This document shows, piece after piece, positions 1 through 64,000 of a DNA stretch of 64,000 nt. Source of the DNA: an uncultured Bacteroidales bacterium (GTDB lineage: Bacteria; Bacteroidota; Bacteroidia; Bacteroidales; UBA932); contig ONIQ01000013.1 of assembly GCA_900317925.1 (NCBI GenBank), positions 26,029 through 90,028 of the forward strand. Direction: 5' to 3'. Within the stretch, counting starts at the first letter, position 1. Each line of letters starts with the position of its first letter. The notes below the pieces were generated by a model. That model saw only the letters and a list, made by a program, of their open reading frames with translations. It had not been told where the DNA came from and ran no database searches. The position numbers and the translations under genes were made by a program.

Positions 1-2
1 GC

Positions 3-2720
3 GGCCGCAGCTATGTCTATCAGGCCATGCGCGTCACGGGTGCGGGCAACATCTGGAAACCGGTTCCGGAGACCCTCCCCGGCAAGCTCCCGCAGAAAGT
101 CATTTCCCGCAAGGCGGCTGCCGGATATTCCTCCTATGGCAACCAAATCGGCCTCGCAACCACGCACGTACGCGAAATCATCCATCCCGGCTATACCGCC
201 AAGCGCATGGAAATCGGAGCGGTGGTGGGAGCCGTCAAAGCGGAAAACGTCCGCCGCGAGAGCCCGGTCCCGGGCGATATTATCCTCCTGCTGGGCGGCC
301 GGACCGGTCGGGACGGCATCGGCGGAGCCACGGGATCATCCAAGGAGCATACCGAGGCCTCCCTCGAAACCTGCGGCAGCGAGGTCCAGAAGGGTAATCC
401 GCCGGAAGAGCGCAAACTGCAGCGCCTGTTCCGCCGTCCCGAAGTAACCCGGCTCATCAAGAAATCGAACGACTTCGGTGCGGGCGGCGTGAGCGTCGCC
501 ATCGGCGAACTGGCCGACGGCCTGGACATCTGGCTGGACCGCGTGCCTACCAAATACAGCGGCCTGAACGCCACGGAACTGGCCATCAGCGAATCCCAGG
601 AACGGATGGCCGTGGTCATCGAAGCGAAGGATGAAGCGGCCTTCCGCGAGTTCTGCCGCCAGGAAAACATCGAAACCACCCATGTGGCCGAGGTAACGGA
701 TACCGCTCACATGCGCATGTACTACCACGGAGCGTGCGTGGCCGACCTGGCCCGCAGTTTCATTGACAGCGCCGGCGCCAAGCACTATTCCCGCGCCATC
801 GTCGGTACCGTGGAAGACAAGGAACCTTTCCTCCCGCGCGAAGAGTTCGATGGCAAGACATTGAAAGAGAAACTGTTCAGCCTGATGGCAGACCCGCAGG
901 TCTGCTCGCAGAAAGGCCTGGTGGAAATGTTCGACAGCACCATCGGCCGCTCTACCGTGCTGATGCCCTATGGCGGCATGCTCCAGACCACGGAGACCCA
1001 GGTATCGGTCCAGAAACTGCCTACCGACGGCTACACCGACACGGCCAGTATGATGGCCTTCGGGTACAACCCCTGGCTGGCCTCCTGGAGCCCCTATCAC
1101 GGCGCCGCCTATGCGGTGGTGGAAGCCTGCGCCAAGGTGGTGGCCGCCGGCGGCGACTGGAAAGGCATGCGCTTCTCCTACCAGGAATATTTTGAAAGGA
1201 TGACGGCCGATGCCCACACCTGGGGCAAGCCGCTGGCGGCCCTGCTGGGCGCCTTGAAGATGCAGGTGGCCTTCGGCCTTCCGTCCATCGGCGGCAAGGA
1301 TTCCATGAGCGGCACCTTCGAAGACATTCACGTTCCGCCCACTCTGGTGGCCTTCGGTATCACCACGGTGAATGCCGGAACGGTTATCTCGCCGGAACTG
1401 AAATGGGAAGGCAACAACCTCTACCTGATCCGCCACACCCCGCTGGACAACCGGATGCCCGATGTGGAGCAGCTCAAGGCCAACTGGGACTTCGTACACC
1501 GCGAGATCGAGGCAGGAAACATCGTATCTGCCTTTGCTACAGGTCCTAACGGTGCGGCGGAAGCCCTCTGCAAAATGGCCTTCGGCAATGCCTTCGGCGT
1601 GGAGGTCAAAGCCTCCGAGGAAGATCTCTTCGGCGGCGCACCCGGCTGCATCGTCGTTGAGGCGGAAGGCACGCTGGATTATCCGAACGCGGTCCTGCTC
1701 GGCCATGTCACCTCCGGCGAGGACGGCATGTTGCACATCAACGGAACGTCTGTGGATCTGTTCGAGCTGATGAACGCCAACCTTTCCGGTTGGGCGCAGG
1801 TCTATCCCGACCGGAGCAAGGCCGATTTCAAACGCATCCTCCCGAAAGGAATGGAGGGGGAGAAGCCGTTCAAGGCCCGCAAGGCCGATCTGAAATATCC
1901 CGGCGAGAAAGTGGAAACGCCGGTGGTCTATATTCCCGTTTTCCCGGGCACCAACTGCGACTACGATACCGCCAAAGCCTTCCGCAAGGAGGGTGCCGAG
2001 GTCCGTTTCGGCGTGTTCTGCAACCTCACGCAGGAAGATATCTTCCGGTCCATCGATGAAATGGCCGAATCCCTGAAACAGTGCCACATCCTGGCACTGG
2101 CCGGCGGTTTCTCGGCCGGTGACGAACCCGACGGCAGCGGCAAGTTCATTGCCAACGTGCTCAACAATCCCAAGATTGCCGAACAGGTACACGCCCTGCT
2201 GGATCGCGGCGGCCTCATCCTGGGCATCTGCAACGGTTTCCAGGCCCTGGTAAAATCCGGCCTGCTGCCGTACGGCCGCCTGGGCCAGGTGACCGAGGCA
2301 TCGCCCACCCTCTTCCGCAACGACATCAACCGCCACATCTCCCAGATGGTTACCACGCGTGTGAGCACCACCAATTCCCCTTGGCTGGCCGGCTTGACGG
2401 TGGGCCAGGAGTTCGCCATCCCGGTGAGCCACGGCGAGGGTAAGTTCGTGGTGAGCGAGGAACTGGCCAAAGAACTCTTCAAGAACGGCCAGGTCGCATT
2501 CCAATATGTGGATGCGGTTTCCGATGAGATTACGATGTCCTCGCCCGAGAACCCCAACGGGTCCTATTATGCCATCGAGGGTATCATCAGCAAGGATGGA
2601 CACATCCTGGGCAAGATGGGCCACTCGGAACGGTACGAAAAGAATCTGTTCAAGAACATTGACGACGACCTGGAGCAGCCGCTGTTCCGGAACGCCGTCA
2701 ACTACTTCCGCGGAAAATGA
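3..2720 (+). CDS. purL: Phosphoribosylformylglycinamidine synthase, 5' end outside window
   Basis: Fourth step of purine synthesis: FGAR + glutamine + ATP to FGAM. The reading frame is open from base 3 and continues upstream of the window, so about 905 of the usual roughly 1,230-1,300 residues are visible. The synthase half shows GGKDSMSGTFEDI. The C-terminal glutamine amidotransferase domain begins near FPGTNCDYDTAKAF (about base 1945) with the nucleophile Cys in GICNGFQ (codon 2229-2231) and the later HGEGKF segment. This is the large single-chain PurL, not the split PurL/PurQ/PurS form. Its stop overlaps the purF start by 4 bases (ATGA), indicating translational coupling. It is the first visible gene of the purine operon. 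Family assignment is certain. Confidence 0.97.
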   Translation, partial: GRSYVYQAMRVTGAGNIWKPVPETLPGKLPQKVISRKAAAGYSSYGNQIGLATTHVREIIHPGYTAKRMEIGAVVGAVKAENVRRESPVPGDIILLLGGRTGRDGIGGATGSSKEHTEASLETCGSEVQKGNPPEERKLQRLFRRPEVTRLIKKSNDFGAGGVSVAIGELADGLDIWLDRVPTKYSGLNATELAISESQERMAVVIEAKDEAAFREFCRQENIETTHVAEVTDTAHMRMYYHGACVADLARSFIDSAGAKHYSRAIVGTVEDKEPFLPREEFDGKTLKEKLFSLMADPQVCSQKGLVEMFDSTIGRSTVLMPYGGMLQTTETQVSVQKLPTDGYTDTASMMAFGYNPWLASWSPYHGAAYAVVEACAKVVAAGGDWKGMRFSYQEYFERMTADAHTWGKPLAALLGALKMQVAFGLPSIGGKDSMSGTFEDIHVPPTLVAFGITTVNAGTVISPELKWEGNNLYLIRHTPLDNRMPDVEQLKANWDFVHREIEAGNIVSAFATGPNGAAEALCKMAFGNAFGVEVKASEEDLFGGAPGCIVVEAEGTLDYPNAVLLGHVTSGEDGMLHINGTSVDLFELMNANLSGWAQVYPDRSKADFKRILPKGMEGEKPFKARKADLKYPGEKVETPVVYIPVFPGTNCDYDTAKAFRKEGAEVRFGVFCNLTQEDIFRSIDEMAESLKQCHILALAGGFSAGDEPDGSGKFIANVLNNPKIAEQVHALLDRGGLILGICNGFQALVKSGLLPYGRLGQVTEASPTLFRNDINRHISQMVTTRVSTTNSPWLAGLTVGQEFAIPVSHGEGKFVVSEELAKELFKNGQVAFQYVDAVSDEITMSSPENPNGSYYAIEGIISKDGHILGKMGHSERYEKNLFKNIDDDLEQPLFRNAVNYFRGK

Positions 2721-4120
2721 TCGGCGGTCTTCACGAAGAATGTGGCGTATTTGGCGTCTGGGGAGTTCCCCATGCCGCTGAACTGACCTATTACGCCTTG
2801 CACTCGCTTCAGCACCGGGGACAAGAAGGCTGTGGCATCGTTTCTGTGGGCGAGGACGGTCAGTTGCGCCGTGTCAAGGGCCTGGGCCTGGTGTCCAAGG
2901 TCTTCGACGGCTCCCATCTGGCCCAGCTCCCGGGCGACTGCGCCATCGGCCATGTCCGCTACTCCACGGCGGGCGGCGGCGGGATCGAAAACGTCCAGCC
3001 CTTCTTCTTCCGGCACCATACGGGCGATTTCGCCCTGGCCCACAACGGCAACATCGTCAACTCCTACGAGTTGCGTCGAGAACTGGAAGACATGGGCAGC
3101 CTGTTCCACGCGACCTCCGACAGCGAAATCCTGGCGCACCTCATCAAAAAGAGCACCTTCTCGCAGAACGATCCGCGCATCTTCTCCATCGTAGAGGCGC
3201 TGAACCGCCTGGAGGGAGCTTTTGCCTTCCTCATCATGACCAAAAACCGCATCTACGCGGCCCGCGATAAATACGGTTTCCGGCCGTTGTCGCTGGGACG
3301 TCTGGGCGATGGATACGTGGTGAGCAGCGAGACGTGTGCGTTCGGGGCGGTGGGGGCCGAGTTCATCCGGGACCTGGAACCCGGCGAGGTGGTCACCATC
3401 GACCACCACGGTTTGCGTTGCCGCAAGTATTCCGATTCGATGCGACACGCGATGTGTGCCATGGAATACATCTATTTCTCGCGCCCCGACAGCGACATCG
3501 AAAGCCGCAACGTGCACACCTTCCGCCGCGAAACCGGCCGCCTGCTGGCCACGGAGGCTCCGGCCGATGCCGATATCGTGGTGGGTGTACCCGATTCGTC
3601 GCTCAGTGCCGCCATGGGTTATTCCGATGTGAGCGGTCTGCCCTACGAAATGGGCCTGATCAAGAATAAGTATATCGCCCGGACCTTTATCCAACCCTCG
3701 CAGGAGCTGCGCGATAAAGGCGTGAAAATGAAGTTGTCGCCGGTGCGGAGCATCATCGCCGGAAAGCGGGTGGTGCTGATTGACGACTCCATCGTCCGGG
3801 GGACGACTTCGTTGCGGATCGTCCGGATGCTGCGCGAAGCGGGTGCGACCGAGGTGCACGTGCGCATCGCCAGTCCGCCCATCAAATTTCCCTGCTTCTA
3901 CGGCGTGGACATCAGCACGTACGAGGAGCTGCTGTGCGCTTCGCGGACGGTGGAACAGGCGCGGGAGGCCATCGAGGCCGATTCCTTGGCCTTCCTGTCC
4001 GAACAAGCCTTGTTCGATGCCGGAAAACGGGCCGACCTGTGCCTGGCCTGCTTCAACGGGAAATATCCTACGCCGTTGTTTACGGCCATTGAAAATGCAA
4101 ACAAAGACGGAAAATTCTAA
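2717..4120 (+). CDS. purF: Amidophosphoribosyltransferase (class II glutamine amidotransferase)
   Basis: Commits PRPP to purine synthesis by making 5-phosphoribosylamine from glutamine. 467 residues. The N-terminus reads [13 protein letters not shown]: the Cys after EE is the Ntn nucleophile exposed by removal of a short propeptide. The PRPP-binding loop [14 protein letters not shown] is intact. Cysteines in [13 protein letters not shown], in FPCFYGVD and in the C-terminal CLACF match the four ligands of the Bacillus-type [4Fe-4S] enzyme, so an oxygen-sensitive cluster is inferred. The start overlaps the purL stop by ATGA; purM follows after 8 bases. The identification is secure. Confidence 0.98.
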
Positions 4121-4128
4121 TTTACGAT

Positions 4129-5160
4129 ATGGCAGTTGATTACGAAAAAGCAGGCGTGAGCCTGGAAGCCGGTTACGACGTGGTCCGGCGCATCAAGAAG
4201 CACGTCCGTTCTACCGACCGCCTGGGGGTGATGGGCAACATCGGCTCCTTCGGCGGCATGTTCGACCTCAGCGCCCTGGGCGTGAAGGAACCCGTCCTGG
4301 TGAGCGGCACCGACGGCGTGGGTACCAAACTGAAAATCGCCTTTGCCATGGACAAGCACGACACCATCGGTATCGATGCCGTGGCCATGTGCGTGAACGA
4401 TGTGCTGGCGCAGGGGGCGGAACCCCTGGTGTTCCTGGACTATGTGGCCCAGGGCAAGACCTATCCCGAAGTGGTGGAGCAGATTGTGGCCGGCGTGGCC
4501 GAAGGCTGCCGGCAGGCGGGCTGCGCGCTGGTAGGCGGCGAAACCGCCGAAATGCCGGGCATGTATGCCGATGGCGAATATGACATCGCCGGATACACCA
4601 CGGGCGTGGTGGAGAAATCCAAACTCATTGACGGAACCAAGGTGAAAGTGGGCGACGTGCTGGTGGGCATCGCCTCTACCGGCATCCACTCCAACGGATT
4701 CAGCCTGGTGCGCAAGATCTTCACCGATGCCGGTCTGGACCTCCACAAGGTCTATCCCGAACTGGGCAGCGAGCCCCTCGGCCTGGTGGCCCTCACGCCC
4801 ACGCGCATCTACGTGAAGCAGGTGCTGGATGTCATCCGCCAGTGCGATGTACACGGCGTGGCCCACATTACCGGTGGCGGCTTCGATGAAAACATCCCCC
4901 GCATCCTGCGCGAAGGACAGGGCATCCGCGTCAAGGAGGGTTCCTGGGAGATCCTGCCCATCTTCCGCTTCCTGGAGAAGTATGGCATGATCCCGCACCG
5001 CGAGATGTTCAACATCTTCAACATGGGTGTGGGCATGGTGCTGGCCCTGGATGCATCCGAGGCCTCCAAAGCCATTGAAATCCTGGCTGCCCATGGCGAC
5101 AAGGCCACGGTAATCGGCGAGGTAACCGGCACGCCGGGCGTAGAAATCGAACTTTTATAA
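4129..5160 (+). CDS. purM: Phosphoribosylformylglycinamidine cyclo-ligase (AIR synthase)
   Basis: Closes the imidazole ring of FGAM to AIR using ATP, directly after PurL. 343 residues, normal length. The family signature [11 protein letters not shown] and the preceding [14 protein letters not shown] nucleotide/phosphate-binding segment are both present, as is the C-terminal [11 protein letters not shown]. It begins 8 bases after purF and ends 10 bases before purH. The compact spacing puts it in the same transcript. Nothing unusual is visible. Confidence 0.98.
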
Positions 5161-5170
5161 TTATTTAGAT

Positions 5171-6730
5171 ATGAGAGCTTTAATCAGTGTTAGTGATAAG
5201 ACCGGCGTGGTAGAATTCGCCGGTCGGCTGGTAGCCGCGGGCTGGGAGATCCTGTCCACGAGCGGCACGATGAAACTGCTTCGCGAAGCGGGTCTTCCCG
5301 TGACGAGCGTGAGCGATGTAACCGGTTTCCCGGAGATTTGCGACGGTCGGGTGAAGACCCTGCATCCCAAGATTCACGGTGCCCTGCTGGCCCGCCGCGA
5401 CGTGCCGGCCCACATGCAGGCCCTGCAGGAAAACGGCATCGAGATAATCGACCTGGTTTGTGTGAACCTGTATCCCTTCCGCGAGACCATCGCCAAACCC
5501 GATGTGACCATGGAAGATGCCGTGGAGCATATCGACATTGGCGGTCCTTCCATGCTGCGCAGCGCCGCCAAGAACTGGGAGAGCGTAACCGTAGTCGTGA
5601 ATCCGGCCGACTATGCCACTGTGCTTCAGGAAATTGAATCGACCGGCAACACCACCCGCGAAACCCGCCTGGCCCTTTCCGCCAAGGCCTATACCCACAC
5701 GGCTGAATACGATATGGCCATCTCGACCTATATGCGTGCCCAGGCCGGCCTGCCGGAGAAGCTCTTCCTGGCCTTCGACGAGAAACAGCCCCTGCGTTAC
5801 GGCGAGAATCCCCATCAGAACGCCAAGTTCTTCCGGGGTCCGGTTGCCGTACCCTATTCCCTGGCCACGGCTCGTCAGCTAAACGGTAAAGAGTTGTCTT
5901 ATAATAACATACAGGATGCTAATGCGGCCCTGAACATTGTCCGCGAGTTCTCCGAGCCCTTCTGCGTGGGCCTCAAGCACATGAACCCCTGCGGCGCCGG
6001 TACGGGCAAGGATGTGGTAGAAGCCTGGACCAAGACCTACGAGGGCGACAAGACCTCCATCTTCGGCGGTATCGTGGCCTTCAACCGCGAGGTGAACCTC
6101 GCCGTGGCCGAACTCCTCAAACCCATCTTCCTGGAAATCATCATGGCGCCTTCCTTCGCCCCCGATGCCCTGGAACTCCTCAGTACCAAGAAAAACCTCC
6201 GTCTCCTGGAAGTCGACATGCCGGCAGTAGGAGCAGCTGCCGGAAAGCAGATGCAACTGGTATCGGTAAACGGCGGCCTGCTGGTTCAGGAGCAGGACCT
6301 GGACATCGTCCCGGTCGAAGCCGGCCAGTGCGTGACGGCCAAAAAGCCCACGGACAAGCAGCTGGCAGACCTGAACTTCACCTGGAAGATGGTCAAGCAT
6401 GTAAAATCCAACGCCATCCTCGTTGGCAAAGACGGCATGGTCCTGGGTGTCGGTGCCGGCCAGATGAACCGCATCGGCTCGGCAAAGATCGCGCTGGAAG
6501 AAGCCGCGGCAACCCTTAAGGAAGCCGGAAAGGATATCCGCACCGAGGGCCTTGTGCTGGCCTCTGACGCCTTCTTCCCCTTCGACGACTGCGTCACCCT
6601 GGCGGCCGAATTCGGCATCACCGCCATCGTCCAGCCCGGCGGCAGCGTCCGTGACGAAGATTCCATCAAGAAAGCCGACGAGTGCGGCATCGTGATGCTC
6701 TTCACTGGACAGCGTCACTTCAAGCATTGA
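5171..6730 (+). CDS. purH: Bifunctional AICAR transformylase / IMP cyclohydrolase
   Basis: Last two steps to IMP: formylation of AICAR by 10-formyl-THF, then ring closure. 519 residues. The N-terminal cyclohydrolase (MGS-like) domain begins MRALISVSDKTGVVEFA and contains GRVKTLHPKIHG. The C-terminal transformylase contains KHMNPCGAGTG, with the Lys-His pair of the active site, and ends VTLAAEFGITAIVQPGGSVR. It lies in the purine operon 10 bases after purM. FolD, encoded two genes downstream, supplies its one-carbon donor. The ATG at 5171 is preceded by an A/T-rich stretch rather than a Shine-Dalgarno. Confidence 0.98.
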   Translation: MRALISVSDKTGVVEFAGRLVAAGWEILSTSGTMKLLREAGLPVTSVSDVTGFPEICDGRVKTLHPKIHGALLARRDVPAHMQALQENGIEIIDLVCVNLYPFRETIAKPDVTMEDAVEHIDIGGPSMLRSAAKNWESVTVVVNPADYATVLQEIESTGNTTRETRLALSAKAYTHTAEYDMAISTYMRAQAGLPEKLFLAFDEKQPLRYGENPHQNAKFFRGPVAVPYSLATARQLNGKELSYNNIQDANAALNIVREFSEPFCVGLKHMNPCGAGTGKDVVEAWTKTYEGDKTSIFGGIVAFNREVNLAVAELLKPIFLEIIMAPSFAPDALELLSTKKNLRLLEVDMPAVGAAAGKQMQLVSVNGGLLVQEQDLDIVPVEAGQCVTAKKPTDKQLADLNFTWKMVKHVKSNAILVGKDGMVLGVGAGQMNRIGSAKIALEEAAATLKEAGKDIRTEGLVLASDAFFPFDDCVTLAAEFGITAIVQPGGSVRDEDSIKKADECGIVMLFTGQRHFKH

Positions 6731-6808
6731 TCCATGGACAGCGTTTATATTTTTCCCAGAAAAAAGTTTGATCAGCAAGTCAGGGAGATCACCCTGGAGC
6801 ATTGTATG

Positions 6809-8053
6809 ATGAAGACCGTTCTCGTCATCGGCGGCGGAGGCCGCGAACATGCCATTGTGGATGCGCTCAGCCGCAGTCCGCAGGTGGGCAAGATTTATTG
6901 TGCACCGGGGAATGCCGGTATCGCCGAACTGGCGGAATGCGTTCCCCTGAAAGAATTGCAAATCGCTGAGTTGAAGGAGTTTGCCATCGCCCATGAGGTT
7001 GACTTGACGGTGGTGGGACCCGAGGTGCCGCTTTCGGCGGGCATTGCGGACGAGTTCCGCGCCGCGGGTCTGCGCATCTTCGGCCCTTCGGCCGCTGCCG
7101 CGCGCATCGAAGCCAGCAAAGATTTCGCCAAGGCGCTGATGGCCCGGCACAACATCCCCACGGCCGCTTATCGCACCTTCTCCGATTTCGACGCTGCCTG
7201 GGAGTATGTCCGGAAGGGCAAATTCCCCGTGGTCCTGAAATACGACGGCCTGGCCGCCGGCAAGGGCGTGGTTATCCCCGAGACGCCCGCCGAGGCCGAA
7301 CAGGCGCTGAAAGACATGCTGCTGGATGAGTGCTTCGGCAAGGGCAAGGTGGTGGTGGAAGAATTCCTCACCGGCCCGGAATTCAGTTTCATGTGCTTTG
7401 TGGATGGTCTTGTGGTAACGCCGATGGTCCTTTCCCAGGATCACAAACGTGCCTTCGAGGGGGACAAAGGTCCCAATACCGGAGGAATGGGCGCCTATTC
7501 GCCCGTTCCCATCATCCCGCAGGAAGACATCGATTTCGCGCTGGAACATATCCTCAAGCCGGTTGCGGCTGCGATGGTCGCCGAAGGCTGCCCCTTCCAG
7601 GGCGTGCTGTACGGTGGCCTGATGAAGACCGCGGACGGCCCGAAGGTGATCGAATTCAACTGCCGTTTCGGTGATCCCGAGACGGAGGTGGTGCTGCCGC
7701 GCCTGCTGACCGATATCTATGACGTGTTCAGTGCGGTGGCCGATGGAACGCCGATGCCGGAACTCGCATGGTCGCAGGAGGTGACCATGGGTTTTGTGAT
7801 GGCATCCAAAGGCTATCCCGGCTCCTACCAGAAAGGTTTCCCGATTGTCCTGCCGGAGATTGCCGTTAGGGTGTACCATATGGGAACGAAGTGCGAGGAG
7901 GGTGTGCTGAAGACGGCGGGTGGCCGCGTGCTGATGGTGGTCGGCAGCGGAAAGACCTTGCAGGAGGCGCACGACCTTGCCCTGGAAACCGTTCGTAACA
8001 TACAGTGCGACAACCTGTTCTATCGGTCCGATATCGGCTGGCGCGTCCTATAA
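6809..8053 (+). CDS. purD: Phosphoribosylamine--glycine ligase (GAR synthetase)
   Basis: ATP-grasp enzyme joining phosphoribosylamine (the PurF product) and glycine. I start it at the ATG of MKTVLVIGGGGREHAI because PurD proteins begin at this Rossmann-like strand. In-frame ATGs at 6806 and 6734 would add 1 or 25 residues; the 25-residue version has no counterpart in the family I know. The resulting length, 414, is typical. Markers include GPEVPLSAGIADEF, the ATP-grasp core VVLKYDGLAAGKGVV and the catalytic EFNCRFGDPETEV. The 78 bases after purH hold a short hairpin (CAGGG-AGATCA-CCCTG, 6780-6795) of unknown meaning. It is part of the purine operon; folD follows after 12 bases. Confidence 0.95.
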   Translation: MKTVLVIGGGGREHAIVDALSRSPQVGKIYCAPGNAGIAELAECVPLKELQIAELKEFAIAHEVDLTVVGPEVPLSAGIADEFRAAGLRIFGPSAAAARIEASKDFAKALMARHNIPTAAYRTFSDFDAAWEYVRKGKFPVVLKYDGLAAGKGVVIPETPAEAEQALKDMLLDECFGKGKVVVEEFLTGPEFSFMCFVDGLVVTPMVLSQDHKRAFEGDKGPNTGGMGAYSPVPIIPQEDIDFALEHILKPVAAAMVAEGCPFQGVLYGGLMKTADGPKVIEFNCRFGDPETEVVLPRLLTDIYDVFSAVADGTPMPELAWSQEVTMGFVMASKGYPGSYQKGFPIVLPEIAVRVYHMGTKCEEGVLKTAGGRVLMVVGSGKTLQEAHDLALETVRNIQCDNLFYRSDIGWRVL

Positions 8054-8065
8054 TTTATCGTGAGT

Positions 8066-8923
8066 ATGGCAAGGATAATCAGTGGAAAAGAACTCTCGGC
8101 CAAGATGAAGGCCGAAATGGCGGAGCAGGTGGCCCTGTTCCCGGAGAAATATGGCCGCGTGCCGCATCTGGTGGTGATTCTGGTAGGGGAGGACCCGGCC
8201 AGCCAGTCCTATGTGCGGGGCAAGGGTAAGGCCTGCGAGGTCGTGGGAATCAAGAATACCACGATCTTGCGTCCGGCTACCATTACCGAACAGGAATTGC
8301 TGGCGTTGATTGCTGACCTGAATGCCGATGAGGGCGTGGACGGCATCCTGGTGCAGTTGCCGCTGCCGGATCACATCAACGAAGACCGCATCATTGCCGC
8401 CATCGACAAAGAAAAAGACGTGGACGGATTCCATCCGCTGAACGTGGCGGCGCTGTGGATGAAACAGCCCTGCACGGTTGCGTGTACCCCGAAAGGCATC
8501 ATCCGGATGCTGGACGAGGCGGGGGTGGAAATTTCCGGCAAACGGGCCGTGGTGATCGGTCGCAGCCAGATTGTGGGATTGCCTGTAGCAAAACTTCTGC
8601 TGGATCGCAACGCGACCGTAACCATCTGCCACTCAAGGACAAAGAACCTTCCCGAAGTGACCCGTCAGGCAGAAATCCTGGTGGTCGCCATCGGCCGCCC
8701 GCGATTTGTGACGGCCGATATGGTGAGCGAGGGAACGGTGGTGATCGACGTGGGCGTGAACCGCGATGCAGCCACCGGAAAGCTTTGCGGCGATGTGGAT
8801 TACGATGCCGTAGAACCGAAGGCATCGGTCATTACGCCGGTCCCGGGCGGTGTGGGTCCCATGACCATTACCTGCCTGATGGAGAACACCATCGCCTGCT
8901 TCCTGAATCGCGTGGCGCGATGA
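8066..8923 (+). CDS. folD: Methylenetetrahydrofolate dehydrogenase / cyclohydrolase
   Basis: Interconverts 5,10-methylene-, methenyl- and 10-formyl-THF with NADP, supplying the formyl group for PurH. 285 residues from ATG 8066 (MARIISGKELSAKMKAE); a GTG two codons upstream is also in frame but less likely. Signatures: SYVRGKGKACEVVGI with the catalytic Lys region, DGILVQLPLPDHI, and the C-terminal PGGVGPMTITCLMENT. It overlaps the next gene by 4 bases (ATGA), which shows it is co-translated with the operon tail. The placement beside purH is functionally logical. Confidence 0.97.
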   Translation: MARIISGKELSAKMKAEMAEQVALFPEKYGRVPHLVVILVGEDPASQSYVRGKGKACEVVGIKNTTILRPATITEQELLALIADLNADEGVDGILVQLPLPDHINEDRIIAAIDKEKDVDGFHPLNVAALWMKQPCTVACTPKGIIRMLDEAGVEISGKRAVVIGRSQIVGLPVAKLLLDRNATVTICHSRTKNLPEVTRQAEILVVAIGRPRFVTADMVSEGTVVIDVGVNRDAATGKLCGDVDYDAVEPKASVITPVPGGVGPMTITCLMENTIACFLNRVAR

Positions 8924-9492
8924 AACTCCTGTTTCTGCATGGTCTGGCCTCGTCGGGTGCCTATAAGATGGCGTCCACCCTGCGCATTCTCCTGCGGTGT
9001 GAGGTCCTCGCGCCCGATCTTCCCATCGAACCGGACCGTGTAGAAGCGTTGTTGGCCGACATCTGCCTTACGGAGCATCCCGACCTGGTGGTGGGACTGT
9101 CCTGGGGCGGTTTTTGGGCGCAGAAGTTGCGGGGGTTGAAGAAGGTCCTCGTGAACCCCGATTTTCACGTTTCGCGGTTGATGCGTTCGAAACTGGGGGA
9201 AGTCGCCTACCTATCGCCCCGTGCCGACGGAGCCCGGTCGTTTTGGATCAGCCCGGAACTGTGCGATGCCTATGAGGCCCTGGAGGCGGTTCAGTTCGAT
9301 GGGTTGGATGCTGCTGAGCGCGCGCTGACCCGCGGCTGTTTTGCCACGGAGGATGAGTTGGTGCACTGCGGGGATGAGTTTGCCCTTCATTACGGCGCCG
9401 CTGCCCGCGTGGACTATCCCGGCACCCATCTGCCCAATTACCCCGAAACCAAGCAGTTCATCCTGCCCGTCCTGCAAGCCCTGGTGGGTTGA
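8920..9492 (+). CDS. YqiA/YcfP-like alpha/beta-hydrolase (UPF0227 family)
   Basis: A 190-residue alpha/beta-hydrolase. It opens MKLLFLHGLASSGAYKM, the oxyanion-loop HG motif, and has the nucleophile elbow GLSWGGF with a Ser flanked by Gly. A late His in PGTHLPNY could be the catalytic histidine. The size and layout resemble the E. coli YqiA/YcfP esterase-like proteins, whose natural substrates are unclear. The start overlaps the folD stop (ATGA), so it is the last gene of the purine operon and ends before the convergent lplA. No link to purine metabolism is visible in the sequence; co-expression is the only hint. Confidence 0.8.
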   Translation: MKLLFLHGLASSGAYKMASTLRILLRCEVLAPDLPIEPDRVEALLADICLTEHPDLVVGLSWGGFWAQKLRGLKKVLVNPDFHVSRLMRSKLGEVAYLSPRADGARSFWISPELCDAYEALEAVQFDGLDAAERALTRGCFATEDELVHCGDEFALHYGAAARVDYPGTHLPNYPETKQFILPVLQALVG

Positions 9493-9574
9493 ATGGGTAC
9501 TGCATTCTTAAGTAGTTGAGTTCCAGACCTTTCTGATTAAATGCTGATATACAGTTATTTAGGAATGTCTGTTG

Positions 9575-10549
9575 TTAATAGAAGAGGGAAAGCAATTCTT
9601 CGGGTGATAGACCGTCGAAATAGAGGGTAGGACGAGCGTTGACGAGGCGTTCTAAGAGGGCCGACCGATCGAATCGGCAGCCTTCCAGCGCTGCGGAAAG
9701 GCCCTCGGCCGGTAGGTTCCCCAGAAAATCTCCGCCAAACTGCAAGCTGTGGATGCATCCGTTGTCAATACGCCAAGTAGCCAGGACCGTGCCGCAGGAG
9801 AACTTCCGGCTCGCAGAGAAATCGGCCCGGTGCGAGCGGCCGTAATTCCATTCCCAGGTACGGAATTTGGTATCGGCTTCGCGAGAAATGGCTCCCAACT
9901 GCTCCTGTGTAAGGGAAAGGAGACCATCGCCCGCCGAGAGAATTTGCTGAAGAGCGGACTGGAAAGCCTGGATTGTAGTAAATTGCGGCAAATAATCCTT
10001 CAGATTGGCTACCCGGCTGCGGACCGATGCGACGCCCGCGGCAGAAAGTTTGCTGCCTGGCACAGCCAGTGCGGCGGTCAGCTCGGTCAGATCTACATCG
10101 AACATCAGGGTACCATGCACCATCAGCCGATCCTTCCAGACCCGTTTGGCATAGCCCGAGCATTTGCGGCCGTCCACCAGGATATCGTTCCGGCCGGTAA
10201 GTTCGGCGGCGACCCCCAGGTGCCGGAGGGCGTTCACGATAAAATCCAGATAGTCTGGGTAATCCCTGTCCAGGTCACGCGAACGGCCCACGATGGTATA
10301 ATTCAGGTTGTTCAGGTCGTGATATACGGCCCCGCCACCCGTTACCCGCCGCGCCAGGACGATGTTTTTTTGGGCCAAGTAATCCAGATTGACTTCGGCA
10401 AAGGCATTCTGGTTAAAGCCGATAATAACAGAAGGCCGGTTCTGCCACAGATAGAACACGGGCTCGTCCAATGGAAACTGTTCCAGGATAAACTCGTCAA
10501 ACGCCATGTTCCAGTGTGGATCGGTGGACTGGTTCGTCAGATAAAGCAT
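9575..10549 (-). CDS. lplA: Lipoate--protein ligase
   Basis: Activates free lipoate with ATP and attaches it to a lysine of E2 or GcvH lipoyl domains. 324 residues. The signature RRVTGGGAVYHD is at about residues 67-78, and GRKCSGYAKRVW with the lipoyl-AMP-binding lysine comes later. The N-terminus MLYLTNQSTDPHWNMAFDE is family-typical, and the C-terminal accessory domain is present. Its obvious local client is the E2 encoded at 21.6-22.9 kb. It is transcribed alone from the promoter at 10572-10603, facing away from the transglycosylase gene. The 82 bases between its 3' end and the convergent hydrolase gene hold no clear terminator. Confidence 0.95.
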   Translation of the reverse strand: MLYLTNQSTDPHWNMAFDEFILEQFPLDEPVFYLWQNRPSVIIGFNQNAFAEVNLDYLAQKNIVLARRVTGGGAVYHDLNNLNYTIVGRSRDLDRDYPDYLDFIVNALRHLGVAAELTGRNDILVDGRKCSGYAKRVWKDRLMVHGTLMFDVDLTELTAALAVPGSKLSAAGVASVRSRVANLKDYLPQFTTIQAFQSALQQILSAGDGLLSLTQEQLGAISREADTKFRTWEWNYGRSHRADFSASRKFSCGTVLATWRIDNGCIHSLQFGGDFLGNLPAEGLSAALEGCRFDRSALLERLVNARPTLYFDGLSPEELLSLFY

Positions 10550-10571
10550 CGTACTTACCTACTTGTAGGAA

Positions 10572-10603
10572 CAAAGATACGGAATTATTCCGCGAATGAC
10601 AAT
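10572..10603 (-). promoter_or_regulatory. lplA promoter (Bacteroidota sigma-AB type)
   Basis: Read on the minus strand: a -33 element ATTG (10600-10603), a 20-base spacer, and the -7 box TATCTTTG (10572-10579), an exact fit to TAnnTTTG. Predicted start about 4 bases after the box gives a leader of about 19 bases to the lplA ATG at 10549. Confidence 0.7.
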
Positions 10604-10633
10604 CAAGTTCCTTTTTATTTGGCGTGGTACGAA

Positions 10634-10665
10634 TTTGCGAAAGACCACGTAGATTTGTATATTTG
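10634..10665 (+). promoter_or_regulatory. Promoter of lytic transglycosylase gene
   Basis: TTTG (10634-10637), a 20-base spacer, and TATATTTG (10658-10665) match the Bacteroidota promoter consensus. The box ends only 6 bases before the ATG at 10672, so the expected transcript would carry a leader of only about 3 bases. Confidence 0.65.
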
Positions 10666-10671
10666 TTTCGT

Positions 10672-11532
10672 ATGCGTAGAATTACAATCACTATCCTGTT
10701 GTTTTTGGCAGCCGTCTCTCTGGACGCCCAGACGGTAGATCAGTTCCATGTGCCGGCACCGAAAGTCCCGGCCTATGTCGTTTTTGCGGGCGATACCATC
10801 CGGATCGATACCCCCGAACGCATCGAGCGGATGGACCGCGAGCTGCTGTCTTTCACCAACATGCACACCATTTCGGTCCTGATGCTCAAACGCTCTAAAA
10901 GGGTGTTCGCCCAGATTGTGCCCATCTTGCGAAAAGAGCGGATTCCGGAAGACCTGAAATACCTCTGCGCCATTGAGTGCAACCTGGACCCCAAGGCCCT
11001 TTCCAGTGCGGGTGCTGCCGGATTCTGGCAGTTTACCAAGGCCACCGGCCGGCATTACGGCCTGGAAGTGGGAGACGAGGTGGATGAACGCTATCATCCC
11101 GAAAAAGCCACCCGGGCCGCGTGCCAGTATTTGCGCGAGGCCTACGCCAAATATGGGGACTGGATGACGGTGGCGGCTAGTTACAATGCCGGTCAGGCAG
11201 GAATCAGCCGCCGGCTGGAAGAACAGCAGGAAGAATCGGCCCTGGAACTTTGGCTCCCCGAGGAAACGGCGCGCTACATGTTCCGCATCCTGGCAGCCAA
11301 GCTGTTTTTCGAGCGCCCCGAGCGCTTCGGTTTCCATGTCCCGGAGAAGGATTATTATCCGGCCCGCACCGTCCGGAAGAAGGTAGAAATAAAAGAGGCG
11401 GTGCCGAGCCTGGTCGATTTTGCCAAGGCGAACGGCACCACCTATTCCAAATTGCGCGAAGCCAATCTGTGGCTCCGGTCCGATAAACTGACCAATAAAG
11501 CGGCCAAGACCTATACGGTAATCATCCCGTAA
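10672..11532 (+). CDS. Secreted lytic transglycosylase, MltD-like with C-terminal LysM-like repeat
   Basis: Cleaves the glycan strand of peptidoglycan in the periplasm. 286 residues from ATG 10672 (MRRITITILLFLAAVSLDAQ), a clear signal peptide cleaved after DAQ; an upstream in-frame ATG would put a non-signal sequence in front. The SLT family-1 fold has the catalytic Glu at about residue 102 (LCAIECNLDPKA), followed by SSAGAAGFWQF and AASYNAGQ. The last ~50 residues (VPSLVDFAKANGTTYSKL... ending YTVIIP) resemble a LysM-like glycan-binding repeat. It stands alone, convergent with the aldolase gene (15-base gap). Confidence 0.9.
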   Translation: MRRITITILLFLAAVSLDAQTVDQFHVPAPKVPAYVVFAGDTIRIDTPERIERMDRELLSFTNMHTISVLMLKRSKRVFAQIVPILRKERIPEDLKYLCAIECNLDPKALSSAGAAGFWQFTKATGRHYGLEVGDEVDERYHPEKATRAACQYLREAYAKYGDWMTVAASYNAGQAGISRRLEEQQEESALELWLPEETARYMFRILAAKLFFERPERFGFHVPEKDYYPARTVRKKVEIKEAVPSLVDFAKANGTTYSKLREANLWLRSDKLTNKAAKTYTVIIP

Positions 11533-11547
11533 AGTCCTTCAAAAAGC

Positions 11548-12852
11548 CTACTCGCCCACGTGGAAGGCCTTGCGGAGCTCTTCCACCTGTTCGTCGTTGA
11601 TGGGATGCAGCTTGCCTACCGGGGCGGCCATGATGAGGGAACGGGCACTGAAGTCCGCCACCTCCAGCCGGTCGAAGGTGTTGATAAGCTTGTCTCCCGT
11701 CACGATCACTGAGTCGTTTTCCAGCAGCACGCAAGGGCGTGTCTTGAACTCCTCGGCCACCCCTTCCAGGTTGTCGTACTGGCTGCCGAAGGGGAAGCGC
11801 GGCACATCCTGCAGGAAAATCCAGCTCTCCGGAATGGTCCGCACGTTGAACTCCACGCCCGTGGTGCAGTAGCCCATCAAAGCAGGGCTCTGCGTCAGGA
11901 TGATGGAGTTGATCTTCGGATTGCGACGGTAGATCTCATGATGCAGGGCCACGCTGCGGCTGGCCATCTTGCCGGCTTCCACCATCCCGTTTTTCACCTG
12001 GACGATGTCGCCCGGTTCGATGTCCCAGCGCTGCACGTTGGAGGGAGTAATGAGGAAGTCGTCCCCGCGCCAGCGGATGGATGCGGTTCCATAGGAGGAG
12101 CACATGAGGCCCTGCGAGCAGGCGCGGCGTACAATGGTGCAGATTTCCGTGCGGATGGCCCGCTCGTCGGACGGATATTTCACGTTCATGAAGGGCCGCA
12201 GGTTGGTGTTGATGGCCTGCTCGTGCCGCAGAATCTGTTCCTCGGTAAGGAATTTCGGCTCGCCCAAAGTCTTGGCATTCAGGATGGTACGGGCGCAGAG
12301 CTCCAGGGTTTCAAACCGCTGGTAGGCATCGGCGATATCCTCGCCCATCAGGACCACGCCGTGGTTCTCCATGATGACGGCCTTGTAGTCCGGGTTCTTC
12401 TTGAACTCGTGCGCAATCTTCTCGCCCAGCAGCTCACTGCCCGGCAGGGCATAGGGGGCGAAACCCACGGGGCCGCAAACGCTGCGGGCCTGCGGGATGA
12501 TGCTGGTGTCCGGAATCTGGTGGACGATGCTGAAGGTAACCAGTCCCGGGGGATGGGCGTGGATCACCGAGTGCATTTTCGGGCGGATCTTGTACAACGC
12601 CCGGTGGAAAGGATACTCGGAAGAAGGCCGGTGGGGGCCGATGACGGTGCCGTCCGGTTTCACGCAAATAATGTCGGCGGGGGTAAGGGAACCCTTGTCG
12701 ATACCGGCAGGGGTAATCCAAATGTCCCCGTTGTCGTCCATGATGGACACGTTACCACCCGAGGTGGTGGTCATTCCGCTGCGATAGATACGCCCGATGA
12801 TGATGGCGATCTGCTCTGCGGGATGCATGAGTTTTACATCCAGTTGTTTCAT
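11548..12852 (-). CDS. Tandem class II aldolase/adducin protein, second domain degenerate
   Basis: 434 residues made of two class II aldolase domains. The first is complete: SGGNVS (31-36), a Glu at 79 (SSEYPFH), the zinc pair in HAHP (98-101) and ENHG (162-165). The second (about 215-434) keeps the fold outline, but LTQSP stands where HxHP should be (319-323) and LENDS replaces ENHG (377-381), so it cannot bind zinc in the normal way. Such enzymes cleave ketose 1-phosphates to dihydroxyacetone phosphate and an aldehyde; the substrate here is unknown. It is the last gene of the minus-strand operon that also encodes a SorE-like dehydrogenase, 16 bases upstream. Confidence 0.85.
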   Translation of the reverse strand: MKQLDVKLMHPAEQIAIIIGRIYRSGMTTTSGGNVSIMDDNGDIWITPAGIDKGSLTPADIICVKPDGTVIGPHRPSSEYPFHRALYKIRPKMHSVIHAHPPGLVTFSIVHQIPDTSIIPQARSVCGPVGFAPYALPGSELLGEKIAHEFKKNPDYKAVIMENHGVVLMGEDIADAYQRFETLELCARTILNAKTLGEPKFLTEEQILRHEQAINTNLRPFMNVKYPSDERAIRTEICTIVRRACSQGLMCSSYGTASIRWRGDDFLITPSNVQRWDIEPGDIVQVKNGMVEAGKMASRSVALHHEIYRRNPKINSIILTQSPALMGYCTTGVEFNVRTIPESWIFLQDVPRFPFGSQYDNLEGVAEEFKTRPCVLLENDSVIVTGDKLINTFDRLEVADFSARSLIMAAPVGKLHPINDEQVEELRKAFHVGE

Positions 12853-12868
12853 TAACTTTAATTAAATG

Positions 12869-14143
12869 TTACAGTTCGTTTGCGTGGGCGAGGAGGTAAT
12901 TTTCGGCCTCTACGCTCCACAAGCCGTTGTGGGCGGCGCAGATATCGGCCAGGCGGGCAAAAACCGGACTGGTTTTGCCTTTCTCGGCGAAATCCGCGAT
13001 AGCCGTAAGCGGCATTTCAATATGGGTATAAATCAGCTTCTTCCCGCCCGGAATGGAAGGCAGGTTGAGCGTTGTGTCGATAACGGCATTCAGTCCGCCG
13101 ATATGGGTGACCAGGCCGGCCGGGTCCAGTCCGGCGGACAGCATCACCAGGGCCTCTTTCATGTCGTCGTTGTTGCCGCCGCTGGTGCCCACTACGTGCG
13201 ACTGGTTGTAGTGCACGTCGTAGAAATTGAACGGAGCCTTGAACGGGGCCTTGGAAGGGCCGGCAAAGAAATTCAGGCAACCGTCGAAGGCCAGGATATC
13301 GTCGGCCTGCTCCACTACCGGGGCCACCGGAGCAAAGCAGAATACGTCATCGTAGCCGGTTCCGCCGGAAATTTCCATCAGCATGGCGGCCGGATCTTCC
13401 ACGCCACCCGTGTTGATGTACCGCAGGTCGATTCCGCGCGATGCGGCGAATTCCACCGTGTACAAGGTTGCGGCGCGGTCCAGGCGTTCCTGGTTGATAT
13501 CGGTAACCACCATCAGCGAAGGCCGGCGGTCGTCCCGATGCAGGGCATAGTTGATGGCGGCCAGGCCCATCGGACCCACACCCGCCAGCAGGGCCATCTT
13601 GCCGCCCTGTTTGATCTCCATGCTATGGACATAGGAGCCGGGATGCGTATGGTAGTTGGCGTGCATCGCCCCGATCACGCAGGAAAGCGGCTCACTCAGC
13701 GAGGCGGGGTAAAAGCCTTCGCCGGTATATTGCAGCAGGCAGCCTTTTTCCATCACCTCGTTCGGGATGATGATATAGGTCGCATCGCCGCCCGCATACG
13801 GGTAGGAATAACCCGGGGCGCTGTACAGGCCCGCAGGACCACCTTCGTAGTTGATGGCCGGCTGGATGGAGAACTTGTCTCCGGGTTTGAACTGACCCTG
13901 CCATTTCTTGCCCACGGTGATAATCTCGCCTGCGAACTCGTGGCCGATGATGACCGGTTTCTCGGCGATGTTGCGGGGCACACGCTTGTGGGTATCGGCC
14001 TGATGGGCGGCCTTGTAGGATGACATACAGATGGAATCGCTGACGACTTTGGCGAGAATTTCGTCTTCGCGCGGCTCCGGAAGCTCGAAGGTCTCGAGCC
14101 GGAGGTCGTCTTTCCCGTGGATTCTGACAGCTTTTGTCTGCAT
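12869..14143 (-). CDS. Zinc-dependent medium-chain dehydrogenase, L-sorbose-1-phosphate reductase-like
   Basis: 424 residues of the medium-chain alcohol dehydrogenase fold. Catalytic zinc ligands are suggested by C39 (DSICMSSYK), H68-E69 (IIGHEFAG) and E151 (LSEPLSC). The Rossmann start LLAGVGPMGLAAINY is at about 183-197. The four-Cys structural zinc loop of classical ADHs is absent. Length and sequence pattern resemble the SorE/YggP group that reduces or oxidises sugar phosphates such as sorbose 1-phosphate; that substrate is an inference from family, not shown. It sits between two aldolase genes, so oxidation of a sugar phosphate before or after aldol cleavage is a sensible guess. Confidence 0.82.
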   Translation of the reverse strand: MQTKAVRIHGKDDLRLETFELPEPREDEILAKVVSDSICMSSYKAAHQADTHKRVPRNIAEKPVIIGHEFAGEIITVGKKWQGQFKPGDKFSIQPAINYEGGPAGLYSAPGYSYPYAGGDATYIIIPNEVMEKGCLLQYTGEGFYPASLSEPLSCVIGAMHANYHTHPGSYVHSMEIKQGGKMALLAGVGPMGLAAINYALHRDDRRPSLMVVTDINQERLDRAATLYTVEFAASRGIDLRYINTGGVEDPAAMLMEISGGTGYDDVFCFAPVAPVVEQADDILAFDGCLNFFAGPSKAPFKAPFNFYDVHYNQSHVVGTSGGNNDDMKEALVMLSAGLDPAGLVTHIGGLNAVIDTTLNLPSIPGGKKLIYTHIEMPLTAIADFAEKGKTSPVFARLADICAAHNGLWSVEAENYLLAHANEL

Positions 14144-14162
14144 ATTCTTGATTATTAGTGAT

Positions 14163-16103
14163 TTATGCTAGCATAACTTGACCGCCGGTAACAGGGATGG
14201 CCTGGCCGGTCTCTCCGGTCTGCTCAATGGCATAAAGGATGGCCTTGGTCACATCCACCGGATTGCAGCCCTTGTGCATGGGCACTTTGGAGAGGTAATA
14301 CTCTTTCACATCTTCTACCGTCTTGGCACCGGGAACTTTTCCGGCGTGTAGATACTGGACATACAGGCCCTTCTCCGGATCGCTCCACAGCGGTCCGTCC
14401 AGGTAGTTGCCCGGGCAGATGCTGTTTACTTTGATGCGGAAGGGGGCCAGCTCCAGGGCGAAGGATTGGGTGAGGCCGATGCCGCCGAACTTGCTGCCGG
14501 CGTAGGCAAAATTCGCCTTGCTGCCCACCAAGCCGCTCTTGCTGTTCACCTGGACGATATCGGCAAAATAATCCGGGTCTGCGGCGGTTTGCAGTTTCAT
14601 GACATGCTGGGCCACCTTGGCGCAGTAGAAATAGGCGCTGTAGTTGATCTTGGTCACGAACTCCAGGTTCTCGGGGGTCATGGCTTCAAGGTCTCCGGCC
14701 CGCACCACGCCAGCATTGCTGACGAAGGTGTCCAGCGCACCGAAGTTGCAAATGGTGGTCTTGATGAGGTTGTTCAGGCTGTCCATGTCGGCTACGTTCG
14801 TCTTTACGAAGATGGCGCGATTGCTGCGGGCCAGTTCGTTGAAGGAGGCGGCCGTCTTCTCGCCGGTAACCTCGTTCAGGTCGGCCACCACAATGTTGGC
14901 ACCTTCCTTCATCAGTTCGCGGGCAATGCCCTCGCCGAAGCCCTGGGCTGCTCCCGTGACGATGATGGTCTTGCCTTCTACGCGTCCGCGGGCACCGCCA
15001 GCCCCCACGGTACGGCGGTAATTCTCCACCTCCCAGTTATCGATAAAGTCTATCCAGGCAGGCTCCATGCCGTGTTCTCCGCCGAAGGAGCGGGCGTAGA
15101 AAGCCACCTTCATGGCATCCAGGAAGACTTCCGTGATGACGCGGGCGTTCTTGGCGTTGTCACCCACGGCTACCAGGCCGATGCCTTTGATTAGCAGCAC
15201 CTTGGGGGTGTGGCCCCTGCGGGTGACATAGGCTTCGATTTTTTCTTCGGCCTCGGCCGCCTTGTCGTCGGAGTCAATGACGATGTATTCGCTCTTGCAA
15301 TAGACGATGCCGTCGGGCGAGAAGGGTGTGAGGACGCCTTTCGGGTTGGCCAGGAATTCATCTACCAGGGCGTTTTTGGTAACCTGAAGGGTCTTGAGGC
15401 CGCGTCCGCCGCGGGACAGGATCTGCCGGATGGCGGGAAGCACTTCGCTCACGCAGTCGCACACAGGTGTTTCCCCTTCCGGGAGGGGGGCCACCAGGGC
15501 TTCCAGCTTTGTCATTACGTCCTCATAAATAGCATCGATTTCTGCTACCGTATCGGCGGCTACGAAGATGCCGTGGTTCTGCAGGAAGATGACCTGCGGC
15601 TCGCTGCCGCGCTGTGCTTTCCACTGTCCGATGGCATCGTACACCTTCTTGAAGAGGGTGTAACCCGGATCGGTATAGCTCACGTAAAGGGCGTCCGGGA
15701 AGAGTTCCGCACAGCGTTTTTCGGCCGTCACGGAGCACATGAGGCCGTTCACCAGCGTGGGATGCAGGTGAACGACATAGCTGAAATTCATGCAGTTGTG
15801 CAGAGACGTCTCTACCGAGGGGCGGCGTCCGCGGGTAAGGTTGGCATCGGCCAGGTCTTCCTTGACCCGGGCTTCACGCTCCGTTGCATCGGCCGGGTAG
15901 GTTTTGGTGGCCATGGCGTCCAGACGGACGCGGTCCATGACGGCAAAGCCCTCTTCGTCAATGGTGGCCAGGGCGTGACCACTGGCCTTCACCCAAAGAT
16001 GGGTGGCGTCTTTATAGGAGGTGTTGCCGCCTCCGGCAATCACAAACCGGCTGTCAGCACCATATTTGCGGGATACCGCAATGAGGTTGTCTATTTCTTT
16101 CAT
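14163..16103 (-). CDS. Bifunctional class II aldolase / short-chain dehydrogenase (RhaE-W/YuxG-like)
   Basis: 646 residues from MKEIDNLIAV; an in-frame start 25 codons upstream would run into the preceding gene. The N-terminal aldolase half has GGGNTS (24-29), Glu98 in SVETSLH, zinc ligands in HLHP (112-115) and LQNHGIFV. The C-terminal half is a short-chain dehydrogenase: TGAAQGFGEG for NAD and the catalytic YAGSK with an upstream Ser in VNSKSG. This architecture matches the RhaEW/YuxG type, which splits rhamnulose 1-phosphate and oxidises the lactaldehyde to lactate. No rhamnose isomerase or kinase is nearby, so the true substrate is open. It lies 5 bases after the small exported gene and 19 before the SorE-like gene. 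Confidence 0.85.
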   Translation of the reverse strand: MKEIDNLIAVSRKYGADSRFVIAGGGNTSYKDATHLWVKASGHALATIDEEGFAVMDRVRLDAMATKTYPADATEREARVKEDLADANLTRGRRPSVETSLHNCMNFSYVVHLHPTLVNGLMCSVTAEKRCAELFPDALYVSYTDPGYTLFKKVYDAIGQWKAQRGSEPQVIFLQNHGIFVAADTVAEIDAIYEDVMTKLEALVAPLPEGETPVCDCVSEVLPAIRQILSRGGRGLKTLQVTKNALVDEFLANPKGVLTPFSPDGIVYCKSEYIVIDSDDKAAEAEEKIEAYVTRRGHTPKVLLIKGIGLVAVGDNAKNARVITEVFLDAMKVAFYARSFGGEHGMEPAWIDFIDNWEVENYRRTVGAGGARGRVEGKTIIVTGAAQGFGEGIARELMKEGANIVVADLNEVTGEKTAASFNELARSNRAIFVKTNVADMDSLNNLIKTTICNFGALDTFVSNAGVVRAGDLEAMTPENLEFVTKINYSAYFYCAKVAQHVMKLQTAADPDYFADIVQVNSKSGLVGSKANFAYAGSKFGGIGLTQSFALELAPFRIKVNSICPGNYLDGPLWSDPEKGLYVQYLHAGKVPGAKTVEDVKEYYLSKVPMHKGCNPVDVTKAILYAIEQTGETGQAIPVTGGQVMLA

Positions 16104-16108
16104 ACTAA

Positions 16109-16678
16109 CTAGAATAAAGTACAATTCGTTATCGCGTAAGATTGCCTTTCCTGCCGAAGTTTCTCGGAGATAGAACACACAGGATGCGATTTGAGGGCAT
16201 TTTCCAGCGCGTGAAATTTGTCAATCGGAATGGAAAGGAACGTCCTATTATTTTCAAAATGAATATCGTATTCTACTTCCCAAACTTGTCCGGTTTCCGG
16301 ATTGACTGCAAATTTTACCAGTATCGAGCTGCTCGGCACGGCGCGATAACGTGCAATTTCCTCTTCGGTAAACACTTGGCGCACACATGCATAGAAGACA
16401 CTGTCATTCACATCCGCAAAGGTCCCCATTCCGGTAGCCCAACTATAGTATTCTCCGGAAGTCGAATCCAACTTATAGCGAAAATCATCACTAAGATAAT
16501 TGCTTTCGTTTTTAATATATATGCTTTTGATTCGCCAGTCCTTTTCTGAATAATCTTTAATGAGATATCGTGTTCCGTCACTACTATAAACATCTGTTCT
16601 GCCCGTATAGTAATTTTGAGCGCTTGCCGAAAGAGCAACCACAGCAACGAAGATAGCAGTAACAAGACCTTGTTTCAT
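16109..16678 (-). CDS. Small exported protein of unknown function, low GC
   Basis: 189 residues starting MKQGLVTAIFVAVVALSASAQ, a clear Sec signal peptide, then a soluble domain without motifs I recognise (NYYTGRTDVYSSDGTRYLIKD near the mature N-terminus; EKLRQERQSYAITNC near the end). The fold class looks like the many small secreted Bacteroidota proteins that lack names. Two points are visible: its DNA is clearly more A/T-rich than its neighbours, and it interrupts an otherwise enzymatic operon between the PHP and aldolase genes, with 2- and 5-base gaps. A later insertion into the operon is plausible. Function unknown. Confidence 0.75.
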   Translation of the reverse strand: MKQGLVTAIFVAVVALSASAQNYYTGRTDVYSSDGTRYLIKDYSEKDWRIKSIYIKNESNYLSDDFRYKLDSTSGEYYSWATGMGTFADVNDSVFYACVRQVFTEEEIARYRAVPSSSILVKFAVNPETGQVWEVEYDIHFENNRTFLSIPIDKFHALENALKSHPVCSISEKLRQERQSYAITNCTLF

Positions 16679-16680
16679 TC

Positions 16681-17718
16681 TTATTGCAAGACCGTTTTCA
16701 GGATTAGATCTTCTCCGGCGGCGGGGCTGTCCAGGCCGGCCTGGTGGGCGGCTACGCTGCAGGCGCCCCGCCAGTTGATGGCGCGGAGCTTTTCGCTCAG
16801 GACCTCGTTGTCGCGGGTACGGAGCCGGATGGGCTCCAGGGCCGGGGTGTTGTGCTCGGAACCGAAGGTCACGATGAATCCCTCGTCCTCCAGGTAACCG
16901 GCATACTGCTCCAGTACCGCAGTGGTGTTGCGGGTGGTGATGAATTCCACGCTGCCGATGCCCCGTTTGCGCAGGGTATCGGCCGCTTTCATCAGGTCGC
17001 CCTCGAAGTCCGTAAAGTTGCCTTTCGCATCGTCGGCCAGGAAGGGATAGGTGGGAATGCCGCCCGCGGCACGGATGATATCGCACACGGTCTCCATGGG
17101 CAGGAAGGCTTTCGGATCCTCGGGGACGAAGGCGGCACCGCCCGCTTTGAGCAGTTTGGAACGCAGTTCGTTCTCCGTCTTGGCGGGATTCTCGGCATCG
17201 GGATACAGGGCCATGCGGAGGGCCTTGGCCAGATGCCGTTCCCGCAGCTGTCCTTTGGTAAGGTTTTTCTTTATCTCGTTGATATCCAATTGGATGTCCT
17301 TTCCGTCAGCCTTCAGCCAGTCGTTGAGTTTGGCACACATCCGCTCCACCTGTGCATTGGACTCGGCTTTCACCTCTTCCAGCTGGCGCTTCGGCGCGCC
17401 CGAGAGCGTGGGAGGGCAGTTAAGCCCTTTTCCGCTCAGGTAGGTGCGGCCCGGGTTGTTCGGGTCGTTTACCCGCAGGCCGGCGGCCTGGTCTTCCTGG
17501 TTCAGCGAGATGAATTCTATATTGAAAAGGGGAAAGAGGTTGCGCCGGGCGCATTCCTCTTTCCACTCTCCATAACCGTCCATGGAATAGAAATCATTGA
17601 TTCCCACCACCTTCACGCCTTCGCGGGCCGCCATGTCCACGGCTTGCCCGATGCTATCGAACGCGCTGAAGGAATACGGCGTGTGCAAATGGGCGTTTAC
17701 ATCGATGATCGTGCTCAT
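16681..17718 (-). CDS. PHP-domain phosphoesterase-like protein
   Basis: 345 residues. The N-terminal HLHTPYS (about residues 10-16) is PHP motif I (HxH, metal binding); the family's later acidic/His ligands are represented by segments such as GINDFYSMDG, FNIEFIS and TFGSEHNTP. A long central insert (about residues 90-185, rich in charged helices) separates motif regions. PHP proteins are metal-dependent phosphoesterases, including histidinol phosphatase and polymerase-associated forms. Which phosphoester is cut here is unknown; in this operon a sugar-phosphate or small phosphate ester is the simplest idea. It lies 3 bases from E1 and 2 bases from the exported gene. Confidence 0.8.
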   Translation of the reverse strand: MSTIIDVNAHLHTPYSFSAFDSIGQAVDMAAREGVKVVGINDFYSMDGYGEWKEECARRNLFPLFNIEFISLNQEDQAAGLRVNDPNNPGRTYLSGKGLNCPPTLSGAPKRQLEEVKAESNAQVERMCAKLNDWLKADGKDIQLDINEIKKNLTKGQLRERHLAKALRMALYPDAENPAKTENELRSKLLKAGGAAFVPEDPKAFLPMETVCDIIRAAGGIPTYPFLADDAKGNFTDFEGDLMKAADTLRKRGIGSVEFITTRNTTAVLEQYAGYLEDEGFIVTFGSEHNTPALEPIRLRTRDNEVLSEKLRAINWRGACSVAAHQAGLDSPAAGEDLILKTVLQ

Positions 17719-17721
17719 AGG

Positions 17722-20202
17722 CTAGACCCCTTTCTTGGCCCGGATGATCTGCTGGGCAGCCGTGAAGTTGCCGGTGGGGACATAGTCCTTCAGCGGGACC
17801 ATCTTCTCGTTGATGACGTCCAGGAACCACGAAGGCTGCGGGAAGAAGGCGGCCTCCAGCTCGTGGCAAGGGGTGATCCAGTTGCGGGAACCCAGTACCA
17901 CGGGGGCGGCATCCAGGTCGTCGAAGCACAGGTCGGCGATGTTGGCGGCCAGGTCGTTCAGATAGCTGCCGCGTGCGCTGGCGTCGCCGGCGATGATGAT
18001 GCGGCCGGTCTTCTTGACCGATGCAATCACCTTCTCATAGTTAAACGGCACCAGGGAGCGGGCGTCGATGACTTCGGCTTCCAGACCGTATTTCTCTTTC
18101 AACTCGTCGGCAGCCTGGAGGGCGCGGTAGAGCGTGGCGCCGATGGTCAGGAAGGTTACGTCCTTGCCTTCGCGCTTCACATCGGGTTCACCGAGCGGAA
18201 TCTCGTAATAGCCTTCCGGCACACCGCCCTGGTGGAACTCTTCGCCCTTGTCGTAGATGCGCTGGCTCTCGAAGAAGATGACCGGATCCGTTCCCTGAAG
18301 GGCGGCGTTCATCATACCCTTGGCATCGTACGGGGTCACCGGGAACACTACTTTCAGGCCCGGGATGTGGGTGCACAGGGACGTCCAGTCCTGACTGTGC
18401 TGGGCACCGTACTTGGAACCCACGGAAACCCGCACTACCACCGGCATCTTGAGGATGTTGCCGCTCATGGCCTGCCACTTGGGCAGCTGGTTGAAGATCT
18501 CGTCACCGCAGCAACCCAGGAAGTCGCAGTACATGATTTCCGGAATCACGCGGCCGCCGCACATCGCATAGCCGATCGCAGTGCCGATAATGGCCGCCTC
18601 GGCGATGGGGGTGTTGAACAGGCGATGGTAGGGAAGGGCTTCGGTCAGGCCGCGGTACACGGCGAAGGCACCACCCCATTCGCGGTTCTCCTCTCCGTAG
18701 GCGACGAGGGAAGAATCCTTATAGAACCGGTCCACGATGGCTTCGAAGAGACCGTCCTTGATGTTGTACATCTTCATCTTGGACACCGGCTTTCCTTCCG
18801 CATCCAGGTAGAAGCGGCTCTTGCCGGCGATGGATTTTACGCGCGGGTTCTCTTCCATCGGGTGGTTGACCTCCGGTTTGGCATCGCCGAGGGAATCCAC
18901 GCTACCGTTGGAGAACATCATGTCGCCCAGGAGCTCATTCTCTTTCACGAGGTCCATGCGCGGCGATACGGTCTCATCGATGGCCAGTTTGTACATCTCA
19001 AAGATGACCTCCTTCATCTCGGCCTGGATCTTGTCCAGGTCTTTCTGTTTCGCCACACCGGCCTTGATCAACTCGCGGCCGAATCCGAGGATGCAGTCTT
19101 CGGCTTCCCAGGCGGCGATTTCCTCTTTGGTCCGATACGAGCTCTGGTCGGAAGGCGAGTGACCGCTGTAGCGGTAGGTAACCACGTCCAGCAGGCAAGG
19201 GCCTTCTTTTTTCTCCAGCAGGGCTTTCTTGCGGCGGAAAGCGTCGATGACGGCCAGCGGATTGTAGCCATCCACGCGCTCAGCATGCCAGGCTTCCGGA
19301 TTGAAACCAGCGCCCAGGCGGGCCGGGAAGGTGTAGCCCATGGTCTCGCCGCGGGTCTGGCCACCCATCGCATACTGGTTGTCCATCACGTTGATGAGCA
19401 CCGGCAGGCCGCCTTTCATGTCTCCCTCCCAGAGGGTCTTGAACTGGTCCATGGAAGCGAAGGTCATGCCTTCCAGGACCGGACCGCGGGCCATGGCACC
19501 ATCGCCCAGGTTGGCGACGACGATGCCTTTCTTCCGGTTGACCTTCTTGTACAGGGCTGCACCCACGGCGATGGAGCCGCTACCGCCCACGATGGCGTTG
19601 TTCGGGTAGATGCCGAACGGGGTGAAGAAGGTATGCATCGATCCGCCCAGACCCTTGTTGAAACCGGTCGTGCGGGCGAAAATCTCGGCGATGGCACCGT
19701 AGATCAGGAAGCGGATACCGAGCTCTTTGGTCGTGCCCTTGAAGCCTTTGCCGGCAACGGCAACGGTTGCGCCGCCCCAGAACTCGTCCATGATTTTCTT
19801 CAGCTGCTTGTCGGGAAGGATCTCGATGGAACGCAGACCCTTGGCGAGGATCTCACCGTGGCTGCGGTGGCTGCCGAAAATAAAGTCGTCCGTGTCCAGG
19901 TTGTAGGCCATACCCACGGCGGCGGCTTCCTGGCCGGCGCTCAAGTGGGCCGGACCCGGGTTGTTATAGGCCACGCCGTTGTAGCCGCCCGTGGTCTTGA
20001 CGAGATTCAGCATCGTCTCGAACTCACGGATGGTGAACATGTCGCGATAGATGTGCAACAGGTCTTCCTTGGTGAAATTCTTTTCTTTGAGTTCGTCCGC
20101 GACGCTCTTCTTGTACTGCATCACGGGAATTTCCGGGAACTTGATTTTGTGTTCTTTCGGACGGCGGACCTCATTCGGGTCGATATACAATGACTTGGGC
20201 AT
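17722..20202 (-). CDS. 2-oxoacid dehydrogenase E1, alpha and beta subunits fused
   Basis: 826 residues. The alpha-like half (to about 440) binds thiamine diphosphate through NLGDGAMARG... ending VMDNQYAMGG; the beta-like half (from about 480) carries YGEENREWGG, NTPIAEAAIIG, SVGSKYGAQHSQDW and VIDARSLVPF. It decarboxylates a 2-oxoacid and reductively acylates lipoyl-E2. The alpha-beta fusion is common in Bacteroidota and resembles acetoin/pyruvate/branched-chain type E1; I cannot choose the substrate from sequence. It lies 2 bases after E3 and 3 bases before the PHP gene, so the complex subunits and the aldolase genes are one operon. Confidence 0.93.
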   Translation of the reverse strand: MPKSLYIDPNEVRRPKEHKIKFPEIPVMQYKKSVADELKEKNFTKEDLLHIYRDMFTIREFETMLNLVKTTGGYNGVAYNNPGPAHLSAGQEAAAVGMAYNLDTDDFIFGSHRSHGEILAKGLRSIEILPDKQLKKIMDEFWGGATVAVAGKGFKGTTKELGIRFLIYGAIAEIFARTTGFNKGLGGSMHTFFTPFGIYPNNAIVGGSGSIAVGAALYKKVNRKKGIVVANLGDGAMARGPVLEGMTFASMDQFKTLWEGDMKGGLPVLINVMDNQYAMGGQTRGETMGYTFPARLGAGFNPEAWHAERVDGYNPLAVIDAFRRKKALLEKKEGPCLLDVVTYRYSGHSPSDQSSYRTKEEIAAWEAEDCILGFGRELIKAGVAKQKDLDKIQAEMKEVIFEMYKLAIDETVSPRMDLVKENELLGDMMFSNGSVDSLGDAKPEVNHPMEENPRVKSIAGKSRFYLDAEGKPVSKMKMYNIKDGLFEAIVDRFYKDSSLVAYGEENREWGGAFAVYRGLTEALPYHRLFNTPIAEAAIIGTAIGYAMCGGRVIPEIMYCDFLGCCGDEIFNQLPKWQAMSGNILKMPVVVRVSVGSKYGAQHSQDWTSLCTHIPGLKVVFPVTPYDAKGMMNAALQGTDPVIFFESQRIYDKGEEFHQGGVPEGYYEIPLGEPDVKREGKDVTFLTIGATLYRALQAADELKEKYGLEAEVIDARSLVPFNYEKVIASVKKTGRIIIAGDASARGSYLNDLAANIADLCFDDLDAAPVVLGSRNWITPCHELEAAFFPQPSWFLDVINEKMVPLKDYVPTGNFTAAQQIIRAKKGV

Positions 20203-20204
20203 AA

Positions 20205-21584
20205 TTATTTGACGGTAAACAGGGTTTCTTTCAAAATTTCAGATACGGTAGGATGGGGGAAGACCACCTCTTTGAGCTGCTCCACAGTCATTTCCTGCTC
20301 GATGGCGATGCAGGCGCTGTGGATCATCTCGGAGCAAGGGTTGCCCAGCATGTGGACACCCAGCACCTCGTGGTACTTTTTACCCACGAGTACCTTGCAG
20401 AGGCCTTCGCCGCGCTCGTTCTCGGCCACAAAGCGGCCGGAATAGGCCATCGGGAGCTTCACGACGGTGCATTCAATGCCTTTGGCGGCCGCCTCGCTTT
20501 CGGTGAGGCCGACGCCTGCTACCTCGGGATTGGTATAGACCACGCCCGGGATAGCGTTGTAACGCATGCGGTCTTTCTTGCCCAGGATGTTGTTGATGGC
20601 AACCTCACCCTCGCGAGAAGCGGTATGGGCCAGCATGGAGAAGCCGGTCACGTCGCCGGCGGCATAGACATTGGGAATATTGGTGCGCATCTGCTCGTCC
20701 ACTTTCACGCCGCAGGGCTTGCCGCCGCGGTTCAGCAGCATCTCCACACCCAGCGTCTCCAGACCGAAGCCGGCAATGTTGGCGCGACGGCCCACGCTCA
20801 CCAGGATCTTGTCCCCGCTCACGCGGCAGACCTTCCCTTCCGGATCTTCATAGACCACGGTATTGCCTTCGATGCCCGTTACCTTGCAGCGCAGGCAGAA
20901 GGTAACGCCTTTCTTGGCATAGATGCCCTGGAGCATCGTGCTGATTTCGTCGTCCATCGGACCGAGGATTTTCGGGAGCATCTCCACCACGGTCACCTTG
21001 GTGCCGATGGAATTGAAGAAGCTGGCGAACTCCATGCCGATCACGCCGCCGCCGATGATGACCAGTTCCTTGGGCTGCTCCTGCAGGGAGAGGATTTCGC
21101 GGTTGGTTACGATTACGTCGCCGGCCTCTTTCAAACCGGGGATGGGCGGAACCACCGCCTCGCTGCCCGTGCAGAGCAGCAGGTTGCGGGCCGTATAGTC
21201 ATTGCCCTCGCAGGTGAGGGTGATGCCGTCGGCTCCGCGGCCCTTGATGCAAGCTTCGCCTTTGACGGTCTCGACCCTGGCGGCCTTCACGCCGGCTTTG
21301 ACGCCGCCGACGAGTTTCTTGACCACCTTGTCCTTGCGGGCGATAATCTTGGAAAAATCGAACGAAGCGCCGTCCACGCTTACGCCGTACTGGTCTGCGT
21401 GGCGGGCATAGTCAAAGACTTTGGCGCTGTAGAGCAGCGTCTTGGTGGGGATGCAGCCCTCGTTCAGGCACACACCGCCCATTTCCCTTTTCTCGAAGAG
21501 GACGACCGAAAGGCCCTGCGCACCGGCGCGCTCGGCAGCGACATATCCGCCGGGACCTCCTCCGATAATGGCTAAATCATACAT
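20205..21584 (-). CDS. lpdA: Dihydrolipoyl dehydrogenase (E3)
   Basis: Reoxidises dihydrolipoyl-E2 with FAD and NAD. 459 residues. The FAD-binding GGGPGGYVAAERAG, the redox disulfide C39-C44 in GGVCLNEGCIPTK, the NAD-binding IIGGGVIGMEFASFF and the C-terminal HPTVSE with the catalytic His-Glu pair are all present. It is placed between E2 and E1 in the same operon (17 bases after E2, 2 before E1) and is therefore probably dedicated to this complex. No anomaly. Confidence 0.97.
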   Translation of the reverse strand: MYDLAIIGGGPGGYVAAERAGAQGLSVVLFEKREMGGVCLNEGCIPTKTLLYSAKVFDYARHADQYGVSVDGASFDFSKIIARKDKVVKKLVGGVKAGVKAARVETVKGEACIKGRGADGITLTCEGNDYTARNLLLCTGSEAVVPPIPGLKEAGDVIVTNREILSLQEQPKELVIIGGGVIGMEFASFFNSIGTKVTVVEMLPKILGPMDDEISTMLQGIYAKKGVTFCLRCKVTGIEGNTVVYEDPEGKVCRVSGDKILVSVGRRANIAGFGLETLGVEMLLNRGGKPCGVKVDEQMRTNIPNVYAAGDVTGFSMLAHTASREGEVAINNILGKKDRMRYNAIPGVVYTNPEVAGVGLTESEAAAKGIECTVVKLPMAYSGRFVAENERGEGLCKVLVGKKYHEVLGVHMLGNPCSEMIHSACIAIEQEMTVEQLKEVVFPHPTVSEILKETLFTVK

Positions 21585-21601
21585 GGTTATCGTGTGGTAT
21601 T

Positions 21602-22894
21602 TTAAAATTCAACATCCAGGTTTTCGATTTCCGTGGCAACCTGCTTGAGGAAGCGGGTGGCTTCGCCGCCGTCGATGGCGCGGTGGTCATAGGTGAGGCT
21701 CAGGCCCATATAGGGGACAAAGGCCACCACACCGCCGCCCAGGTCTTTCGGACGCGGGACGATGGTGCCCACGCCCAGGATGGCGCTCTGGGGTACATTG
21801 ATGATGGGGGTGAACCATTCCACGCCGAATCCGCCCAGGTTGGATACCGTAAAGGAAGCGGCTTCCGGAGAAAGCAGGTCCGGATTGATGCTGCCCTTCT
21901 TGCTGTCTTCGGCCACCTTCTTGAGGTTCTTGGCCAGTCCGGTGATGTTCAGTTCGTCGGCATGCGGGACGGCCGGAACCATGAGGCCGCGTTCCGTATC
22001 CACGGCCAGGCCCAGGTTCACGCTCTTGAAGAGGCGCATGGCGTCTCCCAGGCAGTGGGAATTCAGGTTGGGGAACTTCTGCAGGGCCTTGATGACGGCA
22101 TAGCAGACAAAGTCGTTGATGGTGATGTTGACATCCACCTTGCCCTCTTCGAAGGCCTTCTTGGCTTTCTTGCGGAGCGCCTGGACCTTGCGGGCGTCGG
22201 CACCCAGCATATGGGTGAGCTGGGCGGAGTTCTGCAGGGAATTGTACATGCTCTTGGCAATGAGTTTGCGCATGTTGGACATCTTCACCACTTCGAACTC
22301 GGCGCCTTCTCCGGCTATGTCGGTGTGGTTGGCTTTCCAGACCTTCAGGTCGGAACCTTTAACAGCTCCGGCCAGGCCGCTTCCCGTTCCAGGAGAAGCG
22401 AGTCCGCCGTCGGCCATCCTGGCCTTGGCCAGTCCCGTCAGGGTACCCTGGGCGGCAGCGGCGGCTTCCACGTCGCGGGCGATGATGCGTCCGTGAGGGC
22501 CTGTTCCGGCAACGCGGCTGGTATCCACACCCTTTTCAGCGGCTATCTTGCGTGCGCGGGGCGATGCGGGAGCGCCGGAGGGTTCTCCCGCAGCAACCTG
22601 TGCCACCCTCGGCGTCATAAGAGGGAGGGACCCAGCCTCCTGGCTGGAAGGGGTCGGGCTTTGCGAGACGCTGGTCGAGGGAAAACCTGCATTGGGGGCG
22701 AATTCGGCAAAGGACTCGCCGGGTTCGCCGATGACCATTACATTCGTCAAAACGGGAATCTCGTCCCCGTCCTTGAAAAAGACGGCAAGGACGGTTCCCG
22801 CCACTTTTGCTTCTTCCTCGAAGGTCGCCTTGTCGGTTTCATAACCGAACAGGATGTCCCCTACAGCGACCTGGTCACCCGGGTTAAAAAACAA
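21602..22894 (-). CDS. Dihydrolipoyl acyltransferase (E2), lipoyl domain truncated at N-terminus
   Basis: Core of the 2-oxoacid dehydrogenase complex. The visible chain is 430 residues: part of a lipoyl domain (lipoyl Lys22 in ETDKATFEEE), a hinge, the E3-binding domain (PRARKIAAEKGVD...GRIIARDVE) and the catalytic domain ending TYDHRAIDGGEA with the His/Asp motif. The start is a problem. The only initiation codon is a TTG inside the U-tract of the rpoC terminator, and the first two strands (~25 residues) of the lipoyl domain, with any start ATG or promoter, are missing. The frame stays open upstream through the terminator but has no ATG/GTG/TTG. Residues 70-105 are encoded by a palindromic repeat. 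Deletion or assembly error at about 22.89 kb is likely. Confidence 0.85.
   Translation of the reverse strand: MFFNPGDQVAVGDILFGYETDKATFEEEAKVAGTVLAVFFKDGDEIPVLTNVMVIGEPGESFAEFAPNAGFPSTSVSQSPTPSSQEAGSLPLMTPRVAQVAAGEPSGAPASPRARKIAAEKGVDTSRVAGTGPHGRIIARDVEAAAAAQGTLTGLAKARMADGGLASPGTGSGLAGAVKGSDLKVWKANHTDIAGEGAEFEVVKMSNMRKLIAKSMYNSLQNSAQLTHMLGADARKVQALRKKAKKAFEEGKVDVNITINDFVCYAVIKALQKFPNLNSHCLGDAMRLFKSVNLGLAVDTERGLMVPAVPHADELNITGLAKNLKKVAEDSKKGSINPDLLSPEAASFTVSNLGGFGVEWFTPIINVPQSAILGVGTIVPRPKDLGGGVVAFVPYMGLSLTYDHRAIDGGEATRFLKQVATEIENLDVEF
22580..22687 (-). repeat. Palindromic element inside E2 gene, copy 1
   Basis: About 108 bp encoding residues 70-105 of E2 (the hinge). Imperfect terminal inverted repeats: GGGTTCTCCCGC (22580) and GAGGGAAAACC (22677). 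Internal landmarks shared with the copy at 46.5 kb: GTGCC-N-CCCTCGGC, then AAGAGGG, then GGGGTCG, then GCGAGACG. The centre is a perfect hairpin CCAGCC-TCCT-GGCTGG. Both copies are translated in the same frame. Confidence 0.75.
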
Positions 22895-22923
22895 CGTAGT
22901 CCCGACCTGCTGGACGGGACTAC
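22886..22923 (-). terminator. Intrinsic terminator after rpoC
   Basis: On the minus strand, GTAGTCCCG pairs perfectly with CGGGACTAC (22896-22904 and 22915-22923) over a 10-base loop that can form a small inner helix, followed by GTTGTTTTTT. It lies 31 bases after the rpoC stop and is a textbook intrinsic terminator. E2 coding sequence begins inside its U-tract. Confidence 0.88.
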
Positions 22924-22953
22924 GAATATAGCAAAAAATAAGGGAAAAACCTA

Positions 22954-27204
<4,251 letters not shown>

Positions 27205-27234
27205 ATGCTGTTTTATAAAAAGGTCTTACATCAA

Positions 27235-27300
27235 TTAATCCAAGGTTACCTTCAGGCCCAGGCCCCTGAGTTCATGCAGGAGCACGTTCAGGGATTCGGG
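27235..27300 (-). pseudogene. Detached true 3' end of rpoB, out of frame
   Basis: Sixty-six bases of the rpoB-rpoC spacer read, in a different frame from the annotated rpoB end, [16 protein letters not shown]...VTLD followed by TAA. This is the universally conserved RpoB C-terminus. It is cut off from rpoB by a deletion plus frameshift at about 27300-27303. Confidence 0.9.
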
Positions 27301-30300
27301 GTGACGGTGAGGATCTCCTGGAGGACATTGGCAGCACCGAAGGCTTCGAGTGCCCAGACCTCCATTTCACCGAAGCGCTGGCCGCCGAACTGGGCTTTAC
27401 CGCCGAGCGGCTGCTGGGTGATGAGGGAGTACGGTCCGATGGAACGGGCGTGCATCTTGTCGTCCACCATGTGGCCGAGCTTGATCATGTAAATCACACC
27501 CACGGTGGCAGGCTGGTCGAACCAGTCGCCGGTACCGCCGTCGCGCAGGTAGGTCTTACCGAAGCGCGGCACGCCGGCCTTGTCGGTGTATTCGCAGATC
27601 TCGTCGATGCTGGCACCGTCGAAGATCGGGGTGGAGAACTTCAGGCCGAGTTCGCTGCCCGCCCAACCGAGGACGGTCTCGTAAATCTGGCCCAGGTTCA
27701 TACGGGAAGGCACACCCAGCGGGTTCAGGACGATGTCCACCGGCGTACCGTCCTCAAGGAACGGCATGTCTTCCTGACGGACGATCTTCGCCACGATACC
27801 CTTGTTTCCGTGCCGTCCGGCCATCTTGTCACCCACGGTGATCTTGCGTTTCTTGGCGATATAGACCTTGGCCAGCTGCATGACTCCGTTGGGGAGTTCG
27901 TCGCCGACTTTGATCTTGTCCATCTCCCGCTTGCAGGCAGCCTCCGCCACCTTGACGGTGATGCAGAAGTTGTTGATAAGCTCGCGGATGAGGGCGTTGG
28001 TCGCCTCGTCGGAGGTCCACTTATTGGAATTGATGTTGTTGTAGTCGATGTCGCGGAGAGCGTCGGCCTTGATTTCCTTGCCCTTCGGGATGATTTCCAC
28101 GCCGTAGAGGTCGCTGATACCGACGCTCTTGCGGCCCTTCGTCAGGACGGTAAGCTTCTGGATGAACTCGTTGCGGAGTTTGGCCACCGAAGCATCGAAG
28201 GCTTCCTGCTTGGCATCCAGGCGGGCTTTCTGCTCGGCCTTGGCGCTGCGCTTGTTCTCTTTGCCGACTTTCGCGTAGAGGGCGGTCTTGATCACGGTGC
28301 CGCTCAGGGAAGGATTCGCCTTCAGGGAAGCGTCCTTGACGTCACCGGCCTTGTCGCCGAAGATCGCCTTGAGGAGTTTCTCTTCCGGGGACGGATCGCT
28401 TTCGCCCTTCGGGGTGATCTTACCGATCATGATGTCGCCCGGCTCGATGTGGGCGCCAATCCGGATGATGCCGTCCTCGTCCAGGTCCTTGGTCGCATCT
28501 TCGCTGACGTTCGGAATGTCGGAGGTAAGCTCTTCCATGCCGCGCTTGGTTTCGCGGACCTCGGTCAGGTATTCGTCCACGTGGACGGAGGTGAGGATAT
28601 CCCACTTCACCATTTCCTCGCTCAATACGATAGCGTCCTCGTAGTTGTAACCCTTCCAAGGCATGAAGGCCACCTTCAGGTTGCGGCCGAGGGCGAGTTC
28701 TCCGCCCTGGGTAGCGTAGCCTTCGGTAAGCACCTGTCCGGCAACTACCTTGTCGCCCTTGCGGACGATCGGCTTCAGCGTGATGGTCGTGCTCTGGTTG
28801 GTCCGGCGATAGATCGGAAGCTGATAGACCGTCTCTTCCGGCTCGAAGCTGACGAAGCGCTCGTCCTCGTTCCGGTCGTATTTGATGCGGATTTCCTTGG
28901 CATCGACATAGGTTACCTCGCCCTTGCGTTCGGCGATGAGCTGGGTACGGGAGTCAATGCAGACGCGCTCTTCCAGACCGGTACCCACGATGGGGGACTC
29001 GGGGCTGAGGAGCGGCACGGCCTGACGCATCATGTTTGCACCCATCAGGGCGCGGTGGGCGTCGTCGTGCTCCAGGAAGGGGATCAGGGAAGCAGCCACG
29101 GAAGCCATCTGGTTCGGAGCGACATCCATATAATCCACCTGCTCTTTGGTTACCACCGGGAAATCGGCCTCCAGACGGCACTGGATACGGTCTTCCAGGA
29201 TGTTGCCGTTGTCGTCCATCTTCACGTTGGCCAGGGAGACGAGTTTCTGCTCCTCTTCCTCGGCGCTCATATAGTGCCAACCCTTTGAACTCAAGTCAAC
29301 CTTTCCGTCTTTCACATCACGGTAGGGCGTCTCGATGAAGCCCAGGTTGTTGATGCGGGCATACACGCACAAGGAAGAAATCAGACCGATGTTCGGGCCT
29401 TCAGGAGACTCGATCGGGCAGAGGCGTCCGTAGTGGGTGTAGTGTACGTCTCGAACCTCGAAACCGGCGCGGTCACGGGAAAGACCGCCGGGACCCAGAG
29501 CGGACAGACGGCGCTTGTGCGTCACTTCCGCCAGCGGGTTGGTCTGGTCCATGAACTGGCTCAACTGGCTGGTTCCGAAGAACGAATTGATGACGGAAGA
29601 CAGGGTCTTCGAATTAATCAGGTCAACCGGGGTAAACTGTTCGCTGTCACGCACATTCATCCGCTCGCGGATGGTGCGGGCCATGCGGCTCAGACCCACG
29701 CTGAACTGATTGGCGAGCTGCTCGCCCACCGTGCGGACGCGACGGTTGCTCAAGTGGTCGATATCATCCACGATCGCCCGGGAATTGATGAGTTGGATCA
29801 AGAACTTGATGATCTCGATGATATCGGTATTGGTGAGCACCCGGACCGCCGGATCGATGGTCAGGGACAGCTTCTTGTTCAGCCGGTAGCGGCCTACGTC
29901 GCCCAGATCGTAACGCTTCTCGGAGAAGAAGAGCTTCTCGATGACGTCGCGGGCGGTTGCCTCATCCGGCGGTTCGGAATTGCGGAGCTGTTTGTAGATG
30001 TAGTTGACAGCCTCGATTTCCGTATTGGTCGGGTCCTTCTGAAGGGTGTTGAAAATGATGGCGTACTCGTTGGTATTGGCCTCATCCTTCTGAAGGAGAA
30101 CCGTCTTCACTTCCGTTTCCCCGATCTTCTCGATGGTTTCGTCATCGAGGATCTCACCGCGTTCGACGATGGGGATGGTACGTTCGATGGGGATTACCTC
30201 GCCCGTATCTTCATCCTCGAAGTCTTCGGTCCAGGTTTTGAGCACCTTGGCGGCCAGTTTGCGGCCTTTGTTCTCTTCGAGGGTGGCTTTGTCGGAGGAG

Positions 30301-30974
30301 ACCTCGTCGGCCAGTCCGAAAATGTCGATGATGTCCTTGTCGGTGTTGTAACCGATGGCGCGGAGCAGGGTGGTAACGGGCAGCTTCTTCTTCCGGTCGA
30401 TGTAGGCGTACATCACGTTGTTGATGTCCGTCGCGAACTCGATCCAGGAACCCTTGAACGGGATGATACGCGCCGAATACAGCTTGGTGCCGTTGGCGTG
30501 CATGCTCTGGTCGAAGAAGACACCGGGGGAGCGGTGGAGCTGCGAGACGATAATGCGCTCAGATCCGTTGATGACGAAGGTGCCGGACGGGGTCATGTAC
30601 GGGATGCTTCCCAGATAGACGTCCTGGACTTTCGTGTCGAAGTCCTCGTGCTCGGGATCTGTGCAGGAAAGGCGGAGTTTTGCCTTCAGAGGAACGCTGT
30701 AGGTGAGTCCTCTCTCAAGACACTCCTCGATCGAATACTGCGGAGGATCGATGAAATAGTCGATGAACTCCAGCCGATAGTTGTTTCGGGTATCTTCGAT
30801 CGGGAAAATTTCCTGGAAAACCTGATACAGGCCCTCTCCCTTACGGTTTTCGGGCGTGGTTTCCAGCTGGAAGAAATCGTGGAACGACTTCAGCTGGACT
30901 TCGAGCAGGTCAGGGTACTCCAGAATCTTCGAAGTTGCGAAGTTAATTCGCTTATTATTAGTCTTTTTTGACAT
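27288..30974 (-). CDS. rpoB: DNA-directed RNA polymerase subunit beta, frameshifted near 3' end
   Basis: 1,228 residues. The protein is normal through [20 protein letters not shown] and LQEILTV, then ends abruptly with TPNP. Known RpoB proteins continue with KSDDV-GR-K-YE-IVKG-x-P-PG- (about 26 residues) and then [15 protein letters not shown]. The block is missing, and the last 21 codons lie downstream in another frame. A lost C-terminus should be lethal, because it contacts beta' and builds the clamp; a sequencing/assembly deletion is therefore the first explanation. The rifampicin pocket ([22 protein letters not shown]) has the drug-sensitive residues. Confidence 0.93.
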
Positions 30975-31013
30975 ATTCTGCCTTTGGGGGAAAAGAGAAA
31001 AATTTAAGACGCG

Positions 31014-31047
31014 AAAAAGGTTTAGAGCCCAAAATTGGCTCTAAACC
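31014..31047 (-). terminator. Attenuator-like hairpin between rplL and rpoB
   Basis: On the minus strand, GGTTTAGAGCC pairs perfectly (11 bp) with GGCTCTAAACC (31019-31029 and 31037-31047) and is followed by TTTTT (31014-31018). As it sits between co-transcribed rplL and rpoB, it probably acts as a partial terminator that sets the ribosomal protein to polymerase ratio, as known at this position in E. coli. Confidence 0.75.
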
Positions 31048-31079
31048 TGTTTTGTTCCCGAAGTGTGGGAGAGGGGAAG

Positions 31080-31454
31080 TTATTTAACCTCGACCTCTGC
31101 ACCAGCCTCTTCGAGGGCTGCTTTGAGTTGCTCAGCCTCTGCCTTAGAAACTTTCTCCTTCACCGTGGCGGGAGCACCGTCAACCAGATCCTTGGCCTCT
31201 TTCAGACCAAGACCAAGGGCCTCTTTGGCGGCCTTGATAACCTGGAGCTTAGCGGCACCGGCGCTGACGAGGACTACGTCAAACTCGGTCTGCTCAGCGG
31301 GGGCTGCGGCGGCTTCGCCAGCGGGAGCGGCCACTGCGACAGCGGCGGCTGCGGGCTCGATACCATACTCTTCCTTGAGAACTTTAGCAAGTTCCTGAAC
31401 ATCTTTTACAGTAAGGTTTACCAACTCTTCTGCAAGTGCTTTAATGTCTGCCAT
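31080..31454 (-). CDS. rplL: 50S ribosomal protein L7/L12
   Basis: 124 residues, acidic. The N-terminal dimerisation helices ([20 protein letters not shown]) are followed by a flexible Ala/Pro/Glu hinge (about 36-55) and the factor-binding C-terminal domain ([18 protein letters not shown] to [14 protein letters not shown]). It forms the stalk on L10 that recruits EF-Tu and EF-G. It follows rplJ after 33 bases, and the 105 bases to rpoB contain the attenuator-like hairpin. Confidence 0.98.
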
Positions 31455-31487
31455 AATTGTTTTATTTTTAAATTGTTATTGTTATTC

Positions 31488-32015
31488 TTATGCTTTCTTC
31501 TCTTCGAGAGCCTTGACGATGCCCGCCACCGTACCGCCAGCGTTTTCGAGGGCGGAGATAACGTTGCGCATCGGGGACTGGAGGAGACCGATGATGTCGC
31601 CGATGAGTTCTTCGCGGGACTTGATGGCAACGAGTTCATCCAGCTTGTCGGCACCGATGAAGGCGCATTCCTGTGCGTAGGCACCCTTCAGCACCGGTTT
31701 CTCCATACCGGACTTCTGCAGCTTCTTGATGAGCTTGGCAGGAGCGTTCGGGGATTCCGAGTACATGATGGCGGAGTTGCCTTTCAGTACGTCGCAAAGC
31801 GTGTTGAGTTCCTCATTCTCCATTCCCTTGATGACATGACGGAAGAGGGTGTTCTTCACAACAGTGAGCTTGATGCCCTCTTCGAAGCACGCACGGCGGA
31901 GCTTGGAAGTATCTTCAGCATTCAGGCCGGCGATATCCGTAATGTAGAAATTCGGATACTGCTTGAGCTGGGCTGAGATGGTCTCGAGGACCTGGTCTTT
32001 CAATTCTTTCTTCAT
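31488..32015 (-). CDS. rplJ: 50S ribosomal protein L10
   Basis: 175 residues. It anchors L7/L12 dimers to 23S rRNA; the RNA-binding N-terminal domain ([34 protein letters not shown]) is followed by a C-terminal helix ([15 protein letters not shown]) for L7/L12. It lies in the standard order rplK-rplA-rplJ-rplL, 12 bases after rplA. In many bacteria L10 represses its own transcript; only 12 bases of leader are available here, so such a site would have to overlap rplA. Confidence 0.97.
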
Positions 32016-32027
32016 AATCCTTGAATT

Positions 32028-32735
<708 letters not shown>

Positions 32736-32748
32736 TTCGGAATGTGAT

Positions 32749-33192
32749 TTAGAGGTTCTCAGGGAAAGTTCCCGTTACTTTGATACCCATACTGCGGGCG
32801 GTACCTGCCACCATGCGCATTGCGGAGGCAATGGTGAAGCAGTTGAGGTCCGGCATCTTCCCTTCGGCGATTTCCTTTACCTGGTCCCAGGTAATGGAAG
32901 CCACTTTCTTACGGTTCGGTTCACCCGAAGCTTTCTGGATTTTGGCGGCCTCTTTCAGCGAGACGGCCACGGGGGGCTGCTTGACCTCGAAGGAGAAGGA
33001 CTTGTCAGAATAGACCGTAATGACAACCGGGAGAATCTTTCCCGCCTTGTCCTGCGTGCGAGCATTGAACTGCTTGCAGAAGTCCATAATGTTCAAGCCT
33101 TTGGAACCGAGGGCCGGTCCTACCGGAGGTGCAGGATTAGCAGCTCCTGCTTTAATCTGGAGCTTGATGAATCCGGTAACTTCTTTTGCCAT
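32749..33192 (-). CDS. rplK: 50S ribosomal protein L11
   Basis: 147 residues. The proline-rich N-terminal domain ([21 protein letters not shown]) is the thiostrepton-sensitive region; the C-terminal rRNA-binding domain ends with [17 protein letters not shown]. It takes part in the GTPase-centre response. It begins 9 bases after nusG, in the conserved secE-nusG-rplK order. Confidence 0.98.
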
Positions 33193-33201
33193 GATTGTTT
33201 T

Positions 33202-33765
33202 TTACTCTTTAGTTACTTGTGCAAAGCTGAGTTCCAGCAGGGTCTTCCTGCCGAAAATCACCACTATCACTTTGATCTTGCTTCGATCTTCTTCAATTCC
33301 TTCCACGGTGCCTGTAAATCCGCTGAACGGTCCGTCCGTGATGCGCACCGCTTCGCCGAGTTCATAATTGACCTCGGTCTCGGCAACATTGTCGATATTC
33401 TCGTCCTGGATGCCAAGGATACGGAGCGCTTCCTCTTCCCGAAGGGGAACGGGGACACGTTCGACCTGGGCGCCGCTTCCGCGGTTTTCCGTAAGGAAGC
33501 CGGACATTCCGGGGACAAGGTTGCGGATGATGTACTCAAGTTCCGGGGTAAGTTCGGCTTGAATCAAAACATAGCCGGGGAAGAGCAGTTTGTCCACTGC
33601 CTTCCTCTTGCCATTTTTGGTTACAATCTCTTTCTTTACCGGGACCAGAACCTGTTCCACCTGATCCTGAAGGCCACTTCTTTCAATCTCTTTCTCAAGA
33701 TATTCCTTGGCTTTCTTCTCCTTGCTTCCGGCGGTCCGAAGAACATACCATTTCTTTTCGCCCAT
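33202..33765 (-). CDS. nusG: Transcription elongation/termination factor NusG
   Basis: 187 residues from the ATG of MGEKKWYVLRTAGSKEKKA; an ATG three codons upstream is also in frame. The NGN domain binds polymerase and includes KLLFPGYVLIQAEL. The KOW motif is VRITDGPFSGFTGTVEGI. It couples RNA polymerase to ribosome and Rho. It lies between secE (13-base gap) and rplK. Confidence 0.96.
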   Translation of the reverse strand: MGEKKWYVLRTAGSKEKKAKEYLEKEIERSGLQDQVEQVLVPVKKEIVTKNGKRKAVDKLLFPGYVLIQAELTPELEYIIRNLVPGMSGFLTENRGSGAQVERVPVPLREEEALRILGIQDENIDNVAETEVNYELGEAVRITDGPFSGFTGTVEGIEEDRSKIKVIVVIFGRKTLLELSFAQVTKE

Positions 33766-33778
33766 AGTAATCAACGAA

Positions 33779-33967
33779 TTACAATGTGTAAATGAATTTC
33801 ATCAGATTTTCGAAAGCGTAGTCTACGACAAAGAGTCCGGCAGCCAGGATCACGGTGGCAATCAGGACCAGAAATGCAGAACTCTGCAGCTTGTCCCAAG
33901 TGGGCCAGGTAACCTTCTGCGCCAACTCGACGTAAGACTCCTTAAGATAGTTAATGAACTTTCTCAT
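33779..33967 (-). CDS. secE: Preprotein translocase subunit SecE
   Basis: 62 residues, the short one-helix form. An amphipathic N-terminal helix (MRKFINYLKESYVELAQKVTWPTW) with the conserved KVTWPT motif is followed by one membrane segment (SAFLVLIATVILAAGLFVVDYAF). It clamps SecY. Longer in-frame extensions upstream would read through the tRNA-Trp spacer and are not real. It is placed before nusG as in most bacteria. Confidence 0.96.
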   Translation of the reverse strand: MRKFINYLKESYVELAQKVTWPTWDKLQSSAFLVLIATVILAAGLFVVDYAFENLMKFIYTL

Positions 33968-34053
33968 CTTTGTTTTTAATGGACCCCGTAAATTGGAAGC
34001 GGATACGGCGTCTGTTAAACAATTACCAAATCGTAACCTTTGATATTTATTAT

Positions 34054-34127
34054 TGGCAGGGGAAGCAGGATTCGAACCCACATCGACGGTTTTGGAGACC
34101 GCTGAACTACCCTTGTTCTATTCCCCT
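34054..34127 (-). tRNA. tRNA-Trp (CCA anticodon)
   Basis: Minus strand. Acceptor AGGGGAA pairs with TTCCCCT; the D stem is GAAC/GTTC; the anticodon stem CGGT/ACCG holds loop CTCCAAA with anticodon CCA; the T arm has GGTTCGAATCC. The 3' CCA appears encoded (34054-34056), unlike in the four tRNAs upstream of tuf. It lies between tuf and secE. Confidence 0.97.
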
Positions 34128-34134
34128 GTGGAAA

Positions 34135-34162
34135 GGATGTCCCTCCGCGGAGAGGGACATCC
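34135..34162 (-). promoter_or_regulatory. Hairpin between tuf and tRNA-Trp
   Basis: GGATGTCCCTC (34135-34145) pairs perfectly with GAGGGACATCC (34152-34162) over loop CGCGGA. No T-run follows on the minus strand, so it looks more like an RNA processing or mRNA 3'-end stabilising structure than a full terminator. Confidence 0.55.
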
Positions 34163-34177
34163 CGTTATGTTGTAGAA

Positions 34178-35371
34178 TTAATCTACGATTGCGATAACCT
34201 GTCCGGCGCCCACGGTACGGCCACCCTCGCGGATAGCGAACTGCAGACCCTCGTTCATAGCGACGGGGGTGATGAGCTTGACAGTGATTTCGACGTTGTC
34301 GCCCGGCATAACCATCTCGACACCTTCCGGGAGCATGATCTCACCGGTCACATCCAGCGTACGGATGAAGAACTGGGGACGATAGTGGTTGTGGAACGGG
34401 GTGTGACGGCCGCCTTCTTCTTTCTTCAGAACATAGATCTGAGCCTTGAAGTCGACGTGAGGAGTGATGGAACCCGGCTTGGCCAGAACTTCACCTCTCT
34501 TAACGGCCTTCTTGTCGATACCACGGAGGAGGAGACCTACGTTGTCACCAGCCTCACCCTGGTCGAGCAGTTTACGGAACATTTCAACACCGGTAACGAC
34601 GGTAGCAGTGGGTTTCTCACCGAAACCAACGAGCTCGACGGGGTCGTTCACGTGGATGGTACCAGCCTCGATACGGCCAGTAACAACAGTACCACGACCG
34701 GTAATGGAGAAGATGTCCTCGATAGGCATCAGGAACGGCTTGTCAACGAGACGTTCCGGAAGCGGAATGTACTCATCAACGGCGTTCATGAGCTCCATCA
34801 CCTTGTCTTCCCACACTTTCTCGCCGTTGAGGGCACCCAGAGCGGAACCGCGGATGATCGGGCAGTCTTCGTCGAAGCTGTAGAAAGCGAGCAGGTCGCG
34901 GATCTCCATCTCAACGAGGTCGAGCATCTCAGCGTCATCAACAAGGTCAACCTTGTTCATGAAGACGAGGATCTTAGGAACGTTCACCTGACGGGCGAGG
35001 AGGATGTGCTCACGGGTCTGCGGCATAGGACCGTCAGTCGCAGCAACAACAAGGATAGCACCATCCATCTGGGCAGCACCGGTAACCATGTTCTTCACGT
35101 AGTCAGCGTGACCAGGGCAGTCCACGTGCGCATAGTGGCGCTTCTCGGTCTCGTACTCAACGTGAGCGGTGTTGATGGTGATACCACGCTCTTTCTCCTC
35201 GGGAGCGTTATCGATCTGGTCGAACGACTTGACTTTGTCAGCGTTACCAGAAACTCTTTCGGCCAGCACCTTGGTGATGGCGGCGGTCAGAGTGGTTTTA
35301 CCGTGGTCAACGTGGCCGATGGTACCGATGTTGACATGCGGTTTGGTTCTTTGGAATGTTTCTTTTGCCAT
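34178..35371 (-). CDS. tuf: Elongation factor Tu
   Basis: 397 residues. The GTPase motifs are complete: GHVDHGKTT (P-loop), [14 protein letters not shown] (switch I), [12 protein letters not shown] (G3), NKVD (G4) and GSAL (G5). Domains 2 and 3 follow. It delivers aminoacyl-tRNA to the ribosome. It is embedded between a four-tRNA cluster and tRNA-Trp, the usual Bacteroidota arrangement, and probably read from the tRNA promoter at 35.8 kb. Confidence 0.99.
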
Positions 35372-35404
35372 AATATTATGTTTTAATGTGTTTCACACAA
35401 AAAG

Positions 35405-35476
<72 letters not shown>

Positions 35477-35487
35477 TTATTTTGTTG

Positions 35488-35560
35488 AGCGGAAAACGAG
35501 GTTCGAACTCGCGACCCTCAGCTTGGAAGGCTGATGCTCTACCAACTGAGCTACTTCCGC
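35488..35560 (-). tRNA. tRNA-Gly (TCC anticodon)
   Basis: Minus strand. Acceptor GCGGAAG/TTTCCGC (with a G-T wobble); anticodon stem TCAGC/GCTGA around loop CTTCCAA, anticodon TCC; T arm GAGTTCGAACCTC. CCA is not encoded. Confidence 0.97.
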
Positions 35561-35571
35561 ATCGCGTTATG

Positions 35572-35653
35572 TGGGGAGAGCAGGATTCGAACCTACGAAG
35601 GCATCGCCAGCAGATTTACAGTCTGCCCCAGTTGGCCACTTTGGTATCTCCCC
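35572..35653 (-). tRNA. tRNA-Tyr (GTA anticodon)
   Basis: Minus strand, 82 bases, with the long variable arm of a class II tRNA. Acceptor GGGGAGA/TCTCCCC; anticodon stem CAGA/TCTG around loop CTGTAAA, anticodon GTA; T arm GGTTCGAATCC. CCA is not encoded. Confidence 0.97.
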
Positions 35654-35674
35654 AACTGTTATGTTTCCTTTTTG

Positions 35675-35748
35675 AGCCGATAGAGGGATTCGAACCCACG
35701 ACCCCGAGATTACAAATCACGTGCTCTGGCCAACTGAGCTATATCGGC
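35675..35748 (-). tRNA. tRNA-Thr (TGT anticodon)
   Basis: Minus strand. Acceptor GCCGATA/TATCGGC; anticodon arm around loop TTTGTAA, anticodon TGT; T arm GGGTTCGAATCCC. CCA is not encoded. First gene of the tRNA-tuf transcript. Confidence 0.97.
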
Positions 35749-35782
35749 GTTCGCTCAAATCCTCCTTCGTCAAAAGGGACTG

Positions 35783-35813
35783 CAAAGATAGATAATAATT
35801 CGGGAAACACAAA
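35783..35813 (-). promoter_or_regulatory. Promoter of the tRNA-tuf-secE operon
   Basis: Minus strand: TTTG (35810-35813), a 19-base spacer, TATCTTTG (35783-35790). This is a perfect match to the Bacteroidota consensus, as expected for a very strongly transcribed operon. It lies just before the dxs stop codon, so dxs transcription runs into it. Confidence 0.8.
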
Positions 35814-35819
35814 AAATTT

Positions 35820-37697
35820 TCAATCTTTTTTAACCAGTCTCCGAAGGATATCCAGAATGCCTGCGGTATCCAGACCACATTCGGCGCGTTGTGCTGCCTG
35901 CGTGTCCTGGGCGATGAACCGGTCCGGGATACCGATTCCGTGAACCGGCACCGGACAATCCAGTCCGGCCATGTATTCTGCCACGGCTCCGTACAGGCCT
36001 CCTTTCAGCGATCCGTCTTCGATGGTTACCACGGCCCGGCAAGAGGCGGCAGCGCGCAGAGCCTCCTCGTCCAGCGGCTTTAGATAACGTATATTATATA
36101 TTATAGGAGAGACGCCGGTTTCTTGTTTCAGGATTTCGGCGGCTTCGACGGCCCGGCAGGCAAAGGGGCCGGCGGCCAGGACGGCAATCTGTCCGCCATC
36201 CGTCAGGCGCTCCGCCTTCCCGGTCGGGATGGGGCTGAAGGGCTGGTCCCGCCAGGGAGTTCCTTCTCCGTTCCCGCGCGGGTATCGGATGATCCAGGGG
36301 CCCCCTTCTGTGACAAGGGCCTGGTGCATCATGTCGCGCAGTTCCTTTTCATTTTTCGGGATGGCGATGGTGATGCCCGGAATGCTCCGGTAGGCGGCCA
36401 GGTCGAAGCATCCGTGATGGGTGGCGCCATCTTCGCCCACCAAACCGCTGCGGTCGAAGCAGAACACCACGGGAAGGTGCTGCAGGGCCACATCGTGGAT
36501 GATCTGGTCGTAGGCGCGCTGCGAGAAAGAGGAGTAGATGTTGCAGAAGGGACGCATTCCGCCGGCGGCCAGTCCGGCCGAGAACGTGACGGCATGTTCC
36601 TCTTCGATTCCTACGTCGTAGAAGCGGTCGGGCATCTCGCGGGCCAGCAATGTCATCCCGCAACCCGATGCCATGGCCGGGGTGATGCCCACCACGCGGC
36701 TGTCGGCGCGGGCCAGGTCCAGGAGCGTCTGTCCGAAGACATCCTGGAAGCGGTCTCCTTTTCCGCTGGAAAGGCGTTCGCCGGTTTCCGGATCGAATTT
36801 TCCGGGGGCATGCCAGGTGGTCGGATCCTCTTCCGCGGCCTTGAAGCCTTTGCCTTTCTTGGTGTGGACATGCAGGACACGCGGTCCACGCAGGTTTTTC
36901 AGGCGCTGCAGGGCGAAGACCACCTGCTCGATATCATTGCCGTCGATGGGACCGAAATACCGGAATCCCAGGGCTTCGAAGAGGGCGCCGCCCGATTTGC
37001 GGACCAGGTTGGACTTTGTGTCCTTGGTCATTTTCTGGATGGTATCGCGGAGCTTGGTCTGGCCCAGGCGGTTCCAGACCGAGGCTTTCAGCCGGTTGTA
37101 GGTGGAACCGGTGGTGAGCTTGAGCAGGTAATTGTGCAAGGCTCCCAGGTTCCGGTCGATGGACTGGTCGTTGTCATTCAGGAGAATGAGGACGTCGGCT
37201 TTGGAACCACCGGCGTTGTTCAGGCCTTCAAAAGAGAGCCCGCCGGTCATGGCGCCGTCGCCGACCAGGGCTACCACCTTTTCCTGGCGTCCCTGCAGGC
37301 GGGCGGCCTCGGCCAGGCCCAGGGCGGCCGAAATGGCTGTAGAAGAGTGGCCGGCGCCAAAGGCGTCGTACGGACTCTCATCCATTTTGGGGAAGCCGCT
37401 GATGCCTTCGCGGGTGCGGTTGGACTTGAACGCTTCGCGCCGGCCGGTCAGGATCTTGTGTGCATAAGCCTGATGCCCCACGTCAAAGACCAGCTTGTCC
37501 TTCGGCGTGTCATATACATAGTGCATGGCTACGATGAGCTCCACTGCGCCCAGGCTCGAACCCAGATGGCCCGGATTCACGGCGCAGCACGCGACCATAT
37601 AGTCCCGTACCTCGGCGCACAGCTGCCGCAAGCCTTCCATGTCCAGCCCCTTGATATCTTGCGGGCTGTTGATTGTATCCAGAATCGTATGCTGCAT
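35820..37697 (-). CDS. dxs: 1-deoxy-D-xylulose-5-phosphate synthase
   Basis: First step of the MEP isoprenoid pathway: pyruvate + glyceraldehyde 3-phosphate to DXP, thiamine-dependent. 625 residues. Features: NPGHLGSSLGAVE with the catalytic His, the thiamine-binding GDGAMTGGLSFEGLNNAG and NDNDQSI, the transketolase central region DRSGLVGEDGATHHG, and the C-terminal IEDGSLKGGLYGAV. Single gene; a -7 box lies 23 bases before its ATG. It is divergent from the MFS carrier gene. Confidence 0.97.
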   Translation of the reverse strand: MQHTILDTINSPQDIKGLDMEGLRQLCAEVRDYMVACCAVNPGHLGSSLGAVELIVAMHYVYDTPKDKLVFDVGHQAYAHKILTGRREAFKSNRTREGISGFPKMDESPYDAFGAGHSSTAISAALGLAEAARLQGRQEKVVALVGDGAMTGGLSFEGLNNAGGSKADVLILLNDNDQSIDRNLGALHNYLLKLTTGSTYNRLKASVWNRLGQTKLRDTIQKMTKDTKSNLVRKSGGALFEALGFRYFGPIDGNDIEQVVFALQRLKNLRGPRVLHVHTKKGKGFKAAEEDPTTWHAPGKFDPETGERLSSGKGDRFQDVFGQTLLDLARADSRVVGITPAMASGCGMTLLAREMPDRFYDVGIEEEHAVTFSAGLAAGGMRPFCNIYSSFSQRAYDQIIHDVALQHLPVVFCFDRSGLVGEDGATHHGCFDLAAYRSIPGITIAIPKNEKELRDMMHQALVTEGGPWIIRYPRGNGEGTPWRDQPFSPIPTGKAERLTDGGQIAVLAAGPFACRAVEAAEILKQETGVSPIIYNIRYLKPLDEEALRAAASCRAVVTIEDGSLKGGLYGAVAEYMAGLDCPVPVHGIGIPDRFIAQDTQAAQRAECGLDTAGILDILRRLVKKD

Positions 37698-37719
37698 GCG
37701 TTTGCTTCTATAAATCAGA

Positions 37720-37727
37720 CAAAGATA
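37720..37727 (-). promoter_or_regulatory. -7 box upstream of dxs
   Basis: TATCTTTG on the minus strand, predicted leader about 19 bases to the dxs ATG at 37697. I see no clear TTG at the matching -33 distance, so it may be weak or helped by another element. Confidence 0.5.
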
Positions 37728-37733
37728 AGCATT

Positions 37734-37765
37734 TTTGTGATTATTGGGAAAAATGGTTACCTTTA
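37734..37765 (+). promoter_or_regulatory. Promoter of MFS carrier gene
   Basis: TTTG (37734-37737), a 20-base spacer, TACCTTTA (37758-37765), one base off TAnnTTTG. The expected start leaves about 17 bases before the ATG at 37786. It sits beside the divergent dxs -7 box. Confidence 0.6.
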
Positions 37766-37785
37766 CATGGATAAAAGATAATGTT

Positions 37786-39150
37786 ATGACTGAAAAAGCC
37801 CGTACCTTCCTGAATGATTACCCGGCTGCCCGCTGGGCGGCGCTGGTCCTGGTGGCGTCGATGATGTTTTTCGCCTATATGTTCGTGGATGTGATGTCCC
37901 CGTTGAAATCTCTCGTAGAGAGCGCCCGCGGCTGGGACAGCGGTGTGTTCGGCACCTATGCCGCATCGGAATACATCCTGAACGTGTGCGGCTTCCTGAT
38001 CCTGGCGGGGATCATCCTGGATAAGATGGGCATCCGTTTCACCGGTGTGCTGTCGGCCTCCATGATGTTTATCGGCGCATCCATCAAGTTTGTCGGCATT
38101 TCGGATTGGTTCCAGACAACGGAGTTCTGTGCTTGGCTGAATTCCTGGTGGGTTTCCATGCCGGGCAGCGCGAAGATGGCATCGCTGGGTTTCATGATTT
38201 TCGGCTGCGGTTGCGAGATGGCCGGTACGACGGTCTCCAAAGCCATTGCTAAATGGTTCAAAGGGAAAGAGATGGCGCTTGCGATGGGCCTGGAAATGGC
38301 CATCGCCCGTCTGGGCGTGTTCGGCGTCATGTGGATTGCCCCGATGGTATCCAAGGCTTTCAATCATTCGATAGTGGCTCCGGTCTCTTTCTGTGCTGCC
38401 CTTACCTTGATCGGCCTTCTTTTCTACTGCGTATTCTGCTTGATGGATGTGCGGCTGGACAAGCAGCACATCGCCGCTGGTGACAAGGTGGAACTGGATC
38501 CGGAGGATGAGTTCAAGGTGAGCGATCTGGGCAAGATTTTCTCCAGCAAGATGTTCTGGATCGTTGCCCTGATGTGCGTGCTTTACTATAGCGCAATCTT
38601 CCCGTTCCAGCGCTATGCCACCAATTATCTGGAAGTTACGTTGAATATCGAAGCGGCCGCTGCCGCCCGGCTGTTCAGCTGTTTCCCCATTCTGGCCATG
38701 GTCCTGACCCCGTTCCTGGGGGCCTTCCTGGATTTCAAGGGAAAGGGCGCCAGTATGCTCATGATCGGCTCTATCATCATGATCGCCTGCCACCTGAGTT
38801 TCGCTTTCCTGCTGCCGGCTTTCCCCAGCAAGGCGTTGGCCCTGACCCTCATCGTGGTCCTGGGCGTTAGTTTCTCGCTGGTTCCGGCCGCCTTGTGGCC
38901 CAGTGTCCCGAAGATCATTGATGAGAAGGTCCTGGGCAGCGCCTATTGCCTGATTTTCTGGGTGCAGAACGTGGGCCTGTGCCTGGTTCCGCTGCTCATC
39001 GGCTATGTGTTGAAGGCGACTGGCGGCTACCTGGCCCCGATGATCATCTTCTCCTCCTTTGGCGTACTGGCCTTCTTCCTGACCTTCCTGCTGAAGGTGG
39101 AAGATAAGAAGAAGGGCTACGGCTTGGAACTGCCGAACGTAAAGAACTAG
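37786..39150 (+). CDS. Major facilitator superfamily transporter
   Basis: 454 residues from the ATG of MTEKARTFLNDY; an ATG 14 codons upstream falls inside the promoter. Twelve hydrophobic segments are visible, starting WAALVLVASMMFFAYMFV, with the MFS loop motif AGIILDKMGIRFTG between segments 2 and 3 and a charged central loop (DKQHIAAGDKVELDPEDEF). It belongs to the oxalate/nitrate-like MFS groups common in Bacteroidota; the substrate cannot be read from sequence. The stop codon overlaps the convergent purA stop by 4 bases. Confidence 0.88.
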   Translation: MTEKARTFLNDYPAARWAALVLVASMMFFAYMFVDVMSPLKSLVESARGWDSGVFGTYAASEYILNVCGFLILAGIILDKMGIRFTGVLSASMMFIGASIKFVGISDWFQTTEFCAWLNSWWVSMPGSAKMASLGFMIFGCGCEMAGTTVSKAIAKWFKGKEMALAMGLEMAIARLGVFGVMWIAPMVSKAFNHSIVAPVSFCAALTLIGLLFYCVFCLMDVRLDKQHIAAGDKVELDPEDEFKVSDLGKIFSSKMFWIVALMCVLYYSAIFPFQRYATNYLEVTLNIEAAAAARLFSCFPILAMVLTPFLGAFLDFKGKGASMLMIGSIIMIACHLSFAFLLPAFPSKALALTLIVVLGVSFSLVPAALWPSVPKIIDEKVLGSAYCLIFWVQNVGLCLVPLLIGYVLKATGGYLAPMIIFSSFGVLAFFLTFLLKVEDKKKGYGLELPNVKN

Positions 39151-40409
39151 CGCTCGATGGTGGCTTCGCGGTCCGGTCCGAGGGAGATGATGCTGATCGG
39201 GACGCCGAGATAATCCTCCATGAACTTGATATAGTCCTTGAATTCGACCGGCAGATCGGCTTCCTTGCGGATGCCGGTGAGGTCGGTATTCCAGCCTTTG
39301 AAGTCGGTATAGACCGGTTCGATTTCGGCCGCCGTGTCGAAGGGGAACTGCTGGGTTTCCTGGCCGCCGATGCGGTATGAGGTGCACACGCGGATGGTCT
39401 CGAAATCGTCCAGACAGTCGGATTTCATCATGATCAGGTCGGTGACGCCGTCCACCATGACGGTGTATTTCAGGGCGACAAGGTCCAGCCAGCCGCAGCG
39501 GCGCGGACGTCCGGTTACGGCACCGAATTCATTTCCGATGCGACGGATCTTTTCGCCGGTCTCGTCAAAGAGTTCGGTCGGGAAGGGACCGCTGCCCACG
39601 CGGGTGCAGTAGGCCTTGAAGATGCCGTACACCTTGCCTACCTTTGAGGGAGCTACGCCCAGGCCGGTGCAGACACCGCCGATGGTCGTATTCGACGAAG
39701 TGACGAAAGGATAGGAGCCGTAGTCGATGTCCAGGAGGGAACCCTGGGCGCCTTCGGCCAGCACCGGCTTGTCTTCCAGCCATTCATTCAGGAAATACTC
39801 GCAATCCACCAGGCGGAAGGAACGCAGGAAGTCGATGGCATCCATCCATTCGGCCTCGTCCTTGTCCGGGTCGCAGGTAAAGCCCATTGCGGCAAATTCC
39901 TGCAGGTGTCGATTCTTCAATGCGGTAAAGCGCTCCTTGAAATCCGGGGCGAGGATGTCCCCCACGCGCAGGCCGTGCCGGCCTACTTTGTCTGTATAGG
40001 TGGGGCCGATTCCTTTCAGGGTCGAGCCGATTTTACCCTTTCCGGCAGCCGCTTCCAGAGCGGCATCCATCAATTTATGGGTGGGGAGGATCAAGTGTGC
40101 CTTCTTGGAAATGGCAATTTTCTTGCGGGCATCGATGCCCATCTTGGCGATGTTGCCGCATTCCTCGCGGAATGTGACGGGATCCAGCACGACACCGTTG
40201 CCGATGATGTTCTCGCTACCTTCGCGGAAAATCCCGGAAGGGATACTCCGGACGACAAATTTCTTCCCATCAAAATGCAGGGAGTGCCCGGCATTGGGAC
40301 CGCCCTGGAAACGGGCGACGGCCGGATAGCGTCCGGCCAGGACATCTACGATTTTACCTTTACCTTCATCGCCCCACTGGAGGCCGAGAACGACATCAAT
40401 TTTTGCCAT
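39147..40409 (-). CDS. purA: Adenylosuccinate synthase
   Basis: Converts IMP + aspartate + GTP to adenylosuccinate, the branch to AMP. 420 residues. The N-terminal GLQWGDEGKGKIVD is the phosphate-binding loop; GPNAGHS, STLKGIGPTY and GRPRRCGWLD are further signatures. It is co-transcribed after ssb (17-base gap) and not with the main purine operon at the start of the window. It ends in a 4-base overlap with the MFS stop. Confidence 0.98.
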   Translation of the reverse strand: MAKIDVVLGLQWGDEGKGKIVDVLAGRYPAVARFQGGPNAGHSLHFDGKKFVVRSIPSGIFREGSENIIGNGVVLDPVTFREECGNIAKMGIDARKKIAISKKAHLILPTHKLMDAALEAAAGKGKIGSTLKGIGPTYTDKVGRHGLRVGDILAPDFKERFTALKNRHLQEFAAMGFTCDPDKDEAEWMDAIDFLRSFRLVDCEYFLNEWLEDKPVLAEGAQGSLLDIDYGSYPFVTSSNTTIGGVCTGLGVAPSKVGKVYGIFKAYCTRVGSGPFPTELFDETGEKIRRIGNEFGAVTGRPRRCGWLDLVALKYTVMVDGVTDLIMMKSDCLDDFETIRVCTSYRIGGQETQQFPFDTAAEIEPVYTDFKGWNTDLTGIRKEADLPVEFKDYIKFMEDYLGVPISIISLGPDREATIER

Positions 40410-40426
40410 ATTTGTTAAGTTTCATT

Positions 40427-40903
40427 TTAGAACGGAAGATCATCGGCGGGACCGTCGGTGGAAATGTCAATCGGCTCCACGGGAGCGGCCGGAGCAGGCT
40501 GGGATGCCTGCGCCGGGGCCTGATAGGAAGCCTGTGCAGGTGCACCGGTGCCGTCGGGCCGTTTGCCCAGCAACTGCATGTTGTCTACGACCACTTCCGT
40601 GGTGTAGCGCTTGGCGCCGGTCTGGTCTGTCCACTGGCGGGTGCGAAGTTTCCCCTCAATGTACAATTGTGTTCCTTTTCGGATAAATTTCTCGGCGACA
40701 TCGGCCGAATTGCGCCAGGCTACGATGTTGTGCCATTCGGTATTCTCGCGCAGTTCGTTGCTGCGATCGCGGAAGCGTTCGGTGGTTGCGAGCGTAAACG
40801 TTGCCACTTTGGTGGCGTTAGCGCTGCCGGAAGCGCTGTCCAGGTACCGGACTTCGGGGTCTTTCCCGACATTGCCGATGAGCATGACTTTGTTGAGTGC
40901 CAT
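40427..40903 (-). CDS. ssb: Single-stranded DNA-binding protein
   Basis: 158 residues from MALNKVMLIGNVGKDPEVRY; an upstream in-frame ATG would add 7 residues not seen in the family. The OB fold (to about residue 110) includes TEWHNIVAWRNSADVAEKF and GTQLYIEGKLRTRQW. A Gln/Ala/Pro-rich linker leads to the acidic tip DDLPF that recruits partner proteins. It precedes purA on the same strand. Confidence 0.97.
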   Translation of the reverse strand: MALNKVMLIGNVGKDPEVRYLDSASGSANATKVATFTLATTERFRDRSNELRENTEWHNIVAWRNSADVAEKFIRKGTQLYIEGKLRTRQWTDQTGAKRYTTEVVVDNMQLLGKRPDGTGAPAQASYQAPAQASQPAPAAPVEPIDISTDGPADDLPF

Positions 40904-40950
40904 ATCCGTAAAGTATTTTTTCAATTCCGAAAGGTAGCAATTTTTTCTTT

Positions 40951-40976
40951 AAAAACCTATTCCACGTTGTGGAATA
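40951..40976 (-). terminator. Terminator overlapping the end of the glycosidase-like gene
   Basis: Minus strand: TATTCCAC-AAC-GTGGAATA (40958-40976) followed by GG and TTTTT (40951-40955). The hairpin contains the last codons and stop of the upstream gene. It separates the aroE operon from ssb-purA. Confidence 0.75.
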
Positions 40977-43365
40977 TTTCTTCCCAGCTGCTGATGCCGA
41001 TGGTGGAAAGGTAGGGGGCGAAGACCGTATTCTCAGAAGCGGTCCCGCCGGCCTGCCAGACATCCCACACCGGTTTAGGGGTGGACGGATTCTTCCCGTC
41101 ATTGCGGCGCAAGCCGATATGCAGGCCGTCTTCGGCCGGATTGTCCCACCAGTTGTGCCACTGGATGGCGTCGATCCCCTGGAGCCGGAAGACTTTCTTC
41201 AGGGCCCAGGCGGCGCCGGCGGCCTGTTTGGCCAGGTCGGTGTCGGAATAGGAAGGCGAGTTGGTGCCGTTCTCCGAAAGGAAAAGCAGGCGCTTGGTGG
41301 TGCCCCTGTACAGGTTGGCCGGCGTGCGGATCCAGTCGTCGATCACCTCCAGGTTCTTGAAGGTAACGTATTTGGAGTCGCGCGAGTAGGTGGCCTGGGT
41401 GTCGTTTTTCCAGAATTCCGGCAGGGTGAGGTTCTGCGGATAGGGATGATGGGCGATGCCCCACCAGAAGTCTCCCTCGGCAGCCGAATAGTCCTTCAGG
41501 TCTTCCAGCAGGCTCTTGGGAGCATATTGCCCTTCCGCCTTGGTCCAGCAATGGGTGAGGGAGATCAGGACGGCGGCGTTGCTGTCGTACTGGCGGGCGA
41601 TGTTGCTGCACAGGCGCATGGACTTGACATAGGCATCCATGTAGCAGAGTTCCGGCTGCTCGCCCATATTCGTCCACTCCTTGCCGAAATCGACCTCGTT
41701 GTGCAGGATCCAGTGGTGGATGCGGCCCGGACTGGCCTGGCTGTAGCGCTTGGCCAGATAGTTCAGGGAAGCCGCGTAGAGGTTCACCGCCGCAGCGGTG
41801 GTCATATTGGGCATGCTGTAGTGGCCGCCGGTGCACTCGGGATGCTTCATCAGCGACGAGGCGGCCGTCGTACCGGCCGTGGCGACGAGCAGGATGGCTT
41901 CGGTCACGATGCCCCGCTGCTGGCACTGGCCTAGGATATCGTCCAGTTCCTTGCGGTACGAGGAACTGATGTAATAGGTCTTGCCACCGTAGGAATAGGC
42001 TTCGGAATAGTTGCCGTCGCTGGCGGTATTGATAAGCCGGTTGAGGACGATGTTCACGGTGACGCTGGTAATGCCCAGATTGTCCAGGTCGCCGGTCTGG
42101 AGGCTGTGGGCGAAGTATCCGCCCAGTCCCTTCTTGTTGCGGGGCGATACGGCGGCGGGGGAGGATGGCGCGGCGATTTCATCGGCATACCGGGCGTGCG
42201 AAGCCAAAGCCTGGCTGCTGCCGCTGGTCTGGACGACCGCCCATCGGGAGAGGGCCCGGTCGTAGGTAAAGCCGTCGCGGGTCACCTTGCGGTCGAAGGT
42301 TACGTTGAACGTCGATGAAGAAAGCGTCTGCTTGTTGGGGAAAGACTTCATCTCCGTCAGGTTGTCGTACGGCATGATTTCGGCCAGGCTGTAGTTGCCG
42401 GAGGCGGGGGCGGTACCCTGGATGGTCACCTTGTCGGACGTCACGCTCACGTGGGTGACCGAGGCGGCATAGGTGGCCTTCAGATAGGTTTTCAGGTGCT
42501 CGGCGACCACTTCTTTGTTGGCATCTTTCCCTTCTTGCTCTTCGTAGGCGGCCCGCTCGGCATCCGTGAAGGGACGGACGCGCAGGTTGCGCAGCTGGAG
42601 GGTATTTTTGTCGGTATGGCCGAAATCGAGGCGGAGATAGTGCTTGGATGCGCCCCAGCCGAATTTCTTCCGGATGGCCATCACCGGGAGGGACATGTCC
42701 TTCCAGGAGGACGCCTTGGCCATTTTTCCGTAGTGCTCGGACCGCTCCTCGCTCATCGGCGGGCAGAAGAACAGCTGCATGTCGTCGATGTCCTTGGTGG
42801 CCGTGTACTCAAATGCCACGACGGCCAGGTCGGAAGCCAGGTCGGCGTCGATCAGTTCGGTGAATACGTACGGGTCGGTGCCCGTGGTGGAAATCGAATA
42901 GGTCCCGTTTGATTCGGTAAAGGTCATCTGGTTGATGTTGCTCTGCCGCAGTTTCAGGCTCCGGTAGGTCGGGACGACATTGCCGCCGCCTTCCTGAACC
43001 AGGCTGATCTTGGCCTTCAGGGCGCCGTTCTTCTTGAAGGACAGGGTGGTGGACCGGGGTGTCGTGCCCGTATGGGCGTCCAGGGTCAGGGTGAGGCGGG
43101 TGGTACCGGATTTTCCGGATTCGGGGGACAGGCGGGCCCACGTGTCGCCAGACGATGCCGCCCAGTCGAAGTTGGCGGTCACGCTCAGGTTGATGGGGGC
43201 GTTGGTGGCAGCGGCTTTCAGCGTGGAGACGGCCTGACCGCCCTCATCGGTAATGCTGATGGTGTCTTGGCTGACGGGCTTTTCGGGTTCTTCCTTGCTG
43301 CCGCTGCAGGCGGTCATCAGGGCCACGCAAGCAAGGGTTGAGAGGATCTGGAAGCGCATTTTCAT
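40957..43365 (-). CDS. Exported lipoprotein with BACON-like and glycoside-hydrolase-like (DUF5722-type) domains
   Basis: 802 residues. The signal ends in the lipobox LMTACSGS, so it is a lipoprotein, probably on the cell surface. A BACON-like domain follows (TANFDWAASSGDTWARLSPE), then a beta-rich region, then a TIM-barrel-like domain from about residue 400. Two carboxylates sit where clan-A glycosidases have theirs: Glu557 in ILHNEVDFG (acid/base) and Glu698 in LSENGTNS (nucleophile), 141 residues apart. The domain resembles DUF5722-type proteins of Bacteroidota; substrate unknown. The start overlaps the preceding phosphoesterase stop (ATGA). A terminator overlaps its stop codon. Confidence 0.8.
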   Translation of the reverse strand: MKMRFQILSTLACVALMTACSGSKEEPEKPVSQDTISITDEGGQAVSTLKAAATNAPINLSVTANFDWAASSGDTWARLSPESGKSGTTRLTLTLDAHTGTTPRSTTLSFKKNGALKAKISLVQEGGGNVVPTYRSLKLRQSNINQMTFTESNGTYSISTTGTDPYVFTELIDADLASDLAVVAFEYTATKDIDDMQLFFCPPMSEERSEHYGKMAKASSWKDMSLPVMAIRKKFGWGASKHYLRLDFGHTDKNTLQLRNLRVRPFTDAERAAYEEQEGKDANKEVVAEHLKTYLKATYAASVTHVSVTSDKVTIQGTAPASGNYSLAEIMPYDNLTEMKSFPNKQTLSSSTFNVTFDRKVTRDGFTYDRALSRWAVVQTSGSSQALASHARYADEIAAPSSPAAVSPRNKKGLGGYFAHSLQTGDLDNLGITSVTVNIVLNRLINTASDGNYSEAYSYGGKTYYISSSYRKELDDILGQCQQRGIVTEAILLVATAGTTAASSLMKHPECTGGHYSMPNMTTAAAVNLYAASLNYLAKRYSQASPGRIHHWILHNEVDFGKEWTNMGEQPELCYMDAYVKSMRLCSNIARQYDSNAAVLISLTHCWTKAEGQYAPKSLLEDLKDYSAAEGDFWWGIAHHPYPQNLTLPEFWKNDTQATYSRDSKYVTFKNLEVIDDWIRTPANLYRGTTKRLLFLSENGTNSPSYSDTDLAKQAAGAAWALKKVFRLQGIDAIQWHNWWDNPAEDGLHIGLRRNDGKNPSTPKPVWDVWQAGGTASENTVFAPYLSTIGISSWEEIFHNVE

Positions 43366-44501
43366 TTTTCGATGCTAAAATCAAATTGGTCGTAGGGCTC
43401 GGTCCGGTTGGCCAGGTGCCGGGTGAGTTTGGAAATGCCGAAGAGGGGGGAGTAGGTGCGTACCTTGACGGTCTTTCCGTCGGGCAGGAACTCCAGGATG
43501 CGCAGCCAGCCGTCGCCGCCGTTGCCTTCCCAGCCGCCGCCCAGGGTCTGGACGTTGAACATCATCTGGAAGACCTCCTTGCCGGCATCGTTACGGTCCA
43601 CGCGCCAGCCGATGCTCTGGCGGTAATCGTCGCTGCCGTCCGGGGCCAGGCCGTGGCCATGGTGACCGCACAGGACCAGCCGCAGGTTGGGGCTCTTCCG
43701 GACGAGTTTTTCCCAGATCTGCTCTCCGGAGTTGTTGCCGGGTGTCTGGCTGATGCCGTATTTCTCCTGCTTCTGGAGGGCATTGCCGCAGCGACCGCTG
43801 CACCGCATGTACGAGTGGGTCAGGTACACGCCGTAATGGTCTTTGTACTTGTCACTTGCGAGCAGTTTTCCGGCCCATTCGAGCGCACCGTCCGAAGGGT
43901 AGAACTCCGACGTGATGACCAGGAGTTTGTGGTCCCAGCCCGGCAGGGTGAGTTCATAGGCCGAATTCTCCAGCGAGGCACGGCCTTCGCGGTTGGGATA
44001 CTCCGCCACCAGGCGTTCCTTGATGGCATCTCCCTGGCGCTCAAAGGTAAAATAGTCCGGCAGGTAGGTGTGCGGGTCTTCCGCGTGCTTGAATCCGTAG
44101 TCGTGGTTCCCTCCGCAGATGATGTAGGGGACCTTTCCGTCTATCCGGCGGATCCCGTTCGATACGGCTTCCCACATCTGCCGGCTGCTCTGGTTCAGCA
44201 TGCGGCGGTCCAGGGCGTTGTTGTCGTTCTGCTCCACCATATCGCCCGTGAAGAGGACGGCCTGGATGTTCAGAGGCCGGACATTATCGGCCACCCATGC
44301 CATGCAAAGGTCGAACAGCGGCTGGTTGAGGTCGTATTTGATGTAGCCTTGTGGGTCGCCGAAGAGGATGAGGGTGGATCCGCCCGGCTGGCTCAGCCGT
44401 TGCGGATCGGCCCGGTGCTGTGCGTGCGCCAGGCCCGCCCATCCGGCCGGGAAAAGGCACAAGGCGGCCATCGCCGCCATCAGAATGCTTCTGTATTTCA
44501 T
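43362..44501 (-). CDS. Exported calcineurin-like metallophosphoesterase
   Basis: 379 residues from MKYRSILMAAMAALCLFPAG, a signal peptide; an ATG three codons upstream (44510) overlaps the aroE stop as TAATG and is the alternative start. Metal-ligand motifs of the calcineurin fold appear in order: FGDPQGY, LFTGDMVEQNDNN, CGGNHDYGF, LTHSYMRC and LCGHHGHG. It is thus a periplasmic or secreted phosphoesterase of unknown substrate. It lies between aroE and the glycosidase-like lipoprotein, with overlapping start/stop codons on both sides if the upstream ATG is used. Confidence 0.83.
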   Translation of the reverse strand: MKYRSILMAAMAALCLFPAGWAGLAHAQHRADPQRLSQPGGSTLILFGDPQGYIKYDLNQPLFDLCMAWVADNVRPLNIQAVLFTGDMVEQNDNNALDRRMLNQSSRQMWEAVSNGIRRIDGKVPYIICGGNHDYGFKHAEDPHTYLPDYFTFERQGDAIKERLVAEYPNREGRASLENSAYELTLPGWDHKLLVITSEFYPSDGALEWAGKLLASDKYKDHYGVYLTHSYMRCSGRCGNALQKQEKYGISQTPGNNSGEQIWEKLVRKSPNLRLVLCGHHGHGLAPDGSDDYRQSIGWRVDRNDAGKEVFQMMFNVQTLGGGWEGNGGDGWLRILEFLPDGKTVKVRTYSPLFGISKLTRHLANRTEPYDQFDFSIEK

Positions 44502-44509
44502 AAAGACCA

Positions 44510-45517
44510 TTATTGTTTTGATGATAAATCGGCTCCTTGCTTGATGTCAGCACCGAAAACGGCGGCAATATCCGGTGCTTGTCCGGTCATCAAGGCGTAG
44601 CCCGTGATGGCCTGGGCCTTCAGCCACCGCTCCCCGCTGACATATTGGCATCCAACCGTTACCGGAGCAAAGGCGGGTGTCTTGTAGTTGGCTTCGAGGA
44701 TGATCTTGGCGGGGCGCCGGTAGGTGTCGCGGTCCTCGCCGGCAAAGTCCTCGACCGTGAGCCGGTCGATTTCGTCCAGTGGCATCGGAAGGGTGTAAAT
44801 GACCAGGTCACACTCTCTCACTGCGCCGCGGAAATCGCTCAAGGGAACCGGCAGGAACCCGTATTCGGGACGCTCCTGTGCCAGAGACTGCGCCTTTTCG
44901 AGCGTGCGGTTCATCAAGGCCGTGGCAAACCCCAGCTCGGCCGCCGCTACTGCCGCTGCCCGGCCGGCACCGCCGCATCCCACAATCAAGGCCTGTGGAC
45001 CGCGGGGATAAACGTTGTCTATCTGCTGGCGGACAAACTGATGGATTTTGATGGGGGCCCGGGAACCGAACTCGCGGTAGAATTCATCCGTGATGCCGGG
45101 GAAGAGGGCTTCCGCCACACTGAGGACCACGCCGGTGAAATCGGAATTATGGGCCTCCAGAACAGGCTCGGAGCCGTCGCCGTCCTTGCGAACCACCAGG
45201 TTGGTGGCGCCAATCTTGAAACAGGGTCCGTCAATGCTGCCGTGCCCCTTTCGGGCGGCTTCCAGTACCTTGGCAAAGGCTTTCTCCTTAAACGGCGCCG
45301 TTACGTTGATGGCCGTATAGCCAGCCTGTCCGCCGTCTGTCGTCTGCGCGGGAGAGTCTGTGCCCAGGAACCGTTGCCATGCGGTCTCAAAATCGGGCTC
45401 TTCGATTAAGTCGTAGGGATACTTTCCCCCGTATGCCGCCTTGAACAGGTCCGGACTCTTAGAACCGGATACGGGATTCCCAATCAGGCCAAACCTATTT
45501 ATGGAACTGTCTGCCAT
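44510..45517 (-). CDS. aroE: Shikimate dehydrogenase-family protein
   Basis: 335 residues, longer than the usual 250-290. Substrate-site motifs are GLIGNPVSGSKSPDLF (two serines), NVTAPFKEKAF (catalytic Lys) and HNSDFTGVV (Asp in place of NTD); the NADP-binding glycine loop is VGCGGAGRAAA. This is the reductive step to shikimate in chorismate synthesis. Extra length lies in insertions around residues 53-65 and 140-165. It is unusual in heading an operon of two exported proteins. A perfect -7 box ends 5 bases before the ATG. Confidence 0.85.
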   Translation of the reverse strand: MADSSINRFGLIGNPVSGSKSPDLFKAAYGGKYPYDLIEEPDFETAWQRFLGTDSPAQTTDGGQAGYTAINVTAPFKEKAFAKVLEAARKGHGSIDGPCFKIGATNLVVRKDGDGSEPVLEAHNSDFTGVVLSVAEALFPGITDEFYREFGSRAPIKIHQFVRQQIDNVYPRGPQALIVGCGGAGRAAAVAAAELGFATALMNRTLEKAQSLAQERPEYGFLPVPLSDFRGAVRECDLVIYTLPMPLDEIDRLTVEDFAGEDRDTYRRPAKIILEANYKTPAFAPVTVGCQYVSGERWLKAQAITGYALMTGQAPDIAAVFGADIKQGADLSSKQ

Positions 45518-45521
45518 GCTG

Positions 45522-45553
45522 CAAATTTAGCTTATTTCTCTAAAATACCCAAT
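45522..45553 (-). promoter_or_regulatory. aroE promoter
   Basis: Minus strand: ATTG (45550-45553), a 20-base spacer, TAAATTTG (45522-45529). Predicted start is about 1 base before the ATG at 45517, so a practically leaderless mRNA is expected. Confidence 0.65.
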
Positions 45554-45869
45554 TAATATTCCATCGCTTCCGTGACCTTCGTCCGCCAATCCCATCCCGT
45601 TCGTCTTCGCCATCCACCAAAAAGCCCCATTTGGTGGATGAACGGCCCTTCTGCCCTCGCCATCCACGAAAACGCCCCATTTGGTGGACGGCTATCATTT
45701 CCAGTTAGGGACCTTCCGGGTTGGAGGCCATTTTTCCGGACGGTCGCCCTCTGGCGCTGTCGGTAAGTCTTATGAGGGGGGCTGGAAGGCCCGACAGCAG
45801 AGGGGAAGCGGGGATTAAGCAAGTGTCAGCACGAAGCTATATGTGTCAGCAAGAGGCAACCGGGGCGGG
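45554..45869. other. Gene-free spacer between aroE promoter and methyltransferase gene
   Basis: About 315 bases without a credible gene; short open frames here have no family look. It holds the tandem hairpins at 45609-45690, a CTGTCGG/CCGACAG inverted repeat (45758-45764 and 45791-45797), and GTGTCAGCA repeated at 45823 and 45843. It is not an obvious terminator region, as no T-run follows the hairpins. Confidence 0.6.
45609..45690. repeat. Two tandem hairpin repeats, 50-base period
   Basis: Unit 1: CATCCACCAAA (45611-45621) pairs perfectly with TTTGGTGGATG (45630-45640). Unit 2 starts 50 bases later: CATCCACGAAA (45661-45671) with TTTGGTGGACG (45680-45690), carrying two mismatches. Both have a GCCCCA loop and are preceded by CGC. 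They look like a short dispersed palindromic repeat that duplicated. Confidence 0.75.
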
Positions 45870-46811
45870 TTAGCGTTGGCGCTGGCGGACGGCTTCGTAG
45901 AGGAGGATGGCGGCGGAGACGCTGACATTGAGGGAGTCCAGGCGGCCAAGCATCGGAATGAGGATGTGGGCGTCGGCAGCCTGGCGCCAGGCATCGGTAA
46001 GGCCGGTAGCCTCGGTGCCCATCACCAGGGCGGTGCCGCAGGTCATATCCACGTCGTAATAAGGGGCGGAATCCTGCAGCTGGGCCGTCAGGATGCGGAT
46101 GTTGTTCGCTTTGAGCCAGGCGATGGCTTCGGCCGAGGTGCAGGCCACGACCGGCACCGTGAAGATGGCGCCGATGCTGGCGCGGATGAGGTTGGGGTTG
46201 TAGAGGTCGGTCAGCGGGTCGCATAGGATGACGCCATCGGCACCGGCGGCATCGGCGCTGCGCAGCACCGCGCCCAGGTTCCCCGGCTTCTCCACACGCT
46301 CCATCACCATAATCAGCGGGGAGTCCTTCCCCGTAAGCAATTCATCCAGCGAGCGTTCCTTCCAACGGACCTCGGCGATGACGCCTTCCGTTCCTTCCCG
46401 GTACGCCACCTTTGCATACAATTCCTTCGACAGATGGAACACGCGTGCCGGCCGGTCTTTGCCCGCCGAAGACCGTGCCGCCCTCGGCATCGGAAGAGGG
46501 GGGACCGTGAACGAAGTGATCGGTGGGGTCGAGCGTAGCGAGACGTCTGAAGCGGGCAAAGACCGGCCGGCGGCGCTACCGGCAGCGCTATCAGCGACTG
46601 GAGTACCCAGGACACTTGCTGCAAACTCCGGACAAATCTCGGGGCAGAGGAAGAGGGTGTCGAGCTGGAAGCCGGCGGCAAGGCAGTGCTCGAGCTCCCG
46701 CCGGCCTTCCACCACAAACAGACCCTCCTCCCGGCGCAGGCGGGATTTCTCCTGCAGCGCCAGCAAGTGCTTGATCTTCGGGTTCTGGGCCGATGTAATA
46801 CGCTCAATCAT
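45870..46811 (-). CDS. SpoU/TrmH-family RNA 2'-O-methyltransferase with repeat-encoded insertion
   Basis: Transfers methyl from SAM to a ribose 2'-OH in rRNA or tRNA. 313 residues, against about 260 for relatives. The substrate-binding N-terminal domain starts ITSAQNPKIKHLLALQEKSR; the SPOUT knot shows MVMERVEKPGNLGAVLRSAD, ALVMGTEATGLTDAW and LDSLNVSVSAAILLYEA. The extra roughly 45-50 residues (about 73-122) lie between LGTPV and RVFHLSKELYAKV, a loop between domains; residues 81-122 are encoded by a palindromic element also present in the E2 gene. It follows the lipoprotein gene in the lysS operon (13-base gap). The target nucleotide is unknown. Confidence 0.9.
   Translation of the reverse strand: MIERITSAQNPKIKHLLALQEKSRLRREEGLFVVEGRRELEHCLAAGFQLDTLFLCPEICPEFAASVLGTPVADSAAGSAAGRSLPASDVSLRSTPPITSFTVPPLPMPRAARSSAGKDRPARVFHLSKELYAKVAYREGTEGVIAEVRWKERSLDELLTGKDSPLIMVMERVEKPGNLGAVLRSADAAGADGVILCDPLTDLYNPNLIRASIGAIFTVPVVACTSAEAIAWLKANNIRILTAQLQDSAPYYDVDMTCGTALVMGTEATGLTDAWRQAADAHILIPMLGRLDSLNVSVSAAILLYEAVRQRQR
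46447..46571 (-). repeat. Palindromic element inside methyltransferase gene, copy 2
   Basis: 125 bp bounded by perfect 20-base inverted repeats: 46447-46466 and 46552-46571 (core CCGGTCTTTGCCCGC). Inside are CCCTCGGC...GAGGG and GGTCGAGCGTAGCGAGAC, shared with the copy at 22.6 kb. It is read in frame, with no stop, giving a Ser/Pro/Arg-rich insert. Confidence 0.85.
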
Positions 46812-46824
46812 TCTTTGCGCCCGT

Positions 46825-47772
46825 CTATTGGTATTCGAGGACCACTTTGATTAGCTTGAACTTGCTCACCATGCCGGTCTGGCTGGTCTCATGCGACCGG
46901 GTCCGGGTATTGTAGGCCAGGTATCGTTCTCCGTTGATATAGACGAATCCCGGCGCCGCCAGCATCCACTTTTCGTCGGCTTCCACCCAGCGGTTGAGGG
47001 CGCAGGGCAATTCACGGACGAAGGGACCGTCGGCCAGATAGCAGCGGAAGAAACAGGCATCGGTGGTGCCGCCGTGGGTATTGTAATACGTGGGGAACAG
47101 CAAGTCATAGCGCTCGTCCACCTGGCAGGCCGCGGTATTGTATAGGAAATCGCCGGCCAGGATTTCCGTATCGCTGATCTGCTCTCCGTCCTTGTCGAAT
47201 TCCGCAACGGTCATCCGCCGGTTCTTAAAATGCTCCTGGGTTACCCGGGAATAGAGTTTCCAGCGGTTGCCGCGGGGAATCATCACGTTCTGGGTGTCGT
47301 GCAGGAAGTCGTATAGCATCTTCTTGTCGGTGAACGTAAGTCCGTCCTTCGACTTCCAGAGGAACATGCCGCGTTCCCAGCTCTTTTCCCCGATCCACTG
47401 GTTGCCTACCATGCGGTAAGGATATTCCTTGTCCTTTACCAGAAAGACCGACTGCTCCACCAGTTCGTCCATCAGCTTGCCCTTCAATTCATAGTGGAAA
47501 CCGTCTTTCGATTCTGCGTAGTACAGGTTCTGGAGATGCTCGTTTTCCGCAATCCCGTCCTTGGGATTGGCAATGAAATACAGCCGGTAGGTGCCGTCCG
47601 GAATCCGGATGATGTTGAACATGTTGATCAGTTCCATCCCGAAATCCGCGTTGGATACAATCTCTACGGGCGGATCAGGGAAGGCGACGCCAACCAGCGT
47701 CTTGGGCCGGCAACCCATCAGCAGCAGGGTCGCGAAGATGCACGCCAGGGCGCAGGGGAAGAATCTTTTCAT
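46825..47772 (-). CDS. Lipoprotein with GH43/GH32-like beta-propeller
   Basis: 315 residues. The signal peptide ends in the lipobox LLLMGC, with Cys21 lipidated. The mature part has repeating strand patterns typical of five-bladed propellers: IRIPDGTYRLYFIANP, YYAESKDGFHYELKG, FLWKSKDGLTFTDKK, RGNRWKLYSRV, NGERYLAYNTRTR. Such 'sample of a bill of sale' repeats occur in GH43/GH32/GH130-type and sugar-binding proteins. I cannot point to the catalytic triad, so it may be an inactive or sugar-binding relative. It lies between lysS and the methyltransferase gene with 11- and 13-base gaps, an odd place for a surface lipoprotein. Confidence 0.7.
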   Translation of the reverse strand: MKRFFPCALACIFATLLLMGCRPKTLVGVAFPDPPVEIVSNADFGMELINMFNIIRIPDGTYRLYFIANPKDGIAENEHLQNLYYAESKDGFHYELKGKLMDELVEQSVFLVKDKEYPYRMVGNQWIGEKSWERGMFLWKSKDGLTFTDKKMLYDFLHDTQNVMIPRGNRWKLYSRVTQEHFKNRRMTVAEFDKDGEQISDTEILAGDFLYNTAACQVDERYDLLFPTYYNTHGGTTDACFFRCYLADGPFVRELPCALNRWVEADEKWMLAAPGFVYINGERYLAYNTRTRSHETSQTGMVSKFKLIKVVLEYQ

Positions 47773-47783
47773 ACAGAGAAGAT

Positions 47784-49322
47784 TTATTCTTCGTCTTCTT
47801 TCTTGGTCACCTTTTCGGGCCGCATCTGCGGGAAGAAGAGGACGTCCTGGATGGTCGTCTGGCCTGTCATGAACATGGTCAGGCGGTCGATACCCATGCC
47901 CAGGCCCGAGGTCGGAGGCATTCCGTATTCCAGGGCGCGGACAAAGTCGTAGTCGATGAACATGGCCTCGTCGTCGCCGCCGGCCTTCAGTTTGGCCTGC
48001 TCCTCAAAGCGCTCCAGCTGGTCGATGGGGTCGTTCAACTCGGAATAGGCGTTGGCCAGTTCCTTGCCGCAGACAAAGAGCTCGAAACGCTCGGTCAGGG
48101 TAGGGTCGGTACGATGCCGCTTGGTCAGCGGGGACATCTCTACCGGATAATCGATCACAAAGGTGGGCTGGACGAAATGCTTCTCGCAGTACTCGCCGAA
48201 AATGGCGTCGATGAGTTTACCCACCCCCATCGAAGGGGCATATTCCACGTGCAGTTTGTCGCAGGTGGCACGCAGCTGGGCTACGTCCATCCCCTTGACA
48301 TCCACGCCGGCATATTCCTTGATGGCATCCAGGATGCCGATCCGGCGGTAGGGAGCCTTGAAATCCACGTCGTTCCCGGCGATGTTCACCACGGTGGAGC
48401 CGTTCACGGCCAAGGCGACCTTCTCCAGCATCTTCTCCACGAATTCCATCATCCACAGGTAGTCCTTGTAGGCGACATAAATCTCCATGCAGGTGAATTC
48501 GGGATTATGGGTCTTGTCCATGCCTTCGTTGCGGAAATCCTTTGCGAACTCGTACACGCCGTCGTAGCCGCCCACGATGAGCCGTTTCAGGTAGAGCTCA
48601 TTGGCGATACGCATGTACAGCGGGATGTCCAACGCATTGTGATGGGTGATGAAGGGACGGGCCGTCGCACCGCCCGGAATGGCCTGCAGGATAGGCGTTT
48701 CCACCTCCAGGCAGCCGGCAGCGTTGAAGTACTCGCGCATGGTGGCGATGATCTTCGCCCGTTTGACGAACACCTCTTTCACCTGCGGGTTCACGATCAG
48801 GTCCACATACCGCTGGCGGTAACGCAGTTCCGGATCGGCAAAGCCGTCATGGACGGTTCCGTCCGCATCGGTCTTCACGATGGGCAGCACGCGCAGCGAT
48901 TTGCTCAGCAGCACCAGCTCGCGGGCGTGAATGCTCAGCTGCCCGGTCTGGGTGATGAAGGCAAAGCCTTTGATGCCGATGATGTCACCGATGTCCAACA
49001 ACTTCTTGAACACGGTGTTGTACAGGGTCTTATCCTCACCGGGGCAGATATCGTCCCGTTTTACATATACCTGGATGCGGCCGGTGGCATCCTGGAGCTC
49101 CATAAAGGAAGCGGCTCCCATGATGCGCCGCGACATGATGCGGCCCGCGATGCAGACGTCCTGCAGGTTCCCTTTTTCGGGATCGTATTTGTCGGCGATT
49201 CCCCGGGCGGTTTCGTTAACCGGATACAAGGCTGCCGGATACGGATCAATACCCAATTCCTTGATTTTCGCCAGGGATTCCCGGCGCAAGATTTCCTGCT
49301 CGCTGCGTTCGATGTTTGCCAT
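47784..49322 (-). CDS. lysS: Lysyl-tRNA synthetase, class II
   Basis: 512 residues. The N-terminal OB fold binds the anticodon ([21 protein letters not shown]). Class II motifs: motif 1 around [27 protein letters not shown] (seen in part), motif 2 [15 protein letters not shown] and motif 3 [11 protein letters not shown]. It charges tRNA-Lys. It is the first gene of an operon with the propeller lipoprotein and methyltransferase, divergent from recJ. Confidence 0.97.
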
Positions 49323-49348
49323 AAAATTCTTCTATACTGGTTTACAAT

Positions 49349-49380
49349 TTTGCAAAGGTACAAAAAAATTGCTATTTTTG
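49349..49380 (+). promoter_or_regulatory. recJ promoter
   Basis: TTTG (49349-49352), a 20-base spacer, TATTTTTG (49373-49380). The predicted leader is about 16 bases to the ATG at 49400. The lysS -7 box lies inside its spacer. Confidence 0.65.
49353..49360 (-). promoter_or_regulatory. -7 box of lysS
   Basis: TACCTTTG on the minus strand, directly abutting the recJ -33 element. Expected leader about 27 bases. No good -33 TTG is visible at the right distance. Confidence 0.5.
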
Positions 49381-49399
49381 TCTGATTAATAACTGCCGT

Positions 49400-51133
49400 A
49401 TGCTCAAGGAACGGAAATGGATCATCAAAGAAGCGGCCGACCCCGCAAAGGCCGGTGCGCTGGCGGCCGAACTCGGCATTGACCGGGTCCTGGCCGAATT
49501 GCTGGTCAAGCGGGGCGTAGAGACCTTCGAGCAGGCCCGCTCCTTCTTCCGTCCCAGCCTGGATAATCTGCACGATCCCTTCCTGATGACCGATATGGAC
49601 GCCGCCGTGGAGCGGGTCCGCAAGGCGGTTACCGAGGGCGAAAAGATCCTGGTCTATGGCGATTATGATGTGGACGGTACCACGGCGGTGGCCCTGGTCT
49701 ATTCCTTCCTGCGGCGTTTTACGGAGCAGATCGACTATTACATCCCGGACCGATATGACGAGGGGTACGGCGTCTCCTACAAAGGCATCGACTGGGCCTC
49801 GGACAACGGTTTCACCCTGATCATCACCCTGGATTGCGGCATCAAGGCCATCGAAAAGGTGGAATACGCCCGCGACAAGGGAATCGATATGATTATCTGC
49901 GACCACCATCTTCCGGAAGAGGCTCTTCCGAAAGCGGTTGCGGTCCTGGATCCCAAGCGGGAAGACTGCCACTATCCTTTCGACGACCTGTCCGGTTGCG
50001 GCGTGGGCTTCAAGCTGGTACAGGGCTATTCCCAGCGGTACGACATTCCGTTTGAGTCGCTGCTTCCGCTGCTGGACCTGCTGGTGGTGAGCATTTCGTC
50101 GGACCTGGTGACCATGGTGGGCGAGAACCGCGTGCTGGCCCATTTCGGCCTGCGCCGGCTCAACGAAGATCCCCGCAAGGGCCTGCTGGCCATGATCAAC
50201 CTCTCCAAACTGGAGCCCGGCCACGTGGGCATCGACGACATCGTGTTCAAAATCGGACCGCGCATCAACGCGGCGGGCCGGATGGAGAGCGGACGCCTGG
50301 CGGTGGAACTGCTGACGGCTTCGGACGACCAGACCGCCTTCCGCATCGGCGAGCAGATCAACGACAACAACAACGAGCGCAAAAATATCGACCGGGAAAT
50401 CACTCAGGAGGCCCTGGACATGGTCTCCCAGGGGAAATGCCTGGCGCATGAGAATGCGACCATCGTCTTTAACCCGCAGTGGAACAAGGGCGTGGTGGGC
50501 ATCGTCGCTTCCCGGCTGGTAGAGGCCTATTACCGCCCCACCATCGTGCTCACCAAATCGAACGGATTCGTGACCGGTTCGGCCCGCAGCGTGGCGGGAT
50601 TCGACTTGTACGAGGCCATTGAGAGCTGCGCCGACCTGCTGGAAAACTTCGGCGGACACGTGTACGCCGCGGGCCTCACCCTCAAGGAGGAGAACCTGCC
50701 GGAATTCGCCGCCCGCATCGATGCTTTCATCGCCGGAAAGATCACCCCGGAGATGCTGACCCCGTTCACGGAGATCGATTCCCGGCTGGATTTTTCGCAG
50801 ATTACCCCGAAATTCTTCCGCATCCTGAAGCAGTTCCAGCCTTTCGGACCCGGCAACAGCAACCCCGTATTCGTCACGGAGAATGTGTACGATGCCGGCA
50901 ACGGCCGCAAAGTGGGGGCGGGCGGCGTGCACATGAAACTGGACCTGATCCAGGAATCGCAGCCCTACCACCAGATTGCCGCCATCGCCTTCAATATGTC
51001 GGAATACTACGACTATATCAAGGCCGGCAATCCGCTGGACATCTGCTACTCCATCGTAGAGAATTATTATCGGGGTAATTCCACCATCCAGCTCCGCCTG
51101 AAAGATATGCGCGAGCGGGAAGAATTCATTTAG
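49400..51133 (+). CDS. recJ: Single-stranded-DNA-specific exonuclease RecJ
   Basis: 5'-3' exonuclease for recombination and mismatch/base-excision repair. 577 residues. DHH-family motifs: VYGDYDVDGTTA (metal ligands, about 86-97), TLDCGIKA, ICDHHLPEE (about 172-180), and SSDLVTMVGENR. The C-terminal DHHA1 half includes FGGHVYAAGLTL, and an OB-like domain follows (FQPFGPGNSNPVF). Single gene on the plus strand; its stop overlaps the convergent rpoN stop by 4 bases. Confidence 0.96.
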   Translation: MLKERKWIIKEAADPAKAGALAAELGIDRVLAELLVKRGVETFEQARSFFRPSLDNLHDPFLMTDMDAAVERVRKAVTEGEKILVYGDYDVDGTTAVALVYSFLRRFTEQIDYYIPDRYDEGYGVSYKGIDWASDNGFTLIITLDCGIKAIEKVEYARDKGIDMIICDHHLPEEALPKAVAVLDPKREDCHYPFDDLSGCGVGFKLVQGYSQRYDIPFESLLPLLDLLVVSISSDLVTMVGENRVLAHFGLRRLNEDPRKGLLAMINLSKLEPGHVGIDDIVFKIGPRINAAGRMESGRLAVELLTASDDQTAFRIGEQINDNNNERKNIDREITQEALDMVSQGKCLAHENATIVFNPQWNKGVVGIVASRLVEAYYRPTIVLTKSNGFVTGSARSVAGFDLYEAIESCADLLENFGGHVYAAGLTLKEENLPEFAARIDAFIAGKITPEMLTPFTEIDSRLDFSQITPKFFRILKQFQPFGPGNSNPVFVTENVYDAGNGRKVGAGGVHMKLDLIQESQPYHQIAAIAFNMSEYYDYIKAGNPLDICYSIVENYYRGNSTIQLRLKDMREREEFI

Positions 51134-52545
51134 AGCTCTTTCCGGAGCCTTGCCTTGGGAATATTCAGCATGTCGCGATACTTCGCGATGGTGCGCCGTG
51201 CCACCTTGTAGCCGCGCCGCGTCATCTCGTCCACCAGCTGGTCGTCCGTGAGCGGCTTGCGTTTGTCCTCGGCATCGATGCACTCTTTCAGCGCCTTCTT
51301 GAGTTCCCGGGTCGATACCTCCTCTCCCTCCTGGTTCTCCAGTCCCTCCGAGAAGAAATACTTCAGCGGGAAGATGCCGAAATGCGTTTCGATATATTTG
51401 CTGTTCACCACGCGGGAAATGGTGGAAATGTCGAAACCGGTGCGCTCGGCGATGTCTTTCAGCACCATGGGGCGGAGGTTGCTCTCGTCCCCGTCCACGA
51501 AATAATCGTGTTGGAAGTCCAGGATGGCCCGCATGGTTTTTTCCAGGGTGTTGTGGCGCTGCTTCAGGGCTTCCACGAACCATTTGGCCGAATCCAGTTT
51601 CTGCTTTACAAAGGTCGCCGCCTCTTTCTGGGCGCGGTCCTGGGTGTACTGGGCGTTTTCCAGGATGTCGGCATACTTGCGGTTTACACGGATTTCCGGG
51701 ATGTTGAACCGGGGCATGCTCAATTCAAACTGCCCCCCGTTATAGTCCAGTACGAAATCGGGAATGATCTGCTGTGCCTGGTCGTTGTAACTGTCGTCGA
51801 TCTGGCCGCCGGGCGAGGGATTCAGCTTTACGATGCGCCCCATGGCGGCTTTCAGCTGGTCTTCGGAAATGCCGGCGCGGGAGATGATTTTCTGGAAATG
51901 CCGGTTGGAGAATTCCTGGAAATAGTCTTCCAGGATGCGTTCCGCCAGGCGGACGTCTTCGGTCTGTTTTTCACTGCGGAGCTGCAGCAGCAGGCATTCG
52001 CGCAGGTCCCGTGCGCCCACGCCGGCCGGCTCAAACTCCTGGATCACCTTCAACAGGCTCTCCACTTCCTCGTAAGTGGTCTCGATGCCGGCCCGGAAGG
52101 CCAGGTCGTCCACCAGGGAGTCCAGGTCCCGGCGCAGGTATCCGTCTTCGTCCAGGCTGCCGATAATGAACGCGGCCACTTCACGCTGGTGTTTGTCCAG
52201 GTCGCGGAAACCCAGTTGCCGCATCAGGCTCTGGGTAAAACTCTCTTTGACGGAGAAGGTGTTGTATTGCGGCCGTTCGTCCTTCCCGTAATTGTTCACG
52301 TGCAGCCGATAGGAGGGCGTGGGATCGTTCTCGTCAATCTCGTCGATAGAAACGTCCTTGGGCTCGTTGTCGTCGCTTTCGCGGGTAGGAGCGTCGTCGT
52401 CAAGCACAGGATTGTCCTCGAACTCACTTTTGATCCGCTGTTCCAGTTCCTGGACAGGGAGTTCGATGAGCCGGATGGTCTGCATCTGCAGCGGGGAAAG
52501 CCGTTGCGTCTGCTTTAGTTCGAGTCCTTGCTTGATTTGCGTCAT
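51130..52545 (-). CDS. rpoN: RNA polymerase sigma-54 factor
   Basis: 471 residues. Region I (QTQRLSPLQMQTIRLIELPVQ) is the glutamine-rich activator-responsive part; an acidic region II follows (about 45-75); the core-binding domain comes next, and the RpoN box ARRTIAKYRDML (about 449-460) recognises the -24 element. It directs promoters that need an AAA+ activator. It is the third gene of a LEA14-like - SPOR - rpoN operon (3-base gap). No sigma-54 (-24/-12) promoter stood out on reading this window. Confidence 0.97.
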   Translation of the reverse strand: MTQIKQGLELKQTQRLSPLQMQTIRLIELPVQELEQRIKSEFEDNPVLDDDAPTRESDDNEPKDVSIDEIDENDPTPSYRLHVNNYGKDERPQYNTFSVKESFTQSLMRQLGFRDLDKHQREVAAFIIGSLDEDGYLRRDLDSLVDDLAFRAGIETTYEEVESLLKVIQEFEPAGVGARDLRECLLLQLRSEKQTEDVRLAERILEDYFQEFSNRHFQKIISRAGISEDQLKAAMGRIVKLNPSPGGQIDDSYNDQAQQIIPDFVLDYNGGQFELSMPRFNIPEIRVNRKYADILENAQYTQDRAQKEAATFVKQKLDSAKWFVEALKQRHNTLEKTMRAILDFQHDYFVDGDESNLRPMVLKDIAERTGFDISTISRVVNSKYIETHFGIFPLKYFFSEGLENQEGEEVSTRELKKALKECIDAEDKRKPLTDDQLVDEMTRRGYKVARRTIAKYRDMLNIPKARLRKEL

Positions 52546-52548
52546 GCG

Positions 52549-53058
52549 TTACTGAACGGGGTTAACGGCCGGATAATGAATGCTTTCGTGCACCAGGAAG
52601 GCGGCCGGGAATTCGTATTTGATCTTGGACAGCAGCCGCAGCGCCTCGGATTTGGTCCGGAAATCGCCCACCGTGACCCGGAAGAATGAATTGGAGAAAC
52701 TCCGGTAAGCGGGAATATCCGGATAGCTGGAACGGAAGCGGATCAGCGCCGCTTCGGAATCGGCGCGGGAGGTCTGTTTGTTATCGAAAAAAATCCGCAC
52801 CCGGTAACCGCTGACAGCCTTGTCCTCCTGGGCGTTGGCACGGCGCAGGACCGCCGCCCGGATGGCATCGGACTGATGCACCTTGACCTGGTCGGGCAGC
52901 AGGTTGAAGATGCTGCGGCCCACCAGGGTGGAATCTACGGTATAGATGTTCAGGGGGGCCAGCGTATCGGCGGGAGAAGCCGTTACGGGAAGGTCCTGGG
53001 CCTTCAGGGCGCCGCATCCCAGCAGCAGGGCGGCAAGCAGGAGCAGTTTCTTCATCAT
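52549..53058 (-). CDS. Exported SPOR-domain protein
   Basis: 169 residues. The signal peptide MMKKLLLLAALLLGCGALKAQ is cleaved after KAQ, although the GCG could be read as a weak lipobox. The C-terminal half (GYRVRIFFDNKQTSRADSEA to the DFRTKSEALRLLSKIKYEFP region) has the SPOR pattern that binds denuded septal peptidoglycan. The start overlaps the LEA-like stop (ATGA). A role at the division site is the family expectation. Confidence 0.82.
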   Translation of the reverse strand: MMKKLLLLAALLLGCGALKAQDLPVTASPADTLAPLNIYTVDSTLVGRSIFNLLPDQVKVHQSDAIRAAVLRRANAQEDKAVSGYRVRIFFDNKQTSRADSEAALIRFRSSYPDIPAYRSFSNSFFRVTVGDFRTKSEALRLLSKIKYEFPAAFLVHESIHYPAVNPVQ

Positions 53059-53522
53059 TTTATCCAGTCTTTGATGGAAATATCGGTATAGCGAAGCGTC
53101 TTGGGGATGCCTTTCACCCGGACGCGTGCCACTACATCCACGGTCAGGTCATCCAGCTTCTGGGTCTCCATAAGGGCAAAAACATGCAGGACGGTAAACC
53201 CTTCGCACAGGGAAACGGTACAGGGAACCTCATAGACCTGTTCGCTTTTCCCGGCCAGCTGGATGCCGGAGGTGGTCTCGAAACGGGCAAATTCCTTCTC
53301 GTCGGCGTGGATCATGCCTTCCAGCCGGTCGATGGTGACGCTCGTGGCCGGATTGTCGATGCCGACCGCGATTGTCGCGTTCAACCCGCGGAAGCCTTGC
53401 GGCCTGACATCCCGGATTTCCCACGAGGTGAGGCGGATGTCTTTGAACTTCCGGGCCGGGGAACACCCGGCGACAAGCAGCACGGCCGTCACCAGGAGCA
53501 GGATATGTTTGACTTTTTGCAT
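53055..53522 (-). CDS. LEA14-like lipoprotein
   Basis: 155 residues. The lipobox LLVAGCSP makes Cys20 the lipidation site. The mature domain has the WHy/LEA-14 pattern: RLTSWEIRDVRPQGF, LNATIAVGIDNPATSV, IDRLEGMIHADEKEF, a beta-sandwich of unknown role in the cell envelope. First gene of the operon with the SPOR protein and rpoN. The -7 box ends 5 bases before its ATG. Confidence 0.78.
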   Translation of the reverse strand: MQKVKHILLLVTAVLLVAGCSPARKFKDIRLTSWEIRDVRPQGFRGLNATIAVGIDNPATSVTIDRLEGMIHADEKEFARFETTSGIQLAGKSEQVYEVPCTVSLCEGFTVLHVFALMETQKLDDLTVDVVARVRVKGIPKTLRYTDISIKDWIK

Positions 53523-53526
53523 AACG

Positions 53527-53534
53527 CAAAGATA
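53527..53534 (-). promoter_or_regulatory. -7 box of the LEA14-like - SPOR - rpoN operon
   Basis: TATCTTTG on the minus strand, five bases from the start codon at 53522. Expected transcript start about 53523, i.e. nearly leaderless. No -33 element at the usual spacing. Confidence 0.5.
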
Positions 53535-53555
53535 CGAATATTCGTTGAAAAATCC

Positions 53556-53563
53556 TATCTTTG
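53556..53563 (+). promoter_or_regulatory. -7 box of miaB
   Basis: TATCTTTG, with an expected leader of about 10 bases to the ATG at 53577. No clear -33 TTTG. It is divergent from the LEA14-like promoter 20 bases away. Confidence 0.5.
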
Positions 53564-53576
53564 TACATCAAGCACC

Positions 53577-54905
53577 ATGCCAATGGAAAAGAAAATCTAT
53601 ATCGAAACATACGGATGCCAGATGAACGTGAATGACACGGAAGTCATTTTCTCGATCCTGGCCCGAAAAGGCTATGCCCGCACGGAGGAAATGTCCGAGG
53701 CCGATGTCATCCTGGCCAACACCTGTTCGGTGCGCGACAATGCCGAGCAGCGCATCCACGGTCGCATAGACGTCTTCGCCCAGCAGAAAAAGGCCCGTCC
53801 CGGGGTCATTGTGGGCATTGTGGGCTGCATGGCGGAACGTCTGAAAGACAAGTTGTTGGAGAGCGGGAAGGTGGATATCGTAGCCGGGCCGGACGCCTAT
53901 CGTTCGCTGCCGCGGCTGCTGGATGCCGTATCGCCCGGAAACCCGCAGATCGACGTCCTGCTTTCCCACGAGGAGACCTATGCCGACATCGCCCCGGTGC
54001 GCATCGACAAAGGAGGCGTGTCTGCCTTCATTTCCATCATGCGCGGCTGCAACAATGTCTGCTCCTACTGCGTGGTGCCCTATACCCGCGGGGCGGAACG
54101 CAGCCGGGACCCGCACAGCATTGTCCGCGAGGCGTGCGACGTCTTTTCGCGCGGCTACCGGGAGGTGACGCTGCTGGGACAGAACGTGGATTCCTACCGC
54201 TGGACTTCGCCCGAAGGGGAGGTGGTGGATTTCGCGCAGCTGCTTGCGCGGGTGGCCGATATCGACCCGAAACTGCGGGTGCGGTTCGCGACCTCGCATC
54301 CCAAGGATATTTCCGATGCCGTCCTGGAAACAATGGCTTCGCGGCCGAACATCTGCCGGCATATCCATCTGCCTGTCCAGTCGGGCAGCGACCGGATGCT
54401 GGAGAAGATGCGCCGCCGCTACACGCGGGAATGGTACCTGGAACGGGTGGCGAAAATCCGTGAACTGATGCCCGACTGCGGCCTCACGACCGATGTCATC
54501 GCAGGTTTCTGCTCGGAAACCGAGGAAGATCATGCCCTGACGCTGAGCCTCTTCCGGGAGGTAGGCTTCGATTCGGCCTTTATGTTTGCCTATTCCGAGC
54601 GCCCCGGCACCCTGGCCGCCCGCCACTATCCGGACGACGTGCCGCAGGACGTGAAGGTGCGCCGGCTGAACGAGATTATCGCCCTCCAGAACGAGATGAG
54701 CCTGCAGCGGTACCGCGCCCAGGTGGGCCGCACCCTGGAGGTACTGGTGGAGGGGCCCTCGAAACGCGACCCTGGCCGGCTGTGTGGCCGTGCTTCCAAC
54801 AATATGATGTGCGTTTTCCCCGCGGGAAGCTATCAGGCGGGCGATTATGCTACCGTGAAAGTGACCGACTGTACCAGTGCGACCCTGCTTTGTGAACTTG
54901 TGTAA
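53577..54905 (+). CDS. miaB: tRNA-2-methylthio-N6-dimethylallyladenosine synthase
   Basis: Radical-SAM enzyme that adds the 2-methylthio group to i6A37 of tRNAs reading UNN codons. 442 residues from ATG 53577; the ATG two codons later ([13 protein letters not shown]) is equally possible. N-terminal UPF0004 cysteines are C14, C50 and C84; the radical-SAM motif is CNNVCSYC (C158, C162, C165). The C-terminal TRAM domain ([15 protein letters not shown] onward) is present. One base separates its stop from the glpK start, so the two are co-translated. Confidence 0.96.
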
Positions 54906-54906
54906 T

Positions 54907-56391
54907 ATGGAAAAATGTATCCTTTCCCTGGACCAGGGGACCAGCTCGTCCCGGGCCATCGTTTTTGACCATGCCGGCAATGTGCTCAGCGTGGCGCAGA
55001 AGGAGTTTACCCAGCATTTCCCGCGACCGGGCTGGGTGGAGCATGACGCCCGTGAGGTCTGGGCTACCGAGGCGGCCGTGATGACGGAAGCCGTGGCCAT
55101 GGCCGGGCTTTCCGGTGAACAGGTGGCAGGCATCGGCATCACCAACCAGCGGGAAACCACCGTGGTCTGGGACGCCCGCTCGGGCGAGCCCATCTGCCAT
55201 GCCATCGTGTGGCAGGACCGGCGGACGGCCGATTATTGCGACAGCCTGAAAGCGCAGGGCCTCACCGCCCGCATCCGGGAAAAGACCGGGTTGATCATCG
55301 ATGCGTATTTCAGCGCGACCAAGGTGCGGTGGATCCTGGAGAACATTCCCGGAGCGCGTTCCATGGCCGATGCGGGATACCTGCGGTTTGGTACCGTGGA
55401 CAGCTGGCTGGTGTGGAACCTCACCGGCGGGAAGGTGCATGTGACCGATGTCTCCAATGCATCTCGCACCATGCTGTTCAATATCAACACGTTGCAGTGG
55501 GATACCGAGCTGCTGGATCTTTTCGGGATCCCGGCGTCGATGCTGCCGGAGGTGCGTTCCTCCAGCGAGGTGTACGGCCATACGGCCCTGCTGGGAGGCG
55601 AGGTCCCCATCAGCGGGATGGCGGGCGACCAGCAGGCAGCCCTTTTCGGACAGATGTGTACCGAGCCCGGCTCGGTGAAGAACACCTATGGAACCGGCTG
55701 TTTCCTGCTGATGAACAGCGGCTCCAAGCCCATCCTGTCTGCGAACAACCTGCTGACCACGGTGGCGTGGAAGATCGGCGACCGCACGGATTATGCCCTG
55801 GAGGGCAGTATTTTCGTGGGCGGCTCCGTGGTGCAGTGGCTGCGTGACGGGCTGGGCATCATCGGGTCCTCTTCGGAGGTCGAGGCCCTGGCCGCCTCGG
55901 TGCCCGACAACGGCGGCGTTTATTTCGTTCCGGCCCTGACCGGCATGGGCGCCCCGTACTGGGACCCCTATGCCAAAGGCGGCATCCATGGGATTACCCG
56001 GGGTACGACGGCGGCCCATATCGCCCGGGCGGCCCTGGAGGGGATTGCCTTCCAGACCATGGACATCGTGCGGGCTATGGAGCGTGACGCGGGTGTGCAC
56101 CTGTCGGAACTGAAGGTGGATGGCGGTGCTTCCCGGAACAACCTTCTGATGCAGTTCCAGGCCGATATCCTGGGTGCCGCGGTCATCCGGCCGAGGGTGA
56201 CCGAAACCACGGCCCTGGGCGCCTGCTATCTGGCGGGCCTCGCGGTGGGCTATTGGAACTCCATTGACGAAATCAAAGGCCAGTGGCAGGTGGAGAAGGC
56301 TTTCTCGCCCCAGGCAGACCCGCAGCGGGTCTCTTCCCTATGTGCGGGTTGGGCCGATGCCATTGGACGAACGGTAAACTGTAACCAATAA
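54907..56391 (+). CDS. glpK: Glycerol kinase
   Basis: Phosphorylates glycerol to glycerol 3-phosphate. 494 residues from [20 protein letters not shown]; a longer frame upstream overlaps miaB and is ignored. FGGY-family marks: [46 protein letters not shown], and the ATP-site [19 protein letters not shown] and [10 protein letters not shown]. It is followed after 4 bases by the glycerol facilitator gene; no glpD is in the window. Confidence 0.97.
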
Positions 56392-56395
56392 CGAT

Positions 56396-57133
56396 ATGGA
56401 ACTGACGCTTTTTCACAAATGTGTGTTTGAGTTTCTGGGCACCATGGTGCTCGTGCTGATGGGAGATGGCGTCTGCGCCGCCGTCACGTTGAACAAATCC
56501 AAGGCGCAGGGCGCCGGCTGGGTGGTGATTTCCCTGGCCTGGGGCCTTGCCGTCATGTGCGGGGTGTTCATTGCAGGCCCGTATTCGGGTGCACACCTGA
56601 ATCCGGCCGTGTCGGTAGGCCTTGCCCTTGCGGGTCAGTTCGCCTGGGGGGCCGTGCTGCCCTATGTGGCGGCCCAGATGCTGGGCGGATTCGCCGGTGC
56701 GGTGCTGGTCTATGCCTTCTATGTGGATCATTTTGCCGCCACGGCCGATAACCCTGACGGGATGCTGGGCTGTTTCTGCACCATGCCGGCTATCGATCAC
56801 CGGACGGTGAATTTCTTCAGCGAGATGCTGGCCACCTTCGTGCTGGTGTTCATTATCCTGGCTTTTGCCACATCGGGCAATACCGCGGAAGTGGGCCTGG
56901 GTTCGTTGGGCGCCTTCCCGGTGACGGGCCTTATCATGGCCCTGGGCATGTCGCTTGGCGGAACCACGGGCTATGCCATGAATCCGGCGCGCGACCTTTC
57001 CCCGCGCCTGGCCCACGCCCTCCTGCCCATTCGCGGCAAACGCGACAGCGGCTGGGGCTACAGCTGGGTCCCGGTGCTGGGTCCCGTTACGGGCGCCTGC
57101 GTGGCGGCTGCATTGTACCTGCTTGTATTTTAA
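56396..57133 (+). CDS. glpF: Glycerol uptake facilitator (aquaglyceroporin)
   Basis: 245 residues with six membrane helices and two half-helices bearing NPA boxes at about 69-71 (HLNPAV) and 195-197 (AMNPARD). The Asp right after NPAR is the mark of glycerol-conducting members. It equilibrates glycerol across the inner membrane so that GlpK can trap it. The gene is 4 bases after glpK and 6 before a small gene. Confidence 0.95.
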   Translation: MELTLFHKCVFEFLGTMVLVLMGDGVCAAVTLNKSKAQGAGWVVISLAWGLAVMCGVFIAGPYSGAHLNPAVSVGLALAGQFAWGAVLPYVAAQMLGGFAGAVLVYAFYVDHFAATADNPDGMLGCFCTMPAIDHRTVNFFSEMLATFVLVFIILAFATSGNTAEVGLGSLGAFPVTGLIMALGMSLGGTTGYAMNPARDLSPRLAHALLPIRGKRDSGWGYSWVPVLGPVTGACVAAALYLLVF

Positions 57134-57139
57134 GGAAAT

Positions 57140-57427
57140 ATGAAGACGCGTTGCATCATAACGTCGCGTTCCTATAACGGCGACGAGACCTATTTCCGTG
57201 GCAAGGACATCCCTTGTGCGCGCCTCGCCCCCGGCCGCGACCTGGTTGCCGGCCTGGGCCTGAAGGACAAGGCCAAGGTGATCGAATTCACCGGCGAATT
57301 CCTGGCCTTCTCCTGGCATGGCGAAGAAATGGCCGTCCCCCTGGACGACCAGTCCTATCTTCTTCCCGACGCCCTTACCGCAGACGGCAGGAACGTCGAT
57401 GTCATGATTGAATTTGACGAGGATTAA
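57140..57427 (+). CDS. Small protein of unknown function in the glp operon
   Basis: 95 residues, soluble and acidic at the C-terminus (VDVMIEFDED), no signal peptide. Codon use matches neighbours. Sequence segments such as SRSYNGDETYFRGKDIP and EFTGEFLAFSWHGEEM show alternating strand patterns, but I do not recognise a family. It starts 6 bases after glpF and ends 2 bases before the convergent stop of the kinase-like gene. Position suggests co-expression with glycerol uptake; its role is unknown. Confidence 0.7.
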   Translation: MKTRCIITSRSYNGDETYFRGKDIPCARLAPGRDLVAGLGLKDKAKVIEFTGEFLAFSWHGEEMAVPLDDQSYLLPDALTADGRNVDVMIEFDED

Positions 57428-57429
57428 TC

Positions 57430-58494
57430 TCAGGCTGTAACGGCCTGTTTGCAGGTAAGGGCGGCGTCGGCGTCGGGGAGGCACTTGAGGTGCCAGCACG
57501 GCGAGAGGGTCACGACGGCCTCGGCGGTTTTGCTCAAGGCATCCATGATATCCTTGCGCCAGCGGATGGAGGCAGCCGATGCAATGACGTTGGCATACGC
57601 CTTGATGCCGGCTATTTTCTGCACTTCGTTCTTCGGTGCCTGTTCCAGCCGGACAATGCCTCCGATGACTGCTTCTACCTTCCGGTAGCAGGGGGTCTTG
57701 CCGCTCCAGGGGGATCCGTACACCCGGACGTCTTTTCCTGTAAACCGGATGACGGGATTGTCGTCGTTGAGTAGCTCGGAACCTTCTATATGCTTGAGCC
57801 ACAGGCGGCTGTGCGTGCTCTTTCCCGTTCCGCTCGTCCCCAGAAAGACATAGGCCTTCCCCTGGAACCGGACCGTTGAGGCGTGCATCAGCAGGGTCCC
57901 GTTCAAAGCGGTGTTATAGGTGTACAGGATCATCAGCACGGTGCTGATTTGATGCATTGTAGAATAGGGACCGAGGTTCGGGGCGGGGAAATAGTCGGCA
58001 TCGCGGTCGCCCTTGTCCACCACCAGGTAACCCGCAATTTTGCCGGGCGTCGGTTCGAATTCGTACAGCGTCCGTCCGTCCGGCAGGCGGAAGATGTAAT
58101 ACCAGGGGAGCTGGTTATCGACCCGGAGGATTTCCTGGAGCACGGAACGGTCTTGCAGCACCTCTTCCAGCCATTGGGGATAGGCTGCCTGTATCCGCAG
58201 GGTGAAGAGCGATTCGGCCTGCCCCTGTTCCGCAAAGGGCTCATATTGCGAGAAATCCAGCGTATAGCGGTCCATATCGGCAGGGAGTTCCTCCTTCCGG
58301 GTTACGTACGTGCGTGCCGGAACGTCGTCCCCGGCGCGAATCGGCTCTATATCCAGTACTTCACCGGCGGCTGCCCGACGAATGCGCTCCGCTACGACCG
58401 GCGTATAGGTCATAAAGTGCCACGGCTCTTCCAACGCCACGGTGAACGTCTGTCCTGCAACGGTATAACTCCTGCTCTGCATTTCTCTTGACAT
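57430..58494 (-). CDS. HPr kinase/PEPCK-like nucleotide-binding protein
   Basis: 354 residues. Residues 1-190 form an N-terminal domain I do not recognise. The C-terminal part has a P-loop GTSGTGKST (219-227), then an acidic LLNDDNPVIR (241-250) and YGSPWSGKT (259-267). The arrangement matches the HPr-kinase-like proteins that Bacteroidota and others often encode beside peptide-modification (PqqD, radical-SAM) genes; the true HPr kinase signature is absent. No peptide gene, PqqD or maturase is beside it here, so its substrate is unknown. It sits 63 bases downstream of truB. Confidence 0.75.
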   Translation of the reverse strand: MSREMQSRSYTVAGQTFTVALEEPWHFMTYTPVVAERIRRAAAGEVLDIEPIRAGDDVPARTYVTRKEELPADMDRYTLDFSQYEPFAEQGQAESLFTLRIQAAYPQWLEEVLQDRSVLQEILRVDNQLPWYYIFRLPDGRTLYEFEPTPGKIAGYLVVDKGDRDADYFPAPNLGPYSTMHQISTVLMILYTYNTALNGTLLMHASTVRFQGKAYVFLGTSGTGKSTHSRLWLKHIEGSELLNDDNPVIRFTGKDVRVYGSPWSGKTPCYRKVEAVIGGIVRLEQAPKNEVQKIAGIKAYANVIASAASIRWRKDIMDALSKTAEAVVTLSPCWHLKCLPDADAALTCKQAVTA

Positions 58495-58557
58495 TTCTAA
58501 GTAGTTGATTTATAGCTAATTCGCTAAAAGCTGGTTCTTAATATTGGGGAACCGGGT

Positions 58558-59421
58558 TTAAGGTAAAATGTTGGTTTTCAATGAGTTGGGAGCTACATCA
58601 AAGAGGGCCAGGGCCTGTTCCAGGGACAAAGCCTTGTCAAGGGTATAGTCTCCCGTCCGGGTGCGGCAAAGGCTTTCCAGGTGGGCGCCGCTGCCCAGGG
58701 CCTCGCCCAGGTCGCGCGCAAAGGCCCGGATGTAGGTGCCTTTGGTACAGGCAATCCGGATGGTGGCCACCGGCAGTCCCAGCGCGGAGTTATCCGTCAC
58801 ATGGATCCGGTTGCTCGCCCCGGCAGACACGGCCGAGGTGGAAGTAGCAACCGCCGAAGCGGAGCCGGAAATACCCGGCTCAAAAGCCTCCAGGCGGAGG
58901 GAATGGATGGTAATCCGCTGGCGCGAAAGCTGGGCTGCGGCGTCCGTGTTGTCTCGGTGCTCGCGATACAACTTGCGAGCCAGTTCATAAGCCCGCTGTC
59001 CATCGACTGATTTGGCGGAAAACAGCGGTGCAATCTGCTCCTGCTCGCCCAGGAACCGGGGCAGAACTGCTTCCACGGCCTGGGCGGTAATGTGGTCATA
59101 CGGAAAGAAACGGTCGATTTCCTTCTCGCGATCGTATGAGGGGGTGGTGGCCCCGAAGGCAATCCCCGCCAGGTACTCTTTGTCGTGTTTCTGCAGCGTC
59201 TCTGCCTGGCGCGTAGCGGCACCGATGCATACCAGCAGTACGCCCGTGGCCAGGGGATCCAGCGTGCCGGCGTGACCCACTTTCAGGTTCTTTTTGCCGA
59301 AATGCTTGATAGCGGCATACTTAACCTTCCGGATCACATCGGCCGAAGTCCAGCGATAGGGCTTGTCTATCGGGAGGATGATTCCTTCCGGGTAGGCATC
59401 GATGCTGCGCTCAAGGACCAT
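58558..59421 (-). CDS. truB: tRNA pseudouridine-55 synthase with internal insertion
   Basis: Makes psi-55 in the T loop of tRNAs. 287 residues. The catalytic Asp55 lies in GHAGTLDPLATGVL; other motifs are KEYLAGIAFGATTPSYD and ACTKGTYIRAFARDLG. Compared with the family, about 30 residues are inserted between the strand ending LRLEAFEPG and LPVATIRIACTKG (about 183-216), rich in Ala, Ser and Thr. The start codon shares a base with the rpiB stop (TAATG). Last gene of the phosphatase-gltX-porin-rpiB-truB operon, or followed weakly by the kinase-like gene. Confidence 0.94.
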   Translation of the reverse strand: MVLERSIDAYPEGIILPIDKPYRWTSADVIRKVKYAAIKHFGKKNLKVGHAGTLDPLATGVLLVCIGAATRQAETLQKHDKEYLAGIAFGATTPSYDREKEIDRFFPYDHITAQAVEAVLPRFLGEQEQIAPLFSAKSVDGQRAYELARKLYREHRDNTDAAAQLSRQRITIHSLRLEAFEPGISGSASAVATSTSAVSAGASNRIHVTDNSALGLPVATIRIACTKGTYIRAFARDLGEALGSGAHLESLCRTRTGDYTLDKALSLEQALALFDVAPNSLKTNILP

Positions 59422-59852
59422 TACGCGCAGGGGATTTTGCTGATGCGACGCGCGTGGCGGGCACCTTCAAAGGCAGTGGTAAGCCAGGTGTTGACGATGC
59501 GGGTGGCCATGGCGTAGGAGATGAAGCGCGCCGGCATGACCAGCACGTTGGCGTTGTTGTGCGCCTTGACCAGCCGGGCAATTTCGCTGTTCCAGGCCAG
59601 GCCGGCCCGGATGCCCTGATGTTTGTTCAGCGTCAGGGCCATTCCGTTGCCCGTACCGCACAGGGCGATACCGGCGTCAACCGTCCCGTTTTCCACGGCC
59701 TTGGCCAGAGGATGGGCAATGTCCGGATAATCTACGCTTGCCGGCGAGTCGGTTCCGAAATCCACCACCTCATATCCTTTTTTGCGCAGCAGGGCAATCA
59801 GTTTCCCTTTGTATGCAAACCCGGCATGGTCGCTTCCAATTCCAAGTTTCAT
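59421..59852 (-). CDS. rpiB: Ribose-5-phosphate isomerase B
   Basis: Interconverts ribose 5-phosphate and ribulose 5-phosphate. 143 residues. N-terminal MKLGIGSDHAGFAYK, the catalytic Cys in ALCGTGNGMAL and the phosphate-binding HNNANVLVMPAR region are intact. The stop overlaps the truB start by one base, and it is 9 bases downstream of the outer-membrane protein gene. Supplies ribose phosphate upstream of the purine pathway encoded elsewhere in the window. Confidence 0.96.
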   Translation of the reverse strand: MKLGIGSDHAGFAYKGKLIALLRKKGYEVVDFGTDSPASVDYPDIAHPLAKAVENGTVDAGIALCGTGNGMALTLNKHQGIRAGLAWNSEIARLVKAHNNANVLVMPARFISYAMATRIVNTWLTTAFEGARHARRISKIPCA

Positions 59853-59861
59853 ATGAATGGA

Positions 59862-60449
59862 TTAGAATTTATAGGCAAGACCGATGTGGAGGTAGTGGAT
59901 GTGCCCGGTGACATTGCTATTCTGGGATTGGTTGAGCAGTCCCCAGTCATAACCCAGACGGAATTCAATTATGTCGTTGAAGCAAACACCGGCGCCAATA
60001 CCCAATTTGATATCGAAACGTTTGAGATTCTGGTCGTAAAGGTCGAGGGATTGGCCATCCTTTTTATCGGTGGCAGAAAGGCCGAGAGAGAGGGTGGGCC
60101 CGGCCAGGGCGAAGAAACCGAAGTCGTTGCTCAGCGGAAAACTGTATTTGGCTTTTACCGGAACGTTGAGAAGGTGGATGTTCTCTTTGATTCCCTCTTT
60201 CTTGTCCATGAACCAGGAATAGATCACGCCACCTTCGATCCCCAGGTTCTGAACGCCCTCAAGCGGCATTTCGCCAAGGACACCGGCATAGATACCATTG
60301 TCGGTACCAGAAACCGTAACGCCGTTGGTTTTGTAGGCTATTGTTGCCTGGCCAAAGCCGGCGGTAGCACTCCAACGGATCTGGGCAAAACTGTTTGCGG
60401 AAAACATCGCAGCAAAAACAACGGCTGCAAGGGTAATAATCTTTTTCAT
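59862..60449 (-). CDS. Outer-membrane beta-barrel (porin-family) protein
   Basis: 195 residues. Signal peptide MKKIITLAAVVFAAMFSANSFAQ. The mature chain is an alternating pattern of eight or so amphipathic strands (RWSATAGFGQATIAYK, LNVPVKAKYSFPLSN, FDIKLGIGAGVCF, IEFRLGYDWGLL) ending in a terminal aromatic, YLHIGLAYKF, as outer-membrane barrels do. It is of the small Bacteroidota 'outer membrane protein beta-barrel' type; pore or anchor role unknown. Located between gltX and rpiB. Confidence 0.82.
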   Translation of the reverse strand: MKKIITLAAVVFAAMFSANSFAQIRWSATAGFGQATIAYKTNGVTVSGTDNGIYAGVLGEMPLEGVQNLGIEGGVIYSWFMDKKEGIKENIHLLNVPVKAKYSFPLSNDFGFFALAGPTLSLGLSATDKKDGQSLDLYDQNLKRFDIKLGIGAGVCFNDIIEFRLGYDWGLLNQSQNSNVTGHIHYLHIGLAYKF

Positions 60450-60472
60450 AATGTTTTGATATTTAATAAGTT

Positions 60473-62035
60473 TTATTTCATTAATGCTTTTTCGGCGGAT
60501 GCTACCCGGGCGGCCACTTCATCGGGACCGAGCAGGGCGGCCAGGTCGGCGATGCCCAGACCACTGGCGGCGCCGGTGAGGGCAAGCCGAAGGGCGTTCA
60601 TCACCTTGCCCATGGGCCATTCCTGGGAGCGGATATGCTCCACGAGGGCTTCTTCGATGCCCTCCTTGGTCCAGGGACCGGTGTATTCATGGCAGAGCCA
60701 GGAGGCGGCGGCGCTCACCAGCGGGGCGTTTTCCGCCGTCCAGAATTTGGCCGCATCTTTTTCGTCGTAGGTGTCGGGAGCCACGAAGAGACACTTTGCC
60801 ACGGTCCAGAAATCGGCCACGAAGGTCACGCGCTCGCGGGTAAGGGCTACCACGGCGGCCACATAATCTTTTTCGCGATGGATGCCGTTCTGTTCCAGGA
60901 TGGGGATAAACAGGTTTGTCAGTTCTTCCGTGCTCTTCATCCGCAGGTATTCGCGGTTGTACCAGTGGGCTTTCTCTACGCTGAAACGGGCTCCGGAACG
61001 GACGATGCGGTCCAGCGAGAAGGCCTGCACCAGTTCGTCCATGGAAAGGATCTCCCGGTCATCGCCGGGGTTCCAGCCCAGGAAGGCCAGCAGGTTCACG
61101 AAGGCCTCGGGGAAATAGCCGTCCTCGCGGTAGCCGCGGGACACCTCCCCCTCGGAATTCACCCAGCGGAGCGGGAATACCGGGAAACCCAGCTTGTCAC
61201 CGTCGCGTTTGGAAAGCTTGCCTTTCCCGTCGGGTTTCAGCAGCAGGGACAGATGTGCGAAGCGCGGCATCGTATCTTCCCAGCCAAAGGCCTTGTACAG
61301 CATATAATGCAGCGGGAGGGAAGGAAGCCATTCCTCGCCGCGGATGACCTCGGTAATCTCCATCAGGTGGTCGTCCACGATGTTGGCCAGGTGGTAGGTC
61401 GGCAGTTCATCGGCCCGCTTCCAGAGGACCTTGTCGTCCAGCGTGTCGGTATTTACCTCGATGTGACCGCGGATGAGGTCGTCCATCACCACGACGGTAT
61501 TTTCCGGCATCTTGAAACGGATGGTCCAGTCGGTGGTGGTCTCCAGCAGGCGGGCGGTTTCTTCGGCGGGCAGCGTCAGGGAATTGCGCAAGGTTTTGCG
61601 CGTAACCTGGTTATAGATGAAGGTTTGTTTCGCGGCCTCGGCCTCGGCGCGCCGTGCGGCAAGTTCGTCGGCCGTATCGAACGCATAATAGTCGTAGCCG
61701 TTGGCAATGAGCTGCTCGGCATACTGGCGGTAAATGGGTTTGCGCTGGCTCTGCCGGTAGGGCGCGTGCGGATGCCGCGCGGAAGGGGTCTCCACCACCT
61801 TCCCGGAGGCGTCCACGCCCTCATCGGGAACAATCCCGCACCAGGAAAGGGCCTCAATGATATATTGCTCGGCTCCCGGGACAAAGCGGTGCGAGTCCGT
61901 ATCCTCGATCCGGAGGATGAAATCGCCGCCGTTCTGCTTGGCGTACAGGTAGTTATACAAGGCTGTACGGACACCGCCCATGTGCAGCGGCCCGGTAGGG
62001 GAGGGTGCAAAACGCACCCGTGTCTTTCTGTTCAT
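60473..62035 (-). CDS. gltX: Glutamyl-tRNA synthetase
   Basis: 520 residues, class I. The HIGH-like motif is PSPTGPLHMGG (about 12-22) and the KMSKS-like motif is GKLSKRDGD. A zinc-type insertion is not obvious. It follows the phosphatase gene by 6 bases and precedes the barrel gene by 23. Charges tRNA-Glu. Confidence 0.96.
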   Translation of the reverse strand: MNRKTRVRFAPSPTGPLHMGGVRTALYNYLYAKQNGGDFILRIEDTDSHRFVPGAEQYIIEALSWCGIVPDEGVDASGKVVETPSARHPHAPYRQSQRKPIYRQYAEQLIANGYDYYAFDTADELAARRAEAEAAKQTFIYNQVTRKTLRNSLTLPAEETARLLETTTDWTIRFKMPENTVVVMDDLIRGHIEVNTDTLDDKVLWKRADELPTYHLANIVDDHLMEITEVIRGEEWLPSLPLHYMLYKAFGWEDTMPRFAHLSLLLKPDGKGKLSKRDGDKLGFPVFPLRWVNSEGEVSRGYREDGYFPEAFVNLLAFLGWNPGDDREILSMDELVQAFSLDRIVRSGARFSVEKAHWYNREYLRMKSTEELTNLFIPILEQNGIHREKDYVAAVVALTRERVTFVADFWTVAKCLFVAPDTYDEKDAAKFWTAENAPLVSAAASWLCHEYTGPWTKEGIEEALVEHIRSQEWPMGKVMNALRLALTGAASGLGIADLAALLGPDEVAARVASAEKALMK

Positions 62036-62041
62036 ATCTGT

Positions 62042-63361
62042 TTAATTGATAACATCGTTTGTAAGCTCGGGATTGGGAACGGCCGGGTCGGGGAAGCGTC
62101 CCAGCAGGTAGGGGCGAACCTCGCTCCAGTGGTAGTACACCCCGTTTACGGCTTCCAGGGCCGGAATCGTCCGTTCACGCTCATTATAAATAAATTTCAC
62201 CAGGATGTCGCCCTTGCGGTTGCGGTAGAAAACCCACTGGATATTGGAGGCCATGGAAACCTCGTTGCCGCTTTTCCAGCGCTCGTGATTCTCCGGGGTC
62301 AGGCGCTCGTCAAATCCCTCGATCCCCATCCACGAGGCCAGGGCAATCAGGCCCCAGTCGTGTCCGAAACGCAGGTCGGCGCAATAGCGGCCCGCGTCCA
62401 GGCACTCGTCGGCCTTCTCTACGAAATCCTTTACCAGCGTGCTGGCATAGGGCATCCGGAGGTCTCCGAACGGTGCCGAATTGCAGTGGTTGAAATACAG
62501 GTTCGCGTTCTTGATGCTCCAGAGTTTATAGGCTTCCTCGAAGGGTAGATATTCGTACATCGGCGTAGGGTCGAAGTTCTGGGCAATGGAGCACACCACG
62601 TGCAGGTAGCGTTCGAATTTCACGGGATGATGCATGATCTTCATCGCCTTTTTCAGATTCGTCACCAGCGGGGCGATGGCATCCTCCGGCACCAGCCAAT
62701 GCTCGTACAGGCTGTCCAGGTAGGGTTTCACCCGGTCGTGCACGATGGAATCGGGCGGCGTGACCATGATGTAGGCCATGAGCGACTTGGCGGAATCGGC
62801 ATCGAAGGTGAGCTTGCGGTTGCAATCCCGGAGCGCGGCGGTAAAATGCCGCATGCTGGCGTGGCAGCGGTCCGATACGCTGCTGACCTCCCGCACGGCC
62901 TTGCGGCCTTTGAATACGGGTTTGAACGATGCGTACAGGTTCCGCGCGAGGCGGTCATGCTCGCCGGCCCCCTTGGCCGTGAGTTTTCCCTGGCGCGGTT
63001 CCTGCCAGTCCCATTGGCGCCGTGCATGTTCCAGCAGTGCGGCTCCCTTGGGGGAAAGCAGCCCCGCATCGCCCAGTTCCGTCAGCTTGCGGATAACGTA
63101 TTTGTGGGCCGAGGAGTAGGTGATCAGACGCGATCCGTGTCGGCCGTAATGGCTGATATAGAAGGGTTTATATCCCTTCGGGGCGGGGGTGTACGCCAGC
63201 GGATGGAACTCGTACCCATGGTAGTTCGCCGCCACCCGGTCGATATTCTCCTGCAGGTAGGCCCGGCCATCCTGGTCGCGCATCTCGGGAGTCTGCGCAA
63301 AGGCGCCGACTCCAAAAAGGAATACCGTTAGAATTCCAAAGACAAATCGGACATTTCTCAT
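62042..63361 (-). CDS. Exported histidine-type acid phosphatase
   Basis: 439 residues. Signal peptide MRNVRFVFGILTVFLFGVGAFAQ. The catalytic RHG is at about 74-76 (ISHYGRHGSR) and the proton donor in LRFGHDWGL. This is branch 2 of the histidine phosphatase family, which includes phytases and MINPP-type inositol phosphatases; substrate not determined by sequence. Single cysteine pairs suggest a periplasmic or exported location. First gene of the gltX-porin-rpiB-truB operon. Confidence 0.85.
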   Translation of the reverse strand: MRNVRFVFGILTVFLFGVGAFAQTPEMRDQDGRAYLQENIDRVAANYHGYEFHPLAYTPAPKGYKPFYISHYGRHGSRLITYSSAHKYVIRKLTELGDAGLLSPKGAALLEHARRQWDWQEPRQGKLTAKGAGEHDRLARNLYASFKPVFKGRKAVREVSSVSDRCHASMRHFTAALRDCNRKLTFDADSAKSLMAYIMVTPPDSIVHDRVKPYLDSLYEHWLVPEDAIAPLVTNLKKAMKIMHHPVKFERYLHVVCSIAQNFDPTPMYEYLPFEEAYKLWSIKNANLYFNHCNSAPFGDLRMPYASTLVKDFVEKADECLDAGRYCADLRFGHDWGLIALASWMGIEGFDERLTPENHERWKSGNEVSMASNIQWVFYRNRKGDILVKFIYNERERTIPALEAVNGVYYHWSEVRPYLLGRFPDPAVPNPELTNDVIN

Positions 63362-63367
63362 AACTTA

Positions 63368-63398
63368 CAAAGATACGAAAAATGTCCGAATCGTCAAG
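63368..63398 (-). promoter_or_regulatory. Promoter of the phosphatase-gltX operon
   Basis: Minus strand: CTTG (63395-63398), a 19-base spacer, TATCTTTG (63368-63375). The box ends 7 bases before the ATG at 63361, so a leader of about 3 bases is expected. It lies immediately past the stop of the receptor gene. Confidence 0.65.
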
Positions 63399-63400
63399 CA

Positions 63401-64000
63401 TTAGAACGACATTGACCAGCGGAAGGCGGGGAGGATGGGCAGCAAGCTTACCTGGCGCCAGCGGCCGTTATCGTTGTATATGGCAAAGATGTTGTGCCGG
63501 TTGGTGACGTTATACACCGACAAACTTAGCTCGTGCACGGTCTTGGGACGGTGGAACGTCCAGTTCCAGGCGATATCCCATCGCAGATAGTCGGGCAGGC
63601 GGAAGCTGTTTTTCTCCGACATTTCAATACGGGAATACGACAGGACAATGGCCTGATGCGATAAATGCCATCCGCTCTGCCTTCCGGACCAATATGGAAG
63701 GTCCGCTCCCTGATACTGGGAAACGGGCAGGGTGACGGCCGTTCCGGAATACCAGGTGAAGGCGGAGGTGAAATGTTGTTGGCGTTTATGGCCACGTTTG
63801 CTCTGCTTTTCCCGCACAAGCAACTGGAATTGCGTGTTAAGGATATGGCGCCGGTCATAGAGGAAGGGGAAGGTCTTCCCATGATTGACAGTCGGGAATT
63901 CCCGCTCCGCTTTGGACAAGGTGTAGGCCACCGAGGCTTCCAGCCTCCGCCCCGTGAGCATGGCGAAAGTTTCCAGCCCGTAGGACCGGCCCTTCCCGAT
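63401..64000 (-). CDS. TonB-dependent receptor, C-terminal part only
   Basis: The frame is open through the window edge (residues read GKGRSYGLETFAMLTGRR near the edge) and ends at 63401, so about 199 C-terminal residues are seen. The segments are outer-membrane beta-strands: ASVAYTLSKAEREFP, DRRHILNTQFQLLV, FTSAFTWYSGTAVT, LPDYLRWDIAWNWTF, HELSLSVYNVTNRHN and a final FRWSMSF with terminal Phe. These match the barrel end of SusC/FecA-like TonB-dependent receptors. The substrate and presence of a plug or carboxypeptidase-like domain are outside the window. Confidence 0.88.
   Translation of the reverse strand: MGKGRSYGLETFAMLTGRRLEASVAYTLSKAEREFPTVNHGKTFPFLYDRRHILNTQFQLLVREKQSKRGHKRQQHFTSAFTWYSGTAVTLPVSQYQGADLPYWSGRQSGWHLSHQAIVLSYSRIEMSEKNSFRLPDYLRWDIAWNWTFHRPKTVHELSLSVYNVTNRHNIFAIYNDNGRWRQVSLLPILPAFRWSMSF

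Follow-up and report, generated by a model that had tools for sequence, protein, structure and literature searches.

How does a protein-coding gene come to carry, in the middle of its reading frame, a palindrome that folds on itself, and what kind of element is it? The question is raised by a SpoU-family methyltransferase gene in the window, by which we mean the whole stretch of 64,000 nucleotides of Bacteroidales DNA analysed here. The sequence-only reading of this stretch had described a 125-bp palindromic unit with perfect 20-base arms inside the gene, and the unit is indeed there, with the minus-strand ORF running through it without a stop (Table 1). Its inverted repeat comprises 27 nt with 89% complementarity, the perfect part being the outer 20 nt (46447–46466 and 46552–46571), and its fold scored z −5.4 against shuffled sequences. 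Pfam delimits an MRM3-like substrate-binding domain at residues 10–66 of the protein and a SpoU_methylase domain at residues 166–305; thus, the encoded insert falls between the two domains.

The methyltransferase had also been said to exceed its relatives by about 50 residues. Twenty-nine of 30 orthologous loci were read (L237 was left out), and just five of them contained the element core, which does not fit the possibility that the same insert always accompanies this gene. Eleven of the 24 core-less orthologues are 260–278 aa long, and against these the statement holds for the 313-aa protein of the window; it fails against 11 others, which reach 291–319 aa owing to other sequence in their linkers (two more read short). 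Next to the element in the methyltransferase linker of genome G082 (locus L209) lies a minisatellite whose short units read CAAGCCCGGCAGG or nearly so. The spacer below the methyltransferase gene of the window contains, at positions 45611–45690, two hairpins of REP-like appearance, CATCCACCAAA ... TTTGGTGGATG and another that differs little from it; a similar one was seen in L004.

A homologous unit had been pointed out in the hinge of a 2-oxoacid dehydrogenase E2 gene, between the lipoyl (residues 2–54) and E3-binding (residues 109–143) domains recognised by Pfam. The words shared in order by the two units are present, and the motif composed of CCCTCGGC, five bases and AAGAGGG occurs exactly twice in the window. 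What did not stand is the palindrome of the E2 copy, whose arms have decayed: no long inverted repeat spans 22580–22687, and the fold is no better than that of shuffled sequences (z +1.0). The E2 hinge also holds a copy in L090, a locus matched to the window E2 by eye, where it is sense to the gene instead of antisense.

Table 1. Coordinates of the two element copies, their parts and their host genes in the window
Feature	Position	Strand	Remarks
SpoU-family methyltransferase gene	45870..46811	−	ORF and Pfam; the element sits in the inter-domain linker
Element copy 1	46447..46571	+	Folded strand +, antisense to the methyltransferase gene; encodes residues 81–122
P1 stem of copy 1, left (5') arm	46447..46473	+	Outer 20 nt form perfect pairs with the right arm
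Copy 1, pseudoknot strand S1 (CGTGCC)	46474..46479	+	Pairs with loop 46486–46492 (GGCATCG, one bulge); sequence and family covariation
Copy 1, P2 (CCCTC/GAGGG) and its loop	46481..46500	+	
Copy 1, hairpin P3 (ACCG ... CGGT)	46504..46524	+	Length varies across the family
Copy 1, hairpin P4 (GTC-GA-GCGTAGC-GA-GAC)	46528..46544	+	
P1 stem of copy 1, right (3') arm	46545..46571	+	
2-oxoacid dehydrogenase E2 gene	21602..22894	−	Start codon uncertain; second copy in its hinge
Element copy 2	22580..22687	+	Core kept, P1 arms decayed; encodes about residues 70–105 of E2
Copy 2, S1 (GTGCC) and P2 (CCCTC/GAGGG)	22600..22625	+	
Copy 2, P3 (CCAGCC/GGCTGG) and P4 (GTC ... GAC)	22632..22669	+	

Fold of the element family

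The median length of the element is 124 bp over 176 copies. From the ends inward, it is composed of the stem P1 (about 27 bp) and then of a head made of S1, P2, P3 and P4. The strand preceding P2 pairs with the loop of P2, so that S1 and P2 are interleaved in an H-type pseudoknot. Because the pattern used to gather copies prescribes the inner S1 pairs and the greater part of P2, some of the conservation in these parts follows from the method; a looser check on it is provided by the covariance-model search. The first alignment leaves out L026 and L036 (broken or chance matches), and A1/A2 leaves out L004, L005 and L034 (30 of 33 kept). In the covariation test of S1, the three inner pairs were required and the remaining pairs were tested: among 64 distinct combinations of strands, 62 form the two outer pairs (mean 30.6 and maximum 41 in 1000 shuffles) and 53 form all tested pairs (mean 13.6 and maximum 23 in shuffles). 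The pair types seen included CG/CG, TG/CA, CA/TG, AC/GT and TA/TA, among others. P2 has changed on both sides, to CCCGT/ACGGG or CCCGC/GCGGG, in four variant copies of 110. Copies with such variant stems were observed at L156:6956, L108:3021, L091:4767, L110:1909, L329 and L330, some of them near a standard copy, and in the L110 variant S1 is changed as well as P2.

The arms of P1 were placed by best pairing, and copies near locus ends or with an arm score under 10 were dropped (176 of 188 were kept), which makes the pairing of P1 partly a matter of construction. In this set, P1 is paired in at least 90% of the 176 copies at 11 of positions 1–14. Its sequence is almost free, with an information content of 0.04–0.21 bits at positions 12–16 and 20–27, and the arms are unlike between copies beyond the inner few positions; in the copies of genome G180, unrelated arms enclose near-identical cores. 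Positions 28–45 from the inner end hold 0.00–0.11 bits, although a foot at varying distance would blur in this register. Overall, a stem of nearly free sequence closes a conserved pseudoknot head and two hairpins. Among the P1 pairs there are 121 G-U against 62 A-C, with more G-U than A-C in 71 elements, the reverse in 22 and ties in 83 (p 3e-7, kinship ignored). Such an excess indicates that the plus strand is the folded strand, i.e., the one whose fold is kept; the G-U bias may arise in RNA or in single-stranded DNA.

Host range, reading frames and empty sites

Six copies were found in the genome of the window, the methyltransferase and E2 units among them, which removes the concern that these two might be the only ones; another lies in a gene that, judging by eye, we take to be RfbB. 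A covariance model of the core matched 122 of 150 sampled genomes of the genus (presumably GTDB genus Cryptobacteroides) at E ≤ 0.001 and 97 of 150 at E < 1e-6, the other 25 of the 122 having weak matches alone. At least 1351 element matches (E ≤ 0.001) are distributed among the 142 genomes listed, with at least 30 in the richest genomes; these counts take all genomes as independent and ignore kinship. None of 246 other genomes of the class matched the core model, searches over more than 40 genomes (the 150 of the genus and these 246) having been run with stricter filters. A first pattern search gave matches in 20 of 61 genomes, all belonging to the genus of the window, while a pattern scan of named genomes yielded at least 119 stretches, and the 80 titles listed for it without exception name assemblies of Bacteroidales or Bacteroidia, many of them of ruminant origin. 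So far, the element has been found in one genus of gut Bacteroidales.

Carriage by phages or plasmids was considered and rejected: a phage search returned no element match, viral contigs gave no match to one exact pattern, and plasmids yielded one 33-nt match (E 0.1) from Azospirillum. A search of Rfam over the six loci with copies gave one hit at E up to 5, namely mir-598, which was discarded because it lies outside the element and under the gathering score. In titles and abstracts of the openly licensed literature, we found no prior description of the element.

The frame test covered 173 of the 176 copies, the other three being without enough flank. Both flanks are coding on one strand in 55 of the 173, and here 51 copies are in frame and open, four are in another frame and none contains a stop (binomial p 3e-20, with some copies orthologous and hence not all independent). 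The remaining 118 comprise 73 elements with one coding flank, 15 with coding flanks on opposite strands and 30 with none by the same test. Genic copies are almost confined to open-frame placements, and in both window genes they occupy inter-domain linkers. Since such copies keep the frame open, they are predicted to be translated into about 40 extra residues. The earlier statement that the two window copies are read in the same frame is correct for the methyltransferase and E2 by reading, but it does not extend to the family: 28 of the 51 in-frame copies are antisense to the gene (20, 5 and 3 per frame) and 23 are sense (16 and 7). With five of six frames and both orientations in use, the encoded peptide is not conserved. 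Open frames number 3.27 of six per element, against 2.09 in shuffled sequences, in a set that includes coding copies. Translational bypassing was rejected, about half of the in-frame copies being antisense to the gene.

Several relatives have empty sites where genome G084 has filled ones; judged by eye, these sites are a flavoprotein linker, a hisF–hisI spacer and a GltD-like linker. As for RfbB, the element is present in two of 30 loci read (in this genome, G000, and in G082) and absent from 28, some of which have other linker repeats. Filled RfbB proteins are about 40–43 residues longer than those with a plain linker, which equals one whole element with both arms and implies that the core arrived along with both arms. 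An origin of the arms wholly from the target was rejected, both arms being extra in comparison with element-free RfbB and likewise at the L240 and L245 sites. Direct repeats flanking the 176 copies showed no excess over permuted flanks; at the L245 site, a possible 9-nt target-site duplication with one mismatch was seen by eye. Overall, the many copies, the orthologous sites that are occupied or vacant depending on the species, and the predominance of in-frame placements all support the initial idea of a mobile, in-frame palindromic element. The same linkers house other repeats. One of them, a short in-frame palindrome of another kind that encodes VMPG(S/P)DRAS, was seen in the RfbB linkers of L410, L411, L417 and L435 and in the methyltransferase linker of L226, with a second partial copy in L410. 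Larger C-rich palindromic inserts (of the GGAGCCCCCTAT.GAGGGGGCAT ... TTCGCTTCGCTC type) occur at the same linkers in L320, L330, L335 and L337, the one in L337 apparently lying inside the first element.

Arms at shared sites and possible origins of the element

Filled orthologous sites allowed 63 pairs of copies to be compared at 29 sites, 43 of the pairs being in the same orientation. Across these 43, 574 arm positions are unchanged, 194 are compensated, 84 are changed on one side and 19 are changed but unpaired. However, 163 of the 194 compensated positions come from 19 pairs with dissimilar arms (397 positions in all), and independent insertion into the same linker would give the like; compensation in these pairs may reflect either fast concerted change or fresh insertion at the same site. 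The 24 pairs whose arms are 70% or more identical offer 474 positions, of which 403 have not changed, 31 are compensated, 36 are one-sided and four are unpaired. At 35 of the 474 both arms have changed, with pairing kept at 31 of them; independent change of the two arms would have given 8.3 such positions. One-sided changes being as common here as compensated ones, homogenisation of the arms must be incomplete. When the methyltransferase copy of the window is set against its G082 counterpart, seven of 27 arm positions differ, and six of these are compensated.

Both orientations were encountered at 10 of the 29 sites, in different species. At three of the ten, near-identical arms stand in opposite orientation: L070/L071 versus L074 (the cleanest case), L099 versus L121, and L241 versus L295, where the cores differ. 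For these three sites, inversion is the simplest reading; the other seven have no near-identical arms, and independent insertions would give the same picture. Arms at shared sites therefore differ in concert beyond chance, and at a few sites a near-identical unit is found reversed. Neither this behaviour of the arms, nor the opposite orientations, nor the pseudoknot of the head had been described in the sequence-only reading. At four sites, the outermost arm is, by eye, an inverted copy of host codons, e.g., FCVKL in G126. At the single orthologous site L246, similar arms surround different core types. Such arms around different cores, together with the G180 cores that have unrelated arms, would mean either that arms were remade at insertion or that cores were exchanged by gene conversion. 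Excerpts from two published accounts describe how template switching between inverted repeats homogenises arms and inverts spacers (PMC8604942) and how it can also maintain stems (PMC8794818).

What, then, moves the element and shapes its arms? We consider it fairly probable that it is a dispersed, mobile, non-autonomous palindromic family that is mobilised in trans by a putative factor and whose arms evolve in part by template switching. DNA polymerase switching templates between the inverted arms would copy one arm onto the other and invert the unit, and, if the switch ran on into the gene, the outer arms would become inverted copies of host codons. The putative trans factor would act on single-stranded RNA or DNA, where it would recognise the folded head; copies mobilised in this way may insert repeatedly into the same tolerant linkers. 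Template switching would in this way account for one part of the behaviour of the arms and repeated insertion for another; the near-identical G180 cores with unrelated arms are not explained by homogenisation alone. A scenario in which repeated insertion into the same tolerant linkers brings new arms each time, and template switching is minor, is possible, although we lean against it. It would fit the dissimilar arms of 19 of 43 same-orientation and 16 of 20 opposite-orientation pairs, the G180 copies and the presence of other repeats in the same linkers, but it agrees poorly with the similar arms of 24 same-orientation and four opposite-orientation pairs, with both-arm changes fourfold above independence in those 24, and with outer arms that appear by eye to copy host codons. 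Covariation in the pseudoknot and the G-U bias of the plus strand might instead be the marks of a selected structured RNA, functional at each locus, whose arms are kept paired by ordinary compensatory evolution. We think this unlikely: sense and antisense placements are mixed among the in-frame copies (23 and 28), and both orientations at one site occur in different species, so no fixed transcript function fits. Drift of low-complexity linkers without mobility is hardly credible, as the same core is found in unrelated genes and between genes and is present or absent at orthologous sites, even though the linkers are hypervariable.

The candidate vehicles were weighed in the same manner, and no mobilising gene was found among the RVT_1 and RAYT-like candidates in the 150 genomes of the genus. 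It is tempting to suppose that the element is a large REP-like substrate moved as single-stranded DNA by the RAYT-like (Y1/HUH transposase) proteins of the genus. RAYT-like proteins (PF01797) occur in 84 of the 150 genomes: 63 of the 76 genomes that have at least five elements contain them, as do 21 of the 74 that have fewer than five (p 1.3e-11 by Fisher's test, with phylogeny ignored). However, the element core lies within 1.5 kb of one of 30 RAYT loci, and seven genomes with at least ten elements lack a RAYT hit at the threshold used. Furthermore, 16 of the 19 RAYT loci that could be read (out of 30) have a simple hairpin adjoining the gene, and five of the 19 have related hairpins on both sides (by eye, with no chance control). 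Altogether, we regard RAYT-driven movement as improbable. A retroelement whose RNA is copied into the target by reverse transcription, the second arm and an inverted target copy arising by self-primed synthesis, would account for new arms on near-identical cores and for inverted host codons; still, we rate it as very unlikely. A search with the RVT_1 model alone, on incomplete assemblies, detected reverse transcriptases in 43 of 150 genomes and none in G000 (six copies) or G016 (29 matches, 98% complete), and the side on which the original host sequence lies is mixed between sites. Target-primed copying from the 3' flank was rejected on similar grounds: the original host sequence is on the right at two sites and on the left at others, and RVT_1 was not found in several element-rich genomes. 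There might also be no dedicated enzyme at all, the element being a selfish fold with a conserved pseudoknot head that spreads when replication switches templates, makes its arms out of the DNA at the landing site and is tolerated inside proteins because many frames are stop-free. We deem this quite unlikely; if it were true that the arms are built from landing DNA, each arm would be a record of past landing sites.

Relation to palindromic elements on record

Palindromic elements lying in frame within genes have already been recorded from Rickettsia and, judging by titles in the reference list of PMC2229807, from Wolbachia and Methanocaldococcus. Rickettsia palindromic elements (RPEs) are described in the available parts of two accounts as dispersed palindromes of about 105–150 bp found between genes as well as within protein-coding ones, to which they are fused in frame, and they are said there to encode a conserved peptide (PMC2229807, PMC10969869). 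The resemblance to RPEs proposed by the sequence-only reading holds, as far as these excerpts go, for behaviour: the Bacteroidales element is similar in palindrome size, dispersal, use of coding and apparently non-coding settings, and in-frame fusion to unrelated proteins (the methyltransferase and E2 by Pfam, RfbB by eye). The frame rule differs, since in place of the conserved peptide described for RPEs we see five of six frames and both orientations. In addition, RPEs occur in another phylum, and the parts of PMC2229807 and PMC10969869 available to us make no mention of a pseudoknot head, inversions or concerted arms. As there is no single conserved peptide and the comparison with RPEs was made by description, not by sequence, we file the element as a distinct family of the RPE kind, i.e., a separate and abundant in-frame palindromic family of gut Bacteroidales, set apart from RPEs by description.

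Well over a hundred genomes are available for comparison, and the family thus offers a natural experiment on how such elements move. It likewise tests how proteins take up foreign peptides and what share of the "compensatory evolution" of stems is due to mutational copying between arms. Copying between arms warns that covariation in a stem is not by itself proof of selection; a pseudoknot, in which the strands interleave, is the better test.

Other palindromes invite comparison as well. Excerpts from a study of Nematomorpha mitochondria report perfect inverted repeats in coding sequence whose arms evolve in concert, with template switching proposed as the cause (PMC6649704). The Bacteroidales element shares inverted repeats in coding sequence and concerted arms with these palindromes; according to the same excerpts, however, both arms encode conserved protein residues in Nematomorpha, whereas the Bacteroidales palindromes occupy linkers and belong to a dispersed element whose head is conserved. 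Bacterial MITEs, as outlined in parts of PMC10969869, are dispersed too; they are small and non-autonomous, end in inverted repeats and are in some cases fused in frame. Our element is also small and dispersed, with inverted repeats and in-frame fusions. It departs from MITEs in that its arms vary from copy to copy instead of being shared terminal repeats; it may also differ in target-site duplication, no excess of flanking direct repeats having been seen over its 176 copies. REP elements have a constant tetranucleotide at the foot of the hairpin. In the available parts of PMC3733652, they are described as dispersed palindromes of 20–40 bp associated with RAYT transposases. The element is likewise a dispersed palindrome, and RAYT-like genes co-occur in its genus, but, set against that partial account, it is longer (median 124 bp), has a pseudoknot and lies away from the RAYT gene in 29 of 30 loci. 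The RAYT-like transposases themselves, seen at L378–L407, form a family of about 310 aa with up to eight matches per genome, many of them beside simple hairpins of their own.
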